A DNA stretch of 64,000 nt from an uncultured Eubacteriales bacterium (GTDB taxonomy: Bacteria; Bacillota; Clostridia; Lachnospirales; Lachnospiraceae): NCBI GenBank assembly GCA_900319795.1, contig ONPU01000006.1, forward strand, positions 31,120-95,119, given 5' to 3'. A model generated the notes under the pieces. It searched no databases, had not been told where the DNA came from, and worked only from the letters and a program-made list of their open reading frames with translations. Shown one piece after another: positions 1 through 64,000 of this stretch. Positions within the stretch are counted from its first letter, which is position 1; every line of letters starts with the position of its first letter. A program made the position numbers and the translations under genes.

Positions 1-114
1 CGCTGCATAGACCTTCTTTACTTCTGTCTTGACCGCTGACTTAGCCGCCTTATTTCTTGCCGCCCTTTTCGCGTTTGTAAGAATTCTCTTCTTCGCGGAT
101 TTGATATTAGCCAA
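1..114 (-). CDS. rpsT: 30S ribosomal protein S20, N-terminal part (cut by window edge)
   Basis: The first 38 codons of S20, a primary 16S rRNA-binding protein of the small subunit, are present; the rest lies beyond the left edge. The peptide begins MANIKSAKKRILTNAKRAA, the typical basic N-terminus of this family. The start is a TTG at 112-114, preceded at 8 bases by GGAGG (123-127). A TTG start is common for rpsT. The gene follows comEC on the same strand and has its own promoter at 221-250. Confidence 0.95.
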   Translation of the reverse strand, partial: MANIKSAKKRILTNAKRAARNKAAKSAVKTEVKKVYAA

Positions 115-220
115 ATCTCTTTCCTCCGTAATAATCTGTTCTCAATATGACTATAGCCGACGTTCCTCCTTTAGCCAAAAGAGACACGAAACTACGGCAT
201 GGGCGGAACACACAGATGGT

Positions 221-250
221 ATTCTAATACCTCCGGGGCTTTCATGTCAA
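221..250 (-). promoter_or_regulatory. sigma-A promoter of rpsT
   Basis: On the minus strand TTGACA (245-250) is followed after 18 bases by TAGAAT (221-226). It lies between comEC and rpsT and would give a leader of about 100 bases. A second strong Shine-Dalgarno-like AAAGGAGG (165-172) in that leader has no start codon at a usable distance. Confidence 0.7.
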
Positions 251-260
251 CCACTTTTTT

Positions 261-291
261 TGCACCACAGGGGTCAGGCACCTTTGGTGCA
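261..291. repeat. Dispersed palindromic repeat, copy 1 (31 bp)
   Basis: TGCACCA (261-267) and TGGTGCA (285-291) are inverted ends around a GGTGCC/CCCC core. Read on the minus strand it matches the copies at 37893 and 37930 closely. The last codons and the TGA stop of comEC (274-276) lie inside it. No T-run follows on the minus strand, so it is not a normal terminator. Confidence 0.85.
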
Positions 292-2517
292 GTCAAGAGT
301 CCACTTCTTTCCGTCCGTCCGAAATCTCAGCATTCCGCTTTGATCCGTCCGGGCAATGACCGTTCCGCTCTTCCTTAAGCGTTCGAGCAGCTCTTCATGC
401 GGATGGCCGTAACTGTTGTCCTTCCCGCAGGAAATAATACCCACTTTGGGCCTTATAAGTTTCAGGAACTCTTCCGGGGTCGAAAACCGGGATCCGTGAT
501 GAGCCACTTTCAGATATTCATAAGGATCCTTTTTCCGTTCTTTCCGAACTTCCCGGATCAGCTGCTCCTCCCCCGCTCCGCAGACATCTCCGCAGAACAG
601 AGCATCGAATTCCCTGTAATGGAGATCGACGACGATACATTGGGCATTCGGATCCAAAGGCTTCTCCTCTGCTTCCGTGTCCGGGTTCCGGATCCGCAGA
701 GTCACGTTCCCGATCCCGATTTCATCTCCTTTTTGAACCTTCAATACCCTGGCGCCGGCCGCCTTCGCCAGCTCACACAATTCTCTGTAGGCCGCTATGG
801 AATCGTCGCCCTCCTTTCCTCCGCCCTGTGCTTCCGCATTCAAATAAGGCACTGCGACGCAGCCGACTCTCATTGAAATCTGATGATCCCGGACCATCCG
901 AAGAAGTTCCCTGATTCCGCTCACATGGTCCTCGTCCAAATGAGTGGCAAAGACATAGTCGAGTCTTCGGACCCCGCTGTATTTGAGAAATGGAATGATG
1001 CGGTATTGGCCAACATTTCTTACGGACGAAGAACCGCCGTCGATCAAAATTTCCTGTCCCTTTGGCAGGGTAAGCAAAAGGGAATCGCCCTGCCCCACGG
1101 ACAGGGCGTCGATTTCGAGGCCGGAAGGAATTTTGAGAACAAACAGGAGAACAACCAGCATGACAGGAAGAGGGAGGATGAGAAAGCGGCGTTTGTAAAG
1201 ACGCCATTTCGCGCTCAGCCAAGTCCAGAGAGCGAGAAGAACCAGATAGAGAAGGATCTTTGGGAAAGGAGGTGAGCCGCAGATGAGGGATGCGCAGGGA
1301 AGGCTGCCGGCACAGGACAGCATTTTCCGAAAAAAGGAAATGAGCGCCGCTGCCAACATGGCGAACACCGGCACGTGCGTTCCGAAGATTATCCCCGCAA
1401 ATCCCAGCCCCAGAACGAAAGGCAGAAAAGGCAGGGCCAGAACATTGACCGGCACCGAGTACAGCGGAATCTCGTAAAAAATACTGAGAACCAGAGGGAT
1501 CATCCAGAGCCACAGCAGATAAGCCCGCATCAGCTGTCCCCTGTTTTTGAAAATGAAAAACAACAACACTGCCGAAAAGGAAAGCTGAAACCCGCTGTAC
1601 ATCAGATACCCCGGATTGCCGCAGAGAATGACAACGGCTGCCGCGGCGCAGGCTGTCGGCGTATCATATGTCCGCCGGAAGATCTTCGCTCCGATCAGAA
1701 GAGCGAGCATAAGAAATGCCCTCAAGGCCGAGACGCTCATTCCCGTAAGGATCGTATAGAACAACATAAGGCCGATCGTCAGAATGCCGCCCGGCACCTC
1801 CGGCCTATGTGTTTTCAGGTAAGTGAAAAGCGTAAACATCACGCGAAACAGCCACATCCCGAGCAGTGTCAGATGCAGGCCCGAGATCGCGAGCATGTGC
1901 AGAACCCCGGCATCTCGCCAGAGCGTCCGTTCTTCATCGGTGAGGCCGGACCGGTTCCCGATGAGGACCGCGCCAAGGACAGCGGCCGTCTCTTCCGGAT
2001 AAAGCCGCCTGATCCGTTCATAGATTCTCATGCGCAGACGGCAGAGCATCTCTTCCACGCTCCCGTCCCTTACTCCGAGTGTCCGGATTGCGGGATCATT
2101 CATCGTCGCGGTAATTCCCAGAAGCCGGTCATACTCCGAAAAATCATACTGTCCGGGGTTCTCCGGCTTTTCCGGAAGATCCAGGTCGCCCCGGGCTTCA
2201 ATGACGCTTCCGCATCTCACCTCCTCATCACACCGGATCCGGATCTTCCCTGCAGCCAGCTTTCTTTCCGGTTTCACCAGATACGCGTCTTTTACAATCA
2301 GAGTCACCCGCTCCTCTTTGACTTCCCGGCTCTCCACCGTTCCCACCACGGTGCCGTAAGGAAGCTCCCGTAAAATTTCGCGCGTTCTTCCAATGCCCGG
2401 TGCCTCCGTCTGAAGACGGAAGCCGGCCAATCCCGAAATCCATATCCATACAATGAAAAAAATGGCGACGACACATAATGGTCTTTTCCGCACAGCACAC
2501 TCCATTTCCTCCCTCAT
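274..2517 (-). CDS. comEC: ComEC/Rec2 family DNA uptake channel
   Basis: Membrane channel that carries single-stranded DNA into the cell during natural transformation. The 747-residue protein has the family layout: an N-terminal membrane anchor and DUF4131/OB-like region (about 1-180), a multi-spanning Competence domain (about 190-470) with the LHMLAISGLH motif, and a C-terminal metallo-beta-lactamase-like domain with THLDEDHVSG and VAHHGS. Full length for the family. The last residues (CTKGA) are encoded by a palindromic repeat. The start is uncertain: the ATG at 2517 has a weak ribosome site, and a GTG at 2493 is better placed behind GGAG. A comEA homologue lies at 14225. Confidence 0.95.
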   Translation of the reverse strand: MREEMECAVRKRPLCVVAIFFIVWIWISGLAGFRLQTEAPGIGRTREILRELPYGTVVGTVESREVKEERVTLIVKDAYLVKPERKLAAGKIRIRCDEEVRCGSVIEARGDLDLPEKPENPGQYDFSEYDRLLGITATMNDPAIRTLGVRDGSVEEMLCRLRMRIYERIRRLYPEETAAVLGAVLIGNRSGLTDEERTLWRDAGVLHMLAISGLHLTLLGMWLFRVMFTLFTYLKTHRPEVPGGILTIGLMLFYTILTGMSVSALRAFLMLALLIGAKIFRRTYDTPTACAAAAVVILCGNPGYLMYSGFQLSFSAVLLFFIFKNRGQLMRAYLLWLWMIPLVLSIFYEIPLYSVPVNVLALPFLPFVLGLGFAGIIFGTHVPVFAMLAAALISFFRKMLSCAGSLPCASLICGSPPFPKILLYLVLLALWTWLSAKWRLYKRRFLILPLPVMLVVLLFVLKIPSGLEIDALSVGQGDSLLLTLPKGQEILIDGGSSSVRNVGQYRIIPFLKYSGVRRLDYVFATHLDEDHVSGIRELLRMVRDHQISMRVGCVAVPYLNAEAQGGGKEGDDSIAAYRELCELAKAAGARVLKVQKGDEIGIGNVTLRIRNPDTEAEEKPLDPNAQCIVVDLHYREFDALFCGDVCGAGEEQLIREVRKERKKDPYEYLKVAHHGSRFSTPEEFLKLIRPKVGIISCGKDNSYGHPHEELLERLRKSGTVIARTDQSGMLRFRTDGKKWTLDCTKGA

Positions 2518-2603
2518 TCCGAAGAATCAGAGACAGCAAGAATATGCGGAAACCATCATGAAAGTCCGGAGCACTCAACGCCCCGGACGGAAGGTATGTC
2601 GTT

Positions 2604-2632
2604 ATTATCGCTCATCTCGAAACCGCTCGCAA
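2604..2632 (-). promoter_or_regulatory. Possible promoter of comEC
   Basis: Minus-strand TTGCGA (627-632 of the 2-kb block, i.e. 2627-2632), 17-base spacer, GATAAT (2604-2609). It lies between feoB and comEC, downstream of the palindromic repeat. The -35 is weak (4 of 6). Confidence 0.4.
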
Positions 2633-2652
2633 GTCTTACTTTACATCCAAAA

Positions 2653-2698
2653 TGCACCACAGGTGCCTGCACCACAGGTGCCAGGCACCTGTGGTGCA
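2653..2698. repeat. Dispersed palindromic repeat, copy 2
   Basis: TGCACCACAGGTGCC occurs twice in tandem (2653-2667, 2668-2682). The second copy forms a perfect 15-bp hairpin with GGCACCTGTGGTGCA (2684-2698), with one base between the arms. It sits 6 bases after the feoB stop codon. No T-run follows on the minus strand. Confidence 0.9.
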
Positions 2699-2704
2699 CA
2701 CATA

Positions 2705-5074
2705 TCACATCATGCCGGCAAGCGAGCCGATCAGCCGCACAGCCAGCGCCGCGAGCCAGGCCACGAGGCACTGCCAGAACACAACTCCGACAGCCCACTT
2801 GTCCCCCATCTCCCGGCGGATTGCAGCTATCGCCGCCACACAGGGCGTGTAGAGAAGCGAAAACACGAGGAGGCCGGCCGCGGAGAGCGTCGTCATCACG
2901 GATCCCAGTCCCCCATCGCCTTTAAAGAGCACTTCCATCACCGAAACCATGCTCTCCTTCGCGAGGAATCCGCTGATGAGCGACGAGCAGATCCTCCAGT
3001 CCCCGAGGCCGAGCGGCCGCATCAGCGGCACCAGGATTCCCGAGACCGCCGCGAGCATGCTGTCCTTCTGGTCAGCGACGAGCTCAAAATGGAAATCCAT
3101 TCTCTTTAAGAACCACACCACGATTGTGGCAATCAGAATGACGGAAAATGCCCTCTGAAGGAAATCCTTCGCCTTCTCCCATAAGAGCTGCAGCACGTTT
3201 TTCGGGCTCGGAAGACGATAATTCGGAAGCTCCATCACGAACGGAACTGCCTCACCCGCAAACAGGAACTTTTTGTAAATGAGTGCCGCCACGATCCCGA
3301 GGACGATGCCGAGCAGATAGAGTCCCGTCATCACCATCCAGCCGCGCTGCGGGAAGAAGGCCGCCACAAAGAACGAATAGATCGGCAGTTTTGCGGTACA
3401 GCTCATAAACGGAGTCAGGAGAATCGTCATGCGCCTGTCCCTGTCACTGGGCAGAGTGCGCGTGGACATGACCGCGGGAACCGTACATCCGAAGCCGATC
3501 AGAAGCGGCACGATGCTGCGCCCCGAAAGACCGATCTTTCGAAGGATCTTGTCCATGAAAAATGCGACCCTCGCGATATACCCGCTGTCCTCCAGTATGG
3601 ACAGGAAGAAGAACATGGTGACAATGATCGGAAGAAAGCTGAGGACACTGCCCACTCCTTCGAAAATGCCCTCGATAATGAGGCCGTGAAGCACCGCGTT
3701 GACGCCCGCGCTTGTCAGGGCCGAATCGACGGCTCCTCCCAGGAAGCCGATCGCGCTTTCGAGGAGGCCCTGCAGAAATGCTCCGATAACATTGAATGTC
3801 AGGAAAAATACAAGGCCCATGACCGCGATAAAAACGGGGATGGCGGTATATTTTCCTGTCAGAACACGGTCAATCCTGCTGCTTCGCAGATGCTCTTTAC
3901 TCTCATGCGGTTTGACGATGCACGCGGCACAGACCTTTCGGATAAAGGAAAAGCGCATATCCGCGATCGCGGCGCTCCGGTCGAGACCGCGCTCTTTTTC
4001 CATCTGCAGGACAATATGCTCCAGCATTTCCTGTTCATTTCCGTCCAAAAGGAGCTGGTTGAGGATCAGTTCATCCCCTTCAATAATCTTGGAGGCCGAA
4101 AAACGAACGGGCAGGCCGGCCCTTACAGCATGGTCTTCGATCAGGTGCACTACAGCATGCAGACAGCGGTGGACCGCACCGCCGTGATCGTTGGAGTCAC
4201 AGAAATCCTGCCGGGACGGTCTTTCCTGATAGTGCGCGACATGAATGGCGTGCCGGACCAGCTCGTCGATACCTTCATTTTTCGCTGCGGAAATCGGAAC
4301 GACCGGCACTCCGAGCATGCTCTCCATCCTGTTGATATCCACGCTTCCGCCGTTTCCGCGGAGCTCGTCCATCATATTGAGAGCGACCACCATGGGGATA
4401 TTCATCTCCAGAAGCTGCATCGTCAGGTACAGGTTCCGCTCGATATTCGTCGCGTCCACAATGTTGATAATCGCGTGCGGTTTTTCGTTCAATACGAAAT
4501 TCCGGCTCACGAGCTCTTCACTCGAATAAGGAGACATCGAATAGATGCCCGGCAGGTCCGTGATCATGGTATGATCCTTTCCGCGGATCTGACCGTCTTT
4601 CCGGTCTACCGTGACACCCGGAAAGTTGCCGACGTGCTGATTGGCACCGGTCAGCTGATTGAACAGCGTTGTTTTGCCGCTGTTCTGATTGCCGACAAGC
4701 GCAAACGTAAGCACTGTATCATCCGGCAGCGGGTTGCCGCTTCCCTTCGGATGATATTTCCCCTCTTCGCCAAGGCCCGGGTGCTCGATCTCCCTTGATT
4801 GATCCTGTTTTCCCGGCTTCGCATCAGCAGATTCTGCTTCTTCTCCCTCCGGAAGCCATGTCACGTCGATTTTTTCCGCTTCCGAAAGGCGCAGCGTCAG
4901 CTCATAGCCATGGATTCGCAGTTCGATCGGGTCTCCCAACGGTGCCGTCTTCACCAGTGTGACCACAGCTCCCGGGATAACCCCCATATCCAGAAAATGC
5001 TGGCGGAGAGCTCCTTCTCCGCCGACATTCTCAATTCTCGCAGATTGTCCAATTGATAAATCCCTGATTGTCAT
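2705..5074 (-). CDS. feoB: Ferrous iron transporter FeoB with fused N-terminal FeoA domain
   Basis: GTPase-linked membrane transporter for Fe(II). Residues 1-75 are a FeoA (SH3-like) domain. A charged linker follows to about residue 120, then the G domain with G1 GNQNSGKTT, G3 TDLPG and G4 NMMD. The membrane part (about 400-789) has the FeoB gate segments. FeoA is often a separate small protein; here it is fused in frame. The start at 5074 has a GGGAAGAAG ribosome site. The gene is 30 bases downstream of the GerMN lipoprotein gene. No iron-regulator site was recognised. Confidence 0.96.
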   Translation of the reverse strand: MTIRDLSIGQSARIENVGGEGALRQHFLDMGVIPGAVVTLVKTAPLGDPIELRIHGYELTLRLSEAEKIDVTWLPEGEEAESADAKPGKQDQSREIEHPGLGEEGKYHPKGSGNPLPDDTVLTFALVGNQNSGKTTLFNQLTGANQHVGNFPGVTVDRKDGQIRGKDHTMITDLPGIYSMSPYSSEELVSRNFVLNEKPHAIINIVDATNIERNLYLTMQLLEMNIPMVVALNMMDELRGNGGSVDINRMESMLGVPVVPISAAKNEGIDELVRHAIHVAHYQERPSRQDFCDSNDHGGAVHRCLHAVVHLIEDHAVRAGLPVRFSASKIIEGDELILNQLLLDGNEQEMLEHIVLQMEKERGLDRSAAIADMRFSFIRKVCAACIVKPHESKEHLRSSRIDRVLTGKYTAIPVFIAVMGLVFFLTFNVIGAFLQGLLESAIGFLGGAVDSALTSAGVNAVLHGLIIEGIFEGVGSVLSFLPIIVTMFFFLSILEDSGYIARVAFFMDKILRKIGLSGRSIVPLLIGFGCTVPAVMSTRTLPSDRDRRMTILLTPFMSCTAKLPIYSFFVAAFFPQRGWMVMTGLYLLGIVLGIVAALIYKKFLFAGEAVPFVMELPNYRLPSPKNVLQLLWEKAKDFLQRAFSVILIATIVVWFLKRMDFHFELVADQKDSMLAAVSGILVPLMRPLGLGDWRICSSLISGFLAKESMVSVMEVLFKGDGGLGSVMTTLSAAGLLVFSLLYTPCVAAIAAIRREMGDKWAVGVVFWQCLVAWLAALAVRLIGSLAGMM

Positions 5075-5104
5075 ACTCTTCTTCCCGACTTATTTTTCTA
5101 TTCT

Positions 5105-6052
5105 TTATTCTTCCTGTACCAGCGAATGATCCGCCGTAAGCGGCTTGCTCAGATTTACCGAATCCCTGAAGGAGATATTGCTCTCTCCGTCGATCGAAAT
5201 CTGAACCGAATCGATGCTGTCACAGTTGTCAACCAGCGCGTCGACAAGCGAATAGACCGGTATTCTCGGGTCGACAGCCAGAGCCATGTCCGTAAAAGCC
5301 CGGTTCAGGTTGACAAAGCAGATCCCGTTGGAACTGGATACCGAGATGATCTGCGTATTGTTCGGCAGCGTCGGATAGTTCCCGCTGACCTTCGGCCCTG
5401 CGATCACGCGCTCCACGATCGCCCATTCAAGGGGCTTGCTGGAGGAATAGTAGATCGTTCTGCCTTCCACATTCAGCTTTGTTCCGCTTTCATCTGCATA
5501 ATAGAGGCGGATCTTCTGGTTCTGGATCGAATTGATCTGCCTTCCCGCGTCCTCGACGAAAGAGTTCGCGTCCATGGCTCCCAGGGTGACATTTCCCGGA
5601 GTGACGGCTTCTTCCCCATCAACCGTAAAGGCGACCTTCGATACTCCTTCCGCCTGAACCATCGTCCTCACGACTCCGGCACGCGTCAGAACTTCCCTTG
5701 TCACATCCAGTGTCTTATAGGCCGACGAAAAATCAAGGATCAGCAGTCCCGCGTTCAGTGTATAGCCTTTGATCTGAAGCTCATCGTCGATCAGCGGCTT
5801 TAACGTCACCTTCGCCGGCATGGATTTGAGCGCTTCGAGGAACGCGTCGACGCTCATATCCTCGCTGTTCCGGTAGTTCTCCTTATCGAGCCCGTCCCCG
5901 TCCTGATTAAGATAGAACACAAACGGTCCTTCTTCCGAAAGTGTGACGGAACGCTTCTGCCCGCATCCCGAAAAAACGCAGGCAAATACAAGCACTGCCG
6001 CGGCCAGCAATGCCGGTATTCTTTTTCCGGATTTGAAAATAAGTTCTCTCAT
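5105..6052 (-). CDS. GerMN-domain lipoprotein
   Basis: Predicted lipoprotein: a hydrophobic segment ends in FSGC, with the acylated Cys near residue 30, followed by two GerMN domains (about 50-165 and 175-300). GerMN domains occur in the spore-germination protein GerM and in LpqB, usually beside two-component kinases; their biochemical role is unclear. The ATG at 6052 was chosen because GGAG precedes it by 8 bases and the signal peptide then starts correctly; an ATG at 6082 is also in frame. It directly follows the sensor kinase gene (TGA at 6083), so the pair is probably co-transcribed and may act together at the cell surface. Confidence 0.88.
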   Translation of the reverse strand: MRELIFKSGKRIPALLAAAVLVFACVFSGCGQKRSVTLSEEGPFVFYLNQDGDGLDKENYRNSEDMSVDAFLEALKSMPAKVTLKPLIDDELQIKGYTLNAGLLILDFSSAYKTLDVTREVLTRAGVVRTMVQAEGVSKVAFTVDGEEAVTPGNVTLGAMDANSFVEDAGRQINSIQNQKIRLYYADESGTKLNVEGRTIYYSSSKPLEWAIVERVIAGPKVSGNYPTLPNNTQIISVSSSNGICFVNLNRAFTDMALAVDPRIPVYSLVDALVDNCDSIDSVQISIDGESNISFRDSVNLSKPLTADHSLVQEE

Positions 6053-6082
6053 ACCGTGTTCTCCGTAAATGGCATCCGTCAT

Positions 6083-7522
6083 TCAGACCTTGCCCGCTTC
6101 GTCGTTGATCAGCGGGATCCGGACCGTAAATACGGATCCCTCTCCGACAGTACTTTCCACTTTCACGGTTCCCCTGTGCAGCGCCACAATATCCTTTGTG
6201 ATCGCGAGGCCGAGCCCGGTCCCCTCGATCGTCGTGGAATGGGACTGGTCGCCTCTGTAGAAGCGCTCGAAAACCCGTTCAAGCTGTTCCTCCGGTATCC
6301 CCATTCCGGAATCGGCTACCGTCACATAGAAGAATTTGTGATCGAACTTCAGCGTCACGCGTACCCAGCCATTTTCATGGTTGTATTTGACGCCGTTTTC
6401 GATCAGATTCGTAAAGGCAAGCGTCAGCTTCGTCACGTCCACTTCCGCCTGAACCGGCTTGTAGCTGTCGAAGATAATCTCGATGCTCTTCTTATCCGCG
6501 ATCGGCCGCACTCTTCTGATGATATCCTCCAGAAGACTTCCGATATCCGCCATTTCAAAGGACATGGTCACCGCGGACTTGTCGAGCCGGACCATCGTCA
6601 GAAGGTCCGTGATGATATTGTTCTCACGGTCGATCTCCTTCGTGATATCCTGCATAAACTCCTTATAGAGTTCATTCGGCACGTTGTCCATGCCGTTCAG
6701 GGAATCCGCCAGAACCTTCATGGATGTCAGCGGTGTTTTCAGCTCATGGGACACGTTGGAGACGAATTCCGAACGGGAACGGTCGAGCGCGCGCACGCGC
6801 TTCAGCATCCTGTTAAACGCGTCCGTAATCATCTCCGTCTCCGTGTATACCGGAACCGAGATCGCTTCGTCTTCAATACCGTCCGTTACATCCTCAATGG
6901 CGTTGGTAACAGCCGTGAACGGCCGGACCAGGAAACCGGATATAAAGAACCCGGCGATCAGGATCAGCAAAGACCCGATCACGCCGACCAGGATGCCCCG
7001 GTTCTCGAGGTAACGTGTGTTCTGTGTAATTTCATTCGTGGATACGGACGCGACAAGAACTCCGCTCACCCTCATATTGCCCTTGGAAATGATCGGAGTT
7101 ATCACCTCAATATAGGAATTGTCATCGTCGTAAATATAGGATCCTTCCCCGCTCGTGAAGCAGTCCACCACATCCTTCGATACCGAGGTCTTTCCGGTAT
7201 CGAGGTCAAAGGTATCCTTAATCACCTTAAAGTTGGAGTCCACAACGAGGAGACGGCCGCTATAGAAACTGGACACCAGAGACAGTTCACTGTCCAGTTC
7301 GGGTTGATTCGGATTCTCCAGGTAGCCGTCGGTGAGAATCGCTGTGCTCAGCATATCGCACTGGTTCCGCACGCTGCTGGTACGAAGGGCAATCGCTCTT
7401 GTCTTATAGCTGTTCAGAACAAGCGTCACCGCTATAAGCGTCGGTATGATTCCGATAAGTACCAGCATCAGCATCAGCCAGAACCGAAGGCTCCTGAAGA
7501 ATCTCAGTCTGGATTTCAGCAT
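6083..7522 (-). CDS. Sensor histidine kinase (HAMP type)
   Basis: Membrane histidine kinase of 479 residues. Two membrane segments (about 14-37 and 177-199) flank an extracellular sensor of about 140 residues. A HAMP domain (about 197-250) is followed by the dimerisation box SNVSHELKTPLTS with His259, N box NLIENGVKYN, and nucleotide-binding motifs DSGMGIP and GTGLGLAI. No response regulator is adjacent. The likely partner is the OmpR-type regulator at 13497, 6 kb upstream on the same strand. The kinase-GerMN pairing resembles operons in other Clostridia in which the regulator comes immediately first. Confidence 0.93.
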   Translation of the reverse strand: MLKSRLRFFRSLRFWLMLMLVLIGIIPTLIAVTLVLNSYKTRAIALRTSSVRNQCDMLSTAILTDGYLENPNQPELDSELSLVSSFYSGRLLVVDSNFKVIKDTFDLDTGKTSVSKDVVDCFTSGEGSYIYDDDNSYIEVITPIISKGNMRVSGVLVASVSTNEITQNTRYLENRGILVGVIGSLLILIAGFFISGFLVRPFTAVTNAIEDVTDGIEDEAISVPVYTETEMITDAFNRMLKRVRALDRSRSEFVSNVSHELKTPLTSMKVLADSLNGMDNVPNELYKEFMQDITKEIDRENNIITDLLTMVRLDKSAVTMSFEMADIGSLLEDIIRRVRPIADKKSIEIIFDSYKPVQAEVDVTKLTLAFTNLIENGVKYNHENGWVRVTLKFDHKFFYVTVADSGMGIPEEQLERVFERFYRGDQSHSTTIEGTGLGLAITKDIVALHRGTVKVESTVGEGSVFTVRIPLINDEAGKV

Positions 7523-7567
7523 CCGTTATTACAAGCTTCCTTTCCGTGATATCGTACAGCTCGCCGT

Positions 7568-8086
7568 TCAGACTTTCTCGGGCTCCGGATAATCCTTCCC
7601 GAACGTCTCCACCGTCACCTTCTTCATACGCTGATCCGTACGCGGACGGTCGGCCATGTCGGTAGGTGTCTCGGCAATCCGGTTCACGACGTCCATTCCC
7701 TCCGTGACCTTGCCGAAAGCCGCATACTGTCCGTCAAGATGCGGAGAATTCCTGTGCATGATAAAGAACTGGCTTCCCGCCGAATTCGGAATCATCGTCC
7801 GTGCCATCGAAAGCACGCCTTCCGTATGTCTTAAGTCATTCGGGAATCCGTTCATCGTAAATTCGCCCTTGATGGAATAGCCCGGTCCTCCTCTGCCGGT
7901 GCCTTCCGGGTCACCGCCCTGGATCATGAAACCGGGGATGACACGGTGGAAAATCACACCGTCATAATAGCCTTTTTTGATCAGGGAAATGAAATTGTTC
8001 ACGGTATTCGGCGCAATGTCCGGATAGAGCTCGGCTTTGATGATGCCGCCGTCTTCCATTTCAATCGTAACAATCGGGTTGCTCAT
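7568..8086 (-). CDS. Cyclophilin-type peptidyl-prolyl cis-trans isomerase
   Basis: Catalyses cis-trans isomerisation of peptide bonds before proline. The 172-residue protein has the cyclophilin core: FHRVIPGFMIQGGDP with the catalytic Arg, then SAGSQFFIM and the LDGQYAAFGKVTEGMDVV stretch. There is no signal peptide, so it is cytoplasmic. It lies between the nucleoside-type ABC permease and the sensor kinase, on the same strand; a functional link with either is not obvious. Confidence 0.95.
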   Translation of the reverse strand: MSNPIVTIEMEDGGIIKAELYPDIAPNTVNNFISLIKKGYYDGVIFHRVIPGFMIQGGDPEGTGRGGPGYSIKGEFTMNGFPNDLRHTEGVLSMARTMIPNSAGSQFFIMHRNSPHLDGQYAAFGKVTEGMDVVNRIAETPTDMADRPRTDQRMKKVTVETFGKDYPEPEKV

Positions 8087-8118
8087 ATCGGTTATCTCCT
8101 TTCAATCTTCAAATCCAT

Positions 8119-9114
8119 TTACCGCTCCTCGCGGAAATACGAAAGCCCGAGGCTCGCCGGCGGCTGGTTTTCTCTCTTGTTCCGCATGCTCGTAATGATC
8201 AGAACCACGATCGTTACCACATAGGGAAGCATCTTGTAGAGTTCCTTCACGGCCAGATTGGTTCCGGTCGGTACGAAGAGGTACAGAATATACAGGCCGC
8301 CGAACAGAATCGAGGCCAGGATGCCGATATCCGGCTTCCAGATCGTGAAAATAACAAGCGCGATCGCCAGCCAGCCGCGGTCTCCGAAAGCGTCGTTGGA
8401 CCAGACGCCGTTCATGTAGTCCATGACATAGTAGAGTCCGCCGATTCCCGCGATCATACATCCGATGCAGGTTGATAAATACTTGTACTTCGTCGTATTG
8501 ATACCGGCCGCGTCAGCTGTACCCGGATTCTCTCCCACCGCTCTTAGATGAAGTCCCGTACGGGTTCTGGACAGCACATGCGCCGCGATGAGGGAAATGA
8601 TGATTCCCAGATAAGCCAGAAATCCGTAAGAGAACAGAACTTTTCCGATCACGCCGGTCGTATTCGCGAACGGCAGCTGCGTACGGAACGTATTGCTCGT
8701 CGCGGACAGCGTAATCGACGGAACGTCCGCTCCGGTCAGTTTGATCAGGGAGCCGCCAAAGAAGTTTCCGAAGCCGATGCCGAAAGTGGTCATCGCAAGA
8801 CCCGTCACGTTCTGATTCGCCCTCAGCGTTACTGTCAGGAAACAATACAGAAGGCCCATCACGAGCGCTCCAAACAGGCAGGACGCCATCGGAATGAGGA
8901 TGGTCAGCGCCGGATTCATCCCGACCGCGCCTCCCACGCTTCTTTCATAGAGGAATGCCCCGATGACACCGCTGATCGCGCCGACATACATGACGCCCGG
9001 AATACCCAGATTCAGATTTCCCGCTTTCTGGGAAATGGTCTCTCCGGTACTGCCGTAAAGGAGAGGCATTCCCTGCATGACCGCACGGGGAATAAATAAT
9101 GATAAATCCAACAT
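8119..9114 (-). CDS. ABC transporter permease, BMP/nucleoside family (second permease)
   Basis: Integral membrane protein (331 residues) of the branched-chain/ribose-type permease family (BPD_transp_2), with about nine hydrophobic segments and the motif ERTMPLF-like start replaced by a short N-terminus. It begins with GETISQKAGNLNLGIPG, typical of the second permease (NupQ/YufQ type) of nucleoside importers. Start ATG at 9114 behind AAAGGAGG. It follows the other permease by 15 bases and completes the importer. Confidence 0.92.
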   Translation of the reverse strand: MLDLSLFIPRAVMQGMPLLYGSTGETISQKAGNLNLGIPGVMYVGAISGVIGAFLYERSVGGAVGMNPALTILIPMASCLFGALVMGLLYCFLTVTLRANQNVTGLAMTTFGIGFGNFFGGSLIKLTGADVPSITLSATSNTFRTQLPFANTTGVIGKVLFSYGFLAYLGIIISLIAAHVLSRTRTGLHLRAVGENPGTADAAGINTTKYKYLSTCIGCMIAGIGGLYYVMDYMNGVWSNDAFGDRGWLAIALVIFTIWKPDIGILASILFGGLYILYLFVPTGTNLAVKELYKMLPYVVTIVVLIITSMRNKRENQPPASLGLSYFREER

Positions 9115-9129
9115 AAATGCGCCCTCCTT

Positions 9130-10218
9130 TTATTTCGCGGCTTTCCTGAAATGCAGCCTGTAGTTGATAAAGAACTCGCTTCCGATGATAAAGAACAGGA
9201 TGATTCCGGTCAGAATATCACCGAAGGACTGGTTCAGACCGTAAATCGATGTGATTTCAGCCGACCCCTGCGAAAGGAACACAAGGAGCAGGGAGGACAG
9301 AACCATTCCGAGAGGGTTGAACTTCGCGAGCCATGCTACCATGACCGCCGTAAAGCCTTTGCCTCCGGCCAGCGTGGTCGTAAGGGTGTGATCCGTTCCC
9401 GAAACGAGAAGGAAGCCGGTCAGTCCGCAGATGGCTCCCGAAATCAGAAGCGTTCTGATGATGACCTTCGAAACTTTGATACCCACATAGCGGGCTGTCG
9501 CTTCGCTCTCACCGACGACAGAGATTTCAAATCCCTGCTTGCTGTAGGTCAGGTAGATGTACATCGCGATTGTCAGGATCGCGACGACCAGAATCGTCAG
9601 AAGGTAGCGGTTTCCGATGATGGGAAGCCATCCTGCCTCGGTGGACTGGTTGATGATGCCGATCTTGCCCGAGCCCTTCGGTACTTCCCAGACGATGATG
9701 AAATAGGCGCACAGCTGCGTCGCCACGTAGTTCATCATCAGGGTGAAGAGCGTTTCATTTGTGTTCCATTTCGCTTTGCAGAGCGCGGGAAGCATCGCCC
9801 AGACCGCACCGGCTGCAAGTGCCGCAAGGACCATGATCAGAATGAGGAGCGGGGCAGGGAGCTTATTTCCCAGAAGAATCATGCACGCGGTCGTAGCCAG
9901 GGCGCCGATGAGGATCTGTCCCTCACCTCCCAGGTTCCAGAACCGCATACGGAAAGCCGGTGTCAGAGCAAGTGAAATGCACAGAAGAACGGCTGTCTCC
10001 TTACCGAGAGTCCAGCGTCTTCTGGCAGTTCCGAAAGCGCCTGCCACCATGGTCTTGTAGAAACCGATCGGATCGATTCCGGTCACGATCACCGTCACAA
10101 CCGCGCAGACGATCAAAGCGATCACAATCGCCAGAAGGCGGATGCCCCATTCCTTCTGCCACGCGAGCTCTTTTCTCTTTGAAAGATGAATCAGAGGTTC
10201 TCTGTGTTTACGGTTCAT
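9130..10218 (-). CDS. ABC transporter permease, BMP/nucleoside family (first permease)
   Basis: Membrane component (362 residues) of the same importer, NupP/YufP type. It has a short cytoplasmic N-terminus rich in Lys/Arg, then about ten membrane segments including the conserved LRFWNLGGEGQILIGA-like stretch (here MRFWNLGGEGQ). The ATG overlaps the stop of the ATPase gene (ATGA at 10215-10218), so translation is probably coupled. Confidence 0.93.
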   Translation of the reverse strand: MNRKHREPLIHLSKRKELAWQKEWGIRLLAIVIALIVCAVVTVIVTGIDPIGFYKTMVAGAFGTARRRWTLGKETAVLLCISLALTPAFRMRFWNLGGEGQILIGALATTACMILLGNKLPAPLLILIMVLAALAAGAVWAMLPALCKAKWNTNETLFTLMMNYVATQLCAYFIIVWEVPKGSGKIGIINQSTEAGWLPIIGNRYLLTILVVAILTIAMYIYLTYSKQGFEISVVGESEATARYVGIKVSKVIIRTLLISGAICGLTGFLLVSGTDHTLTTTLAGGKGFTAVMVAWLAKFNPLGMVLSSLLLVFLSQGSAEITSIYGLNQSFGDILTGIILFFIIGSEFFINYRLHFRKAAK

Positions 10219-11750
10219 TCCTTTTCACCTCCTCCGACTCTGGTCATCAGAAGACCTACTTCGTTCTTGTCCGCGGTTCTTCCGTCCAATATGCCGCTCA
10301 CTTTTCCTCCGCAGAGGACCACAATTTTGTCGCAGAGTTCGAGGAGCACGTCCAGATCCTCCCCGACATAGACCACGGCGACTCCGCGTTTCTTCTGCTG
10401 ATTCAGAAGATCATAGATCGTATAGGAGGAATTGATATCGAGGCCGCGTACGGCGTACGCCGTAAGAAGAACCGAAGGCGCTGAGGCGATCTCGCGTCCG
10501 ACAAGTACCTTCTGAACATTTCCTCCCGAAAGCCTTCTGACCGGGGTCTCGATGCCCGGTGTCAGAACCTCCAGCTCCTCGACAACCTGCTTCGCGAGGT
10601 TTTTCGGGAACAGTCTGTCGGTAAACGCGGATTTTCCTCTTCTGTAGGATCTCAGCATCATATTGCCGGACAGATCCATATTTCCGACAAGTCCCATGCC
10701 GAGGCGGTCTTCCGGAACGAAGGAAAGCGTCACTCCGAGGGCCGCGATCTCTAACGGATCCTTGCCCAGAAGTTCCTTTTTATTTCCGTCATCGTCAATG
10801 AACATTACGGAGCCCGACTCTGTCGGCTGCAGACCGGCAATGGCTTCTAGCAGTTCCTTCTGGCCGCTTCCGGAAATACCTGCGATTCCGAGAATCTCAC
10901 CGGACGAAGCCGTAAATCCGACATTGTCCAGTTTCAGGATGCCGTCCTGATCGCGGACCGTAAGTCCGGAAACCTCGATACGCGGCTTCGGATCCACCGG
11001 ATCCGGGCGGTCGATATTCAGAGAAACCGCGCGTCCGACCATCATATCCGTCATTTCCTGCGCGTTGGTATCCTTTGTCATCAGATCCCCGACGTATTCT
11101 CCGCGGCGAAGAATCGCGACACGGTCGGAAAGGTCCTCGACTTCGTGCATCTTATGGGTGATGATGACGATGGCTTTGCCGTCCTCTCTCATGGTCCGAA
11201 GCACGGCAAAGAGCTTATCTGTCTCCTGCGGAGTCAGAACAGCGGTAGGCTCGTCCAGAATGAGGATATCGGCTCCTCTGTAGAGCACCTTCACGATCTC
11301 TACAGTCTGTTTCTCAGAGACAGACATCTCATAGATCTTCTTGTCCGGATCCACTTCAAAGCCGTAGGCCTTGCAGATATCCCGGATCTTCCCGGCAGCC
11401 TTCACAAGGTCCAGTTTTCCTTCTTCATGAAGGCCGAGCACAATATTTTCGGTGGCCGTCATGACATCCACCAGTTTAAAGTGCTGGTGGATCATTCCGA
11501 TCCCGTAGTCGAAAGCTTCACGCGGAGAACTGATTGTCACCTCTTTGCCATCGATAAAGATCTTTCCTTCATCGGGAAAATAAATTCCCGAGAGCATATT
11601 CATCAACGTGGTCTTACCGCTTCCGTTTTCCCCCAGGATTGCCAGAATCTCGCCCTTATAGATATCGAGATTCACCCGGTAATTCGCGCGAACGCTGCCG
11701 AATATCTTTGTAATGCCGCGCATCTGCACAGCCGGTACTCTTTCAGGCAC
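10215..11750 (-). CDS. ABC transporter ATP-binding protein with two cassettes, nucleoside/sugar type
   Basis: Energy-coupling subunit with two ABC domains. Cassette 1 has an intact Walker A (GENGSGKTT), signature (VSEKQTVEIVK) and Walker B (ILILDEPT). Cassette 2 is degenerate: the Walker A is GISGSGQKE and the Walker B region reads LLTAYAVRGLD, but the signature LSGGNVQK is good. This asymmetry is normal for NupO/RbsA-type proteins. The GTG at 11750 was chosen (511 residues) because GGGAGGAG lies 10 bases upstream; the frame stays open to 11831 but that stretch is promoter sequence. Confidence 0.93.
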   Translation of the reverse strand: MPERVPAVQMRGITKIFGSVRANYRVNLDIYKGEILAILGENGSGKTTLMNMLSGIYFPDEGKIFIDGKEVTISSPREAFDYGIGMIHQHFKLVDVMTATENIVLGLHEEGKLDLVKAAGKIRDICKAYGFEVDPDKKIYEMSVSEKQTVEIVKVLYRGADILILDEPTAVLTPQETDKLFAVLRTMREDGKAIVIITHKMHEVEDLSDRVAILRRGEYVGDLMTKDTNAQEMTDMMVGRAVSLNIDRPDPVDPKPRIEVSGLTVRDQDGILKLDNVGFTASSGEILGIAGISGSGQKELLEAIAGLQPTESGSVMFIDDDGNKKELLGKDPLEIAALGVTLSFVPEDRLGMGLVGNMDLSGNMMLRSYRRGKSAFTDRLFPKNLAKQVVEELEVLTPGIETPVRRLSGGNVQKVLVGREIASAPSVLLTAYAVRGLDINSSYTIYDLLNQQKKRGVAVVYVGEDLDVLLELCDKIVVLCGGKVSGILDGRTADKNEVGLLMTRVGGGEKE

Positions 11751-11798
11751 GCCGTTTTCTCCTCCCTCGTCAAAAGATAGATGAGCCGTAACTAATTT

Positions 11799-11831
11799 AT
11801 TATACCACGAAACAACGAGCCGAGCGAGCAT
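11799..11831 (-). promoter_or_regulatory. Extended -10 promoter of the ABC importer genes
   Basis: Minus-strand TGGTATAAT gives an extended -10 (TATAAT at 11799-11804). The 33-base stretch matches the promoter at 61780-61812 in 24 positions, and every difference is a transition. There is no clear TTGACA; the shared TCGC at the -35 distance and GGCTCGT between may be a recognition element. Confidence 0.65.
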
Positions 11832-11863
11832 TTATGCTCTTATGCTCATTCGGCGACCATGGT

Positions 11864-11891
11864 AAAAGCCCGGGAGTGTTCCCGGGCTTTT
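11864..11891 (-). terminator. Terminator after the BMP lipoprotein gene
   Basis: Perfect 12-bp stem: 11864-11875 pairs with 11880-11891 (AAAAGCCCGGGA), loop of 4. On the minus strand the stem ends in TTTT. It lies between the lipoprotein gene and the ATPase promoter, which would let the binding protein be made in excess. Confidence 0.75.
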
Positions 11892-11913
11892 GAATGACTG
11901 CGTCATACTGCCA

Positions 11914-13317
11914 TCAATATTTCTCATCCAGAAGCTCGATGCCGTCGATACGAAGATCGAAATACGGAGCGCTTCTGTATTCGGATTCATGGAAGTAACC
12001 GTCAGAGATGACTTCCGTATCCGGTGTGTAGTTCTCGTCGGTATCGACGTCAGCCTGATAGCTGTCCAGAGTCTTGCCGTCAACCGTGAAAGCGGAAGTA
12101 TCGAAGACATGGATGGAGCCGTCTTCAAGGCCGGCCTTCACTTCTTCAAGCTTCTCGTTTGTGCCTTCGGCAATGGCGTTCTCGTTGGTCTCTGTCAGGA
12201 CGACGGATTCCGTAGCGATGGTGCCTGTCCAGTCTGTGTCAATCGCTTCGCCGTTAGCAGCTGCTGTGATTGCGTAGACATAGTACGGTGTCCAGTCGAT
12301 TCTGGAGGATACCAGATAGGTGTTCGGGCATGCGGAAATGGTGGAGCCGTTGTAGGATACGTCCGGAACATTGGCTGTTTCGCAGGCTGTCGGAGCACCC
12401 ATGGAGTCCGCGTGCTGGCTCATGAGGACGCAGCCGGCATTGATCAGATTTGTAGCGCCTTCCTTTTCAGCTGTTTCATCATACCAGGAACCTGTGAATG
12501 TAACTTTCATGGTCGCGCTCGGGCAGATGGAACGTGCGCCGAGGAAGAAGGATGTATAACCGGAAATAACTTCCGCGTAAGTGTAAGCGCCGACATAACC
12601 GATCTGAGCCTGATCTTCCGTGATTTCGCCCTTTTCGATCATCTCGTTCAGCTTCATACCGGCAACAACACCTGCCAGATAACGGCCTTCATAGATCGAT
12701 GCGAACGCGTTGTGATAGTTCGGCAGATTTTCGGTATGAGCCTTTGTACCTGTGGAGTGGCAGAACTGAACATCCGGGAATTCCTTGGCGGCCTGGATCA
12801 TGAAGTCTTCATGGCCGAAGGAGTCCGCGAAGATGATTCCGCATCCCGCGTCAACAAGGTCAGCGGCTGTGTCGTAGCATTCCTGTCCTTCCGGAACGTT
12901 CGTACGAAGAATATACTCGATGCCGAGCTGTTCGCAGGCTGCCTTTGCGGCATTGATGAAGTTCAGGTCATAGGTGGAGTTTTCATCGTGAAGCGTGATG
13001 AAACCGGCCTTGATGTTAAGTTTTTCTCCGGAAGCGGCATCCGCTGCTTCCTCTGCAGGTTCTTCAGCTGCTTCGGCAGCTTCTTCCGTAGCTGCTTCAG
13101 CTGTTTCTTCAGTGGCTTCAGCTGTTTCTTCAACAGCCTCTGCTGTCTCTTCAGCGGCTTCAGCTGTCTCTTCAGCAGCTCCTTCGCCGGCATCTTCGGC
13201 AGCTTCAACAGTCGCCTCGGCAGCCTCAGCGGCAGGTTCTTTAGCGGCGCCGCCGCATCCTGCGAGAAGTCCGACGCAAAGTACCGCAGAAAGCAGAACA
13301 CTCAATTTCTTTCTCAT
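11914..13317 (-). CDS. BMP family ABC transporter substrate-binding lipoprotein
   Basis: Surface lipoprotein that binds the substrate of the importer encoded downstream, most likely nucleosides (PnrA/BmpA/Med family). The signal peptide ends in LLAGC (Cys21). Residues about 24-105 are a low-complexity Ala/Glu(/Thr) linker, probably a flexible tether. The BMP domain follows with KAGFITLHDE, ADSFGHED and IGYVGAYTYAEVISGY. Start ATG at 13317 behind AAAGGAGGAG; an upstream in-frame ATG at 13362 would disrupt the signal peptide. It has its own promoter and terminator. Confidence 0.94.
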   Translation of the reverse strand: MRKKLSVLLSAVLCVGLLAGCGGAAKEPAAEAAEATVEAAEDAGEGAAEETAEAAEETAEAVEETAEATEETAEAATEEAAEAAEEPAEEAADAASGEKLNIKAGFITLHDENSTYDLNFINAAKAACEQLGIEYILRTNVPEGQECYDTAADLVDAGCGIIFADSFGHEDFMIQAAKEFPDVQFCHSTGTKAHTENLPNYHNAFASIYEGRYLAGVVAGMKLNEMIEKGEITEDQAQIGYVGAYTYAEVISGYTSFFLGARSICPSATMKVTFTGSWYDETAEKEGATNLINAGCVLMSQHADSMGAPTACETANVPDVSYNGSTISACPNTYLVSSRIDWTPYYVYAITAAANGEAIDTDWTGTIATESVVLTETNENAIAEGTNEKLEEVKAGLEDGSIHVFDTSAFTVDGKTLDSYQADVDTDENYTPDTEVISDGYFHESEYRSAPYFDLRIDGIELLDEKY

Positions 13318-13361
13318 TTTCTCCTCCTTTGTAAAAAACAAGCAGATTGATAGTTCTTCCA

Positions 13362-13405
13362 AAACGGGATTTTTTCCACAAAATAAATGAAATCAGATCC
13401 CGTTT
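13362..13405 (-). promoter_or_regulatory. Leader hairpin in the BMP lipoprotein mRNA
   Basis: AAACGGGAT (13362-13370) is complementary to ATCCCGTTT (13397-13405), forming a 9-bp stem with a 26-base AT-rich loop, about 45 bases upstream of the start codon. It does not match a purine riboswitch and has no following T-run on the minus strand. Role unknown. Confidence 0.4.
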
Positions 13406-13419
13406 CATCTGACACTTCC

Positions 13420-13448
13420 ATGTTAAATGAACGAAGATCTGATGTCAA
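13420..13448 (-). promoter_or_regulatory. sigma-A promoter of the BMP lipoprotein gene
   Basis: Minus-strand TTGACA (13443-13448), spacer of 17, TAACAT (13420-13425). It lies 50 bases after the response regulator stop codon and separates the importer from that gene. Confidence 0.75.
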
Positions 13449-13496
13449 TTTGCTTATTTCCGAAAATACCCGCTTAAATGGATTTTTTTAGGAGCA

Positions 13497-14186
13497 TTAT
13501 GCACTGAAATAATATCCCACACCCCACTTGGTGTGAACGTACTTGGGTTCGCTGGGATTTTCCTCAATTTTCTCACGAAGCCGGCGGATATGAACGTCCA
13601 CGGTCCGAACATCTCCCGGATACTCATAGCCCCAGACAATATTGAGCAGGTTCTCGCGGCTGTATACCTTATTCGGATTGAACGCGAGCAGTTCGAGCAC
13701 GTCAAATTCCTTCGCCGTCAGGTTGATCTCACGGCCGTCGATAAAGACACGCCTGCTTTCGGAATCCAGCTTGAGGCCTCCGGCTTCCATCGTCTTCGGG
13801 CGTTCCTTTTCCCTGTCCCCGTGTCCCGATCTGCGGATGATCGCCTTAATTCTGGCCTTTACTTCCAGAATATTAAACGGCTTTGTGATATAGTCATCAG
13901 CCCCGTATTCGAGTCCCATGATCTTGTCCATATCCTCGCCTTTGGCCGTCAGCATGATGATCGGAACATTGGAAAAATCCCGGATCTGCTGGCAGACCTC
14001 AAGTCCGGTAATCTTCGGAAGCATCAGGTCCAGAAGAATCAGGTCATATTCCGTCTCCTTGGCAAGCTCGAGCGCCTCTTCCCCGTCATAAGCACAGGTG
14101 ACCTCATAGCCGTCCTGCTCCAGTGAAAAACGGATTCCCTTTACAATGAGTTTTTCATCGTCTACTACCAGAATCTTCCTTGCCAT
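13497..14186 (-). CDS. OmpR/PhoB family response regulator
   Basis: DNA-binding response regulator of 229 residues. The receiver domain (1-115) has the acidic pair VVDDE, phospho-acceptor Asp53 in LLDLMLP, Thr in MLTAK and Lys in YITKPF. The winged helix (about 130-227) ends in VHTKWGVGYYF, as in WalR/PhoB-type proteins. ATG at 14186 is behind GGGAG. No kinase is adjacent; the HAMP kinase at 6083 is the probable partner. It is 30 bases downstream of comEA. Confidence 0.94.
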   Translation of the reverse strand: MARKILVVDDEKLIVKGIRFSLEQDGYEVTCAYDGEEALELAKETEYDLILLDLMLPKITGLEVCQQIRDFSNVPIIMLTAKGEDMDKIMGLEYGADDYITKPFNILEVKARIKAIIRRSGHGDREKERPKTMEAGGLKLDSESRRVFIDGREINLTAKEFDVLELLAFNPNKVYSRENLLNIVWGYEYPGDVRTVDVHIRRLREKIEENPSEPKYVHTKWGVGYYFSA

Positions 14187-14224
14187 CTTCAACTCCCTGC
14201 CCTTTTCATGTGAGGGCCCACGAT

Positions 14225-14833
14225 CTAAACTGTAATCTGATTTTCGATCTTTCCGAACAGCGCGTTCTTGATCCCGCTGATTTTCATCAGATCCTCAACC
14301 GCTTCAAACGGACCGTTCTGTTCCCTGAATGTGATAATATCCTTCGCGCGTGATTCCCCGATCCCGGGCAGCGTCATCAGTTCGTCCGCCGTAGCGGTAT
14401 TGATATTGATTTTTCCCTTATTCCCGTCCGCGATCGCCGCGGATCCGGTGCTGTCCCCGACCGCGTATACGGTCAGCTGCTGTCCGTCCTTCAGAACCTC
14501 CGCCTGGTTGAGCGCGTAAGGATCCGCTTCTTCCGTCATCCCTCCGGCCATCTCGATCGCTTCATAGGCTCTTGCGCCTTCATGAAGCTCGTAGACTCCG
14601 CTTTTTTCGACCGCTCCGCAGACATAGACACAGATCGTTGCCGCCGTGTCCTCCTCCGCGTCGTCATTTACGGGATCTGCCGGCCCGGCATCTTCCGTGT
14701 CGTCAGCATTTTCATCGCTGAAGGAAGCGATTTTCTCATATACCGACGCGCCGCACCCGGTAAAAACCAGACATAAAAGGAACAGCAAAACCATGGCAGT
14801 GTATGCCATGGAATGATTTTTCAAATGATTCAT
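14225..14833 (-). CDS. comEA: ComEA-like helix-hairpin-helix DNA-binding protein
   Basis: DNA receptor of the competence uptake system, which hands DNA to the ComEC channel. The protein (202 residues) has an N-terminal membrane segment ending in VFTGC, which may also be a lipobox, then an acidic linker, an SLBB domain (about 70-125, CVYVCGAVEKSGVY) and a C-terminal double helix-hairpin-helix (ININTATADELMTLPGIG). The ATG at 14833 follows GGAGGTG by 6 bases; an ATG at 14848 is less well placed. comEC is in the same window but 12 kb away rather than adjacent. Confidence 0.92.
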   Translation of the reverse strand: MNHLKNHSMAYTAMVLLFLLCLVFTGCGASVYEKIASFSDENADDTEDAGPADPVNDDAEEDTAATICVYVCGAVEKSGVYELHEGARAYEAIEMAGGMTEEADPYALNQAEVLKDGQQLTVYAVGDSTGSAAIADGNKGKININTATADELMTLPGIGESRAKDIITFREQNGPFEAVEDLMKISGIKNALFGKIENQITV

Positions 14834-14930
14834 AACCGGCACCTCCATTGCTCGTAATCAGGGCAGACTATCCCTGCCGCAAATGGCTGTGCCGCTTTTA
14901 TTTTAACGAATCAGCTTCAGAAACTCAAGA

Positions 14931-16136
14931 TCAATTGCCAACTTCTCCGAAACAATCATTGAGGATCATTGAGGCCGTACGGATCTCCTCGTCCGTGATC
15001 ACAAGCGGAGGCAGAAGCCTGATGACGTTGTGGCCGGCCGTAATGATCAGGAGGCCTTTTTCCAATGCTCTTTTGGCGATGGATGCCGCGGATACCTCCG
15101 GATCCAGCTCGAGACCCCGCATGAGGCCGAGCCCTCTCTGGGCCTTGATGAAGCTGTACTTTTCCGTAAGCGCATCCAGTTCTTTCTCAAGCAGAGCTCC
15201 GGCTCTCTGCGCGCCGGCTGCGATTCCGTGCTTTTCGAAAAGATCGAAAACAGCGCTGACCGCTGCCGTCGCAAGCGGATTTCCGCCGTAGGTGCTGCCG
15301 TGATCGCCGGCTACCAAAGAAGCGTCAGCAAGCTTGTCGCCAAGAACGAACGCTCCGACCGGAACGCCGCACCCGAGCGCCTTGGCCGCCGTCAGGATAT
15401 CCGGCTTCACGCCGTACTGTTCATAGGCCCACATCGTTCCGCAGCGTCCCATGCCGCACTGAATCTCGTCCAGAATGAGCACGATATCCCGTTCGTCGCA
15501 GATCTGACGGATCTCTTTCAGAAACGCCTCATCTGCCGGGAAGATCCCGCCCTCGCCCTGTACGGTCTCAAGCAGAATCGCGGCTGTGCGCTTCGACAAA
15601 AGAGCTTTCACACTGTCGATGTTGTTATATTCGGCAAATACGACCCCGCCCATCAGAGGCATGAAGTCTTCCTGATAGTGCTTATTTCCTGTTACGGAAA
15701 GAGCGCCTACCGTTCTTCCGTGGAAGGACTCGCGCATGGAAATTATTTCCACGGCTTCCGGCCCTTTCTTTCCTCTCGCGTACTTTCTGGCTGCCTTGAC
15801 CGCTCCTTCAATCGCCTCCGTCCCGCTGTTCGTGAAAAAGACTTTTTTCAGTCCCGAACTTAGGGCCAGCTTCTTCGCCGCCTCTGCCAGCGGTTCGTGA
15901 TAGTACAGGTTTGACGTATGCGTCAGCTTCCGGATCTGAGCGATCAGCGCCTCGTCATATCCGGGGAAATGATACCCCAGCGCCAGTACGCCGATTCCGG
16001 ACATAAAGTCCAGGTATGTATTGCCGTCCGCATCCTTGACAAATACCCCGTCTCCCTCCGAAAGAGCGATCGGGAACCGGTTATAGGTATGCAGGACATA
16101 TTCTTCACTTAAATTCGATATTTCTTTCTGATTCAC
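14931..16136 (-). CDS. argD: Acetylornithine aminotransferase
   Basis: PLP-dependent transaminase converting N-acetylglutamate semialdehyde to N-acetylornithine in arginine synthesis. The 401-residue protein has the class III signature: LILDEIQCGMGRCG with the cofactor-binding Asp, followed by the PLP lysine in TAAKALG, and TNSGTEAIEGAVKAAR. The start is a GTG at 16136 with a weak GGCGG ribosome site. It follows argB by 69 bases. Confidence 0.95.
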   Translation of the reverse strand: MNQKEISNLSEEYVLHTYNRFPIALSEGDGVFVKDADGNTYLDFMSGIGVLALGYHFPGYDEALIAQIRKLTHTSNLYYHEPLAEAAKKLALSSGLKKVFFTNSGTEAIEGAVKAARKYARGKKGPEAVEIISMRESFHGRTVGALSVTGNKHYQEDFMPLMGGVVFAEYNNIDSVKALLSKRTAAILLETVQGEGGIFPADEAFLKEIRQICDERDIVLILDEIQCGMGRCGTMWAYEQYGVKPDILTAAKALGCGVPVGAFVLGDKLADASLVAGDHGSTYGGNPLATAAVSAVFDLFEKHGIAAGAQRAGALLEKELDALTEKYSFIKAQRGLGLMRGLELDPEVSAASIAKRALEKGLLIITAGHNVIRLLPPLVITDEEIRTASMILNDCFGEVGN

Positions 16137-16205
16137 GGCCGGGCCGCCTTTCCGCCGCGTAAAACCGATCGCGGCTTATTTCCATAAATCAACTTCGGAC
16201 AGTCA

Positions 16206-17105
16206 TTATCCATGATAATAGCGCTTCACGTGATCCCCGACAATCGCGGTACCGATTCCCTTGTCGGTAAAGATCTCAAGCAGCATGCAGTGCATGATTC
16301 TTCCGTCCAGAATATGCACCCTGCTCGTTCCGTTCTCGATCGCGGCGATGCAGTTCTGCAGTTTCGGGAGCATGCCTCCTCCCGCGTTTCCTTCTGCGAT
16401 AAAGCGTCTGGCTTCCGAAACACTGAGTTCCGAAATCAGCGTAGAAGGATCCAGCGGGTTGCGGTATACGCCCTCAATATCGCTTAGGAAGACCAGCTTC
16501 TCCGCGCCTTCGCCGGCAGCAATCGCGCAGGCGGCGTCATCGGCGTTGATGTTGTAGGAGTGATAGTCCTCCTCTCCCATGCCGATCGGGCAGATCACGG
16601 GAACGAAATCCTGATCGATCAGCGTGTCGATGAGGCCGACGTCCACTTTGGTCACCTCTCCGACATAACCCAGGTCCTTCCCGGAATCCAGCATTTTCTT
16701 CCTGACCAGCATCGTGGCGCCGTCCTTGCCGGAGATTCCGCAGGCCTTCACGCCGTTTTCCTCCATATACTGAACCAGGCCCTTATTGACACGGTTCAGA
16801 ACCATTTCGGCGATCTCCATGGTCTTTTCGTCGGTCACGCGAAGGCCGTTGATAAACTCAGGCGTTCCGCCCGAAAGCTTGACCCACTTGCTGATTTCCT
16901 TGCCGCCCCCGTGTACGATGATCGGTTTCATGCCGACCAGCTTGAGCAGCGCCACGTCCTGGATCACGCTCTTTTTCAGGGCGGAGTCCTTCATGGCGGA
17001 ACCGCCGTATTTGACGACGATTTTTTTGCCGGTGAATTCGCGGATGTAGGGCAGGGCCTCGATGAGGACGTCTGCTTTATGGATCCACATGTCCATATTT
17101 TCCAT
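16206..17105 (-). CDS. argB: Acetylglutamate kinase
   Basis: Phosphorylates N-acetylglutamate, the usual control point of cyclic arginine synthesis. The 299-residue protein has VVKYGGSAM (phosphate binding), VHGGGKEIS, and [12 protein letters not shown] typical of the amino-acid kinase fold. The long N-terminal helix ([18 protein letters not shown]) is characteristic of arginine-sensitive, hexameric enzymes, so feedback inhibition is likely. ATG at 17105 follows GAGGAA. Upstream is a 480-bp gap with a structured element. Confidence 0.96.
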
Positions 17106-17146
17106 ATCTCAATTCCTCGATTGGTATTTATGGTGTTTCTGGCGTT

Positions 17147-17236
17147 TCTCGATCATGATACTTGTAACGCTCTTTCGGAAGACCAGACCTGCCATGGATA
17201 ATTCTGATTCTCGATTATGATGCTTATTACGTTCTT
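17147..17236. repeat. Imperfect direct repeat upstream of argB
   Basis: Two 28-base copies, 17147-17174 and 17209-17236, share TCTCGAT, ATGAT and ACG with five differences and are 62 bases apart. They occupy the stretch between argB and the inverted-repeat element. Function unknown. Confidence 0.5.
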
Positions 17237-17253
17237 CTGAGTTTCCAGCTGAA

Positions 17254-17526
17254 GATAATAGTATAAATAATTCAGACATCTGCACAAGTGATTAGTACTT
17301 CTTAGCTCGTCAGAAATTGTGTTGTTCGAAAAAATCACACTGTCTGAGCGCAGCGAGTTTGCGATTTTTTCGAACGGTTTTAGCAATTTCTGAGGAGGTT
17401 AGAAGTTCTTCTCTGCCCCCGATCTCTGATCGGGGGAGCCCCTCGCGGCTTTGAGCGAGTTCAGAGAAATCCTGAAAGGATTTCTTCCACGGCGCGGAAG
17501 CCGTCTGAATTATTTATACTATTATC
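17254..17526. mobile_element. MITE-like element with perfect 24-bp terminal inverted repeats
   Basis: Positions 17254-17277 and 17503-17526 are exact reverse complements. Inside are nested stems: 17311-17319 with 17384-17392, 17324-17336 with 17363-17375 (GTTCGAAAAAATC), 17416-17424 with 17428-17436 (CCCCCGATC), and 17465-17472 with 17478-17485. There is no credible coding sequence. Size, ends and fold suit a non-autonomous mobile element or a structured RNA. It interrupts the argJ-argB interval. Confidence 0.65.
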
Positions 17527-17540
17527 TCAGCGTCAAGTCT

Positions 17541-17579
17541 CAGCTTCAGTCCTCAGCTTCAGTCCTCAGCTTCAGTCCT
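17541..17579. repeat. Three tandem 13-bp repeats
   Basis: CAGCTTCAGTCCT is repeated exactly three times, with partial copies on both sides, directly after the argJ stop codon. Probably a slippage product. Confidence 0.85.
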
Positions 17580-17587
17580 CAGCGCCA

Positions 17588-18844
17588 TCACGACCGGTAG
17601 TCCGCATTGATATTGACGTACTCATGCGTCAGATCGCACCCCCACGCCGTCGCCGCCGCGTCCCCGAAATGGAGATCAACCGTCGCGATAATCTCATCGG
17701 AGCTCAAAATCTCTGTAGCCTTCTCCTCGGAAAACGGCTCCGCCACCCCGTCCTTCGCAATGGCGATCCTGCCGGCCGCGCTCTCGAATACGAGATCCAC
17801 TTTCTCCGGATCAAACTGAGCGCCAGCATATCCGAGCGCGCAGAGAATACGTCCCCAGTTCGCGTCATGGCCCGCGATCGCCGCCTTGACCAAAGCGGAG
17901 GAAACAACCGAGCGGGCGAGCTTCTTCGCGTCCGCTTCGGAAGCGGCTCCTTCGACACAACATTCGAAAAGACAGGTCGCGCCCTCTCCGTCCTTCGCCA
18001 TCGCTTTTGCCAGATGGGTGCAGACGAGCAACAGGGCGTCGCAGAAGGTTCCGAAGTCCTCATCCTCTTCGACGATTTCACTGTTTCCGGCAAGGCCGCT
18101 CGAAAGGAGGAGGCAGGTATCATTCGTGGACGTGTCTCCGTCTACCGAGACCATGTTGAAGGTCTCCGGGACCACGGAAGAAAGCGCTTTCTGCAGAAGT
18201 CCGGCTGAAATCTTCAGATCCGTCGTCAGATACGCGAGCATCGTGCACATATTCGGATGAATCATGCCCGATCCCTTGGTGCACCCGCCGAGAACCGCCT
18301 CGGTTCCGTCTTTCAGGGAAAATGTCACCGCCGCCTCTTTTCTGACGGTGTCGGTGGTCATAATGGCCGTCGCGCAGTCACGCCCGGCCTCAAGGGAATC
18401 CGAAAGCTTTCCGGTAAGCACGGATACGCCCGCGCAGATCTTGTCGATCGGAATCTGCACGCCGATCACGCCCGTAGAGCCGATCAGCACGTCTTCCTTC
18501 TGAATGCCATTGTATGCGGGATCCGCTTTTGCTAAAGAAGCAGCTGCCGCCTCAGCGGTCTGTTCGCACAGCCGCATGCCTTCCGCGCCGGTTGCCGCGT
18601 TTGCGACTCCCGCGTTGACTACCACCGCGCGTACATTCCTTCCGGAATAAACGATGTCCCGGTCCCAGACGACGGGTGCCGCCTTCACAATATTGCTTGT
18701 AAATGTCCCGGCGGCGGCGCATGGTACTTCACAGGCAATCATCGCCATATCCGCCGCGCCGTTTTTCTTGATTCCGGCAGCGCAGCCCGCTGCCCGGAAT
18801 CCCTTTGCCGCGGTCACGCCGCCTTCGATCATTTTCATGCTCAT
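17588..18844 (-). CDS. argJ: Bifunctional ornithine acetyltransferase / N-acetylglutamate synthase
   Basis: Transfers acetyl from N-acetylornithine to glutamate, recycling the acetyl group in arginine synthesis; family members may also use acetyl-CoA. The 418-residue proenzyme has the self-cleavage site GSGMIHPNMCTML, in which the Thr becomes the nucleophile of the beta chain. Conserved DTSTNDT lies in the C-terminal half. The start ATG at 18844 is preceded by GGAG. It lies 30 bases after argG. argC, which often precedes argJ, is absent here. Confidence 0.96.
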   Translation of the reverse strand: MSMKMIEGGVTAAKGFRAAGCAAGIKKNGAADMAMIACEVPCAAAGTFTSNIVKAAPVVWDRDIVYSGRNVRAVVVNAGVANAATGAEGMRLCEQTAEAAAASLAKADPAYNGIQKEDVLIGSTGVIGVQIPIDKICAGVSVLTGKLSDSLEAGRDCATAIMTTDTVRKEAAVTFSLKDGTEAVLGGCTKGSGMIHPNMCTMLAYLTTDLKISAGLLQKALSSVVPETFNMVSVDGDTSTNDTCLLLSSGLAGNSEIVEEDEDFGTFCDALLLVCTHLAKAMAKDGEGATCLFECCVEGAASEADAKKLARSVVSSALVKAAIAGHDANWGRILCALGYAGAQFDPEKVDLVFESAAGRIAIAKDGVAEPFSEEKATEILSSDEIIATVDLHFGDAAATAWGCDLTHEYVNINADYRS

Positions 18845-18873
18845 CTTCTTCTCCTTTTACGGAAAATGTCCGA

Positions 18874-20112
18874 TCAGTCCTCATAGGGGTTCTTATAGCC
18901 GCCCTGAGCCATCTTCATGGCACGCACCTTCAGCGGCAGACCGAAGAGTGTAATGAAGCCGTCGGCGTCGTGATGATCATAGAGATCACCCGTTGTAAAT
19001 GAGGCCAAGCTCTCGGAGTAAATGCTGTACGGCGAAGTCTCGCCGGCTTTGATAATATTGCCTTTATAGAGCTTGAACTTCACTTCGCCGGTGACATATT
19101 CCTGTGTGACGTCGACAAAGGCCTTAATGGCGTCGCAAAGAGGCGTGAACCATTTTCCTTCATAGACGACCTGCGCAAGCTTCTCGCCGAGAATCTTCTT
19201 CTCTTCCAGTGTCGCGCGGTCCAGAACGAGCTCTTCGAGCTGGGCATGGGCTTCCATGAGGATCGTGCCGCCCGGTGTCTCATAGACGCCGCGGCTCTTC
19301 ATGCCGACAACACGGTTTTCAACGATATCCACAATGCCGATTCCGTTCTCTCCGCCGAGCTTGTTGAGCTCACGGATGATATCGGCCACTTTCATCTTCT
19401 TTCCGTTGACGGAAGTCGGAACGCCCTTCTCAAAGGTCATGGTCACTTCCGTTTCCCTGTCCGGAGCCTTCTGCGGCGTTACGCCGAGTACGAGCATATG
19501 GTCATAGTCCGGCGCGTTGGCAGGATCTTCCAGTTCCAGGCCTTCGTGGCTGATGTGCCAGAGGTTCCGGTCACGGCTGTAGCTCTGGGAATGGTCAAAC
19601 GGCAGATCAATGCCTTTGCTCTTGCAGTAGGCAATTTCATCTTCACGGGACTGGAATTCCCAGATATCCGTCATTCTCCAGGGAGCGATGATCTTCAGGT
19701 CCGGAGCCAGCGCCTTGATGCCCAGCTCAAAACGGATCTGGTCATTTCCCTTTCCGGTCGCGCCGTGGCAGATCGCCGAAGCGCCTTCCTTCCGGGCAAT
19801 TTCAACCAGCTTTTTCGCGATCGCCGGCCTGGCCATGGAGGTACCGAGCAGATACTTGTTCTCATACACTGCCCCCGCCTTTACGCATGGCATAATATAG
19901 TTCTCGGCAAAGTCATCATTGATATCCTCAATATAGAGCTTCGACGCGCCGGACAGACGCGCTCTTTCTTCCAGACCGTCCAGTTCGTTTCCCTGTCCGC
20001 AGTCAATGCAGCAGCAGATGACTTCGTAACCGAAATGCTCCTTCAGCCAGGGAATGATCGCTGTCGTGTCAAGACCTCCCGAATATGCGAGAACTACTTT
20101 TTCGTTTGCCAT
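18874..20112 (-). CDS. argG: Argininosuccinate synthase
   Basis: Joins citrulline and aspartate with ATP, the penultimate step to arginine. The 412-residue protein has the PP-loop AYSGGLDTT near the N-terminus and the conserved [15 protein letters not shown]. Normal length. Start ATG at 20112 behind AAAGGAGG. It is the first gene of argG-argJ-argB-argD on this strand and has a promoter with ArgR-box-like sequence. argH and argF are not in the window. Confidence 0.97.
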
Positions 20113-20157
20113 GATAGTGCCTCCTTTGAATTACTTACTTTCTCCAAGTACCCATGT

Positions 20158-20186
20158 ACTATACAGCATATGCATTTATTATGCAA
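20158..20186 (-). promoter_or_regulatory. argG promoter with an ArgR-box-like operator
   Basis: Minus-strand TTGCAT (20181-20186), 17-base spacer, TATAGT (20158-20163). The spacer and -35 contain an inverted repeat TGCAT-5-ATGCA (20171-20185), close to ARG-box half-sites. A second AT-rich cluster of the same kind lies at 20231-20268. Arginine repressor control is inferred. Confidence 0.65.
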
Positions 20187-20280
20187 GCCTAAATTGATAA
20201 TCCTTGTATCTTTTATGATACTGTGTATGTTTATGCATAAATGCGCATATTTTATGAATAATCATTTTGCAATCCATTCA

Positions 20281-20311
20281 TTGCATTCCTTAGTGTTTTA
20301 TCCGCTATACT
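20281..20311 (+). promoter_or_regulatory. Possible promoter of the XRE regulator
   Basis: TTGCAT (20281-20286) and TATACT (20306-20311) are separated by 19 bases, upstream of the regulator gene. The spacing is long, so this is tentative. Confidence 0.35.
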
Positions 20312-20360
20312 GATCCATCTGGGACAGATTATTTTCAAAAAATAATAAGGGGGATTCATA

Positions 20361-20588
20361 ATGGAATACTACGAACGCATGAAAAGTCTGCGCACCCGAC
20401 GCAAAATGACACAGGAAGAGCTCTGTGACGAAGTCCTGATCCGTCAGAGGAGCTATTCCGACTATGAAAAGGGACGGACCCATATTCCGATCGACCTGCT
20501 GATCCGCCTTGCGGAATTCTACGACGTCTCGATGGACTACATCTGCGGCATCAGCGAAAAGGAAGACCGCTTTCTCCATCAGACATGA
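20361..20588 (+). CDS. Small XRE-family helix-turn-helix regulator
   Basis: A 75-residue DNA-binding protein consisting of a single Cro/CI-type helix-turn-helix: MKSLRTRRKMTQEELCDEV, then RQRSYSDYEKGRTHIPIDLLIRLAEFY. Target unknown. ATG at 20361 has AGGGGG 8 bases upstream. It is divergent from argG and is one of only three standard genes on the plus strand. A hairpin with a T-run follows immediately. Confidence 0.92.
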   Translation: MEYYERMKSLRTRRKMTQEELCDEVLIRQRSYSDYEKGRTHIPIDLLIRLAEFYDVSMDYICGISEKEDRFLHQT

Positions 20589-20613
20589 ACCGGTACCATG
20601 ACCGGTCTTTTTT
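20589..20613 (+). terminator. Terminator of the XRE regulator
   Basis: ACCGGT (20589-20594) and ACCGGT (20601-20606) form a 6-bp stem with a loop of 6, followed by CTTTTTTTA-like T-run (607-613). It also overlaps the end of the converging TPR gene. Confidence 0.75.
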
Positions 20614-21661
20614 ATCTGGACGAAAGGAACTCGTACTCCGCCAGGCCGGCTTCGTCGGCAGGATACTTCGTGATGAACTCCGCGGCCTTTGCCCGCGCCG
20701 TGTTCCAGTCGTGCAGATTCTCATAGCAGACGATCTCATTGAAGAGCAGCCCCTGCTTGTCTTCTTCTTCCGCTTTCTCGAGTCCGCTCTGAACATTCTG
20801 AAGAGCGCTCTCGTAGTTCTTCTCTTCCAGGTCGCACAGCGCGAGTCCGTTATAGGCCCTGGCCGCGGTCTTATCATTGGAAATATAGTTTCTGTAGACC
20901 GCTCTCGCGTCGGCGAGATCGCCTGACGAAAGATAGATCTTGCCCAGAAGGAAGACCGCGCGGCCGTCATTTTCATTGACTCTTACAGCCTGCACCAGTT
21001 TTTCCTTCGCGGCGTTATAGTCTTTCAGATAATACTCCACGAGGCCCTGATTGTAATAGTCGTTCTCGTTCGCGTTGGCCTCCGTAAGAGCCTCTTCCAG
21101 GTAGCGCGCTCCGTCGCCGCTCTTTTCCACGTCCTCATAGAGCTCGTAGATATTGATATAGAGCTGATAATTCGGATCGAGCGAAACCGCCTGGTCAAAA
21201 TCGTTCCGGGCCTCCCGGTCATTTTCATTTCTCAGATAGAGCCTTCCGCGAAGGAAGAGAACCTCCGAATCCGGCTGCTTCATGACCAGCTCGTTGTAGA
21301 TTTCCATGGCTTCGTCGGGCTTTCCCTGCCGCTCGCGGCAGTAAGCCAGATAGATCTTGACGTCCCGCTGGAACTGTTCGTCTTCATTTGTTGTGTAGTA
21401 GATGCTCTTCTGAAGAGAAACCGCGGCATCCGCGTAATCCCCCAGAAACAGTTCGCAGAGCCCCTTGCCCCGGTATGCCTCGGGAAGATATTTTTCCGCG
21501 GCAATGACTTCCGAAAATGTCGCGGCCGCCGCGTCAAAGTCGCCGGCCCTCATTTCCTCACAGCCTCTGGCGTAAATATTCTTCTCTTCCGATTCTCCGC
21601 ATCCGCATACAATGAGCGCCACGATCAGTGCGGCCCAAACGGCATATATCCTGCGCTTCAA
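20612..21661 (-). CDS. TPR-repeat lipoprotein
   Basis: A 349-residue predicted lipoprotein. The N-terminal hydrophobic segment ends in IVCGCGES (Cys21). The rest is built from about seven tetratricopeptide repeats, for example DFDAAAATFSEVI and DYNAAKEKLVQAVRVNENDG, which usually mediate protein-protein contact. The TTG start at 21661 lies 9 bases behind GGAGAGG. It is 33 bases downstream of the nucleotidyltransferase gene. The partner is unknown. Confidence 0.88.
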   Translation of the reverse strand: MKRRIYAVWAALIVALIVCGCGESEEKNIYARGCEEMRAGDFDAAAATFSEVIAAEKYLPEAYRGKGLCELFLGDYADAAVSLQKSIYYTTNEDEQFQRDVKIYLAYCRERQGKPDEAMEIYNELVMKQPDSEVLFLRGRLYLRNENDREARNDFDQAVSLDPNYQLYINIYELYEDVEKSGDGARYLEEALTEANANENDYYNQGLVEYYLKDYNAAKEKLVQAVRVNENDGRAVFLLGKIYLSSGDLADARAVYRNYISNDKTAARAYNGLALCDLEEKNYESALQNVQSGLEKAEEEDKQGLLFNEIVCYENLHDWNTARAKAAEFITKYPADEAGLAEYEFLSSR

Positions 21662-21694
21662 CAGCCAATACCTCTCCTTTGAAAGATCCGTTTC

Positions 21695-22612
21695 TTAAAA
21701 CAGCGGCGTCCGGTAGATTCCCTCATCGATCAGCTTCCGGATCTCATTCTGTACATAGGCCTTGTCCTCGGCATAGGTGACGCCGAACCAGACATCACCG
21801 GAGTGAAGCACCTTCACCTCCGCCCTGTTTTCCCGGACCAGCCCATCGATAATCGTCGGAAGAAGGTATTCCTTTGTCAGGGGATCCCCTTCTTCAGATG
21901 CCAGGAATTCGCGGAATCCGTCTGTGAGGACATCCAGAAATGCCGGTGTAAGGCCCCACATGTTCATGGAAACCGGGCTTTCGGGATCGATTTCCACGAT
22001 TCCTTCCGGCGTTTCTATGCCGGCGCCCTGTTCCGTACGGACGAGGTTCTTCGTCTCTTTGATGCCGATGAGCTTTCCGTTTTCATCCGTAGAAACGATT
22101 CCGCGGGTCACGCCGCCGTTTGCGGAAAGCGTGTTCTTCAGCACAAAAGCGGTCATCGCGACCGGAATTTTGCCCTCTCCGCTCTCCTTATTGTTTTCAA
22201 CAAGAAGCTCGTGGAGAACCCGGAAGCCCTCTTTTCCGTAGTAGTCATCCGCGTTGATCACGGCAAACGGCTCATGAATCAGTTCCTTCGCGGCAAGAAT
22301 CGCCTGGCCGGTTCCCCAGGGCTTTTTTCTGCCCTCCGGAACGCTAAATCCTTCGGGAAGATTCTCCAGTTCCTGATAGGCATAGGCCACTTCCGCCACT
22401 TTCTCGATTTTGGAGCCGATCAGAGCGCGGAAGTCCTCGTCCAGGTCGCGTCTGATAATAAAGACGATCTTGTTGAAACCCGCTTCCAGGGCGTCAAAGA
22501 TCGAATAATCCATCATGATTTCGCCGTTCGGGCCCAGCGGATCCATCTGTTTGATGCCCCCGCCATAGCGGCTTCCGAGTCCGGCTGCCATAATCACCAG
22601 AGACGTTTTCAT
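21695..22612 (-). CDS. NTP-transferase family sugar-nucleotidyltransferase-like protein
   Basis: Family of UDP-sugar/nucleotidyl transferases. The start has the nucleotide-binding motif MAAGLGSRYGG, followed by GTGQAILAAKELI and the metal-binding region VINADDYYG. The substrate cannot be named from sequence. ATG at 22612 follows GGAGG and nearly overlaps the prfA stop (22614), so translation is probably coupled. A longer frame to 22660 lies within prfA and is unlikely. Confidence 0.88.
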   Translation of the reverse strand: MKTSLVIMAAGLGSRYGGGIKQMDPLGPNGEIMMDYSIFDALEAGFNKIVFIIRRDLDEDFRALIGSKIEKVAEVAYAYQELENLPEGFSVPEGRKKPWGTGQAILAAKELIHEPFAVINADDYYGKEGFRVLHELLVENNKESGEGKIPVAMTAFVLKNTLSANGGVTRGIVSTDENGKLIGIKETKNLVRTEQGAGIETPEGIVEIDPESPVSMNMWGLTPAFLDVLTDGFREFLASEEGDPLTKEYLLPTIIDGLVRENRAEVKVLHSGDVWFGVTYAEDKAYVQNEIRKLIDEGIYRTPLF

Positions 22613-22613
22613 T

Positions 22614-23696
22614 TCATTCCTCCTTATTGCCGCTGCCCGAAAGCAGCTCCGCGCGTTCATACTGAGTCAGTGCGTCCACAATCTCGTCCAGGTCCCCGTT
22701 CAGAATCTGGGGAAGCCGGTGCGTCGTCAGGTGGATCCTGTGGTCGGTCACTCTCATCTGAGGAAAGTTGTAAGTCCTGATCTTTTCGGAACGATCACCC
22801 GTGCCCACCTGGCTTCGCCGAAGATCCGCCCTTGCTTCATGCTGTTTTCTGCGCTCCAGATCGTAAAGCCTTGTTCTTAACACTTTCAGCGCTTTCGCCT
22901 TATTTTTGATCTGGGACTTCTCATCCTGGCAGGAAATGACGATTCCCGTCGGAATATGCGTCAGACGGACCGCCGAATCCGTCGTATTGACGCACTGTCC
23001 CCCGTTTCCGGAAGCCCTGAATACGTCGAAGCGGCAGTCATTCATATCGATCTCCACATCCACCTCTTCGGCCTCCGGCATAATCGCCACCGTTGCCGTT
23101 GACGTATGGATGCGGCCTCCGCTCTCCGTCTCAGGAACTCTCTGAACCCTGTGGGTTCCGCTCTCGAACTTCAGTCTCGCGAACACTCCGCGTCCGCTGA
23201 TCTGGAACGTACACTCCTTAAAACCGCCTATGCCGCTTTCGCTTAAGGAGATCATCTCACATTTCCATCCCTTCAGATCGGCATAGTGCACATACATGCG
23301 GTACAGATCCGCCGCGAAAAGCGCCGCTTCTTCGCCGCCGGCACCCGCGCGGATCTCCACAATTACGTTTTTATCATCATCAGGATCCTTCGGCAGCAGA
23401 AGGATCTTCAGTTCCTCTTCGGATTTGGCCAGTTTCCGGGCACATTCGGAGAGTTCTTCCTTAAGAAGGGCTCTCATCTCCTCGTCTGTTTCCTCCGAGA
23501 GCATCTCTTCCGTTTCTTTTTGTTCCTTCTGAAGGCCGAGGAAACGTTCGTAGGCATCCGCGATCGGCTGTATTTCCGCCTGTTCCTTCAGAAGATACGC
23601 CATTCTGGCGGAATCGGAAAGAGTCGCGGGATCGCTGAGTTCCCGTATGATTTCCTCACAGCGGTTCTTCACCGCGTTCAGTTTTTCCGTCATCAT
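22614..23696 (-). CDS. prfA: Peptide chain release factor 1
   Basis: Recognises UAA and UAG stop codons and triggers release of the peptide. The protein (about 360 residues) has the PCRF domain and the GGQ loop in [17 protein letters not shown], with the Gln that PrmC methylates. It follows prmC with a short overlap: the ATG at 23696 (or 23693) lies inside the last prmC codons, behind GGAG. The prmC-prfA order is conserved in Bacillota. Confidence 0.96.
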
Positions 23697-23703
23697 CTCA
23701 TCT

Positions 23704-24621
23704 TCACTCCGCCGCGCGCTCCGCAAGGAAGCCCGTCACGAGGCGCGGGTTTCCGCCGTTGTCATAAAAACTTCTGACCTCCCGGAATCCGGCCTTCTCC
23801 ATCAGCTCCGAAAGCGCGTCCGTCTGGTCATAACCGCATTCAAGCGCCATAAGCCCTCCGTCCTTCAAAAAAGCCGTAGAGCCGTCTATGATTCTTCGGT
23901 AAAATGCCATCCCGTCCGGACCCCCGTCGAGGGCGATCCTGGGTTCGTAATCCCTGACCTCCGTCATCAGCGTTTCAATATCGGCGGAAGGGATATAGGG
24001 CGGATTCGACACGATCACGTCAAATCCCGCTCCCGCTTTTCGTGTCTCATTTTGCAGACGGTCATAGAGATCCGACTGAAGAAGGACACAGTCTGAGCCT
24101 TTTAAAGAGAGTTCATTTTTAAAAGAATCCCGATTTTTGCCGGCCACGGAAAGGGCTTCTTCGGAGATGTCCGTTCCCATGCCCGAAAGTCCTTCCGGTC
24201 CCTCAAGAAGAAGTGTCAGCACAATGCAGCCGCTTCCGGTACAAAGGTCCAGAATCCGCATGCCGCTTTGGAGATGCGGAAGAACGGCCTCAATCAGCGT
24301 TTCCGTATCAAAGCGCGGGACCAGAACTCCACGTTCCACATAAAACTCCCGGCCGAAAAACGGGGCCGAATGAAGGATCTGCTGCAGAGGCTCCCTTTTC
24401 GCCCTTCGCCCGATCAATTCATGAAAACGGTCTTTCCGCTCGTCAGTCGCCGGATCGTCCATGAGCAAAGGCCAGTGCGCCCTGTCACAGCCGCACACCG
24501 AAAGCATCAGGATATGCGCGTCGTACTGCGCGTCTTCCACCCCTGCCTCTTCGAGCGTTTTCCGCCCTTTAAGCTCTTCTTCCCGGTATGTCCCCGTCTT
24601 CAACGGTTCTGCTCCTGCCAT
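23704..24621 (-). CDS. prmC: Release factor glutamine methyltransferase
   Basis: Methylates the GGQ glutamine of release factors. The 305-residue protein has a helical N-terminal domain, the SAM-binding motif [11 protein letters not shown] and the catalytic NPPYIP. The ATG at 24621 overlaps the DUF1385 gene by 22 bases; a TTG at 24603, which overlaps the DUF1385 stop and lies 8 bases behind AGGAG, is at least as likely. It precedes its substrate gene prfA. Confidence 0.95.
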
Positions 24622-25553
24622 TTCTTCCAGTCAAATACCGCGTTGACCGCGGCAATTGCCACTTCACACATTTTTTCATCCGGTTCCCGCGTTACCAGCT
24701 TCTGCAGGGCAAGGCCCGGCTTTACGAGAACATTGATCACGGGTCCTTCATGGCATCCCGCATAGCGGAGAAGTTCAAAGGAAATGCCCGCGATGACCGG
24801 AATGAGGATCAGTCTCCACAAAAGTCTCCAAAGACGTGACTGAATCCCGAAAAGCCCGAGAATCAGAAACGCGATAATCGAAATTACCACGACAATGAGG
24901 AGAAAGCTCGTGCCGCAGCGCTTATGCTGGCGGGAGCTTTTCATCACATTTTCCACGTTGAGTTCCAGATTGTGTTCAATGCAGTTGATGCACTTGTGCT
25001 CTGCCCCGTGATAGCCGAAGACCCGCTGAATATCTTTCATGCGGGAAATAAGGAGCATATAGATCAAGAATATCAGAAGACGGAGAACCGCTTCACACAG
25101 ATGCACCAGTACTTCGCTTAAGCCGAATTTCCTTAAGAAGCCCGAAAGGAAGTAAGGCAGAAGCATAAAAAGGACCACCGAGAAGGCAATCGCGAACGCG
25201 ACCGTCGCGCCGAGCATGATCTTCCAGAGGAGTTCCTCTTTCTTCTCATCTTTTTCGGTTTTTTCCTTGCCCCTCTCCTCTTCTTCGTCCTCCACAGCCA
25301 GATCCGCCGACCTGGTAAGAGAAGTCACTCCGGTGACAAGGGAGTCCACAAATGCGATCGCCCCGCGTAAAAGCGGAATCTGATGCGCTTTCTTCCACGG
25401 GCAGATGCTCTTGAACTCTTTGATTTCCACCGCGATTTCTCCATCCGGCTTTCGTACCGCGATGGAATAATTATTGCCGGCACGCATCATGATTCCCTCT
25501 ATGATTGCCTGCCCGCCGATTCCGGAATATTTCTGCACTTCGTTTATCTCCAT
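24600..25553 (-). CDS. DUF1385 membrane protein (YqhQ-like)
   Basis: Conserved membrane protein of unknown function. The sequence begins with YSGIGGQAIIEGIMMRAGN, diagnostic of DUF1385, and contains GYHGAEHKCINCIE with a His/Cys-rich stretch that may bind metal. There are about four membrane segments and a charged cytoplasmic insert (about 95-115). The ATG at 25553 gives the usual start; an upstream ATG at 25583 is in frame. rho-rpmE-DUF1385-prmC-prfA is a common order in Clostridia. Confidence 0.92.
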   Translation of the reverse strand: MEINEVQKYSGIGGQAIIEGIMMRAGNNYSIAVRKPDGEIAVEIKEFKSICPWKKAHQIPLLRGAIAFVDSLVTGVTSLTRSADLAVEDEEEERGKEKTEKDEKKEELLWKIMLGATVAFAIAFSVVLFMLLPYFLSGFLRKFGLSEVLVHLCEAVLRLLIFLIYMLLISRMKDIQRVFGYHGAEHKCINCIEHNLELNVENVMKSSRQHKRCGTSFLLIVVVISIIAFLILGLFGIQSRLWRLLWRLILIPVIAGISFELLRYAGCHEGPVINVLVKPGLALQKLVTREPDEKMCEVAIAAVNAVFDWKKWQEQNR

Positions 25554-25631
25554 TTGGATAAAGAAAAGCTCCGCACTGGGCATCGCATAATAACCGAGTG
25601 CCTGATGCGGAGCATAGTTCCGTAAATATCC

Positions 25632-25844
25632 TTACGCTTTTGTTGTCTGGACGCCATACTTCTTGTTGAAAGCTTCGATACGTCCGCGAGCCTGAGCGGC
25701 TTTCTGCTGGCCTGTATAGAACGGATGGCACTTGGAACAAACTTCCACGTGGATCTCTTTCTTTGTAGAGCCGACTGTAAATGTGTTGCCGCAGTTGCAG
25801 GTCACGACCGCCTGATTGTATGACGGATGGATTCCTTCCTTCAT
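25632..25844 (-). CDS. rpmE: 50S ribosomal protein L31 (zinc-binding type)
   Basis: Ribosomal protein of the large subunit, 70 residues from the ATG at 25844. Four cysteines (CNCG and CSKC) form the zinc site of the C-plus type. It starts [16 protein letters not shown], typical of the family. AGGTG lies upstream; a GTG at 25853 is also in frame. It has its own promoter after rho. Confidence 0.97.
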
Positions 25845-25870
25845 GATTATCACCTCGTATTTTCTAAACT

Positions 25871-25889
25871 CAATAGTTTCCGACTATTG
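25871..25889 (-). promoter_or_regulatory. Hairpin in the rpmE leader
   Basis: CAATAG (25871-25876) pairs with CTATTG (25884-25889), loop of 7, in the rpmE 5' leader. It may be part of an L31 autoregulatory leader, but is too short to assign. Confidence 0.35.
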
Positions 25890-25912
25890 TTCCGGCTAAA
25901 ACAGCGAAAATT

Positions 25913-25941
25913 ATTCTATCACACGGCCCGGTGCATTGCAA
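25913..25941 (-). promoter_or_regulatory. sigma-A promoter of rpmE
   Basis: Minus-strand TTGCAA (25936-25941), 17-base spacer, TAGAAT (25913-25918), in the rho-rpmE gap. Confidence 0.7.
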
Positions 25942-25950
25942 GATGCATTT

Positions 25951-27699
25951 TCAGCCGTTCGTCCACTTCTGTAAAATGACATTGACCACCTGTTCATTGG
26001 TCGGATAGTACGTAAACGCATGGAGCACCTGTTCGATCGCGTCTTCCGCTTTGGCTCCGTTAATCCGCCTTCTCATCACGTCCACCGCTTTCAGCTCACG
26101 CGGGGAAAGAAGAAGATCTTCGCGTCTTGTTCCGGATTTCACGATGTCGATCGCCGGGAAGATACGTCTTTCCTGAAGCTTTCTGTCCAGGATCAGTTCC
26201 ATATTGCCCGTTCCTTTGAATTCTTCGTAGACAACGTCGTCCATCTTGCTGCCGGTGTCCACCAGCGCGGTCGCAAGGATCGTCAGGGACCCTCCCTCAC
26301 GCATATTTCTCGCCGCTCCGAAAAAGCGCTTCGGCATGTAGAGAGCGGCCGGATCGAGACCGCCGGAAAGCGTTCTTCCGGTCTGCGGCACGATCGTGTT
26401 GTAAGCTCTGGTCAGTCTTGTAATCGAATCGAGCAGAATGATGACGTCCTCATGGTGCTCCACCAGACGCTTCGCGCGTTCGATCACCATTTCCGCGACT
26501 CTTCTGTGATGTTCCGGCTGTTCGTCGAAGGTGGAATAGACGACCTGGACGTTTTTGCCGAATACGGATTCCTTCATGTCCGTCACTTCTTCGGGACGTT
26601 CGTCGATGAGGAGGATGATCAGGTTCGCGTCCGGATCCGCTGTCAGGATCGACTTCGCGATATCCTTCAAAAGCGTCGTCTTACCGGCTTTCGGCGGTGA
26701 GACGATCATGCCTCTCTGGCCTTTGCCGATCGGGGAGATCAGATCCACGATTCTGGTCGCCCTGGAACCGTCCGGGCGTTCCAGCCGGATGCGCTCGTTC
26801 GGGAAGATGGGCGTCATCTTTTCAAAGACGGGCCTTTTGCGTACCTCGTCCGCCGGATGGCCGTTGATCTCGGACACGAAAAGAAGGGCGCCGTATTTTT
26901 CGTTCTGGGCCTTTTCCCGTTTATTGCCGCTCAGCATGTCTCCGGTTTTGAGACCGAAGCGTCTGATCTGGGAAGGAGACACATAGACGTCGTCCTCGCC
27001 CGGAAGCATGTTGTCGCTTCTTAAGAAGCCGAAACCGTCCGCCATGACCTCCAGAATGCCGGTCACAGGTCTTCCGCGGTCCTGCAGCTTCGGTTTCTCC
27101 TCCGCGGCCTGTGCGCCGCCTTCGGGGGCTGCGGCCGCGCTTCCTTCAGCAGTTTCCGTCTCCTGCTCTGCGCCTTTCGCGGATCCTCCCGCCTCTTCAG
27201 AACGCTCTTCCGCTTCCGCGTTCACGCTTTCTTTCTCCGGAAGATCCGTCTGAGGCACCTTCTCAGCGGCTACCTCTTCGACGTTTTCAGCAGCGTTCTC
27301 TGCAGCTGCCGCATCCGCTTCCTGGCTCACGGCTTCCGCCTTTTTCCTGCGTCCCGGTTTTTTACGGCTTTTCGCGGTTTTATTCTTCTCGGTCGGTTCC
27401 TGCGTCTCTTTTACTTCTTTCGCTTTTTTTGTCTCTTTTTCCGCTTTTTCAGAAGCGGCCTTTGACGCAGTTTTCGGGGGCCTTCCCCTTCTCTTCTCTT
27501 TCTTTACGGATTTTGCCTCCGTTTCATTGGCGGCCTGCGCTTTTGCGTCCGCAGCTGCCTTTTCTTCGGCGGCATCCATTTCCAGCATCCTGTCGATAAG
27601 ATCATTCTTTTTAAGGGCGGCTGCCCCTTTGATCCCCCTTGCGCGGGCAAGGGCCTTCAGATCCGTTACATGAATCGTCTGATACTGTTCTCTTGTCAT
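25951..27699 (-). CDS. rho: Transcription termination factor Rho with long low-complexity insert
   Basis: Hexameric RNA helicase that ends transcription. The C-terminal two-thirds is a complete Rho: RNA-binding cold-shock-like domain ([15 protein letters not shown]), Walker A ([11 protein letters not shown]), Walker B ([14 protein letters not shown]) and the Q/R loops. The N-terminal helix bundle ([21 protein letters not shown]) is separated from it by an insert of about 150-170 residues rich in Ala, Glu and Lys. Total 582 residues against about 420 in E. coli. ATG at 27699 lies 6 bases behind AAGGAA. It follows the tRNA cluster by 48 bases with no visible terminator. Confidence 0.96.
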
Positions 27700-27746
27700 A
27701 CTCACTTCCTTCAGAAAATATAAAAGATTACATAGACCTGATAAAG

Positions 27747-27827
27747 TGCGGTTAACAGGATTTGAACCTGCACGTTAAAAACAACAGAACCTAAATCTGC
27801 CGCGTCTGCCAATTCCGCCATAACCGC
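27747..27827 (-). tRNA. tRNA-Leu (anticodon UAG)
   Basis: Acceptor stem GCGGTTA/TAACCGC, D-arm with GGCGGAATTGGCAGAC, anticodon loop TTTAGGT, a variable arm as expected for Leu, and a T-arm with GGTTCAAATCC. The CCA end is not encoded. Last of seven tRNAs in the cluster. Confidence 0.95.
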
Positions 27828-27915
27828 AAGGAGAGAATATAGTCCGGAGAATACCGGTTTTTAAAGAAACATTTATCCGGCTTGCAAAAATGCAAGCCGG
27901 AAAAACTGTATCCAA

Positions 27916-27988
27916 TGAAGCATCGGGGATTCGAACCCCGGACAACTTGATTAAAAGTCAAGTGCTCTACCACCTGAGCTAATGCTCC
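27916..27988 (-). tRNA. tRNA-Lys (anticodon UUU)
   Basis: Acceptor GGAGCAT/ATGCTTC, D-arm AGCTCAGGTGGTAGAGC, anticodon loop CTTTTAA, T-arm GGGGTTCGAATCCCC. CCA not encoded. Confidence 0.96.
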
Positions 27989-28021
27989 ATATATTGAGTT
28001 CGCGGCAAAAACTGCCTGCAA

Positions 28022-28093
28022 CTGGGCTAGTTGGATTCGAACCAACGTATGCAGCAGTCAAAGTGCTGTGCCTTACCGCTTGGCGATAGCCCA
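28022..28093 (-). tRNA. tRNA-Gln (anticodon UUG)
   Basis: Acceptor TGGGCTA/TAGCCCA, with the U1-A72 pair usual for Gln; anticodon loop CTTTGAC; T-arm TTGGTTCGAATCCAA. Confidence 0.96.
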
Positions 28094-28120
28094 TCGTTTC
28101 TTCAGCACCACATGCTGCAG

Positions 28121-28195
<75 letters not shown>

Positions 28196-28199
28196 ATAA

Positions 28200-28273
<74 letters not shown>

Positions 28274-28330
28274 ATATTATGAACGTCCTTCAGAGCTCGC
28301 ACGAGTCGGATCATCTTCAGAACTGAAAAA

Positions 28331-28401
28331 AGCAGGTGATGGGAATCGAACCCACGTATCCAGCTTGGAAGGCTGGTGTTCTGCCGTTGAACTACACCTG
28401 C
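28331..28401 (-). tRNA. tRNA-Gly (anticodon UCC)
   Basis: Acceptor GCAGGTG/CACCTGC, anticodon loop CTTCCAA, T-arm GTGGGTTCGATTCCCAT. Confidence 0.96.
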
Positions 28402-28428
28402 ATTCTGGCTAATACGGTGAAAGACCAA

Positions 28429-28503
28429 TCGGGGTGACAGGATTCGAACCTGCGGCTTCCTGCTCCCAAAGCAGGCGCTCTAGCCAAGCTGAGCCACACC
28501 CCG
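28429..28503 (-). tRNA. tRNA-Pro (anticodon UGG)
   Basis: Acceptor CGGGGTG/CACCCCG, anticodon loop TTTGGGA, T-arm CAGGTTCGAATCCTG. First gene of the tRNA cluster, about 30 bases after the -10 box. Confidence 0.96.
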
Positions 28504-28533
28504 TCAACTCTCGTGATCCAACACGCAAATGCT

Positions 28534-28562
28534 ATTATATGGGCTTCTTCCGTGCTTGTCAA
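28534..28562 (-). promoter_or_regulatory. Consensus sigma-A promoter of the tRNA cluster
   Basis: Minus-strand TTGACA (28557-28562), exactly 17 bases, TATAAT (28534-28539). Both boxes are perfect matches. The -35 box contains the TGA stop codon of the phosphoesterase gene (28559-28561). Confidence 0.9.
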
Positions 28563-29074
28563 TAAAAAAATCCACGGATTCCTTCTTTTCTTTTGATGAA
28601 CCGGATTTCAGCGTCCGGCTTCTGCCCTTTTTCAAGAGTGAGCACGATGTAACTCGGCTGCCTGCCGGGCTGTCTCGGGTAGGTCAGGCTCCCGGGATTC
28701 AAGATGAGAAGATCCGGATCCGAGTCGTCGACAACCGGTCTGTGCGTATGTCCGTAGGCCGCTATGGCGCATCCGTACTTCTTCGCTTCCCGGATGAGTC
28801 CTTCATGACCGTAATGAACTCTTAAGCGGTGCCCGTGCGTCACATAGATCGTGATCCCTTCGAAAAAAAGGCGCGCCGTATCCTTCAAAGCCCGGTCATA
28901 GTCATTATTTCCGCGCACAAATGTACAAAGCGTCCCCGCCATGCTCTCGATTTCTCTCCATTCATCGTCGGTATCCCCGCAGTGAATCAGATAATCGAAA
29001 GGCTTCTCCCGCTCGATGGCTTTTCTCAGGTTTTCATTCATTCCGTGCGTATCGCTGACCAAAAGTATTTTCAT
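28559..29074 (-). CDS. YfcE/MJ0936-type metallophosphoesterase
   Basis: Small (171-residue) calcineurin-like phosphodiesterase. Metal ligands are visible in VSDTHGM, HCGDTDD, GNNDYD, THGHR and YGHTHRP. Members hydrolyse phosphodiesters in vitro; the natural substrate is uncertain. It is 9 bases after rdgB and probably co-transcribed. Its stop codon is inside the tRNA promoter. Confidence 0.93.
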   Translation of the reverse strand: MKILLVSDTHGMNENLRKAIEREKPFDYLIHCGDTDDEWREIESMAGTLCTFVRGNNDYDRALKDTARLFFEGITIYVTHGHRLRVHYGHEGLIREAKKYGCAIAAYGHTHRPVVDDSDPDLLILNPGSLTYPRQPGRQPSYIVLTLEKGQKPDAEIRFIKRKEGIRGFFY

Positions 29075-29083
29075 ATTCGCTGC

Positions 29084-29683
29084 TTATTCCGGTAATTCCC
29101 TTTTCAGGATGTCATACATGTTCCGAAGCGCTTTGCCGCGGTGGCTGATCTCATTTTTCTCTTCGGGAGAAAGCTCCGCCGAGTAACGTCCCTTTTCCGG
29201 CACATAGAAAACCGGATCATAGCCGAATCCGTTTTCTCCCTTTTCCTCATAGCCGATCCGCCCTTCGTAAGGCGCTTCGGCCGTAAAGGCCCTTCCGTCG
29301 GGAAATGCGCACGCGATGGCACAGACAAAGCGGGCGCTCCGTTTCTCGTCCGGCACTCCCTCAAGGAGGCGGATCAGCTCATTGTTCTTCACATGATAGG
29401 AGGTCTCCTCTCCCATCCACCTCGCGGAATAGATGCCCGGCGCTCCGTCCAGATAGTCCACGCATAGTCCGGAGTCATCCGCCAGCGTCACGCAGCCGGA
29501 CGCTTCGCAGACCGCCTTTGCCTTGATCATCGCGTTTTCCGCAAATGTCTGCCCGTCTTCCACGATATCGCATTCGATCCCCGCCTCCTTCATTGAAAGG
29601 AGCTCGCAGGGAAGATCCCGGAGTATTTCCCGGATTTCCTCCATTTTATGCGCGTTTCCGGTCGCAAATATGATTCTTGTCAT
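29084..29683 (-). CDS. rdgB: XTP/dITP diphosphatase (RdgB/HAM1)
   Basis: House-cleaning enzyme that hydrolyses non-canonical purine nucleoside triphosphates. The protein (199 residues from the ATG at 29683) has the nucleotide motif FATGNAHKMEEI and LADDSGLCVDYLDGAPGIYSARW, then GYDPVFYVPE and SHRGKAL. AGGAAT lies 2 bases from this ATG and GGAGG slightly further; the open frame extends to 29716 into the upstream gene. Confidence 0.95.
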   Translation of the reverse strand: MTRIIFATGNAHKMEEIREILRDLPCELLSMKEAGIECDIVEDGQTFAENAMIKAKAVCEASGCVTLADDSGLCVDYLDGAPGIYSARWMGEETSYHVKNNELIRLLEGVPDEKRSARFVCAIACAFPDGRAFTAEAPYEGRIGYEEKGENGFGYDPVFYVPEKGRYSAELSPEEKNEISHRGKALRNMYDILKRELPE

Positions 29684-29712
29684 AGATTCCTCCGGCATAA
29701 AAGTGCCATTTT

Positions 29713-30852
29713 TCACTGTCCCGGTTTCGGGCCCATATACTGATAAAGATACGTTTTCAGCATCCCGTTGTAGATCTTGCGGTTCTTCGTGGCCCGCCTG
29801 CCGATATATTTCTCCGCGTCCTCATATGCGGTAATGAGAAACATCGACCAGTCCTTAAGACCGCGGTACGCCTCTCCGATCTGCGCGTACAAAGCGGGAA
29901 GTTCGGCTCGGTCGCTGATCCGCTCTCCATAGGGCGGGTTCGTGATGATAAAGCCGTACCGGCCGGGATGACTCAGGTCTTTTACCGCCCGTTCCTGAAA
30001 ATGAATCATCCCCTCGACCCCTGCGGCCTTCGCGTTGTCCCGGGCATATTTCACGGCATTCCGGTCAATGTCATATCCCTGAATCAGCCTGGACCCTATG
30101 TCATGATCGGAAATGATCTCGCTTTTCGCCTCTTCCCGGACTTCCCTCCAGACCTTCGGATCGATAATCTGAGGCCATTCTTCCGCCGTAAAATGCCTGT
30201 TGAGACCCGGGGCGATATGTTTCGCCATCATGGCCGCCTCGATCGGAATCGTTCCCGATCCGCAGAAGGGATCGACAAGGAAGCGTCCGGGCTTCCAGGG
30301 CGAAAGAAGAATGATGGCGGCCGCCAGAGTTTCGGAGATCGGCGCGATCACGGGGGACACGCGGTAGCCTCTTTTATGCAGGGAGGGCCCGGACATATCG
30401 AGCCCCACCGTCACCATATCCTTCTTCAGCGAAACTCTGAACGGATAGGGCGCCCCGTCTTCGGGAAAGTGCTTCCTGTTATAGCGGATCTTCATTCGCT
30501 CCACCATGGCTTTTTTCATGACGGACTGAATATCCGAGGGCGAAAACAGTTTGCTCTTTACGGAAGACGCTTTCGTGACCCAGAAGCGGGCGTCTTCGGG
30601 AAGATAATCTTCCAGAGGAAGCGCTTTCGTTCCTTCGAACAGCGCGTCATAGGTCTTCGCTTCGAATTCGCCGACGCGAATGAGGACCCGTTCCGCTGTC
30701 CGAAGGCGGATATTTGCCATGGCGGCCGTATATTCGTCCCCCCGAAACATGACCCGGCCGTCGTCCACCTGAAGGATTTCCCAGCCTTCGTCCTCTATTT
30801 CCCGTTTTAAGACTGCCTCCAGTCCGAAATGGCAAGGCGCAATCAGTTCCAT
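29713..30852 (-). CDS. THUMP-domain class I rRNA methyltransferase (RlmL/YpsC type)
   Basis: Predicted 23S rRNA guanine-N2 methyltransferase. N-terminal THUMP domain (about 45-160) for RNA binding; C-terminal SAM-dependent domain with DPFCGSGTIPIEAA, GYDIDRNAV and catalytic NPPYGER. At 379 residues it corresponds to the N-terminal half of E. coli RlmL, as is usual in Bacillota. ATG at 30852 is behind GGGGTGA. Confidence 0.92.
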   Translation of the reverse strand: MELIAPCHFGLEAVLKREIEDEGWEILQVDDGRVMFRGDEYTAAMANIRLRTAERVLIRVGEFEAKTYDALFEGTKALPLEDYLPEDARFWVTKASSVKSKLFSPSDIQSVMKKAMVERMKIRYNRKHFPEDGAPYPFRVSLKKDMVTVGLDMSGPSLHKRGYRVSPVIAPISETLAAAIILLSPWKPGRFLVDPFCGSGTIPIEAAMMAKHIAPGLNRHFTAEEWPQIIDPKVWREVREEAKSEIISDHDIGSRLIQGYDIDRNAVKYARDNAKAAGVEGMIHFQERAVKDLSHPGRYGFIITNPPYGERISDRAELPALYAQIGEAYRGLKDWSMFLITAYEDAEKYIGRRATKNRKIYNGMLKTYLYQYMGPKPGQ

Positions 30853-30920
30853 AAATCACCCCGTTGTGACCGTAATTTGTTCAATTTGACGCAAATTTTT
30901 AAGAAATTATTAAAAATTTG

Positions 30921-30949
30921 TTGCTTTTTAATTCCCGATCCGATATAAT
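30921..30949 (+). promoter_or_regulatory. Plus-strand sigma-A-like promoter without a downstream gene
   Basis: TTGCTT (30921-30926), 17 bases, TATAAT (30944-30949). Transcription would start near 30956, run through an AT-rich stretch and meet the hairpin at 31020-31056, giving an RNA of about 100 bases, or continue antisense to the HPr gene. No ORF on plus fits. Confidence 0.45.
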
Positions 30950-31019
30950 TCTCTTCGTAAAAGAATTTACCCTTCAAAAAATTTTTTTACAACCCCTTAT
31001 TAATTATTTATACTCCCCT

Positions 31020-31056
31020 GAAAAGGTCTTGCCGGCTCCCCCGGTAAGACCTTTTC
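31020..31056. terminator. Strong hairpin downstream of HPr, terminator-like
   Basis: Arms 31020-31035 and 31041-31056 pair over 16 bp (GAAAAGGTCTT with AAGACCTTTTC, then CCGG), loop of 5. Ts lie within the arms rather than after them, so it may act on both strands, weakly. It lies between HPr and the rRNA methyltransferase. Confidence 0.6.
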
Positions 31057-31100
31057 ACCATTCATGCTCTATTTATTATTACGATTCCGGGGACTCTTCA

Positions 31101-31358
31101 TCAAAGATGTTCTTTCATATAAGCTTCCGCCGCCGCTGCCGCGGTTTCCTCGTCCGCGCCTTCAAACGTAAGGACCACTTCCTGTCCCTGCTTGATTCCG
31201 AGCTGCAGCACCTGCATCAGCTTCTTGGCATCCGCGCTCTTCCCGTTTCCGCTGATCGTAATCGCGCTCTCAAAGCCCTTCAGCTCCTTGACCAGATTCC
31301 CTGCCGGTCTTGCGTGAATACCCACCGGATCCTGAACCGTATATGTAAATGACTTCAT
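31101..31358 (-). CDS. HPr-like phosphocarrier protein (copy 1)
   Basis: Small PTS phosphocarrier (85 residues) with the active-site His15 in GIHARPAG. Position 46, the Ser phosphorylated by HPr kinase in Bacillus (KSIMGVM), is Lys here (AKKLMQV). So phosphotransfer is expected but the usual Ser46-based catabolite signal is not. Start ATG at 31358 behind GAGG. It is separate from the PTS genes; a second HPr is at 41932. A palindromic repeat lies upstream. Confidence 0.9.
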   Translation of the reverse strand: MKSFTYTVQDPVGIHARPAGNLVKELKGFESAITISGNGKSADAKKLMQVLQLGIKQGQEVVLTFEGADEETAAAAAEAYMKEHL

Positions 31359-31462
31359 CTTCTACCTCCGCTTTTCTTCTTAACCGCCGGCCTCATCTTT
31401 TTAAAGCCGGCGTTTAGTTTCGTCTCATTATAAAGCCCGCAACCACCCAATGCAACGCCAAA

Positions 31463-31518
31463 GTGCACCATAGGGTACACCACAGGGTGCACCACAGGTG
31501 CCTGGCACCTGTGGTGCA
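31463..31518. repeat. Dispersed palindromic repeat, copy 3
   Basis: Three 12-base units (starting 31463, 31475, 31487; GTGCACCACAGG type) run into a perfect palindrome: 31488-31502 pairs with 31504-31518 (15 bp, one base between). It lies between the sigma factor gene and HPr. On plus it is followed by CTTTTTG. Confidence 0.9.
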
Positions 31519-31528
31519 CTTTTTGTTC

Positions 31529-32089
31529 CTACCGGACTTTCCTCCGGATCCTCTGTAGAGCGTTGTCGATCGACTTCGGGCTCTTCTGAAGGGCCTCGGC
31601 GATTTCCTTATAATCCAGTCCGTCCAGATAGAGCTTCAGCACCTGCTGCTCCATCGGGCTCAGTTTTTCCAGAAGCTCCCCGACCCGCTCGTCGTTGAAC
31701 TCCCGTCCGATGACGATTTCTTCCGGACTGACCGCCTCTCTTTGCGGCAGCTGTTCCCATTCCGCGTCCTCAAGCGTCACCGAATCGTTGAGAAGCCTGT
31801 TTTTCTCCCGTCCCGCTGCCTCAATCGCATGGAGCATCTGCCGGTTCACACACAGAGCGGCGAAATTCAGGAATGAGCTCCCGTTTTCCGGGTCAAAGTC
31901 GCGCACAGCCTGAAAAAGACCGATCATCCCCTCCTGAATCAGGTCTTCCCGGTCTCCTCCCGCAAGATAGCGTGCCCGGGACAGACGCAGCACAAGCGGC
32001 TTATAGCGGGCAATCAGCAGATTGACCGCTTCGCTGTCCCCGGCCTTGCTCCTTATCAACAGTTCTTCATCCGTTTCCGCCTTTTTCAT
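31529..32089 (-). CDS. sigH: SigH-like RNA polymerase sigma factor (sigma-70 family)
   Basis: Region 2 (about 10-90) has DREDLIQEGMIGLFQAVRDFDPENGSSFLNFA; region 4 (about 125-185) ends in YKEIAEALQKSPKSIDNALQRIRRKV. At 186 residues it is shorter than B. subtilis SigH (218). The order cysS-mrnC-rlmB-sigH matches the Bacillus sigH locus, supporting the name, but whether it controls sporulation or competence here is unknown. ATG at 32089 overlaps the rlmB stop (ATGA). Confidence 0.88.
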   Translation of the reverse strand: MKKAETDEELLIRSKAGDSEAVNLLIARYKPLVLRLSRARYLAGGDREDLIQEGMIGLFQAVRDFDPENGSSFLNFAALCVNRQMLHAIEAAGREKNRLLNDSVTLEDAEWEQLPQREAVSPEEIVIGREFNDERVGELLEKLSPMEQQVLKLYLDGLDYKEIAEALQKSPKSIDNALQRIRRKVR

Positions 32090-32865
32090 CGTCTCTGCCT
32101 TACGATTTCATACATCAGGACGCCGGCGGCGACCGACGCGTTCAGCGAGTCGATCTGTCCCTTCATCGGAATCGAGGTGACCAGGTCGCAGCTCTTTTTC
32201 ACAAGCCGGCTGACTCCGCTGCCTTCATTTCCGATTACAAGGCCGATCGGGCCCTTGAGGTCCGTCTCGTACATGCTCGTGCCGTCCATATCGGCGCAGA
32301 CAAACCAGATCCCCTGCTTTTTCAGCTCCTCCATGGTCTGGACCAGGTTCGTCACCTTCGCTACCGGAACGTAGTGGATCGCTCCGGCCGAAGCTCTGAC
32401 GACCGTGGCTGTAAGGCCTGCCGACCTGCGTTTCGTCACAATCACACCATGGGCGCCCGCAAGGCAGGCGGTCCGGATGATCGCGCCCAGATTGTGGGGG
32501 TCCTCGATCTCATCCAGAAGGATGATGAACGGAGGTTCCCCTTTCTCTTCCGCCTTTTTCAGGATGTCCTTTACGGAGGCGTATTCAAATGAAGCCGCGT
32601 AGGCGATAACGCCCTGATGATGTCCCGTGCGGCTCATCTCATCAAGACGCTCTTTCGTGACAAAGCTCACGATGCTGCCCGCCTTCTTCGCCTCTCTTAA
32701 AATGCTTCGGACAGGCCCGTCCTCCGCATGTTCCTGCACAAAGAGCTTATCAATGGTCCTTCCGGCCCGATAGGCCTCAAGAACCGCGTTTCTGCCTTCA
32801 AGCCTTCCGTCGGAAGGAACTTTGTCCTTTTCTTCCATCATGATCCCTTCTTCCCGTCCGCTCAT
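32086..32865 (-). CDS. rlmB: 23S rRNA (guanosine-2'-O-)-methyltransferase, TrmH/SpoU family
   Basis: SPOUT-class ribose methyltransferase. A substrate-binding N-terminal domain (LEGRNAVLEAYRAG) is followed by the knotted catalytic domain with LDEIEDPHNLGAIIRTA, IGNEGSGVS and IPMKGQIDSLNASVAA. The ATG at 32865 overlaps the mrnC stop codon (ATGA); another ATG at 32841 is possible. Conserved neighbour of mrnC and cysS. Confidence 0.95.
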   Translation of the reverse strand: MSGREEGIMMEEKDKVPSDGRLEGRNAVLEAYRAGRTIDKLFVQEHAEDGPVRSILREAKKAGSIVSFVTKERLDEMSRTGHHQGVIAYAASFEYASVKDILKKAEEKGEPPFIILLDEIEDPHNLGAIIRTACLAGAHGVIVTKRRSAGLTATVVRASAGAIHYVPVAKVTNLVQTMEELKKQGIWFVCADMDGTSMYETDLKGPIGLVIGNEGSGVSRLVKKSCDLVTSIPMKGQIDSLNASVAAGVLMYEIVRQRR

Positions 32866-33290
32866 TTCACGGTCCCTTCGATCAGTTCCCAAAGCCGTTC
32901 CTCCTGTCCGCTCAGATACAGCCACCCCACAAGGGCTTCAAAGCCCGTGGCCCTGTGATAGTCCCGGATGGAGGCGTTTTTCGCCGTCGTCGCCGGTTTC
33001 GCGTTTCTGCCGCGGTGGAAGATCCGCGCTTCCTCTTCCGTCAAAAGCGGCTCGATCCGGTCCATCCACCCCGCCTGCGCGGAGGCTTTCACACAGAGGT
33101 TTTTCCTCCGGTTCAGTTTGTTCGGCGTCGCGTTACCCTCTTTTACGAGGGCCGTCCGGACAAACAGTTCAAAAACCGCGTCTCCGATAAACGCAAGAAC
33201 AAGAGGCGAGTATGCACCCGCCTCTTCTTTTGTCATCTTTACGGAAAACAGCTGTCCCGGAAATCCCTCTCCGTTCAGATTTTTTTCCAC
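32862..33290 (-). CDS. mrnC: Mini-ribonuclease 3
   Basis: RNase III-like catalytic domain without a dsRNA-binding domain, 142 residues. In Bacillus it matures 23S rRNA. Visible: LAFIGDAVFELFVRT, with the catalytic acidic residues, and RRGRNAK-like HRGRNAKPATT. It overlaps the end of cysS by 16 bases. Confidence 0.94.
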   Translation of the reverse strand: MEKNLNGEGFPGQLFSVKMTKEEAGAYSPLVLAFIGDAVFELFVRTALVKEGNATPNKLNRRKNLCVKASAQAGWMDRIEPLLTEEEARIFHRGRNAKPATTAKNASIRDYHRATGFEALVGWLYLSGQEERLWELIEGTVK

Positions 33291-34702
33291 TTCACACCGT
33301 CCTTCGTATCCAGAAGCTCAATTCCGCGCGCTTTCAGATCGTCACGGATCCTGTCGGCCGTCGCGAAGTCGCGGGCCTTTCTGGCTTCCTGGCGTTTCGC
33401 GATCAGTTCCTCGATTTCGGAATCGAGATCTTCCTTCTCCGTAAGAATGATAAGTCCCAGCACGTCGCAGAGCTCCTGAAGCACGGCGAGCACCTTCGCC
33501 GCCAGTGCCGCGGAGGATTCCTCCGTCACGTTCACGTTGGCAAACCGGACCAGATCGAATACAACCGAAAGGGCGTCGGCGGTATTGTTGTCATCGTCCA
33601 TTTTCTCATCAAAACGGCCGATAAACGCTTCCGCCTCAGCCACTGTTGCCAACTCTCCGTCTTTCAAAGCCCCTTCCGCACAAGCCTTCAGATCTCCGCC
33701 GTCCCGTAAGGCCAGATCCTTCAGCCGTTCCGCCGCCGTCCTGATGCGCTCAAGCGACGCCTTCGCCGCTTCCATCAGATCCGCGCTGAAATTGAGCGGA
33801 CTTCTGTAATGCGCGCTCAGCATGAAGAGGCGCAGCACCTGCAGATCGTATTTTTTGGAAATGTCACGCACCGTGAAGAAGTTCCCCAGCGATTTCGACA
33901 TTTTCTTATTGTCGATATTTAAAAATGCGTTGTGCATCCAGTAGTGCGCGAAAGGAGCTCCGTTCGCGCAGGTCGACTGGGCGATTTCATTTTCATGATG
34001 CGGGAAAATGAGGTCCTCGCCTCCCGCATGGATGTCAATGGTATCCCCGAGATACCGCTTCGCCATGACCGAGCACTCGATATGCCAGCCCGGACGGCCG
34101 TCGCTCCAAGGGGAAATCCATGCCGGTTCGCCTTCTTTCTTCGGTTTCCAGAGAACGAAATCGAGCGGATCCTCCTTCTCCTCTTCCCCGCTGACTTTCA
34201 GCGAGCGGAAACCCGATCTCAGATCATCCAGGTTCTTATGGGAAAGCTCTCCGTAGTCCCGGAAGCTTCTTGTCGAAAAATAGACGGTTCCGTTCTTTTC
34301 ATAGGCATGCCCGTCCTCGATCAGTTTCCCGATCATGCTGATCATGCCGTCGATTTCCTTCGTGGCCTGCGGATGCGTCGTCGCGGGTTTCACATTCATC
34401 GCGGCCATATCCTTCTTGCATTCCTCGATATAGCGGTTCGCGATTTCCTCGGATGAAACGCCTTCCTCATTGGCGGCCTTGATAATCTTGTCGTCCACGT
34501 CCGTGAAATTGGAGACATAATTGACTTCGTATCCCTTATGTTCCAGATAGCGCCGGAAGGTATCGAAAACGATCATCGGGCGCGCGTTTCCGATGTGAAT
34601 CAGGTTATAGACGGTCGGCCCGCAGACATACATACTGACCTTGCCTTCCTCAAGCGGTTTGAATTCCTGTTTGGACATGGTCAGGGAGTTGAATATTTTC
34701 AT
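33275..34702 (-). CDS. cysS: Cysteinyl-tRNA synthetase
   Basis: Class I synthetase of 475 residues. It has CGPTVYNLIHIGNARP (HIGH-type motif with the first zinc Cys), the zinc ligands later in WHIECSVMAKRYLG and HHENEIAQ, and KMSKSLGNF (KMSKS). Normal length. No T-box leader was recognised in the 65 bases upstream. Confidence 0.97.
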   Translation of the reverse strand: MKIFNSLTMSKQEFKPLEEGKVSMYVCGPTVYNLIHIGNARPMIVFDTFRRYLEHKGYEVNYVSNFTDVDDKIIKAANEEGVSSEEIANRYIEECKKDMAAMNVKPATTHPQATKEIDGMISMIGKLIEDGHAYEKNGTVYFSTRSFRDYGELSHKNLDDLRSGFRSLKVSGEEEKEDPLDFVLWKPKKEGEPAWISPWSDGRPGWHIECSVMAKRYLGDTIDIHAGGEDLIFPHHENEIAQSTCANGAPFAHYWMHNAFLNIDNKKMSKSLGNFFTVRDISKKYDLQVLRLFMLSAHYRSPLNFSADLMEAAKASLERIRTAAERLKDLALRDGGDLKACAEGALKDGELATVAEAEAFIGRFDEKMDDDNNTADALSVVFDLVRFANVNVTEESSAALAAKVLAVLQELCDVLGLIILTEKEDLDSEIEELIAKRQEARKARDFATADRIRDDLKARGIELLDTKDGVKWKKI

Positions 34703-34767
34703 AAGTGCGTACTTCCTTTTGGATTCTTTTGGTACATTTTAAGAGATCATTGCCTTTTGTGCAAGGA

Positions 34768-34980
34768 TCAAGCCTCAATTCCGAGAACTTTGTAATCCTG
34801 CTCCTCAACGGTTTCCTTAAGAACGCTGTCGTCCACGTCGGCGTTCATCGTAAGAACCGCGGTGCCTTCCGTATGGCTGACCTTCGCCTCATCCACCTGC
34901 GGAAGCTTTTCGAGGACCTTCTTCACCCTCGCTTCGCAGTGTTCGCACATCATTCCCTCAATTCTCATTGTCTTCGTCAT
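34768..34980 (-). other. Possible internal translation start giving a CopZ-like copper chaperone
   Basis: Within copA, minus-strand AAAGGAGA (34985-34992) precedes an in-frame ATG (34978-34980) at 5 bases. Translation from it would give 70 residues consisting exactly of one HMA domain with GMMCEHCEARV. This could be a relic of a copA-copZ fusion or a working second start. Confidence 0.5.
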
Positions 34981-37374
34981 CTTGTCTCCTTTCCCGCTTT
35001 CTGCGGCATTGTCATTTCCTTCATTTTCGCTTTTCTCTTCAGCCGCGATGAGCCTGCCCTCCTCGTCAAGAGGAAGCGTGTTTTTCCTTTTTTTGTCTGC
35101 CCGTCTGTCGTAGATCCTGACGAGATTCAGTCTGAGCGCGTTGCTGACGACGCAGAAACTCGAAAGGCTCATGGCCAGGGCTCCGAGCATCGGATTCATC
35201 GTAATCCCGAAGAGCTTCACATAGGCACCCGCGGCGGCCGGGATCAGCAGCGTATTGTAGATCAGGGCCCAGAAGAGATTCTCCAGGATATTTCTGTAAG
35301 TCGCCCGGCTGAGTGAAATCGCGCCGGCCACATCCGAAAGCGTGCTCTTCATAAGAACCACGTCGGCCGCGTCAATCGCCACATCCGTTCCGGCCCCGAT
35401 CGCGATTCCGATATCGGCACGGGTCAGCGCCGGAGCGTCGTTGATGCCGTCTCCGACCATCGCGGTCTTGCCGAAAGAGGCCAGTTTCCGGATCAGCTCC
35501 TCCTTGCCGTCCGGGAGGACGCCGGCGGCCACCTCATTGACACCCGCCAGTTTCCCGATCGCGCGGGCGGTCCGTTCGTTGTCTCCGGTCAGCATCACAA
35601 CGTGAATGCCCATATCCCTCATACGGGAAATGGCTTCCGCGCTGTCCTCCTTCATCGTATCCGCGACGGCAATGATCCCGAGGAACTTCTGATCTTCCGC
35701 AAAATAGAGCGGCGTCCTGCCCTCTTCCGCAAGGAGGCGGGCCGCTTCGCGCGCCTTAGACGGAATTGCGCATTTTTCAAGGATCATCGCTTCATTTCCG
35801 CCATAGAGCACGGTGTTGTTTTTCAGGGTGCCTGAGAGGCCATTTCCCGGAAATGCACGGAAATTGTCCACTTCATCAGCCGCAAGGCCCTCTCCTTCCG
35901 CGAACTGCACGACCGCGCGCGCCAGCGGATGTTCGCTCTTCGTCTCCAGGGAATAGGCTTTCACAAGCAGTTCTTCCCGGTCCGTTCCCTCAAAGGGAAG
36001 AATGTCCGTCACCTCCGGCTCACCCTTTGTAATGGTACCGGTCTTGTCAAGCGCGACAATCTGCACATTGCCCGCTTCCTGCAGGGCGGCCGCGGTTTTG
36101 AACAGAATGCCGTTCCGGGCTCCGACGCCGTTCCCGACCATGATCGCCACGGGCGTCGCGAGACCGAGAGCGCAGGGGCAGCTGACAACCAGCACGCAGA
36201 TGCCGCGGGCCAGAGCATACCCGGCTTCCTTTCCGAGAAGCAGCCAGATCGCGATCGTCGCCAGAGCGATACAGATGACCACGGGCACGAACACGCCCGA
36301 GATCCGGTCCGCCAGCTTCGCTACGGGAGCCTTGGTGGCGGCAGCGTCGCTGACCATCTGAATGATCTTCGAAAGAGTCGTATCTTCGCCAACACGCGTC
36401 GCTTCGCATTTGAGGAATCCGGAGAGGTTGGTCGTTGCCGAAGAGACTTCGTCCCCCGGCTGTTTGTCCACGGGAATGCTCTCTCCCGTGAGCGCGGATT
36501 CGTTGACCGCTCCTCCGCCCTCGAGGACGATGCCGTCCACGGGGATATTTTCCCCGGGCCGGACCACAAAGACATCCCCCGCGTCAACCTCGTCTACGGA
36601 CACGGTCACTTCCTGTCCGTCCCGGATGAGGGTCGCGGTTTTGGGTGCCATTTTCATCAGGCTTTTCAGGGCATCCGTCGTCTTCCCTTTCGAATAGGCC
36701 TCGAGCATTTTCCCGACAGTGATCAGCGTCAGGATCATCGCGGCGGATTCGAAATAGAACTCATGCATATAGCTTTCCGCCAGCGCGGAATTGCCGTCCG
36801 AGACTGCTCTTGTCATGGCGAAGAGCATGACCGTGGAATACACGAAGGACGCCATCGATCCCAGCGCGATCAGCGTATCCATATTCGGAGCCCTGTGGAA
36901 CAGACTCCTGAAGCCGCTTGTGAAGAACTTCCCGTTGATCAGCATGACAATCGCGGCGAGAATCATCTGCACAAGCCCGCATGCGAGGGGGTTTCCTTCG
37001 AAAAATGCCGGCAGCGGGAACCCGAACATCATATGCCCCATCGAAAAATACATCAGCACAATAAGAAAGCCGATTGACGTAATCAACCGCTTCCTAAGAA
37101 CGGGCGTCTCATGGTCTTTGAGAGCCTCTTCCTCCTCCGCCAGTTTCGTCAAAATGCTTTCCTTCTTACTCGCTTTTCCTTTTTTCGACGCGCCGTATCC
37201 GGCGTCCGTCACGGCCTTGATCACATCCGCTTCGGAGGCCGTCCCTTCCACTCCCATCGAATTGGTCAGCAGGCTGACGCTGCACGAAGTGACTCCCGGC
37301 ACATTTGACACCGCTTTTTCCACCCGCGCCTGGCACGCTGCGCAGCTCATGCCTGTTACGGTATACTGTTCCAT
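34768..37374 (-). CDS. copA: Copper-translocating P-type ATPase with N- and C-terminal HMA domains
   Basis: P1B-type ATPase, probably exporting Cu(I). The N-terminal HMA domain has GMSCAAC. The membrane metal site is CPC (about 399-401). DKTGT carries the phosphorylated Asp, near residue 445. GDGINDAP marks the hinge. Unusually, a second HMA domain (GMMCEHC, about 796-868) is fused at the C-terminus after a charged linker. An ATG at 34980 within the gene, behind AAAGGAG, could start a separate 70-residue CopZ-like protein. Start ATG at 37374 behind GAGG; TTG at 37380 is possible. Confidence 0.95.
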   Translation of the reverse strand: MEQYTVTGMSCAACQARVEKAVSNVPGVTSCSVSLLTNSMGVEGTASEADVIKAVTDAGYGASKKGKASKKESILTKLAEEEEALKDHETPVLRKRLITSIGFLIVLMYFSMGHMMFGFPLPAFFEGNPLACGLVQMILAAIVMLINGKFFTSGFRSLFHRAPNMDTLIALGSMASFVYSTVMLFAMTRAVSDGNSALAESYMHEFYFESAAMILTLITVGKMLEAYSKGKTTDALKSLMKMAPKTATLIRDGQEVTVSVDEVDAGDVFVVRPGENIPVDGIVLEGGGAVNESALTGESIPVDKQPGDEVSSATTNLSGFLKCEATRVGEDTTLSKIIQMVSDAAATKAPVAKLADRISGVFVPVVICIALATIAIWLLLGKEAGYALARGICVLVVSCPCALGLATPVAIMVGNGVGARNGILFKTAAALQEAGNVQIVALDKTGTITKGEPEVTDILPFEGTDREELLVKAYSLETKSEHPLARAVVQFAEGEGLAADEVDNFRAFPGNGLSGTLKNNTVLYGGNEAMILEKCAIPSKAREAARLLAEEGRTPLYFAEDQKFLGIIAVADTMKEDSAEAISRMRDMGIHVVMLTGDNERTARAIGKLAGVNEVAAGVLPDGKEELIRKLASFGKTAMVGDGINDAPALTRADIGIAIGAGTDVAIDAADVVLMKSTLSDVAGAISLSRATYRNILENLFWALIYNTLLIPAAAGAYVKLFGITMNPMLGALAMSLSSFCVVSNALRLNLVRIYDRRADKKRKNTLPLDEEGRLIAAEEKSENEGNDNAAESGKGDKMTKTMRIEGMMCEHCEARVKKVLEKLPQVDEAKVSHTEGTAVLTMNADVDDSVLKETVEEQDYKVLGIEA

Positions 37375-37387
37375 TTTCAAGCCTCAC

Positions 37388-37879
37388 TTAATTCCGTTCA
37401 TCCTGTACACATTCGAGCAGGCACACGGCCTGGGCCGAGATTCCCTCTCCCCGTCCCGTAAAGCCGAGGTGTTCCTCCGTAGTGGCTTTCACGTTGACCT
37501 GCCCCGCATGAAGTCCCAGATCCTTCGCGATATTCTCCCGCATCGTTTCAATATGCGGCCGCATCTTCGGTGCCTGGGCAATAATTGTAGCATCAATATT
37601 GGAAATGCGGTACCCTTCCCGAAGGATCTTCTCCCCGCATTCGGCAAGCAGTTTCCTCGAGTCCGCGCCTTTATAAGCCGGATCACTGTCCGGAAAATGA
37701 AGCCCGATATCACCGAGCGCCGCCGCACCGAGCATGGCGTCCATGATCGCGTGAAGGAGCACGTCCGCGTCCGAATGCCCCAGAAGGCCCTTCTCATACG
37801 GAATGTCCACTCCTCCGACAATCAGTTTTCTTCCTTCAACCAGTCTGTGTACATCATATCCGGTTCCGATTCTGAACAT
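37388..37879 (-). CDS. ispF: 2-C-methyl-D-erythritol 2,4-cyclodiphosphate synthase
   Basis: Fifth step of the MEP isoprenoid pathway. Residues 1-163 start [16 protein letters not shown], with the metal ligands in DVH and [11 protein letters not shown], and end with the family [10 protein letters not shown] stretch. ATG at 37879 behind GAGGA; upstream frame to 37900 enters a palindromic repeat. It precedes copA by 13 bases; a functional link is not evident. Confidence 0.95.
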
Positions 37880-37892
37880 GTTTTCCTCCTCA

Positions 37893-37960
37893 TGCACCAC
37901 CGGTGCCTGACCCCTCTGGTGCAGCTTTATGCACCACCGGTGCCTGACCCCTCTGGTGCA
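37893..37960. repeat. Dispersed palindromic repeat, copy 4 (two identical 31-mers)
   Basis: The same 31 bases occur at 37893-37923 and 37930-37960 (TGCACCACCGGTGCC... TGGTGCA), 6 bases apart. They resemble copy 1 at 261 in reverse orientation. The right copy encodes the last eight residues of the DUF4340 gene; the left copy abuts the ispF ribosome site. Confidence 0.92.
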
Positions 37961-38505
37961 GCGTAGTCTGCCTTCCCATACTGAAGGGAAGCGAGAACAG
38001 ACGAAGACACCGCATAAATCCGTGACGGATCGTCATCGAGATATAAATAGACGTCCCCCGTCATATCATTGGTATTTCCGACAGCCATCCGGATCGACTC
38101 CCCGCTCTTCTTCCTGACGGTCACCGTATACGAGGGTTCTTCAAGCCCGTATTCCGAAAGCGCCCCGGGATGTTCCAGCGTCTGCACCAGCCTCACGCCG
38201 GTAAGGGACGCTGCCGCGGCCCCTGCTTTTGTCTGATCGATCTGATCAGATGAGAGGTGTTCCCCGTCTGATGCATCGAGCTGCCATTTTCCATCATCGA
38301 GGGAAAAGCTGAGCGTATCCCCCTCGCTTTTAACGATCTCAAAGCTCTCTATATCCGTCACCGTAAGGTCGTTCAGAAGATCCGGAGCCGAGGACTCCTT
38401 TTCCCAGACAGATGTCTTCTTTCGTACGAAAAATAATACCGCCGCAAGCACTGCTAATATCAGGCACCAGACAAGCAGCATTTTCATCCGCTTCTTTTTT
38501 TTCAT
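37927..38505 (-). CDS. DUF4340 protein of an ABC module, possibly truncated
   Basis: A 192-residue protein with one N-terminal membrane segment (about 9-27) and an extracytoplasmic DUF4340 region ([13 protein letters not shown]-like [18 protein letters not shown], then [15 protein letters not shown]). Many relatives beside GldG-like proteins are longer. Here the frame ends in GSGTGGA, which is repeat sequence, so the gene may have lost its 3' end by repeat insertion. It overlaps the GldFG gene by 4 bases and is the last gene of the module. Confidence 0.82.
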
Positions 38506-40877
38506 CGTTTCATCCTCCGCCTCCAGACGACAATCCCGGCGACCAGGATCAGTCCCGGCAAAAGGAACATCAGCGCATTTCCGAGCACCATCTGAATTCC
38601 GCTTTTTACTACGGTCTGCGGAATCGCGAGGCTCTTCGCCTCAACCGAAACGGTCTGTTTCCGGTCGCACAGATAGGAAAGCGCGTTGGCAAACAGCACG
38701 GTATTCCCGTCGGGGAGCGCGGTATACTGCTGAATCAGCGTCGACAGCGCGTCCGAGCTGAAAAGACAGGGTGACGTAAAATACAAGAGCCGCATCACCT
38801 TGAGGGGCTCGTCGCTGCCCTCATCCGCGTCTTTCTCCTCGCTTCCTTCCCCGTCCGGCAGAGGAACATCCGGCGTCCCCAAACTGCCTTCCGTAAGCGA
38901 CTGTTCCACGCATGCTCCGAGGACAAAGCTGCCCTCTTCGTCTCCCTCTTCCTTCGCCACGCTCGTATCGATTCCCTCTTTCAGATAAGAGGAAGCCGAA
39001 CTGAGAAGCAGGGACTCAATCGTATAGACGGCATCGTCCGTATGCTCGGTGTAAATGGCTTCCGGAAGAGCGTAAACAATATTGCGGTTCGAGAGGTCGT
39101 GCGTCACCTCCGTATTGGCCGCCTCAGGAATAATCAGATAGGGCGCCTGCACAAAGGCGTTTTCATTTCCCTCCATCACGAGTTTTCCGGAACGTGTCAG
39201 ACCATAAGCCTCCAGAACCTCATTCAGCACGGGGGTTTGGGTCCCCGTCACCTGGTCCGGCATGGTGACGATCATGGCATGCCCGCCGTTGTCCAGATAC
39301 CAGCGCACTTTCTTCGCCTCCGCGTCACTCAAATCCGCTGCCGGCGCGAAAATCATCAGCATCGTGCAGTCCTCCGGAATCTCTTCGGACAGAAGATTCA
39401 CTTCAGCTGTTTCAATATTGGATTTCTTCAGTGCCGCGAGCATCCCGTCGCTCAGCGCCACCTCATCGTGCCCTGTCGTATAGCAGAGCTTCGCCTCATC
39501 CGGATCCGTGACGCGCGCGATCGCGCTGGTAATCTGCCCTTCGGCATCGAATGCGGACGGACTTTCCGCGTAGGGGCTTTCATAGACATAAAAGGCCGCG
39601 TAATCCGCCACCTCGGACCGGTCGCCCGCGACGGCGATCACCGAATTGAGGGAAAGCGGTTCATCCGTAAACTGCTTCGCGAATGTTGGCTGCGCCACCG
39701 CGTCAATCCGCTCGTAATGAATCCTCGGCGAATACGCTTCATAGGATTCGACAAGCTTCTCAACGGGTTCGTCCTCCTGCCCGCTTTCGGAGATCAGGTA
39801 GAGCGTCACATCCGTTTCAAGCGAATCCAGCAGCTCTTTCGTCACGGATCCGACGGAATAGAGCTTCTGGCCGGAAAGATCCGCGCTCGTCATTCCCTTC
39901 GGAAGCGCACCCGCGATCATATTGACGAGAATGACGGCCGCCGCCGCTGCCGCCGTAACAGCCGCCGCATAGCTTCCGTTCTGCAGCCTTCCCTCTGCCA
40001 TGCTGTCCCATCTTCTGCGCTGGATGGACTGCACAGTGAGTACATTTCCAATAACAATCCAGGAAATGAAATACAGAAGATCCGAAAGCGTAAACACGCC
40101 TCCGGCAGCATTTTGAAAATGAGAACCGAAGTCCAGTACGCGAAGTACCGACTCCGTTCTGCCGTCAAACCAGTCCGGCCGGAAATAAAACGCCGCGCAG
40201 ATTCCGAGCGCGAGCACCGCCCCGAATCCCGCGCTGATCGGGAAATGCTTTGTCATCAGATAAAGCACCGCCCCCGCAAGAAGCGCGAGAACCACCAGAA
40301 AGAGCAGCGAAGACATGCGGCTCATACTGAGAATCGTATAAATGCTTCCGAGCATCTGGCTGGCGAAAATAAAGACCAGCGTCCCGATCGCGGCAATGAT
40401 GATATTTTCCGTACAGCTGGAAATAAACATGCCGATCGTAAGATACGCGCACCCCATGAGGAAAAACATGAGAAGAACCGCGTAATCCCAGACCAGGGTT
40501 TCCCGGACCTGCTCCGTCTGAAAACGAAGCATGATGAGCGGATAGAGCGCCGCGACGAAAACCGGCAAAAGAAGCTGGAAGACCAGCGCGAGATATTTGC
40601 CAAGCACGATTGCCGCCGGTTTCTGCGAAGAAGTCAGAAGCAGCTGGTCCGTCTTCTGCTTCCGCTCGTCCGCGAAGCTGCGCATTGTCAGTACGGGTAC
40701 GGCGATATAGAAAAGCAGCACGGAAGAACTGACCGTATAGTGATAGGTCAGCGCGCCATTATACAGATTGTAGTAGCGGAACATCAGGCCGAAAATGAGA
40801 AGCATGGCGGCGGACGCAATCGCCGCGGTCAGATTGCCGTACGAGGCCCGCAGTTCTTTTTTGAATACCGCAGTCAT
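38502..40877 (-). CDS. Fused ABC-2 permease and GldG-like auxiliary protein
   Basis: A 791-residue fusion. Residues 1-250 are an ABC-2 permease with six membrane segments (KELRASYGNLTAAIAS at the start; FADERKQKTDQLLLTS). After another membrane segment near 310-330, a large extracytoplasmic GldG/ABC_transp_aux domain (about 340-700) follows, and a C-terminal membrane anchor (about 765-787). In Bacteroidetes GldF and GldG are separate gliding genes; in Clostridia the module has no known substrate. ATGA overlap with the ATPase gene. Confidence 0.88.
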   Translation of the reverse strand: MTAVFKKELRASYGNLTAAIASAAMLLIFGLMFRYYNLYNGALTYHYTVSSSVLLFYIAVPVLTMRSFADERKQKTDQLLLTSSQKPAAIVLGKYLALVFQLLLPVFVAALYPLIMLRFQTEQVRETLVWDYAVLLMFFLMGCAYLTIGMFISSCTENIIIAAIGTLVFIFASQMLGSIYTILSMSRMSSLLFLVVLALLAGAVLYLMTKHFPISAGFGAVLALGICAAFYFRPDWFDGRTESVLRVLDFGSHFQNAAGGVFTLSDLLYFISWIVIGNVLTVQSIQRRRWDSMAEGRLQNGSYAAAVTAAAAAAVILVNMIAGALPKGMTSADLSGQKLYSVGSVTKELLDSLETDVTLYLISESGQEDEPVEKLVESYEAYSPRIHYERIDAVAQPTFAKQFTDEPLSLNSVIAVAGDRSEVADYAAFYVYESPYAESPSAFDAEGQITSAIARVTDPDEAKLCYTTGHDEVALSDGMLAALKKSNIETAEVNLLSEEIPEDCTMLMIFAPAADLSDAEAKKVRWYLDNGGHAMIVTMPDQVTGTQTPVLNEVLEAYGLTRSGKLVMEGNENAFVQAPYLIIPEAANTEVTHDLSNRNIVYALPEAIYTEHTDDAVYTIESLLLSSASSYLKEGIDTSVAKEEGDEEGSFVLGACVEQSLTEGSLGTPDVPLPDGEGSEEKDADEGSDEPLKVMRLLYFTSPCLFSSDALSTLIQQYTALPDGNTVLFANALSYLCDRKQTVSVEAKSLAIPQTVVKSGIQMVLGNALMFLLPGLILVAGIVVWRRRMKR

Positions 40878-41623
40878 GGTTCCTCCTCCCCGGCTTCCTC
40901 TGAATGTTCCTCCTCGGCGGTCAGCTTGAGGAAAATCTCCTCCAAAGACTCCCTGCCGGTCTTTTCACGCAGCTCTTCCAGGCTTCCCCATGCCGCCTTC
41001 ATCCCCTCCGAAAGGATCAGGATCTCATCACAGACTTCGGCAATTTCACTTAAAATATGGGAACTCAGAAGGATCGTATGATCCTTCTTCAGCTTCCGGA
41101 TCAGGTCGCGGATCTCAATCACCTGCTTGGGATCGAGGCCTGCCGTCGGCTCGTCCAGAACGAGAATCTTCGGGTCTCCGATGAGCGCCATCGCGAATCC
41201 GACCCGCTGCCTGAACCCCTTCGAAAGATTGCGTCCCAGCCGCTCTTCCACTTCCGAAAGGCCGAGCTCTTTTGACACACGCAGGATCTCTTCCTTCATT
41301 TCCTTTCCGGAAATCTTCCGAAGTCCGGCCGCGAATTCCAGATTTTCCCTGACCGTCAGCTCGGGATAGACAGGGGGCACTTCCGGCAGATAGCCGATCA
41401 GTCTTTTGGCTTCCTCCGGCTCTTCATTCAGATCATGGCCTCCGATCCGGATGCTTCCCGAAGTCGGAGACAGATATCCCGTAATCATATTGAGCGCCGT
41501 GCTCTTGCCGGCGCCGTTCGGCCCCAGAAAGCCGGTCACCGTTCCTTCCTTCAGAATAAACTCCAGGTCTTCCAAAGCCGCATGATCACCGTAGTATTTT
41601 GTCAGTCCGGATACTTCAATCAA
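40874..41623 (-). CDS. ABC transporter ATP-binding protein (GldA/CcmA type)
   Basis: ATPase of 249 residues for the fused permease downstream. Walker A GPNGAGKST, signature LSKGFRQRVG, Walker B ILVLDEPTAGLD, and the switch His in LLSSHILSE. The start at 41623 is a TTG with AAAGGGG upstream. It is the first gene of the three-gene module. Confidence 0.93.
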   Translation of the reverse strand: MIEVSGLTKYYGDHAALEDLEFILKEGTVTGFLGPNGAGKSTALNMITGYLSPTSGSIRIGGHDLNEEPEEAKRLIGYLPEVPPVYPELTVRENLEFAAGLRKISGKEMKEEILRVSKELGLSEVEERLGRNLSKGFRQRVGFAMALIGDPKILVLDEPTAGLDPKQVIEIRDLIRKLKKDHTILLSSHILSEIAEVCDEILILSEGMKAAWGSLEELREKTGRESLEEIFLKLTAEEEHSEEAGEEEP

Positions 41624-41713
41624 ATCGCAATGCCCCTTTCCGAAAATACAGCTATCATACAGACAAAATGTGTCAAAATCGTAAAATCCAGGCGAAACAG
41701 CTTTTCCTCAATC

Positions 41714-41784
41714 ATTCGTATGTAAGAACATCTTTTTCCTCGACGTAAACTTAACCTCGTCAAAAGATGTTCTTACATACGAAT
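41714..41784. repeat. Perfect 23-bp inverted repeat (71-bp palindrome)
   Basis: 41714-41736 is the exact reverse complement of 41762-41784 (CGTATGTAAGAACATC core). The 25-base loop contains short complementary CGACG/CGTC. It lies between HPr copy 2 and the ABC module. No T-run follows either arm directly. The rest of 41624-41931 holds only the terminator at 41869. Confidence 0.85.
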
Positions 41785-41868
41785 CTTTGAAGGTCAATGT
41801 TAAAAACACTTTAGACACAGCATTTTCCACAGCACTATATTTTAAATGGAGACCCCGGGGAAATCAAT

Positions 41869-41895
41869 AAAAAACCGCCCGGGGAAACCGGGCGG
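41869..41895 (-). terminator. Rho-independent terminator of HPr copy 2
   Basis: CCGCCCGG (41875-41882) pairs with CCGGGCGG (41888-41895). On the minus strand it is followed by TTTTTTATT. Confidence 0.9.
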
Positions 41896-41931
41896 AAATG
41901 CATGTTCCATCTATGCGCTTAATCTCTTGAA

Positions 41932-42189
41932 TCAAAGATTTGCATTCATGAAAGCTTCAAGATCAGCAGCTGCCTTATCTTCGTCAGCGCCTTCAATCTT
42001 GAAAGTAACTGTTTCACCCTGCTTTGCGCCAAGGCCCATCACCGCGAAAATCTTGGAAGCGTTGCCGGACTTTTCACCCTTGGAAATCGTAACTGTACTT
42101 TCAAAGCTCTTCGCCAGTTTTACGAGTTCGCCGGCCGGTCTTGCGTGGATGCCCTGCGCGTCTTTGATCGTGTAGCTGAATTCTTTCAT
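41932..42189 (-). CDS. ptsH: HPr phosphocarrier protein (copy 2, beside the fructose PTS)
   Basis: PTS phosphocarrier of 85 residues with His15 in GIHARPAG. Residues 45-46 read Ser-Lys (NASKIFAVMGLG) where Bacillus HPr has Lys-Ser46, so the regulatory Ser is displaced by one. The ATG at 42189 is 9 bases behind AAGGAG; an ATG at 42198 abuts the ribosome site and is unlikely. It lies after fruA with its own promoter and terminator, and is probably the general HPr for FruA. Confidence 0.94.
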   Translation of the reverse strand: MKEFSYTIKDAQGIHARPAGELVKLAKSFESTVTISKGEKSGNASKIFAVMGLGAKQGETVTFKIEGADEDKAAADLEAFMNANL

Positions 42190-42267
42190 CGGAATCATCT
42201 CCTTCTTTTATGATATGGTGTTTTGAATCACGGCTTCCAGATTTTCTCTGTCTGCCTTATTGTTCAC

Positions 42268-42297
42268 ATTATACCACGACAGTGTCTATCATGTGAA
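42268..42297 (-). promoter_or_regulatory. Promoter of HPr copy 2
   Basis: Minus-strand TTCACA (42292-42297), 18 bases, TGG-TATAAT extended -10 (TATAAT 42268-42273). It allows HPr expression independent of fructose. Confidence 0.7.
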
Positions 42298-42321
42298 TGT
42301 ATTTTGATACTGTTTCAGATA

Positions 42322-44274
42322 TCAAAGTCCGCTTTCTTCCTTCGAAAGGGGCTTCTTCAGGAAGCTGAGGATCAGGCAGCCGGCGATCGAACCGACAGCG
42401 AGCGCCACAAAGTACATGACCGGATTTCCGATGATCGGAATGACCCAGAAGCCGCCGTGAGGAGCCGGTGAAGTGCAGTGGAACGCCGCGGATATCGCGC
42501 CGGAGATGGCGGATCCGATGATGCAGGACGGAAGTACACGTCCGGGATCTGCTGCCGCATAGGGAATGGCACCTTCGGAAATGAAGGAAAGACCCATGAT
42601 CCAGTTCACCACGCCTGCTTTTCTGTCGTTCTCTGTCCAGCGATTCTTGAAGAGCAGAGTTGAAAGCGCGATTACAAGAGGAGGAACCATACCGCCGACC
42701 ATAACGGATGCCATGATGATCTGTCCGGATTCCGTACCCTCAGCCAGCATCGCCGTACCGAATACGTATGCCGCCTTGTTGAACGGGCCGCCCATGTCGA
42801 TGGACATCATGCCGCCGACGATTGCTCCGAGAAGAACCAGGTTGGTTGTGCCGAGGCCATTGAGGAAGTTTGTCATGGCCGTATTGATTCCGGCGAAAAT
42901 CGGGTTGACGGTAAACATCACGATACCGATTCCGAGAATGCCGAGCAGCGGGTACAGCAGCACCGGCTTGATGCCTTCCAGAGAATCCGGAAGCTTGTCA
43001 CAGACGTTTTCAAGCCATTTTACAAAATAACCTGCTACAAAGCCTGCGAACAGCGCGCCGAGGAAACCGCCGCCGATCGCTTCAGCACCGCCGAGCCAGC
43101 CCCAGGAATAACCCGCTTTGGCAAGAGCGCCGCCGACAAAACCGACTGCAAGACCCGGACGGTCCGCGATGGACATCGCGATGTATCCGGCGAGAATCGG
43201 GAGCATGAAGCCGAACGCTTCACCGCCTACCGCGTTAAAGAAATGAGCCAGCGGTGTCGCCGAACCGAAGGATCCGCCGGCATTCGGAGCCAGGAAACCG
43301 TCGATCAGGAAGGAAATGGCAATCAGGATACCGCCGCCGACAACGAACGGGAGCATATGGGAAACACCGTTCATCAGGTTTTTGTAGATCGTCTGGCCGA
43401 CGCTCTGCGGTTCCCTCGGTCCTGCGCTCACGGCAGTCCCCTGCTGAATCGGGGCTTCGCCGTTCAGGATCTTGTTGATCAGTTCTTCCGGCTTGTTGAT
43501 GCCGTTGGAGACGGAAGTCTCATACACCATCTTGCCTCCGAAACGGGCACGGTCGATGTTCTTGTCCGCCGCGATGATGATGCCCTTCGCATGAGCGATT
43601 TCATCGGCTGTCAGAACATTTTTCGCACCTACGGAGCCCTGGGTTTCCGCTTTCAGCTTCAGACCCATCTCAGCCGCTTTCTTCTCAAGCGCTTCCGCTG
43701 CCATATAAGTATGAGCAATACCTGTCGGGCAGGCTGTAATGGCCAGAAGGTCCGGATAGTTGCCGGCGTCCGTCGCAGCCTGAGCCGCAATGGCCTTTTC
43801 GCCTTCTTCAGCGATTCTGGCAGTTTCTGCCTTGTCGATTACCTGCAGGAACTCCTCAGGCGTCTGAGCTTTTCTCAGATTGGCTGTGAAATCTTCGTCC
43901 ATCAGAAGCGTCGCCAGACGGGACAGCACTTCCAGATGCACGTTGTCCTTGGTATTCGGCGCCGCGATCATGAACAGAAGATCCGACGGTTCTCCGTCCG
44001 GAGCGTCATAATCGACACCGCCCGGAACGGTCATGGCGGCAAGGCCCGGACGCTTTACAACATCCGTCTTGGCGTGGGGAATCGCGATTCCCTCTCCCAT
44101 AGCCGTTGTGCTTTCCTCTTCTCTCGCGAGAATGGCTTCCTTATACTTTGCCACGTCGGAAATGTTGCCGGAAGCATCCTGAAGGGCGACAAGCTGGTCA
44201 ATCGCATCCATCTTGCTCGCTGCCTGGCCGTTGAGCTTGATGCCCTCAACTTTCAGCAGATCACTAATTTTCAT
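42322..44274 (-). CDS. fruA: PTS fructose transporter, fused EIIA-EIIB-EIIC
   Basis: Imports fructose and phosphorylates it to fructose 1-phosphate. Domains in order: EIIA (1-150) with His67 in GIAIPHAKT; EIIB (about 172-270) with Cys182 in ITACPTGIAHT; EIIC (about 300-640), multi-spanning. The 650-residue start at 44274 lies behind AAAGGAGG; the frame extends to 44334 but that part overlaps the intergenic region. Third gene of fruR-fruK-fruA. Confidence 0.96.
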   Translation of the reverse strand: MKISDLLKVEGIKLNGQAASKMDAIDQLVALQDASGNISDVAKYKEAILAREEESTTAMGEGIAIPHAKTDVVKRPGLAAMTVPGGVDYDAPDGEPSDLLFMIAAPNTKDNVHLEVLSRLATLLMDEDFTANLRKAQTPEEFLQVIDKAETARIAEEGEKAIAAQAATDAGNYPDLLAITACPTGIAHTYMAAEALEKKAAEMGLKLKAETQGSVGAKNVLTADEIAHAKGIIIAADKNIDRARFGGKMVYETSVSNGINKPEELINKILNGEAPIQQGTAVSAGPREPQSVGQTIYKNLMNGVSHMLPFVVGGGILIAISFLIDGFLAPNAGGSFGSATPLAHFFNAVGGEAFGFMLPILAGYIAMSIADRPGLAVGFVGGALAKAGYSWGWLGGAEAIGGGFLGALFAGFVAGYFVKWLENVCDKLPDSLEGIKPVLLYPLLGILGIGIVMFTVNPIFAGINTAMTNFLNGLGTTNLVLLGAIVGGMMSIDMGGPFNKAAYVFGTAMLAEGTESGQIIMASVMVGGMVPPLVIALSTLLFKNRWTENDRKAGVVNWIMGLSFISEGAIPYAAADPGRVLPSCIIGSAISGAISAAFHCTSPAPHGGFWVIPIIGNPVMYFVALAVGSIAGCLILSFLKKPLSKEESGL

Positions 44275-44317
44275 CCTACTCTTCCTCCTTTTTGAACCTC
44301 TATGACGACAGGCACGA

Positions 44318-45238
44318 TTACCTGTGATCAACATTAAAATTTTTCATAAGTTCCTCAACCTCGGGACGCGTCGCCAGATCCGGGGAGAACGCGCTCGCCG
44401 ATCCCGTGCAAAGACCGGTCTTAAAAGCAGTTTCATAGTCCCCGTCACTTTCCATGTATCCGCTCAGGAATCCGGCGACCATGGAGTCTCCCGCGCCGAC
44501 GGAGTTCACGACTGTGCCCTTCGGTGCCTCGCTCAGCAGCACATCTCCCTTTTCGGAAATGAATACCGCTCCCTCTCCTGCCATGGAGATGAGGACGTTG
44601 CGTGCGCCTTCCTCCTGAAGCTTTTTGGCATAGGGAATGACTTCTTCCCGCTTTTTCAATGTCACTCCGTAAATATCCCCGAGTTCGTGATTGTTGGGCT
44701 TAATCAGGAACGGATGGAATTTCAGAACATTGACAAGAAGGTCTCTTTCCGCGTCTACGACGATGTCGATTCCTCTGCCTTCGAGGCGGCTCATGATCCG
44801 CTCATACATGTCTCCCGGAAGCGTATTCGGAACGCTGCCGGAGATCACCAGCAGATCACCTTCTTTAAGCGCATCGAGTTTCACAAAGAGTTCCTCAATG
44901 TCCTCCGGACGGATATCCGGTCCCTGGCCGTTGATTTCGGTCTCTTCGTTGGACTTCATCTTCAGGTTGATGCGGGACATGCCGTTCTTCACTTCCACGA
45001 AATCCGACTCCACTCCGATTTCCGTTAAGCGGTCCCGGATTTCCCTGCCCGTAAACCCGGCCGTAAACCCCAGTGCCGTGCTTGTGTGACCCATATTTTT
45101 CAGGACAATCGAGACGTTGATTCCCTTGCCGCCGGGCAGAATATTTTCATAATACGTTCTGTTGATCTGACCGGCTTTAAAGTCTTTGACGCGGACAATA
45201 TAATCGACCGCTGGGTTAAAAGTGACAGTGTAGATCAT
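44318..45238 (-). CDS. fruK: 1-phosphofructokinase
   Basis: PfkB-family kinase converting fructose 1-phosphate to fructose 1,6-bisphosphate. It starts MIYTVTFNPAVDYIV and has GGKGINVS and the ATP/catalytic motif NSVGAGDSMVAGF with the base Asp. 306 residues, normal length. It lies between fruR and fruA with short gaps and no terminator. Confidence 0.96.
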   Translation of the reverse strand: MIYTVTFNPAVDYIVRVKDFKAGQINRTYYENILPGGKGINVSIVLKNMGHTSTALGFTAGFTGREIRDRLTEIGVESDFVEVKNGMSRINLKMKSNEETEINGQGPDIRPEDIEELFVKLDALKEGDLLVISGSVPNTLPGDMYERIMSRLEGRGIDIVVDAERDLLVNVLKFHPFLIKPNNHELGDIYGVTLKKREEVIPYAKKLQEEGARNVLISMAGEGAVFISEKGDVLLSEAPKGTVVNSVGAGDSMVAGFLSGYMESDGDYETAFKTGLCTGSASAFSPDLATRPEVEELMKNFNVDHR

Positions 45239-45289
45239 ATCTGATATTCCTCCTTTTTCATTCTGGAATCAGCATGGACAACTATTGTT

Positions 45290-46039
45290 TCAGTCCCCGG
45301 CTATCCTTATATTTTCGCAGTCCGCGTAGGACGGATCCGGAAGGCTGTCCGTGATGATCACGGCATCTTCAAAATCGCCGAATGTAACCGGTGAAACAAG
45401 AGAAAATTTACTCCGGTCCGCGAGCACATATCGTTCCGCCGTCTGTTCCATCGAAATCTTCTTGACCACCGCTTCGTTCATCTCCGGAGTGGTATATCCG
45501 ATTTCGCGGTTCAGTCCGTTCACGCCCCAGAAGCCGATCGTAAAATGAAACTTCCTGATTGCGTCGACCGTGTCCGCTCCTACCATCGCCTCCGTCTTCT
45601 CTTTCAGCTCCCCGCCCGGCAGAATCACCCTGAGGCCCTTTTGGAGGAGCTTTCTGGCATGGCCGATGGAGTTGGTCACGTACACCGCGTTCTTCTCGCT
45701 GATACAGTCAACCAGCCGCTCCGTTGTTGTCCCGGCGTCAATATAGACAAATGCGTTCGGCCTGATCAGTCCGGCGGCAAGCTTCCCGATCATCTGTTTC
45801 TCTTCACTCATCAGCTCATATTTATCAGCAAAGAGCTCATCCATCATCACATAGTGTTTTTCGGGGAGAGCCGCGCCTCCGTGAAGCCTGACAAGTCTGT
45901 TCTGACGGTCCAGAAGGACCAGATCTCTCCGGATCGTCGACTCCGAACTGTTGAGAAGCGTACAGAGTTCCGGAACAGATATGGTCTTCCTGTCCTTAAC
46001 GATTTTCAGGATTTCTTCTCTTCTCTGTTCGGCCAGCAT
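45290..46039 (-). CDS. fruR: DeoR-family transcriptional regulator of the fructose operon
   Basis: Repressor of 249 residues. The N-terminal DeoR helix-turn-helix is EILKIVKDRKTISVPELCTLLNSSESTIRRDL; the C-terminal sugar-phosphate sensor domain has YIDAGTTTERLV and MVGADTVDAI. Fructose 1-phosphate is the usual effector of such regulators. First gene of the operon, with repeated GATTG-containing sequences upstream. Confidence 0.93.
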   Translation of the reverse strand: MLAEQRREEILKIVKDRKTISVPELCTLLNSSESTIRRDLVLLDRQNRLVRLHGGAALPEKHYVMMDELFADKYELMSEEKQMIGKLAAGLIRPNAFVYIDAGTTTERLVDCISEKNAVYVTNSIGHARKLLQKGLRVILPGGELKEKTEAMVGADTVDAIRKFHFTIGFWGVNGLNREIGYTTPEMNEAVVKKISMEQTAERYVLADRSKFSLVSPVTFGDFEDAVIITDSLPDPSYADCENIRIAGD

Positions 46040-46066
46040 GTTCCTGCTCCTTTTAAGCCCTTCAAA

Positions 46067-46129
46067 TGATTGATTGTGACCGCTTTTGATTGTTTACTTG
46101 ATTATACCAGTCATTTTTAATCACGTCCA
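46067..46129 (-). promoter_or_regulatory. fruR operon promoter and probable FruR operators
   Basis: Minus-strand TGGACG (46124-46129), 17 bases, extended TGG-TATAAT (46101-46106). Downstream of the -10 box, GATTG-type repeats occur at 46067-46079, 46085-46096 and 46098-46103, as expected for DeoR-family operators. TGACTGG is also repeated upstream of and within the spacer. Confidence 0.6.
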
Positions 46130-46230
46130 GTCACTTCCAGCCATATTAATTGACAAAAATGACGCATTGAATTTATGCATTCTGTACAAACAGCGCGAAT
46201 GACCGAAGTCATCGGATAAAGTTTCAGCAA

Positions 46231-46270
46231 GCAATAAAAAAGAGTGCCGCTCGGCACTCTTTTTTATTGC
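46231..46270. terminator. Bidirectional terminator after the phosphorelay operon
   Basis: A perfect 40-base palindrome: 19-bp arms (GAGTGCCG core flanked by A6 and T6) and a 2-base loop. It ends the operon whose last gene stops at 46287. Confidence 0.93.
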
Positions 46271-46286
46271 TATATACTTCTCTCCG

Positions 46287-49200
46287 TCACTCCGCGGCGA
46301 TCAGCCGCTTCATTGTCTCATAGAGCTTGTCCGGCTCAACCGGCTTTGACAGATGCGCGTTCATACCGGCCTCACGCGAGCGTTCCACATCCTCGTCGAA
46401 TACATTCGCGGTCATCGCGATGATCGGGATTGTCTTCGCGTCCGGGCGGTCAAGCGCACGAATCGTCTTTGTGGCAGTGAGGCCGTCCATAACCGGCATT
46501 CTCACATCCATCAGAATCGCGTCATAGTAGCCTTCCGGTTTTTCGGAGAACATCCGGACGGCCACTTCGCCGTTTACGGCATGTTCGGACTCAATGTCCT
46601 CGAGATCCAGAAGATCTTCGAGGATTTCCGCGTTCTGCTCCACATCCTCCGCCATAAGAACCCTGCGTCCCTGAAGGATCCCGTCAGAGGCGGAATCCGA
46701 AGTTCCGCTGTCAGATGACAGCTCATCCTCCTTGCCTGCTCTTCTCTTCGAGATCGCGTAAATCTCCTTCAGAAGGCTTTCCGGGAACAGAGGCTTGGCC
46801 AGAATACTGTCTATGCCGTTTTCATAGGCTTCGTCCTCGATGATGTCCCAATTGTAGCCCGTGAGCATGATCACCTCGGTTTCACCGCCGTCGAACTTTC
46901 TCAGCTCGCGTGTCAGCTCCAGTCCGTTCATGGAAGGCATCTTATAGTCTGTGAGGACAAACGTGTAGGGCTCCTTCCGGTCATATGCCTCGCGAAGCAT
47001 CTTAAGGCCTTCCTCCGGATTTAACGTGATATCCGCGCTCACTCCCACTGCGCCAAGGATCATCTGGGCATGTTCGCAGGAAACCTTGTCATCGTCCACG
47101 ACAAGCCCGCGCATTCCTTTGGGCAGCTGAAGGTCTTCGTCCATGTCGAAGGTTCTGTCGGAAGCTTTCAGTTTCACAGTCACGGTAAATTGGGACCCAA
47201 CCCCCTTTTTACTTTCCACATGGATGTCGCCGCCCATCATTTCCACGAAATTCTTCGTGATCGCCATTCCGAGGCCGCTGCCGCCGTAACGGTTGGTGGC
47301 CGTCGCGTCCTCCTGTGAAAACGCTTCGAAGATCTTCGGCAGATATTCTTCGTCCATGCCGGCTCCGGTATCCTTCATGATAAAGCGGAGCGTACATGCG
47401 TCCTCTTCCTCGGCAATCTGTTCTACCGTGAAAATGACATCTCCGGGAGCATCCGTGAACTTTACGGCATTTCCCAGGATATTGATGAGCACCTGCTTCA
47501 GCTTCATATCATCGCCGATATAGTAATCGTGAAGCTGTCCGACGATATTGCACTCATAGTTGAGGCCCTTATCCACGCACTGGCCGTTGATCATGATATT
47601 GATCTGGTCCAGAAAATCCCGGATATAGAACTCTTCGCTCTTCAAGACCATTCTGCCCGATTCGATGCGGCTCATATCCAGAATATCGTTGATCAGAGCC
47701 AGAAGGTGTCTTGCGCTCGCTCCGATTTTCTCAAGCTGTTCCCTGGTCTTCGGCTGAAGATTCGGATTCCTGAGCGCGATGCTGTCAAGTCCGATGATCG
47801 CGTTCATCGGCGTCCGGATCTCATGGCTCATATTGGACAGGAAACTCGTCTTGGCCTTGCTGGCTTCCTCCGCCAGCATTTTTTCCACTTCCGTCTGCCG
47901 TTCCCTCTTCTGTATCCGCGAATAGATATCAAAGAGGATGAGCAGCGACGTCACAATGAGGACCATCTGAATGGCAATGCTCATATCCAGAGAACTGTTG
48001 ACCGTTCCCAGAGTATTGATGATGAATCTCTGACTGTCTTCCGAAGAATTTCCTCCGGAGGCGGCGTCCGCCTCTTCCGTCCCTCCCTCATAGTATTCCT
48101 GAATGGGGGCAGCCGTTTTGGAAAGGGCATTGTCCACACTCTGCATCATCCAGACCGTAGATGTAAAGATGATGAGGCCAAGCAGTACGATCCAGGCCAC
48201 CGTCGAGCGTCCCAGACGCTTGCCGGTATCCCTTTTGAGAAGCGTCCTGAAGACGATAAATCCGAGAATGCCCCATACGGCAAGGATCAGATAGGATTCC
48301 GTGGAAAGCGTTTTCACGGCAACCATATTCGGGACCAGGAATTCCAGCGCGAAAAGGAGGGAAATGACAAGTCCGGCCATACCAAAGCCCTTCGCGATTC
48401 TGTTATTCTCCATGCGTGCCTCTTTCCATGCTGAGGCGGAGGCAAATGCATAGGCGATCGTCGCGCCCACCGTCGTGACGTCTACGATCCAGCTGATCGC
48501 GGTTCTGCCGAAAAACGGAAGTATAAGCGACACCGCGCAGATGCTCAAAATGGCATTCTGCGGCACATGGTTCTTATCCGTTTTCCCGATCCATCCGGGG
48601 AGAAGTCCATCCCCGGAAAGGGCGGACAGCAGGCGGCTGAGGGCAATATAGTTTCCGATCAGTCCGGTGAAAATGGCGCATAGAGCCGCAATTCCGAGGA
48701 TCACCGAGCCTGTCTGCCCAAGCGCTGTAAATGCCGCGAAAAAAGTCGGCTGGGAAGCGATTCCCTCATAGGTTCCGAGATTTCCGACATAATCGATCCA
48801 GGAGGAGCAGCCGGAAGGCAGGGCTGTCACGGCCAGCAATGAGAGGCCCATATAAGCGAGTCCTGCCGCGACCAGAGCGGCAGCCATGATCGCAAAGCTG
48901 TGTTTCAGGGAAAATTTCGCCTCCGCCGCGGAATGCGTAATGGATTCAAATCCCACATAGGCCCAGGGCGCCAGCGCAAAAATCGTAAAGCACTCATCGA
49001 GAGGATAATGTCCGGGCATATAAGACGGACCGGCGGACAGCGTATTGCCCGGCCGTCCGGTCGCAGCGGTAAAACAGATGACAATCCCCGCGAAAAGCAG
49101 CACCGCCATCACAATCTGAGTCCACTCGGCCGCCTTTCTCCTTAAGCATACAGCGGCAGCGATCAAAAGCGACGCGATCGCGAGAAGGATCTCTCCGAAG

Positions 49201-49631
49201 TAGACATGGAATCCGGCAACCTCATAGTCAAACCCTACCTGAAAGGTCCTTCCGAGGAGTGTTCTGGCGATGAGCGGAAGCGCGGTCGCATTTGCCCAGA
49301 TAATCGCGATGTAGGTCAGCACCAGAAACCACGCGCTTAAGAAGCCGTGGTCATACCCGAAGCTGTTCTTCGTATAGGTGTAAGTTCCGCCCGCTTCCGG
49401 GTAACGGTTCATCAGGTAATGAAAATTCATTCCGATGATCAGCATGACCAGCGCGCCGACACCCAGACCGATGGCTGTTCCTGCCGGTCCCGCGATCGGA
49501 AGAAAGGTCGTGCCGGGCATTACAAAAGAGCCCCATCCCACACTGCATCCGAATGCCAGCGCCCAGGCACCGACGGCTGTCAGATAGGAAGGAGGCGAGG
49601 GCACTCCCTTTTTCATGTTTTCAGCGTCCAT
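46287..49631 (-). CDS. APC amino-acid-permease-like sensor fused to a hybrid histidine kinase with two receivers
   Basis: A 1114-residue fusion. Residues about 15-470 form an APC-superfamily transporter domain with about twelve membrane segments, starting GCSVGWGSFVMPG where transporters have the substrate-binding GxG. Two further membrane segments (about 475-497 and 553-570) flank a 55-residue extracytoplasmic loop. The kinase has His603 (MSHEIRTPMNAI), N box ILGNAVKFTD, DTGAGM and GGSGLGMAI. Two receiver domains follow, with Asp895 (LTDYKMP) and Asp1042 (LMDVRMP). ATG at 49631; GTG at 49640 is possible. The gene starts 3 bases after the HPt stop codon. Confidence 0.92.
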   Translation of the reverse strand: MDAENMKKGVPSPPSYLTAVGAWALAFGCSVGWGSFVMPGTTFLPIAGPAGTAIGLGVGALVMLIIGMNFHYLMNRYPEAGGTYTYTKNSFGYDHGFLSAWFLVLTYIAIIWANATALPLIARTLLGRTFQVGFDYEVAGFHVYFGEILLAIASLLIAAAVCLRRKAAEWTQIVMAVLLFAGIVICFTAATGRPGNTLSAGPSYMPGHYPLDECFTIFALAPWAYVGFESITHSAAEAKFSLKHSFAIMAAALVAAGLAYMGLSLLAVTALPSGCSSWIDYVGNLGTYEGIASQPTFFAAFTALGQTGSVILGIAALCAIFTGLIGNYIALSRLLSALSGDGLLPGWIGKTDKNHVPQNAILSICAVSLILPFFGRTAISWIVDVTTVGATIAYAFASASAWKEARMENNRIAKGFGMAGLVISLLFALEFLVPNMVAVKTLSTESYLILAVWGILGFIVFRTLLKRDTGKRLGRSTVAWIVLLGLIIFTSTVWMMQSVDNALSKTAAPIQEYYEGGTEEADAASGGNSSEDSQRFIINTLGTVNSSLDMSIAIQMVLIVTSLLILFDIYSRIQKRERQTEVEKMLAEEASKAKTSFLSNMSHEIRTPMNAIIGLDSIALRNPNLQPKTREQLEKIGASARHLLALINDILDMSRIESGRMVLKSEEFYIRDFLDQINIMINGQCVDKGLNYECNIVGQLHDYYIGDDMKLKQVLINILGNAVKFTDAPGDVIFTVEQIAEEEDACTLRFIMKDTGAGMDEEYLPKIFEAFSQEDATATNRYGGSGLGMAITKNFVEMMGGDIHVESKKGVGSQFTVTVKLKASDRTFDMDEDLQLPKGMRGLVVDDDKVSCEHAQMILGAVGVSADITLNPEEGLKMLREAYDRKEPYTFVLTDYKMPSMNGLELTRELRKFDGGETEVIMLTGYNWDIIEDEAYENGIDSILAKPLFPESLLKEIYAISKRRAGKEDELSSDSGTSDSASDGILQGRRVLMAEDVEQNAEILEDLLDLEDIESEHAVNGEVAVRMFSEKPEGYYDAILMDVRMPVMDGLTATKTIRALDRPDAKTIPIIAMTANVFDEDVERSREAGMNAHLSKPVEPDKLYETMKRLIAAE

Positions 49632-49636
49632 GGCGA

Positions 49637-50005
49637 TCACCCTTCCTCGTACTGGCTGATTCCCTCTAATGTTCGCCGATACTGTTCTTCAAGCGCCTGC
49701 AGTTTTTCTTTCACTTCCGCGTCAGAGAACTGTCTTACATTTCCGGGGCGGTACTCTTCGGAGATCTCAGATGCCGCTTCGGACAGCGACACAAGACCCA
49801 GGTTGGCGCATACGCCTTTCACTGCGTGGGAGGTCTCAAAAAGAGCGGCCGGATCCATCGTTTCTCCTGCCTTAAGAAGAGACTCCACCACCCCGTTTTT
49901 GGACAGCTTTCGAATATGCTTGTCGACAAGCTTCTCCACTCTCATGACACGGAGCGCCTGGTCATAGTCTCCGCCGATATTCGCATATAATTCCTGAAGT
50001 GTCAT
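49637..50005 (-). CDS. Stand-alone histidine phosphotransfer (HPt) protein
   Basis: A 122-residue four-helix phosphotransfer protein with the phospho-accepting His60 in SHAVKGVCANLGL. It relays phosphate between receivers. It lies between the EAL gene (3 bases upstream) and the APC-kinase gene, so it probably connects the hybrid kinases with the REC-EAL protein. Confidence 0.93.
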   Translation of the reverse strand: MTLQELYANIGGDYDQALRVMRVEKLVDKHIRKLSKNGVVESLLKAGETMDPAALFETSHAVKGVCANLGLVSLSEAASEISEEYRPGNVRQFSDAEVKEKLQALEEQYRRTLEGISQYEEG

Positions 50006-50008
50006 CGT

Positions 50009-51703
50009 TCAGCTCCTTTCCAGCGCCAGTTCCTGCTCAATCAGTTTTTCAAACTCCTCCGGAGGAAGCGGCCGTGAGAAATAATACCCCTGCACAATCT
50101 CGCAGCCCCTGTCTCTTAAAATGCCGAGCTGGGCTTCATTTTCCACACCCTCCGCCACAACGGGCAGACCGAGATATTTGGCTATGTCTATAATCAGGGT
50201 AATGAGGCGGCGGTCCGTCTCATTGGCTACGATATCCCGAACGAAACGCATGTCCATCTTCAGGACATCGACAGGCATCTCGGAAAGCATGTTCAAAGAT
50301 GAATAGCCGGAGCCGAAATCATCCATCTCGATTTCGAATCCTCTTTCCTGCAGGCTTGAAATCACTTCCAGCATCCTTCTGGCATTTTCCGCAAAAGAAG
50401 ATTCCGTAATCTCAAGCTTGATATCCTTGTAATTGAGACCGTTGTTACGAACCAGATCGTCGAGCCGCTCCACTAAAGTGGGGTCAAAAAGATCCGATCT
50501 GGACAGGTTCACGGAAACCGGAATTGTGTATCCGTAATGCTCACGCCACTTCGCGACCTGACCGGCCGCCTCTTTCCATACAAAATCGTCCACGACCCCG
50601 ATCAGCCCTTTTCCTTCAAAAAGAGGCACGAATGTTCCCGGGCTGATCATCCCCATTTCGGGGTGCTTCCAGCGGATCAGCGCCTCCGCGCTTACAAGTT
50701 TCGGCGGATCGCATTGAATATTATACTTTGGCTGATAGTAGACAACAAACTGATTTTCGGAGGAAGCTGTGAACAGGTCATTGAGCAGACGCCCGTCCAT
50801 CAGCTCTTTCTCACGCAGCTGATCGTTGTAAACCATAATCGGATTCTGATAATTGCCGCGGACCATATTGCATGCCGTCCGGGCATGGTCAAACATCAGA
50901 ACCGGTTCCATCCCCTCCTGCCAGGGCTTTACGCCCATTCGCAGCTGAATATTGACTTTCCGGGAAATAGTACCCGCTTTTTCCTGAAGGAAATCCAGCA
51001 CCGCCCGGTAATCGGGCTGACTGACGCAATAGATCTCAAACCGATCGGCTTCTATGCGGCTGGCAATGCCTTCCGTCCCGCCGAGAAACTCCCTTATGGC
51101 CTCGCCGATACGGCCCAGCACTAAATCGCCGAATTCCCTGCCGTTCAGGGCATTGATCGTATGAAACTGCTCTATATTGACGACCAGCGCGTCCATCTTC
51201 ATCTCGGGATGATAGCGGAACAGGCGGTTGACATACTCAAAAAAGAAGTTCCGGCTGTATAAGGATGTCAGACGGTCATATTCCGCCGCGGAGATCAGTT
51301 CTCTGCCTTCACTGAGCTCGATCATCCTCCCTACGCGTGCCAGAATGATTTCCGACATATCAAAAGGTTTTGTTATAAAATCCGCCGCTCCCATTTCAAG
51401 AGCCTGCAGCTCGGCACTCTTCTCCGCCGTCAGGACGATGATCGGAATTCCCTTCAGTTCTTCGTCTTGTTTGACATACTCCAGAACCTCAAAGTCGGTC
51501 ATTTGAGGCATAAACAGGTCCAGAAGCACGATCGACAGTGTGCCTGCGTGCTTTCTCATCTGTTCCAGGCATTCCCGGCCGTTTTCGGCATAGATCACTT
51601 CATAGTCATCCTCAAGAATCACTCCCAGAACATCCCTGTTTATTTCATGGTCATCCACAACCAGTACCAGCTGCGGACGCTGGATCTGTTTCGATTTAAT
51701 CAT
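50009..51703 (-). CDS. Response regulator with receiver, degenerate GGDEF and EAL domains
   Basis: A 564-residue predicted cyclic di-GMP phosphodiesterase. Receiver (1-125) with Asp62 in LLDLFMP and Lys in FITKPFD. A GGDEF-like domain (about 140-265) has IEADRFEI where GGDEF should be, so it is unlikely to make cyclic di-GMP. The EAL domain (about 300-560) keeps EALIRW, VNLSRSD, LEITESS, MDDFGSGYS, LKMD, VAEGVE and QGYYFSRP, so it should be active. It is probably controlled by the neighbouring kinases through HPt. Confidence 0.93.
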   Translation of the reverse strand: MIKSKQIQRPQLVLVVDDHEINRDVLGVILEDDYEVIYAENGRECLEQMRKHAGTLSIVLLDLFMPQMTDFEVLEYVKQDEELKGIPIIVLTAEKSAELQALEMGAADFITKPFDMSEIILARVGRMIELSEGRELISAAEYDRLTSLYSRNFFFEYVNRLFRYHPEMKMDALVVNIEQFHTINALNGREFGDLVLGRIGEAIREFLGGTEGIASRIEADRFEIYCVSQPDYRAVLDFLQEKAGTISRKVNIQLRMGVKPWQEGMEPVLMFDHARTACNMVRGNYQNPIMVYNDQLREKELMDGRLLNDLFTASSENQFVVYYQPKYNIQCDPPKLVSAEALIRWKHPEMGMISPGTFVPLFEGKGLIGVVDDFVWKEAAGQVAKWREHYGYTIPVSVNLSRSDLFDPTLVERLDDLVRNNGLNYKDIKLEITESSFAENARRMLEVISSLQERGFEIEMDDFGSGYSSLNMLSEMPVDVLKMDMRFVRDIVANETDRRLITLIIDIAKYLGLPVVAEGVENEAQLGILRDRGCEIVQGYYFSRPLPPEEFEKLIEQELALERS

Positions 51704-51720
51704 TACGGCTTCTTTTCTCC

Positions 51721-53184
51721 TTACTTAATCAGCTTCTTCAATGTGTCAAAAAGGAGGTCTGCTTCAGCAGGCTTTGCCAGGTGCGTATTCATTCCGGCGT
51801 TTAATGACGCCTTCACATCACTTTCAAAAGCATTGGCAGTCAGAGCAATAATCGGAATGGTTCCGGCATCGGGTCTTTGAAGCGCTCTGATCTTCCCGGC
51901 TGCCTCAAGACCGTCCATCACGGGCATTCTCAGATCCATCAGGATCGCGTCATAATAACCGGGTTCGGAGCGTTCCATCATTTCCACAGCAATCAGGCCG
52001 TTTTCGGCATGTTCGGTTTCGACCCCCTCGAGTTCAAGAAGGTCTTCCACGATTTCGGCATTTTCCGGAATATCTTCCACAATCAGGATCCGGCGGCCTT
52101 CAAGTGAATCGACACCGCCCTCTTCCTTCTGCTCTTTTTTCTCTTCTTTCCCGGCATATACAAGCGGGACGGTAATGACAAACACCGAGCCCTTTCCCTT
52201 CTCGCTCTCAACGGTAATCGTGCCGCCCAGAAGATCGACAGACTTTTTCGCCACCGCGAGGCTGAGCCCGCTTCCGCCGAACTGATTCGTGGAACTCGAA
52301 TCCTCCTGCTCGAACGCGTCGAAAATTCTCGGGAGAAACTCGGGATCGATCCCGATTCCCGTATCCGTAACCGTAAAACGGCACATATGTCGGGTCGTTT
52401 CCGTCGGAGTAATTTCCAGTTCAAAACGCACGTTCCCCGGCGTTTCCGTATATTTGACGGCGTTGTCGAGCACGCTGATCAATACTTCCGTAAGTTCCGT
52501 CTCATCCCCGATATACCGGGCCGCCGCCTCTTCGGGAATTACGCTTGTATATTCAAGTCCTTTTTCATCGCAAAGCGTACTGATGATCGCGTCCACCTGG
52601 AGCATCGCTTCTTTCAGCGAAAACTCCATCGTCTTGATAATCAGGTGCCCGGTCTCGATCCTGTTCAGGTCCAGAATATTATTGATGAGCCCCATCAGGT
52701 GCTGGGCGCTGAGGCCGATCTTCTCGAGCTGGCGTCTCGTTTCCTCCTGCAGATTCTGGTTTCGAAGAGCCAGAGTGTCCAGCCCCAGAATGACGTTCAT
52801 GGGCGTCCGCATTTCATGGCTGATGCTCGAAAGAAAGGTTGTTTTTGCCTTATTGCTCTCTTCCGTAGCCCGAAGTTCCGACTTCAGGCGTTCATTTTCA
52901 ATCACTTTTCTGGTAATGCTGTCAAGCAGCCGCCAGATGATGCATACAAAGATACTGCCCCCGAACAGAATCCCCGCGACGATCAGATCCGGGTGTCCGA
53001 ACAGGGCAATTGCCGAATATCCTATAAAGAACAGGACAAGAAGCACGATCGGGACATAAAGCACTATGTCACTCCAACCGGTCTTGCCCCGGACAAAACG
53101 GGCGAACTGAATAAACCCGTAGATATTGACAATCATCAGGGCAGCGCCGAAGTAGATCATGCCGTATATCAGATATCGAATCAT
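51721..53184 (-). CDS. Membrane hybrid histidine kinase with one receiver
   Basis: A 487-residue kinase. Three membrane segments (within 1-90) and no sizeable extracellular domain. A short coiled coil leads to His123 in SSISHEMRTPMNVILG. ATPase motifs DTGIGIDPEF and GGSGLSLAVAK follow, then a receiver (about 365-485) with Asp in LMDLRMP. Its kinase and receiver are closely similar to those of the APC fusion, which suggests duplication. ATG at 53184; another in-frame ATG at 53214. Confidence 0.93.
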   Translation of the reverse strand: MIRYLIYGMIYFGAALMIVNIYGFIQFARFVRGKTGWSDIVLYVPIVLLVLFFIGYSAIALFGHPDLIVAGILFGGSIFVCIIWRLLDSITRKVIENERLKSELRATEESNKAKTTFLSSISHEMRTPMNVILGLDTLALRNQNLQEETRRQLEKIGLSAQHLMGLINNILDLNRIETGHLIIKTMEFSLKEAMLQVDAIISTLCDEKGLEYTSVIPEEAAARYIGDETELTEVLISVLDNAVKYTETPGNVRFELEITPTETTRHMCRFTVTDTGIGIDPEFLPRIFDAFEQEDSSSTNQFGGSGLSLAVAKKSVDLLGGTITVESEKGKGSVFVITVPLVYAGKEEKKEQKEEGGVDSLEGRRILIVEDIPENAEIVEDLLELEGVETEHAENGLIAVEMMERSEPGYYDAILMDLRMPVMDGLEAAGKIRALQRPDAGTIPIIALTANAFESDVKASLNAGMNTHLAKPAEADLLFDTLKKLIK

Positions 53185-53241
53185 ATTCAACCCCTCATAA
53201 GTTGAAAAGATCAATGCACAAACTCATCCTGTCATGCAGCT

Positions 53242-53835
53242 TTACAGATGATTGTACAGTCCTTCCAGAAATCCCACGCATTTATCGATGCCGAAACGTC
53301 CGCTGTCCAGTGAGATATCATAATTCTGTACAAGACCCCACTCCGTATCCGTGTAGAACCGATAATACTCTTTTCTGCGTCTGTCCTTGTCCCTCAGTCT
53401 CTTTTCCGGAGCCTCTTCCGTCTCGCCGTATACATTGACAATCCTGTTCTGTCTGAATTCCATGGAAGCGTGAATAAAGACTTTCAGCAGATCGTCACGA
53501 TCCCGGAGAATATAGTCCGCGCAGCGTCCCACGATCACGCAGGGGCCTTCCTCAGCCGCGTTCCGGATCAGCTCACACTGGATCTGCCAGATTCTGTCCT
53601 GAAGAGACAGGCCGCTGATTCCATAGCGGGCAAACGCGTTGCCAAGTGCCGTCGGGGCAGCCGCGTACTCTCCGTGTTCCTTGATATATTCAATGGAAAA
53701 TCCGCTCTTTTCCGCGATCTGATCCATAATGACGCGGTCATAGCACGGGATGTCCAGTCGTTCCGCAAGCATTTTCCCGATCGTTCTTCCGCCGCTTCCA
53801 AACTCTCTGCTTATTGTAATAATCCTGCCGCTCAT
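53242..53835 (-). CDS. Cytidylate-kinase-like family protein
   Basis: A 197-residue P-loop protein of the Cytidylate_kin2 family: ITISREFGSGGRTIGKMLAERL at the N-terminus, VIVGRCADYIL in the middle and RRKEYYRFYTDTEWG near the end. True substrates of these proteins are not established; in Clostridia they often accompany signalling or transporter genes. It is the first gene of the phosphorelay operon, 57 bases before the membrane kinase. Confidence 0.88.
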   Translation of the reverse strand: MSGRIITISREFGSGGRTIGKMLAERLDIPCYDRVIMDQIAEKSGFSIEYIKEHGEYAAAPTALGNAFARYGISGLSLQDRIWQIQCELIRNAAEEGPCVIVGRCADYILRDRDDLLKVFIHASMEFRQNRIVNVYGETEEAPEKRLRDKDRRRKEYYRFYTDTEWGLVQNYDISLDSGRFGIDKCVGFLEGLYNHL

Positions 53836-53973
53836 ATTGCCTCCGTTTTTGGAACCTTTTTTGCTTCGAAAGAAAAGCTTTCCAAAGATAATACTACCAC
53901 GAAGCGGTTTCTTGTGCCACTTCAGATTTCAGAAATCTCCCTTTAGCAAAAAATAAAAAATGATATTCGCCTA

Positions 53974-54002
53974 TTGACATAGTAGGTTTGTAGTGATAAG
54001 GT
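53974..54002 (+). promoter_or_regulatory. sigma-A promoter of the metY leader
   Basis: TTGACA (53974-53979), 17 bases, TAAGGT (53997-54002). Transcription would start near 54009 and produce a leader of about 275 bases. Confidence 0.75.
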
Positions 54003-54034
54003 TGTTTCAGTTTTTGAAAAGGAGATACATAAAA

Positions 54035-54145
54035 ATGTTGGATTACACGAATAACCGCAATAATTTCTTCATGTGGTGTCGAATGCTGAACTCCCGGGCA
54101 GATCAAATGGTCGGTATGTCGGTTTTCGTCGTCTGTTCACTCTGA
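54035..54145 (+). CDS. Putative Met/Cys-containing leader peptide of metY
   Basis: A 36-codon ORF, starting ATG TTG GAT, with GGAG (54021-54024) at 10 bases. It encodes five Met (codons 1, 13, 17, 25, 28) and two Cys (15, 34), with Met-Trp-Cys at 13-15. Codons 19-22 contain CTCCCGGGC, the left arm of a possible antiterminator. Position, ribosome site and composition fit a leader peptide whose translation senses Met or Cys supply; this is inference. Confidence 0.6.
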   Translation: MLDYTNNRNNFFMWCRMLNSRADQMVGMSVFVVCSL

Positions 54146-54221
54146 CAGCATTTTCGTGAATCTGACAGATCATCATGAATGAATATCCGCCCGGGAGCCT
54201 GCAAAAAGCTTCCGGTTTTTT
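54091..54221 (+). promoter_or_regulatory. Attenuator-like switch in the metY leader
   Basis: CTCCCGGGC (54091-54099) is complementary to GCCCGGGAG (54189-54197). The second arm overlaps a terminator stem: CCGGGAGC (54191-54198) with GCTTCCGG (54208-54215), followed by six Ts (54216-54221). The two pairings exclude each other. TCTGACAG occurs twice between (54141, 54161). No S-box or T-box consensus was seen. Confidence 0.65.
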
Positions 54222-54282
54222 ATTGTCGTAAGAATCGGGGATTGGAACTGAAACACCGGCACAAAGAATAAGGAGAAATACT

Positions 54283-55566
54283 ATGAGTAATTATAAATTT
54301 GAAACCCTTCAGCTTCACGTAGGACAGGAACAGGCAGACCCGGCTACGGATTCCCGCGCGGTTCCGATTTATCAGACTACATCCTATGTATTCCATAACA
54401 GCAAACACGCGGCGGACCGTTTCGGACTTGCGGACGCGGGAAATATCTACGGCAGACTGACCAACTCCACACAGGATGTGCTGGAAAAACGACTGGCCGC
54501 GCTCGAAGGCGGAAGCGCTGCTCTCGCACTTGCCTCAGGAGCCGCTGCCATCACCTATACAATCGAAGCCCTGGCGGCAAACGGCGGCCACATCGTCGCG
54601 CAGAAGACCATCTACGGCGGAAGCTTCAACCTCCTTTCCCATACCCTCCCTCAATACGGTATAGAGACGACATTTGTTGACGCCCATAACCTTAAGGAGC
54701 TGGAAGACGCAATCCGCGACAATACAAAAGCGGTTTATCTCGAAACACTCGGCAACCCGAACAGTGACATTCCGGACATCGATGCCATTTCCGAAATTGC
54801 GCACAGACACGGCCTTCCCGTCGTTGTGGACAACACGTTCGGAACACCTTATCTCATCCGTCCCTTCGAGCACGGAGCGGACATCGTCGTACACTCCGCC
54901 ACGAAATTCATCGGCGGCCACGGTACGACGCTCGGCGGCATTATCGTGGAATCCGGAAAATTTGACTGGAAAGTCTCCGGCAAATATCCGAACATCGCTG
55001 CGCCGAACCCGAGCTACCACGGCGTATCATTTTATGACGCGGTAGGACCGGCCGCTTTCGTCACATTCATCAGAGCCATCCTCCTTCGGGATACGGGGGC
55101 ATGTATTTCTCCATTCAACGCGTTCCTGCTCCTCCAGGGAGTAGAGACTCTCTCTCTCAGGCTGGAGCGGCACGCGGAGAATACGAAGAAGGTCGTCGAA
55201 TATCTGGCTTCGCATCCTCTGGTGGAAAAGGTCAATCACCCGTCCCTTCAGGATCATCCCGATCACGATCTGTACGAGCGCTATTTCCCGAACGGCGGAG
55301 CTTCGATCTTCACCTTCGACATAAAAGGCGGTCAGGAAGAAGCCTGGAAATTCATCGACGCGCTGAAGATCTTCTCACTTCTGGCCAACGTCGCGGATGT
55401 CAAGAGTCTCGCGATTCATCCCGCGTCGACGACGCATTCCCAGCTGTCCGAAGAGGAACTGCTGGATCAGGGAATCAGGCCGAATACGATCCGTCTATCG
55501 ATCGGTACCGAGCATATCGACGATATTATCGGGGATCTGGAAAATGGCTTCGCAGCCCTGAAATAA
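54283..55566 (+). CDS. metY: O-acetylhomoserine (thiol)-lyase
   Basis: PLP enzyme making homocysteine or cysteine/methionine precursors from O-acetylhomoserine and sulfide. 427 residues, starting KFETLQLHVGQEQADPATDSRAVPIYQTTSYVF, with the PLP lysine in HSATKFIGGHGT. Typical length. ATG at 54283 behind AAGGAG. Preceded by an attenuator-like leader and followed by cysK. Confidence 0.96.
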   Translation: MSNYKFETLQLHVGQEQADPATDSRAVPIYQTTSYVFHNSKHAADRFGLADAGNIYGRLTNSTQDVLEKRLAALEGGSAALALASGAAAITYTIEALAANGGHIVAQKTIYGGSFNLLSHTLPQYGIETTFVDAHNLKELEDAIRDNTKAVYLETLGNPNSDIPDIDAISEIAHRHGLPVVVDNTFGTPYLIRPFEHGADIVVHSATKFIGGHGTTLGGIIVESGKFDWKVSGKYPNIAAPNPSYHGVSFYDAVGPAAFVTFIRAILLRDTGACISPFNAFLLLQGVETLSLRLERHAENTKKVVEYLASHPLVEKVNHPSLQDHPDHDLYERYFPNGGASIFTFDIKGGQEEAWKFIDALKIFSLLANVADVKSLAIHPASTTHSQLSEEELLDQGIRPNTIRLSIGTEHIDDIIGDLENGFAALK

Positions 55567-55588
55567 GGCTTCCCGAGAAGGAATAGCA

Positions 55589-55617
55589 TTGACTCATTTT
55601 CAAAATAATCCTAATAT
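55589..55617 (+). promoter_or_regulatory. Probable internal promoter of cysK
   Basis: TTGACT (55589-55594), 17 bases, TAATAT (55612-55617). TGACTCAT is directly repeated at 55590-55597 and 55617-55624, flanking the promoter, and may bind a regulator. Confidence 0.55.
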
Positions 55618-55647
55618 GACTCATAAGGAAAGGAAGGTGTTTCAACT

Positions 55648-56580
55648 ATGTCGAATATCTATAAGGGAACTCTGGGACTCATCGGCAATACACCACTCGT
55701 GGAAGTGACGAATATCGAAAAGGACCTCGGACTTGAAGCGACGGTTCTCGTCAAGCTGGAATATTTCAATCCGGCAGGAAGCGTAAAAGACCGCATCGCG
55801 AAGGCCATGATCGAAGACGCGGAAGAAAAAGGCCTCCTGAAGGAAGGCTCCGTGATTATCGAACCGACTTCCGGAAATACGGGAATCGGCCTCGCCTCCA
55901 TCGCGGCGGCGAAGGGCTACCGGATCATTCTGACAATGCCCGAGACGATGAGTGTGGAACGAAGAAACATCCTGAAGGCCTATGGCGCGGAGCTGGTCCT
56001 CACGGAAGGTTCCAAAGGCATGAAAGGCGCGATCGCGAAAGCGGAGGAACTCGCGAAAGAGATTCCGGACAGCTTTATTCCGGGACAGTTTGTCAATCCC
56101 GCCAATCCGGCCATTCACAAGGCCACAACAGGTCCGGAGATCTGGAATGACACGGACGGGAAGGTTGATATCTTTATTGCCGGCGTAGGCACCGGCGGAA
56201 CCGTGACAGGGACCGGAGAATATCTGAAAGAACAGAATCCGAATGTCCGCGTCGTCGCTCTGGAGCCGGCAGATTCACCGGTTCTGTCCGAAGGAAAAGC
56301 CGGTTCCCACAAAATTCAGGGGATCGGAGCCGGATTTGTTCCGGATGTCCTGAATACAAAGGTTTACGACGAAGTCTTCAAGGCTTCCAATGAGGACGCG
56401 TTTGAAGCGGCAAAGCTGCTGGCGAAAAAAGAAGGCATCTCCGTGGGCATTTCCTCGGGAGCCGCTCTGCACGGCGCCATCACGCTTGCAAAGCGTCCTG
56501 AGAACAAGGGCAAAGTAATCGTGGCTCTTCTGCCCGACAGCGGCGACAGGTACTACTCTACCGCTTTATTTACAGAATAA
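55648..56580 (+). CDS. cysK: Cysteine synthase (O-acetylserine sulfhydrylase)
   Basis: PLP enzyme forming cysteine from O-acetylserine and sulfide. 310 residues. The PLP lysine is in [15 protein letters not shown], the substrate loop is [12 protein letters not shown], and the phosphate-binding loop is [11 protein letters not shown] at 55648 behind GGAAAGGAAGG. Together with metY it forms a sulfur-assimilation unit. Confidence 0.97.
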
Positions 56581-56620
56581 GACAGCTTGATCTTATCTGG
56601 TCAATATTAAAGCTCTGCTT

Positions 56621-56652
56621 AAAAAATGACAGCGTCAACAGGCGCTGTCATT
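56621..56652. terminator. Shared terminator between cysK and the helicase gene
   Basis: AATGACAGCG (56625-56634) pairs with CGCTGTCATT (56643-56652), loop of 8. On the minus strand it is followed by TTTTTT. The TGA stop of the helicase lies in the stem. Confidence 0.88.
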
Positions 56653-58873
56653 TCCATCTCATTACCCGCCGTTTCATGCCCTCAACGTCGAGCACACCAT
56701 AGGCAAAGCCTTTGCGCACCAGAGCCTCAGGTACAAACTCATCATACTTTTCAAACACAGGCACTTCCTTTTCGTAAACCAGTTCCATCGCGTCAAATTC
56801 CTTTTCCGCTTCGGCGCAGACGATTTCATAAAATTCATCCTCGCTCGCCTGCATGGTGAACTGAATATAATATGGCCGGGAAGACTGAAGGCCCTTAAGG
56901 CCCAGCTGCTTTCCGCAGCGCAGCTTCAGGAACCGCTCCATGGCGAGAAAAGCATAGGTCCCCACCCAGGGAAACAGCGCCCACATCCTGCCGCCCAGAT
57001 GGACGAGTGGTCTTTTGGACATCAGCGACTTCCGGAAGGTCTCCCGCGCGTCCTGAAGGCGGCAGACCGCGTGCGTCATAAGATAAGGATACTGCTTATC
57101 TTCGTCCAGCACCCGGTACATTCGTTCCAGAATGCGTGTGTGGATATCCCCTGCCACATCACCGAAATAGGCAGGGATATTGCCCTTGACCAGGGTGCAG
57201 AACAGCTCCCGCCGCTTGTGATCCACATCCTCTACCACCCATACGCGTCCCGCGATAGCAATTTTATCCCCAACCGGAGGCGGCTTGACAATAGTCCCCA
57301 GCTGCTCGGAACCGGAACGAACGGTATATTCCACGTTTTCCTGAAAAACCGCGTAAAACTTATAGTTGTTTACCACCCGTTCTCCGGTCAGGCCTACGAT
57401 CAGCCCGCCGTTTTCCGTGCGGTTGATATGATCAATCTCAAGCAGGTGCCGGAGCAGCACCCTGTAATCCTCCTTAGAGATCCGTTGAAAACAGCTCAGT
57501 GTCAGAACGCGGGAAGCCAGTTCTCCCGGCGTCATCTCGCCGTGGGAAGCCAGCGTACTCATGGTCTGATGATAGAGAAGACTGTAGGGCATCCGGTCGA
57601 GGCGCGGAGGCTCCACAAACCGCTCCTCAATATAGAGCTGTATGAGGGCGATTCCCTGAATCAGGTACCACGGGATACTGTCGGGAAGCATGGCGCGTGC
57701 CTCCTGATGGTCCTCCCGCATCACGAACCACATTTCCGAAGGGTCGCCCCGCCGTCCGGTCCGGCCCATGCGCTGAAGAAAACCGGAAACGGTAAACGGT
57801 GCGTCGATCTGAAAGGCCCGCTCCAGCCGTCCCACATCGATCCCCAGCTCCAGTGTGGCCGTAGCACAGACACTCATCAGCGAATCGTCGTCCTTCATTT
57901 CCTCTTCCGCGCTCTCCCTGTAAGAGGCGGAGAGATTGCCGTGATGGATCAGAAAACGGTCAGGCTCATGGTTGACTTCGCAATACTGCCGGAGCTGCTG
58001 GCAAACTGCCTCGCATTCCTCGCGGGAGTTGGTGAACACCAGACACTTTCTGCCCTTTGTATGCTCAAAGATATATCCGACTCCCGGATCGGCTTTCTTT
58101 GGGGCGATATCGGTGGGAGCCTCTGCGACAGGCGTGTCAGCAGGCAGCTCTTTTCCCTCATCCGCCTGCGGATCGGAATTATAAAAATGCTCCATGGAAA
58201 GCCGCCAGACCTCTTTCCCACCGTCAAATTTCGGAATGACCGTGCTCCTGCCGCTTCCCGCTGCCAGAAACTGTCCCGCCAGCTCCGGATTTCCGATGGT
58301 GGCGGAAAGGCCGATTCGGCGGGGATTGCATCCGGCTGTCTTACAAAGCCTTTCAATCAGGCAAAATGTCTGCAGCCCACGATCCGCCCGTAAAAGAGAG
58401 TGAATCTCGTCGATGACGATAAAACGGAGATCACCGAACAGGGACGGTATTTCCATATGCTTATTGATCAGCAGTGACTCCAGAGACTCCGGAGTGATCT
58501 GCAGAATGCCGGAAGGCTTTTTCAAAAGCTTCCGCTTCCGCGACTGGCTGGCGTCTCCGTGCCATCGGGTTACGGCAATGCCCTCTTCCTCACAGAGCTC
58601 TTCCAGACGTCCGAACTGGTCATTGATAAGCGCCTTAAGAGGCGCGATATAGAGAACGCCCACTGTCCGGGACGGCTCCTCGTCCAGCAGCGTCAGAATC
58701 GGGAAGAACGCTGCTTCGGTCTTGCCGGAGGCGGTAGACGCAGTCAGCAGAACATTTTCTTCCGTGTTAAAAATGGCATCCCCCGCAGCATTCTGAACAG
58801 CTCTGAGGCTCTGCCAACCCGAGTGAAAAATGTATTCCTGAATAAACGGCGCGTAGCGCTCAAATACATTCAT
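56648..58873 (-). CDS. Lhr/BrxHI-like DEAD/DEAH helicase
   Basis: Superfamily 2 helicase of 741 residues. Walker A is in ASTASGKTEAAFF (about 45-57), motif II is DEIH, motif III GLSATIGN, and motif VI QRMGRTGRRGD. The middle carries an acidic insert (about 235-265). The C-terminal part (about 450-741) is the large Lhr-type extension, but the protein is shorter than E. coli Lhr. BrxHI of type 2 BREX is the closest functional analogy. It overlaps the BrxD-like gene by 4 bases (ATGA). Confidence 0.9.
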   Translation of the reverse strand: MNVFERYAPFIQEYIFHSGWQSLRAVQNAAGDAIFNTEENVLLTASTASGKTEAAFFPILTLLDEEPSRTVGVLYIAPLKALINDQFGRLEELCEEEGIAVTRWHGDASQSRKRKLLKKPSGILQITPESLESLLINKHMEIPSLFGDLRFIVIDEIHSLLRADRGLQTFCLIERLCKTAGCNPRRIGLSATIGNPELAGQFLAAGSGRSTVIPKFDGGKEVWRLSMEHFYNSDPQADEGKELPADTPVAEAPTDIAPKKADPGVGYIFEHTKGRKCLVFTNSREECEAVCQQLRQYCEVNHEPDRFLIHHGNLSASYRESAEEEMKDDDSLMSVCATATLELGIDVGRLERAFQIDAPFTVSGFLQRMGRTGRRGDPSEMWFVMREDHQEARAMLPDSIPWYLIQGIALIQLYIEERFVEPPRLDRMPYSLLYHQTMSTLASHGEMTPGELASRVLTLSCFQRISKEDYRVLLRHLLEIDHINRTENGGLIVGLTGERVVNNYKFYAVFQENVEYTVRSGSEQLGTIVKPPPVGDKIAIAGRVWVVEDVDHKRRELFCTLVKGNIPAYFGDVAGDIHTRILERMYRVLDEDKQYPYLMTHAVCRLQDARETFRKSLMSKRPLVHLGGRMWALFPWVGTYAFLAMERFLKLRCGKQLGLKGLQSSRPYYIQFTMQASEDEFYEIVCAEAEKEFDAMELVYEKEVPVFEKYDEFVPEALVRKGFAYGVLDVEGMKRRVMRWK

Positions 58874-60198
58874 ATCGTAAACTCCACAAAGCCTGCATCC
58901 GTCTCATCCGAAACGGCTTCTGATTTGGCATAACTGAATTCGTCGGAGGCAAGCAGCTCATCAATGCGCATATCAGGATTCTGATACAGCAGATCCAAAA
59001 GCTCGATAAAGTCCCGGATCACCTCGCGGGGTGTGATATTCTGATCCGCGCCGATGCGTCCGTATTCAATCTTGATGAAACTCACAAGATCTTCTGTAGA
59101 AATACTGCGGGAATATCCGTACAGGCCCGCGTGCATCTCAGACAGTTTTTCGCACAGTACCAGCATCTCCTCTGCGGTCAGCGGCTCCAGCCGGATTACC
59201 GGTGCCAGTAAATCTCTGGCGCCCGGCCTGGAAAAACGCCCTTCCTGAAGGCGGGAGCGCAGAGCTTCATAGCTGTAAATCCCCCTCCGCTTATCCTCCA
59301 ACGCCTGAGGCGTTGAGCCCATGAGGATACCGAGATATTTCGCCTTTCCCTGCAGGGTGTCGTTATACATGGTCAGGATTTTCTCGTAGTTGTACTGCCG
59401 GGTAATCGAATTGGGAATCTTGTAAATGTTCACCAGCTCGTCGATCATAATGAACATGCCCGTATAGCCCGCCAGACGGAAAAATGTGGCGAAGAGCTTC
59501 AGATAGTCGTACCAGTCGTCATCGGTAATGATCATGTTGACGCCGAGTGCTTCCTTAGCCTCGGTTTTTGTGCTGTATTCCCCACGGAACCAGCGGACGA
59601 CCTTCGCCTTCGTTTCATCGTCTCCGTCCACATAGGAGCGGTAATAGGAAGACAGGAGCTTCGCGAATTCAAAGCCGTGCACCAGCTCACTGACCGAAGC
59701 CGTCACTGCGTAAATCTTTTTATCTGTGGCGGCTTGAAGCGCAGGATCGTCGGGAGAAAGCCCTGTTTCCTCAACGGCCTCGGTCTGTACCGCGCTGATC
59801 CAGCGATCCAGGATCAGCGTCAGCGCTCCGCCCTCCGGCTTTGTTTTTGTCGACAGATTCGAGATCAGCTCCCGGTATGTCGCAAGTCCCTGTCCCTTCG
59901 TCCCCTGCAGTCGTCTTTCGGGCGAAAGGTCCGCGTCCGCTACTATAAAGCCCCGGTCCATCACGTAATTGCGGATCGTCTGGAGCAGAAAGCTCTTGCC
60001 GCTGCCATAGCGGCCCACGATAAACCGGAAGGACGCTCCTCCCTCCGAGATGATGTCCACATCGTGCAGCAGGGCTTCGATCTCATTTTTGCGTCCCACT
60101 GTTATATAGGGCAGACCGATGCGGGGCACCACTCCGCCCTTTAAAGAATTCAGCACCGTCTGCGCAATGCGCTTCGGCACCTTTTTCTGTTCAGCCAT
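58870..60198 (-). CDS. BrxD-like ATP-binding protein (DUF2791 type)
   Basis: P-loop ATPase of 442 residues. Walker A is GRYGSGKSF (62-70), close after the conserved YITVGRKNEIEAL; Walker B is FIMIDELVNIY (Asp253, Glu254). DLSPERRLQGTKGQGLATYREL is characteristic of BREX BrxD/DUF2791 proteins. ATG at 60198 lies behind GGAGG inside the TerB gene; GTG/ATG at 60213 is in frame but worse. Translation is coupled to both neighbours. Confidence 0.88.
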   Translation of the reverse strand: MAEQKKVPKRIAQTVLNSLKGGVVPRIGLPYITVGRKNEIEALLHDVDIISEGGASFRFIVGRYGSGKSFLLQTIRNYVMDRGFIVADADLSPERRLQGTKGQGLATYRELISNLSTKTKPEGGALTLILDRWISAVQTEAVEETGLSPDDPALQAATDKKIYAVTASVSELVHGFEFAKLLSSYYRSYVDGDDETKAKVVRWFRGEYSTKTEAKEALGVNMIITDDDWYDYLKLFATFFRLAGYTGMFIMIDELVNIYKIPNSITRQYNYEKILTMYNDTLQGKAKYLGILMGSTPQALEDKRRGIYSYEALRSRLQEGRFSRPGARDLLAPVIRLEPLTAEEMLVLCEKLSEMHAGLYGYSRSISTEDLVSFIKIEYGRIGADQNITPREVIRDFIELLDLLYQNPDMRIDELLASDEFSYAKSEAVSDETDAGFVEFTI

Positions 60199-61747
60199 AA
60201 GTCGTTCCTCCAAGTAGCTGGGCTAAATCCTCAATATAATCCTCGATCAGAATCAGCCGGTCATCCTCGCATGTCACAACCGTGTCGCCGATCTCGTCAA
60301 ACAGGGCTTCGTTGATAAAATCCGCCGCCATGGACGGCATCAGGCGATTGTCCTTGAGAACTGCCGTCACATCCTCACCTTTGAGAAGCGAACGAAGGAT
60401 TCGGATCTGTACTTCATCCAGCGGGAGATCGGCTGCGTTCTCTCCTTCAGGCGTCCCGGCAGCTTCTTCGTACATCGGGACAGCTTCCTCAGAACTCAGG
60501 ACAGCTTCCATGGGCTTGTCCAGTTCTTCCTCGGTCAGCAGACTGTCCTGTGTGACGAGCGCATCCTTGCGGATTTGCTCCAGACCGGACAGATCAATGG
60601 TGATCTTTGGCCTCGACGCTTCTTTTATGGCCTTCCGGTCCGCCTCGATCATCGCGTCGATGTAAGGAAGCACCCAGTCATTCTCCGGTTTTTCCTTGAG
60701 ATAGCGTCCCGTTTTCAGATAGCGGCGCAGCCTTGCGTCCGTTTCGCGCAGAAAACCCTGCATTCTCGCCTTATCAAAAGTGAGAACTTCATAGGCACAG
60801 ACCGTCCACAGTCCGTTTTTACACTGGAAACTGCGACACTCATTGAGAGCATACTCTCTTACTTCCGGCTGTTTCTGTTCATAATACACCGCGTTGGAAA
60901 ACGGATACCAGCGGCGCGTCTTCTTCTCGCCGAAGATCAGGGTGAACAATTGAAGCCCCCGCCAGCTGAAGTCGGAAGCACAGCGCCACGCCTCACTGAA
61001 CAGATGCTGCCCGCGCGCGGGGTCGAGCGTCAAAACCGGTGAATCCGCAGTCTTCTTTCCTCCGAACACACAGAGGGCCGAAAAGACTTCCTCATCTGAA
61101 AACGCTTCAGGCCTTTTGAGTACGGCCAGAGATTCGTCCCGGGCAATCATTTCCGGGTCGGCGTATTCCCGGACATAAGAGGCCGGCAAGTTATTTACCA
61201 CAGCATATTCCAGCATCCAGCGGCGGATATTTTTCCGCATCCGCTGATCGCCGATTCCGGAATCGATATATCCGGCTTCGAAGTCTCTCATTTTTTTCAG
61301 CGCGTCCTTAGGCGAGTCCGTACCCACACCGTTCAGAAGCTCATAAAGATAGAGATAAGCACAAGAAGCGGCAATCGGCTCGAAGATCCCCTTGCGCACT
61401 TTGGTACGCCAGGAAAAGTATCCGCGGAGCTGTTTTGTGGTTAAATCGTGGTAGGTAGGAAAATACCGTATAAAGCCGCTCCCTGACCAAGGATAGTCAT
61501 CCTCATAATCCTGCATGAATACAGCCTGCCGGTAGAAGTTTCCGGCTCTGGATTCAACGGATTCCCTGCCATATTGATAGAGGTGCCGCATTTCGCGCAG
61601 TTTTTCCGGCATCTGTTCCTTAGGCGGCCGGCTGTTGCCGGAAAAAGGCAGAGCCGTCTCCTGATAGACGTTCTCGCGGCTTGAAGGCTGTGACTCAAGG
61701 ACGACGGTAAAGCCGTGGGGCGTTTCAGTCTGCTCTGACATTTCCAT
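60191..61747 (-). CDS. TerB N- and C-terminal-domain protein
   Basis: A 518-residue soluble protein. The N-terminal half has the TerB-N signature: AGNFYRQAVFMQDYEDDYP, then FPTYHDLTTKQLRGYFSWR and PIAASCAYLYLYELLNGVG. The C-terminal region (about 370-510) has KITIDLSGLEQIR and is TerB-C-like. TerB domains are linked to tellurite resistance and stress or phage-defence clusters; the biochemical role is unknown. ATG at 61747 lies 5 bases behind AAAGGAGG. First gene of the cassette. Confidence 0.87.
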   Translation of the reverse strand: MEMSEQTETPHGFTVVLESQPSSRENVYQETALPFSGNSRPPKEQMPEKLREMRHLYQYGRESVESRAGNFYRQAVFMQDYEDDYPWSGSGFIRYFPTYHDLTTKQLRGYFSWRTKVRKGIFEPIAASCAYLYLYELLNGVGTDSPKDALKKMRDFEAGYIDSGIGDQRMRKNIRRWMLEYAVVNNLPASYVREYADPEMIARDESLAVLKRPEAFSDEEVFSALCVFGGKKTADSPVLTLDPARGQHLFSEAWRCASDFSWRGLQLFTLIFGEKKTRRWYPFSNAVYYEQKQPEVREYALNECRSFQCKNGLWTVCAYEVLTFDKARMQGFLRETDARLRRYLKTGRYLKEKPENDWVLPYIDAMIEADRKAIKEASRPKITIDLSGLEQIRKDALVTQDSLLTEEELDKPMEAVLSSEEAVPMYEEAAGTPEGENAADLPLDEVQIRILRSLLKGEDVTAVLKDNRLMPSMAADFINEALFDEIGDTVVTCEDDRLILIEDYIEDLAQLLGGTTYG

Positions 61748-61779
61748 GGGCACCTCCTTTCCTTTTGATCAGTACAGGT

Positions 61780-61812
61780 ATTATACCATAGGGCGACGAG
61801 CCAGGCGAACAT
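61780..61812 (-). promoter_or_regulatory. Extended -10 promoter of the TerB-BrxD-helicase cassette
   Basis: Minus-strand TGG-TATAAT (TATAAT 61780-61785). The 33 bases match the importer promoter at 11799-11831 in 24 positions, including GGCTCGT. About 30 bases upstream of the ribosome site. Confidence 0.65.
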
Positions 61813-61821
61813 ACAATAAGA

Positions 61822-61855
61822 TCCCGGTCACTATTCTCTCAATGACCGGGATCCT
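61822..61855. terminator. Hairpin upstream of the TerB cassette
   Basis: GATCCCGGTCA (61822-61832) pairs with TGACCGGGATC (61845-61855), loop of 12. It probably ends transcripts from the methyltransferase/hydrolase pair; T-content after the stem is modest on both strands. Confidence 0.6.
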
Positions 61856-61866
61856 CTCTTTTACTG

Positions 61867-61989
61867 TCAGTTGTATAGGTTTTCAAAAGCCTGAATGAGT
61901 TCTCTGTTGATCCGGGAAATGCTTTCCCCGTTCACCTTCAGAATTTCTCTGTCGTAAGTCAAAAGGCCGTTACGCCAGGGGATTTTTGT
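61867..61989 (-). pseudogene. Short 3' gene remnant of unknown family
   Basis: A 40-codon open stretch ending in TGA, without a start codon, reads PWRNGLLTYDREILKVNG and ends NRELIQAFENLYN. It has a protein-like composition but no recognisable family. It lies between the ICMT-like gene and a hairpin and may be the tail of a deleted gene. Confidence 0.35.
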
Positions 61990-62000
61990 TCAAGACAGCA

Positions 62001-62672
62001 TTACCAGATAAACGGAATCAGTCTGTATTTCACTGTACTCTTATACTCCGCATATCCCGGCAGTCCTTTGGTGAGCACCTCTTCCTCGTTCCGGATCCGC
62101 ACCAGAATGATCGGAATATATGCAAGCATAATAACAAACGACAGCACCGATCCCAGAACAAGCGGCATGGACAGGAATAGCAGGACCGTTACCATATACA
62201 TCGGATGCCGGACAACTCCATAGAGACCGGTATCGATCACCTTCTGGTTTTCCTGAACCTCCACCGTTCTGGAAAGATAGGTATTCTCCCGCAGAACCTC
62301 AGCATAAAGTGCATATGCAGCCAGAAATACGATCGCAGCCAGAATACTTACCGCAGTGGGAAGCATCAGCCATTTATATCTGTAACTGAGTCCTGCCGAA
62401 ATGAAAGCTGCCAGAAACATGAGCCCACTCAATAAGATGACCCGGCGCTGCTCGCTTTCCTCTTCTTTGACGCTCAGGCGTTTCTTCAAGAGCTCCGGAT
62501 TCTTTTTCATCATGACAAGTCCGGCAATGAACATCGGAACAAACAGGATCCCGATCAGAAGCCAGCCTTGGGGATAGTTCCATGTCCCCGCAGGTATAAA
62601 CAGTAAGCCCGAAACCAGCAGCAGTCCGGCAGCAAACCTGGAAATGGCCCGGATAAAAAGTGCCTTACTCAT
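62001..62672 (-). CDS. Isoprenylcysteine carboxyl methyltransferase (ICMT/PEMT)-family membrane protein
   Basis: A 223-residue integral membrane protein with about five hydrophobic segments. The C-terminal part has the family motif YGVVRHPMYMVTVLLFL and the later RIRNEEEVLTKGLPGYAEY with Glu and Tyr near the active site. Bacterial members methylate diverse substrates, mostly unknown. ATG at 62672 behind GAGGAA, overlapping the end of the hydrolase gene. Confidence 0.88.
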   Translation of the reverse strand: MSKALFIRAISRFAAGLLLVSGLLFIPAGTWNYPQGWLLIGILFVPMFIAGLVMMKKNPELLKKRLSVKEEESEQRRVILLSGLMFLAAFISAGLSYRYKWLMLPTAVSILAAIVFLAAYALYAEVLRENTYLSRTVEVQENQKVIDTGLYGVVRHPMYMVTVLLFLSMPLVLGSVLSFVIMLAYIPIILVRIRNEEEVLTKGLPGYAEYKSTVKYRLIPFIW

Positions 62673-63489
62673 GACGTTCCTCCTCAATGGACCTGACAAA
62701 GTCCCTGATCATCTGATTTACTTCTTCCGGTTTATCGGTATTGGAGTTATGTCCTGCTTCCTGGATCCAGCGGATCGGAATGCGTTCTCTTTTCGCCCAT
62801 CTGCAGTTATAGCTTTTTGCCGATCCCGCCCGGTCCTTCTCTCCGCAGATCAGAATCACGGGGCAATCGATCTCATATGGCAGGTCCGCCTCCATCGCCT
62901 CTGCAAGCAGCTTCATTCCATGCCCGGATAGTTTACAGTATTCATCTTTTGTATAAGAATCCAGGAAACTGCGCATCAGCTTTCTGCCGTATCCACTCAC
63001 TGCACACCCGTTTGCTCCGATCCTTTTCAGGGTATTCCACGGAAAAGCCCGATACATCGGCTCCGTCCGCTTCAAAAGCCAGATCTCTGCCCTTGTCACG
63101 TAATTTCGCTTCAAGGGAGCTGAATCAATCGAAATGAAGCCTGCTGCCTCACCGGGGTATTTCTGTATAAAGCACTGGGATACATAGCCTCCCATGGACT
63201 GGCCGATCAGGACCGGGTGTGTGATCCCCTCTTTTTCCAGAATCGCATGCAGCCACACTGCTTTATCCATCAGTGAAAAATCCAGCCGGAAGGGCCGTGA
63301 GGCCGCATGCCCCGGTGCATCCCACGTAAGCAGATTATATTCCTCCTCAAAGGCTTCGATCTGCCTGTCAAACAGATGATGGTCCGCTGTAAGTCCGGGA
63401 AGAAAGATGAGTGTCTTCCGGGACGGGACGATATCATTTATCCAATAATGAATCACACCGCAGGCCGTTTCAAATATCTTTTCTGTCAA
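62665..63489 (-). CDS. Alpha/beta hydrolase
   Basis: Cytoplasmic alpha/beta-hydrolase-fold protein of 274 residues. The nucleophile elbow is GQSMGG, the oxyanion region FLPGLTADHH, the acid in ICGEKDRAG and the catalytic His in EAGHNSN. Substrate unknown. The TTG start at 63489 is 7 bases behind GGAGGAGG. Overlap with the next gene suggests co-expression. Confidence 0.9.
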   Translation of the reverse strand: MTEKIFETACGVIHYWINDIVPSRKTLIFLPGLTADHHLFDRQIEAFEEEYNLLTWDAPGHAASRPFRLDFSLMDKAVWLHAILEKEGITHPVLIGQSMGGYVSQCFIQKYPGEAAGFISIDSAPLKRNYVTRAEIWLLKRTEPMYRAFPWNTLKRIGANGCAVSGYGRKLMRSFLDSYTKDEYCKLSGHGMKLLAEAMEADLPYEIDCPVILICGEKDRAGSAKSYNCRWAKRERIPIRWIQEAGHNSNTDKPEEVNQMIRDFVRSIEEERHE

Positions 63490-63610
63490 AAGCGAACCTC
63501 CTCCCTGCTTTTTTGGAGATATACCGTTTTCCAGAGGTCTTATTCACGATCTGCTCTCGATCAGTTTTGTTTTCAGATCCAGTTCTATGTTGGAAGGGTT
63601 GCATCTTGTT

Positions 63611-64000
63611 TTACAATTCACGGACTGTTCCTTTCCTGACTGCATCGGCAAAGGCTAAGATGTTTTCTGATTTCATGATAGCAAGTCCCTGTCTTTCATC
63701 GCCAAGTACCACCAACTGATCTCCAGGTGAAATCTTAAATATCTTTCTTGCTTTAGCAGGAATCACAATCTGCCCTTTATCACCTACGGTTACCATTCCG
63801 AAGAGATGTTTTCCTTTTGGTGGAAGCGGCAAACCCATGCTATCCGCCGATTCATAATGTGCCAGATCATCAAGCGACACTTTAAATATATCCGCAAGTA
63901 TTTTGCACTTATCCAAATCGGGAACAGTTTCTCCGGTTTCCCACTTTGCTACAGACTGCCGGGAAACGCCAACTATATCAGCTATATCTTCCTGCGTCAT
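63611..64000 (-). CDS. HTH-XRE/AbrB-domain regulator (cut by window edge)
   Basis: At least 129 residues. The N-terminal XRE helix-turn-helix is TQEDIADIVGVSRQSVAKWE; its first helix lies beyond the right edge, so the Met at the edge is probably internal. A C-terminal SpoVT/AbrB swapped-hairpin domain follows: MVTVGDKGQIVIPAKARKIF. The combination is a known transcription-regulator type in Clostridia. Target unknown. Confidence 0.88.
   Translation of the reverse strand: MTQEDIADIVGVSRQSVAKWETGETVPDLDKCKILADIFKVSLDDLAHYESADSMGLPLPPKGKHLFGMVTVGDKGQIVIPAKARKIFKISPGDQLVVLGDERQGLAIMKSENILAFADAVRKGTVREL

What the first reader, a model, noticed from the sequence alone, without database searches (positions are those of the whole stretch)
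56648..61747. Three-gene TerB / BrxD-like ATPase / Lhr-BrxHI-like helicase cassette, a candidate defence system
Three genes overlap by 4-8 bases, share one promoter and end at one terminator, so they form a closed unit. BrxD and BrxHI are the ATPase and helicase of type 2 BREX, but no PglX methyltransferase, PglZ, PglW or PglY is present; a TerB-N/TerB-C protein takes their place. A remnant ORF next door hints at gene turnover. I know of no described system with exactly this composition, so it may be a minimal BREX-derived defence or DNA-repair module.
Basis: partly seen in the sequence, partly recalled or inferred. Interest (0 to 1): 0.82.

Follow-up and report, generated by a model that had tools for sequence, protein, structure and literature searches.

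The report
A Shango anti-phage defence operon
The three overlapping genes match, gene for gene, Shango, an already described bacterial anti-phage defence system, so the finding is real but not a new kind of system; the one fresh detail is that its first protein lacks a DNA-binding-type domain that many close relatives carry.

Summary
In detail: three co-directional genes (minus strand, 56648-61747) overlap by 8 and 4 bases, between a -10 element and a terminator-like hairpin. The guess of defence is right; 'no described system' is wrong. PADLOC names them SngA (1.8e-75), SngB (1.8e-194) and SngC (3.5e-283), far above the BREX models BrxD (1.3e-48) and BrxHI (2.4e-127). This is Shango, reported to inhibit many, not all, phages tested in PAO1 (PMC10250203, passages). 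No PglZ or PglX match in the genome, which is 82% complete. It is accessory: SngA in 13 of 42 genus genomes, SngB in 19 of 200 family genomes. Genes beside related trios match 78 defence families, control genes 3. SngA changes fastest (mean pairwise identity 50%; SngC 84%). Detail: 50 of 66 related trios carry an MmcQ/YjbR-like (double-wing, DNA-binding type) domain on SngA; the window lacks it through an in-frame gap of 306 bases. I propose that SngA reads the target and SngB drives the SngC helicase; that part is inference.

The parts
60191..61747 (-). sngA, 518 aa, TerB_N + TerB_C protein (ORF can be opened to 61753 with GTG; ATG 61747 follows a GGAGG)
   Evidence: PADLOC SngA 1.8e-75; Pfam TerB_N 6.5e-25, TerB_C 4.8e-21
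58870..60198 (-). sngB, 442 aa, BrxC/BrxD-type ATPase (ORF opens to TTG 60213)
   Evidence: PADLOC SngB 1.8e-194; Pfam BrxC_BrxD 5.1e-172; Walker A Lys and Walker B Asp-Glu kept in 67 of 67 full-length trios
56648..58873 (-). sngC, 741 aa, SF2 DEAD/DEAH helicase, BrxHI-related
   Evidence: PADLOC SngC 3.5e-283; motifs I, II (DEIH), III, V, VI, core residues in 67 of 67 full-length trios
61780..61788 (-). extended -10 promoter element TGG-TATAAT
   Evidence: sequence; TATAAT also in L004 and L020, not in L009; not listed by the consensus scan
56622..56655 (-). terminator-like hairpin and T-run that takes in the sngC stop codon
   Evidence: RNA fold -18.1 kcal/mol, 2 of 200 shuffles as good; not listed by the scan
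61728..61729 (-). junction inside sngA at which L009 and L004 carry 306 bases more, coding for an MmcQ/YjbR-like domain
   Evidence: DNA alignment; protein alignment

Best explanation
It is a complete Shango (SngABC) anti-phage operon, intact by sequence and accessory in its group. Proposed working (inferred, my confidence about 0.4): SngA (TerB_N/TerB_C) is the variable subunit that recognises a phage or infection feature, possibly DNA; it engages SngB, a BrxC/D-type ATPase, which loads or drives the SngC SF2 helicase on foreign nucleic acid and so blocks replication. Shown here: gene content and order, intact ATPase and helicase motifs, patchy distribution, defence-rich neighbourhoods of relatives, uneven change of the subunits. 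Inferred: horizontal spread, that the three proteins form a complex, what SngA reads, and what the helicase acts on.
For: Best PADLOC hits are SngA, SngB, SngC. 76 of the 80 kept genome-contig loci have A, B and C matches in this order on one strand. Catalytic motifs kept in 67 of 67 trios that were chosen as full-length. Accessory: SngA in 13 of 42 genus genomes, 5 of 18 good ones; SngB in 19 of 200 family genomes, 18 of 164 good ones. Flank genes of related trios: 78 PADLOC families at E 1e-20 among 129 proteins, against 3 families among 116 proteins around cysK. No PglZ, no PglX match and one BrxC/D-type ATPase in the genome. Anti-phage activity of Shango: PMC10250203, passages. SngA mean pairwise identity 0.50, SngC 0.84 over 67 trios.
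Against: The window's own cassette sits between metabolic genes: of 45 other window ORFs that I chose, only mad3 (2 members) and LmuA and RTasMBL (both in the ORF 274-2517) came up; the contig ends 2.25 kb beyond the cassette. The TerB domain PF05099 that a review lists for Shango was not found in SngA at E 0.01. In PAO1 Shango's effect on plating was modest and absent for some phages. No activity was tested on this copy. Mechanism: the SngA model has no PDB match at E 0.001; a review lists the mechanism as unknown. Low SngA identity may be weak constraint and not an arms race.
Confidence: 0.92

Rival explanations
1. A minimal BREX-derived system, or a BREX locus with its methyltransferase and PglZ elsewhere in the genome.
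For: SngB and SngC match BrxD (1.3e-48) and BrxHI (2.4e-127).
Against: Shango models score far higher for SngB and SngC, and SngA matches no BREX model at E 0.01; SngB is under NCBIfam's BrxD cut-off, 165 against 350 bits; no match to PglZ or to the two NCBIfam PglX models in the genome; no Pgl or Brx family among 45 other window ORFs at E 1e-20.
Confidence: 0.03
2. A chromosomal DNA-repair or stress module, not defence.
For: TerB proteins and Lhr-like helicases also occur in stress and repair settings (own knowledge, no call); the window's neighbours are metabolic genes.
Against: Patchy in genus and family; defence-rich flanks of relatives (against 39); Shango protects PAO1 from phages (PMC10250203).
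Confidence: 0.04
3. A Shango weakened or inactive because SngA has lost its N-terminal domain.
For: In-frame gap of 306 bases against L009 and L004; the three nearest trios by path, L002, L009 and L003, keep the domain.
Against: All three frames are open and motifs intact; 17 of 67 trios, window included, have no match to the domain, among them L020, the row of highest SngB+SngC identity to the window; the PADLOC SngA profile has only 528 positions; the TerB_N genes beside SngB in a Paenibacillus and a Sulfitobacter plasmid have no match to it.
Confidence: 0.1

Closest known systems
Shango (SngA TerB protein, SngB ATPase, SngC helicase)
   Same: Same three kinds of gene; best PADLOC models for all three
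   Different: No PF05099 match in SngA; sits singly between metabolic genes; many close relatives carry an extra MmcQ/YjbR-like domain that this copy lacks
BREX type 2 (BrxD, BrxHI)
   Same: Homologous ATPase and helicase
   Different: No PglZ or PglX match in the genome; a TerB protein instead
MmcQ/YjbR-TerB fusions (mentioned in PMC7641849, passages)
   Same: The fusion found on the SngA of relatives
   Different: The passages seen do not name Shango; the window's SngA lacks the domain
Hachiman (HamAB)
   Same: An SF2 helicase as motor
   Different: No HamA nuclease here; PMC12278908 (passages) places SngC with BrxHI, DruE and DpdJ, and HamB near Ski2 helicases

Membership tests
Shango | SngA, SngB and SngC encoded together | tested here: met
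   same order in 76 of 80 relatives
Shango | TerB-type domain in SngA | tested here: met
   TerB_N and TerB_C over cut-off; but PF05099, which a review lists, not found at E 0.01
Shango | Intact Walker A and B in SngB, SF2 motifs in SngC | tested here: met
Shango | Found among defence genes | tested here: inconclusive
   Met for related loci (against control 39), not for the window's own neighbours
Shango | Protection from phages | not testable with these tools
   Reported for the PA14 system
BREX type 2 | PglZ | tested here: not met
   PF08665: 0 matches in the genome, 82% complete; control over the cut-off in 2 of 14 genomes
BREX type 2 | PglX methyltransferase | tested here: not met
   NF033451 and NF033452: 0 matches in the genome; controls rang in 8 and 9 of 14 genomes, over the cut-off in 0 and 1
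BREX type 2 | PglW and PglY | tested here: inconclusive
   No such family at E 1e-20 among 45 other window ORFs; not searched in the rest of the genome
BREX type 2 | ATPase over NCBIfam's BrxD cut-off | tested here: not met
   165 against 350 bits

The most novel reading that the evidence does not exclude
SngA is the target-reading subunit of Shango, kept diverse while the SngB-SngC motor is conserved, and in gut Clostridia and their transfer partners it carries a detachable MmcQ/YjbR double-wing DNA-binding domain that is gained and lost repeatedly (at least 12 changes on a quick tree of 67 trios) as a way to alter what the system recognises or to escape a phage inhibitor.
Probability: 0.3. 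Interest if true: 0.55.

Novelty: new member of a known kind. Interest (0 to 1): 0.27.

Why it matters
As a system it adds one more Shango operon. The useful part is comparative: a 2026 review lists the mechanism of Shango as unknown (PMC12926258, passage), and the uneven change of SngA against SngB-SngC, with an optional domain of DNA-binding type, names the subunit and the swap experiment with which to test what Shango senses.

Tried and rejected
Rejected: ordinary BREX with parts elsewhere; core, vertically inherited module; the 31-codon ORF as a decayed gene (four other short ORFs not tested). Shango in phages: SngB gave no match at E 1e-5 among 50,697 phage records.

Led nowhere: fold search of the SngA model, no PDB match at E 0.001, best hits LysR-type regulators at E 0.45; sequence search of SngA in the PDB, three bacterioferritin sequences at E 0.17-0.23, taken as chance; SngB no PDB sequence match at E 0.01. 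Search for the YjbR-like domain in the rest of the genome: no match, without a positive control.

Empty-site test at cysK: 32 of 42 genus genomes have a cysK match at E 1e-80; I fetched 20 stretches, one per genome, some only 3-8 kb long. 19 of 20 show no Shango; one (L100) has it 2.9 kb downstream of cysK in the opposite orientation. Only L103 has the ICMT-like gene near cysK, in the other orientation, so no clean before/after site was found.

Limits: the 80 loci are the best by SngB identity, so the SngB figure is biased upwards; the fairer comparison is SngA with SngC. SngA ORFs were opened to the first start codon, so some carry what are probably untranslated 5' stretches (L004, L036). The 67 trios were chosen as full-length. 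The domain profile was built from 40 of the 50 trios that match it; with Pfam, 1 of 10 SngA scanned whole matched YjbR at E 0.01, under the cut-off. Flank test: 129 of 132 proteins, from 75 of 80 loci, mostly the nearest ORF of 180 codons or more on each side plus ORFs inside the trio; 3 long ones were dropped to fit the limit. Control: 116 of 137 proteins, cysK and Shango ORFs (and two antisense ORFs over cysK) dropped, all from the genus and from one kind of place, so it is a narrow control. The tool reports families and not the number of proteins hit, several families can hit one protein, and only 25 of the 78 were shown; mad3 rings in both sets. The tree is quick, 23 of 64 inner branches open; 12 changes are fewer than in most label shuffles (mean 15.2; 22 of 1000 at or below 12), so the trait is partly inherited. 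The 45 window ORFs are my choice of non-overlapping ORFs out of those.

Full report
Observation. Three minus-strand genes at 56648-61747 overlap by 8 and 4 bases and lie between an extended -10 element and a terminator-like hairpin. They follow the gene 55648-56580 on the plus strand (cysteine-synthase-like by my reading, called cysK here) and precede an ICMT-like gene 62001-62699 and an alpha/beta-hydrolase-like gene 62665-63489. The window ends where the contig ends.

Identity. Against PADLOC the best models are SngC (3.5e-283, 939.8 bits), SngB (1.8e-194, 644.9 bits) and SngA (1.8e-75, 253.6 bits, the one family for that protein); the BREX models follow at 424.1 (BrxHI) and 164.3 bits (BrxD). 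Pfam gives DEAD and Helicase_C, BrxC_BrxD, and TerB_N with TerB_C. NCBIfam's BrxD model is matched at 165 bits, under its cut-off of 350. Shango is in print. PMC10250203 (passages) describes the three-gene TerB, ATPase, DEAD/DEAH helicase system of PA14, reports a modest 10-100-fold change in plating for many phages in PAO1 though not for all, strong protection in liquid culture, and says that another report had found Shango in E. coli; that other report I did not read. PMC12278908 (passages) groups SngC with BrxHI, DruE and DpdJ. PMC11096173 (passages) shows Shango in E. coli islands with other defence systems. PMC13356809 (passages) reports Shango in rumen genomes, so its presence in such bacteria is not new; by my reading 65 of the 80 record titles name Clostridia, many from rumen or gut samples.

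Not BREX. The genome has one match to BrxC_BrxD, this one, none to PglZ and none to the two NCBIfam PglX models; it is 82% complete, so absence is not proof. Among 45 other window ORFs no Brx or Pgl family reached E 1e-20. PglW and PglY were not searched in the rest of the genome.

Distribution. SngA is found in 13 of 42 genomes of the genus (window included; G004 only by a weak part match), 5 of 18 of the good ones. SngB by the PADLOC model at E 1e-100 is in 19 of 200 genomes of the family (window included), 18 of 164 good ones. In genome contigs 393 of 419 candidate stretches encode a relative of SngB and the best 80 were kept. Of these, 76 have A, B and C matches in order on one strand; L026 has no SngC match, L029, L055 and L068 no SngA match, L055 being cut by its contig end. 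Record titles include Bacteroidales, planctomycete and Desulfovibrio bins at 84-91% SngB identity, which points to wide transfer, with the warning that these are binned metagenome genomes.

Defence context. Flank proteins of the trios (129 proteins, 75 of the 80 loci) match 78 PADLOC families at E 1e-20; among the 25 shown are type II and III methyltransferases, a type II restriction enzyme, CARF proteins, mad3 and mad8. 116 proteins around cysK in genus relatives match 3 families (mad3, DndA, SspA; the last two I take for cysteine desulfurase, from own knowledge). The control is narrow (see limits). In L046 two methyltransferase-like genes and a third gene lie between SngB and SngC. The window's own copy has no such neighbours.

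Subunits change unevenly. In 67 of 81 trios with full-length single ORFs (80 loci plus the window), mean pairwise identity is 0.50 for SngA, 0.85 for SngB and 0.84 for SngC; distances of A and C correlate at 0.77, so SngA mostly travels with the trio and changes faster, and is not freely exchanged. Walker A lysine and Walker B Asp-Glu of SngB and the core motif residues of SngC are invariant in these 67.

The optional domain. In 50 of the 67 trios (all relatives; the window is among the 17 without) SngA starts with an extra domain of about 95-110 residues. 33 of 40 copies match Pfam YjbR at E 1 or better, best 4.8e-7, the first member 16.8 bits against a cut-off of 30.1; a profile of the 40 finds PSPTO_3016 in the PDB at 4.6e-12; the predicted fold (pLDDT 92) matches it at E 2.4e-7, TM 0.82, and E. 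coli YjbR at 1.5e-3, TM 0.64. [quoted passage not shown] The window lacks the domain: the start of its SngA (MEMSEQTE) and the stretch after the domain (TPHGFTVVLES) are joined, and 306 bases present in L009 and L004 are missing in frame; L020 lacks the domain with other borders, which suggests separate events. By path on the SngB+SngC tree the nearest trios L002, L009 and L003 keep it; the fourth, L020, which has the highest identity to the window, lacks it. Presence changes at least 12 times on that tree. No separate copy was found in the fetched stretches of trios that lack it or in the genome (no positive control). A search for papers holding both Shango and YjbR found 0; MmcQ with TerB found 1, PMC7641849. 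These cover only the held open-licence library.

How it most likely works. SngA as variable reader, SngB as ATPase loader, SngC as helicase motor. The SngA model (pLDDT 87, pTM 0.67) is mostly helical and ends in an H-H-H-E-E-H unit (445-511) that I read as winged-helix-like; the PDB search gave only weak LysR-type hits (E 0.45), in keeping with that but no proof. No nuclease or methyltransferase domain was recognised in the three proteins at E 0.01, so blocking by a motor is likelier than cutting; this is inference.

Verdict. Real, intact by sequence, and already known as Shango: a new member of a known kind.

Noticed in passing
L046:3783-6810: Two DNA-methyltransferase-like genes and a third gene that I read as their restriction partner lie between SngB and SngC of a Bacteroidales-labelled Shango.
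   Followed up: partly
L057:3690-4622: A gene that I read as RhuM/Fic-like (recalled motif, not scanned alone) sits between SngB and SngC.
   Followed up: no
L029:7914-11548 and L026:536-3390: L029 has SngB and SngC but no SngA match; L026 has SngA and SngB but no SngC match although the contig goes on: possible partial Shango systems.
   Followed up: no
L003:6203-6532 and 49 more of 67 trios: MmcQ/YjbR-like N-terminal domain on SngA, repeatedly present or absent.
   Followed up: yes
window 61818-61855: A 16-pair hairpin, -25.6 kcal/mol, z -7.1, upstream of the sngA promoter; terminator of the upstream genes or an insertion scar.
   Followed up: partly
L100:4001-13105: In a genus relative Shango also lies close to the cysK-like gene but in the opposite orientation, perhaps a repeated landing spot.
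   Followed up: no
plasmids collection: 691 plasmid records encode an SngB/BrxD-type ATPase under 60% identity, 449 of them Klebsiella; whether Shango or BREX was not sorted.
   Followed up: no
window 63611-64000: A gene joining a helix-turn-helix and a MazE-type domain at the contig end.
   Followed up: no
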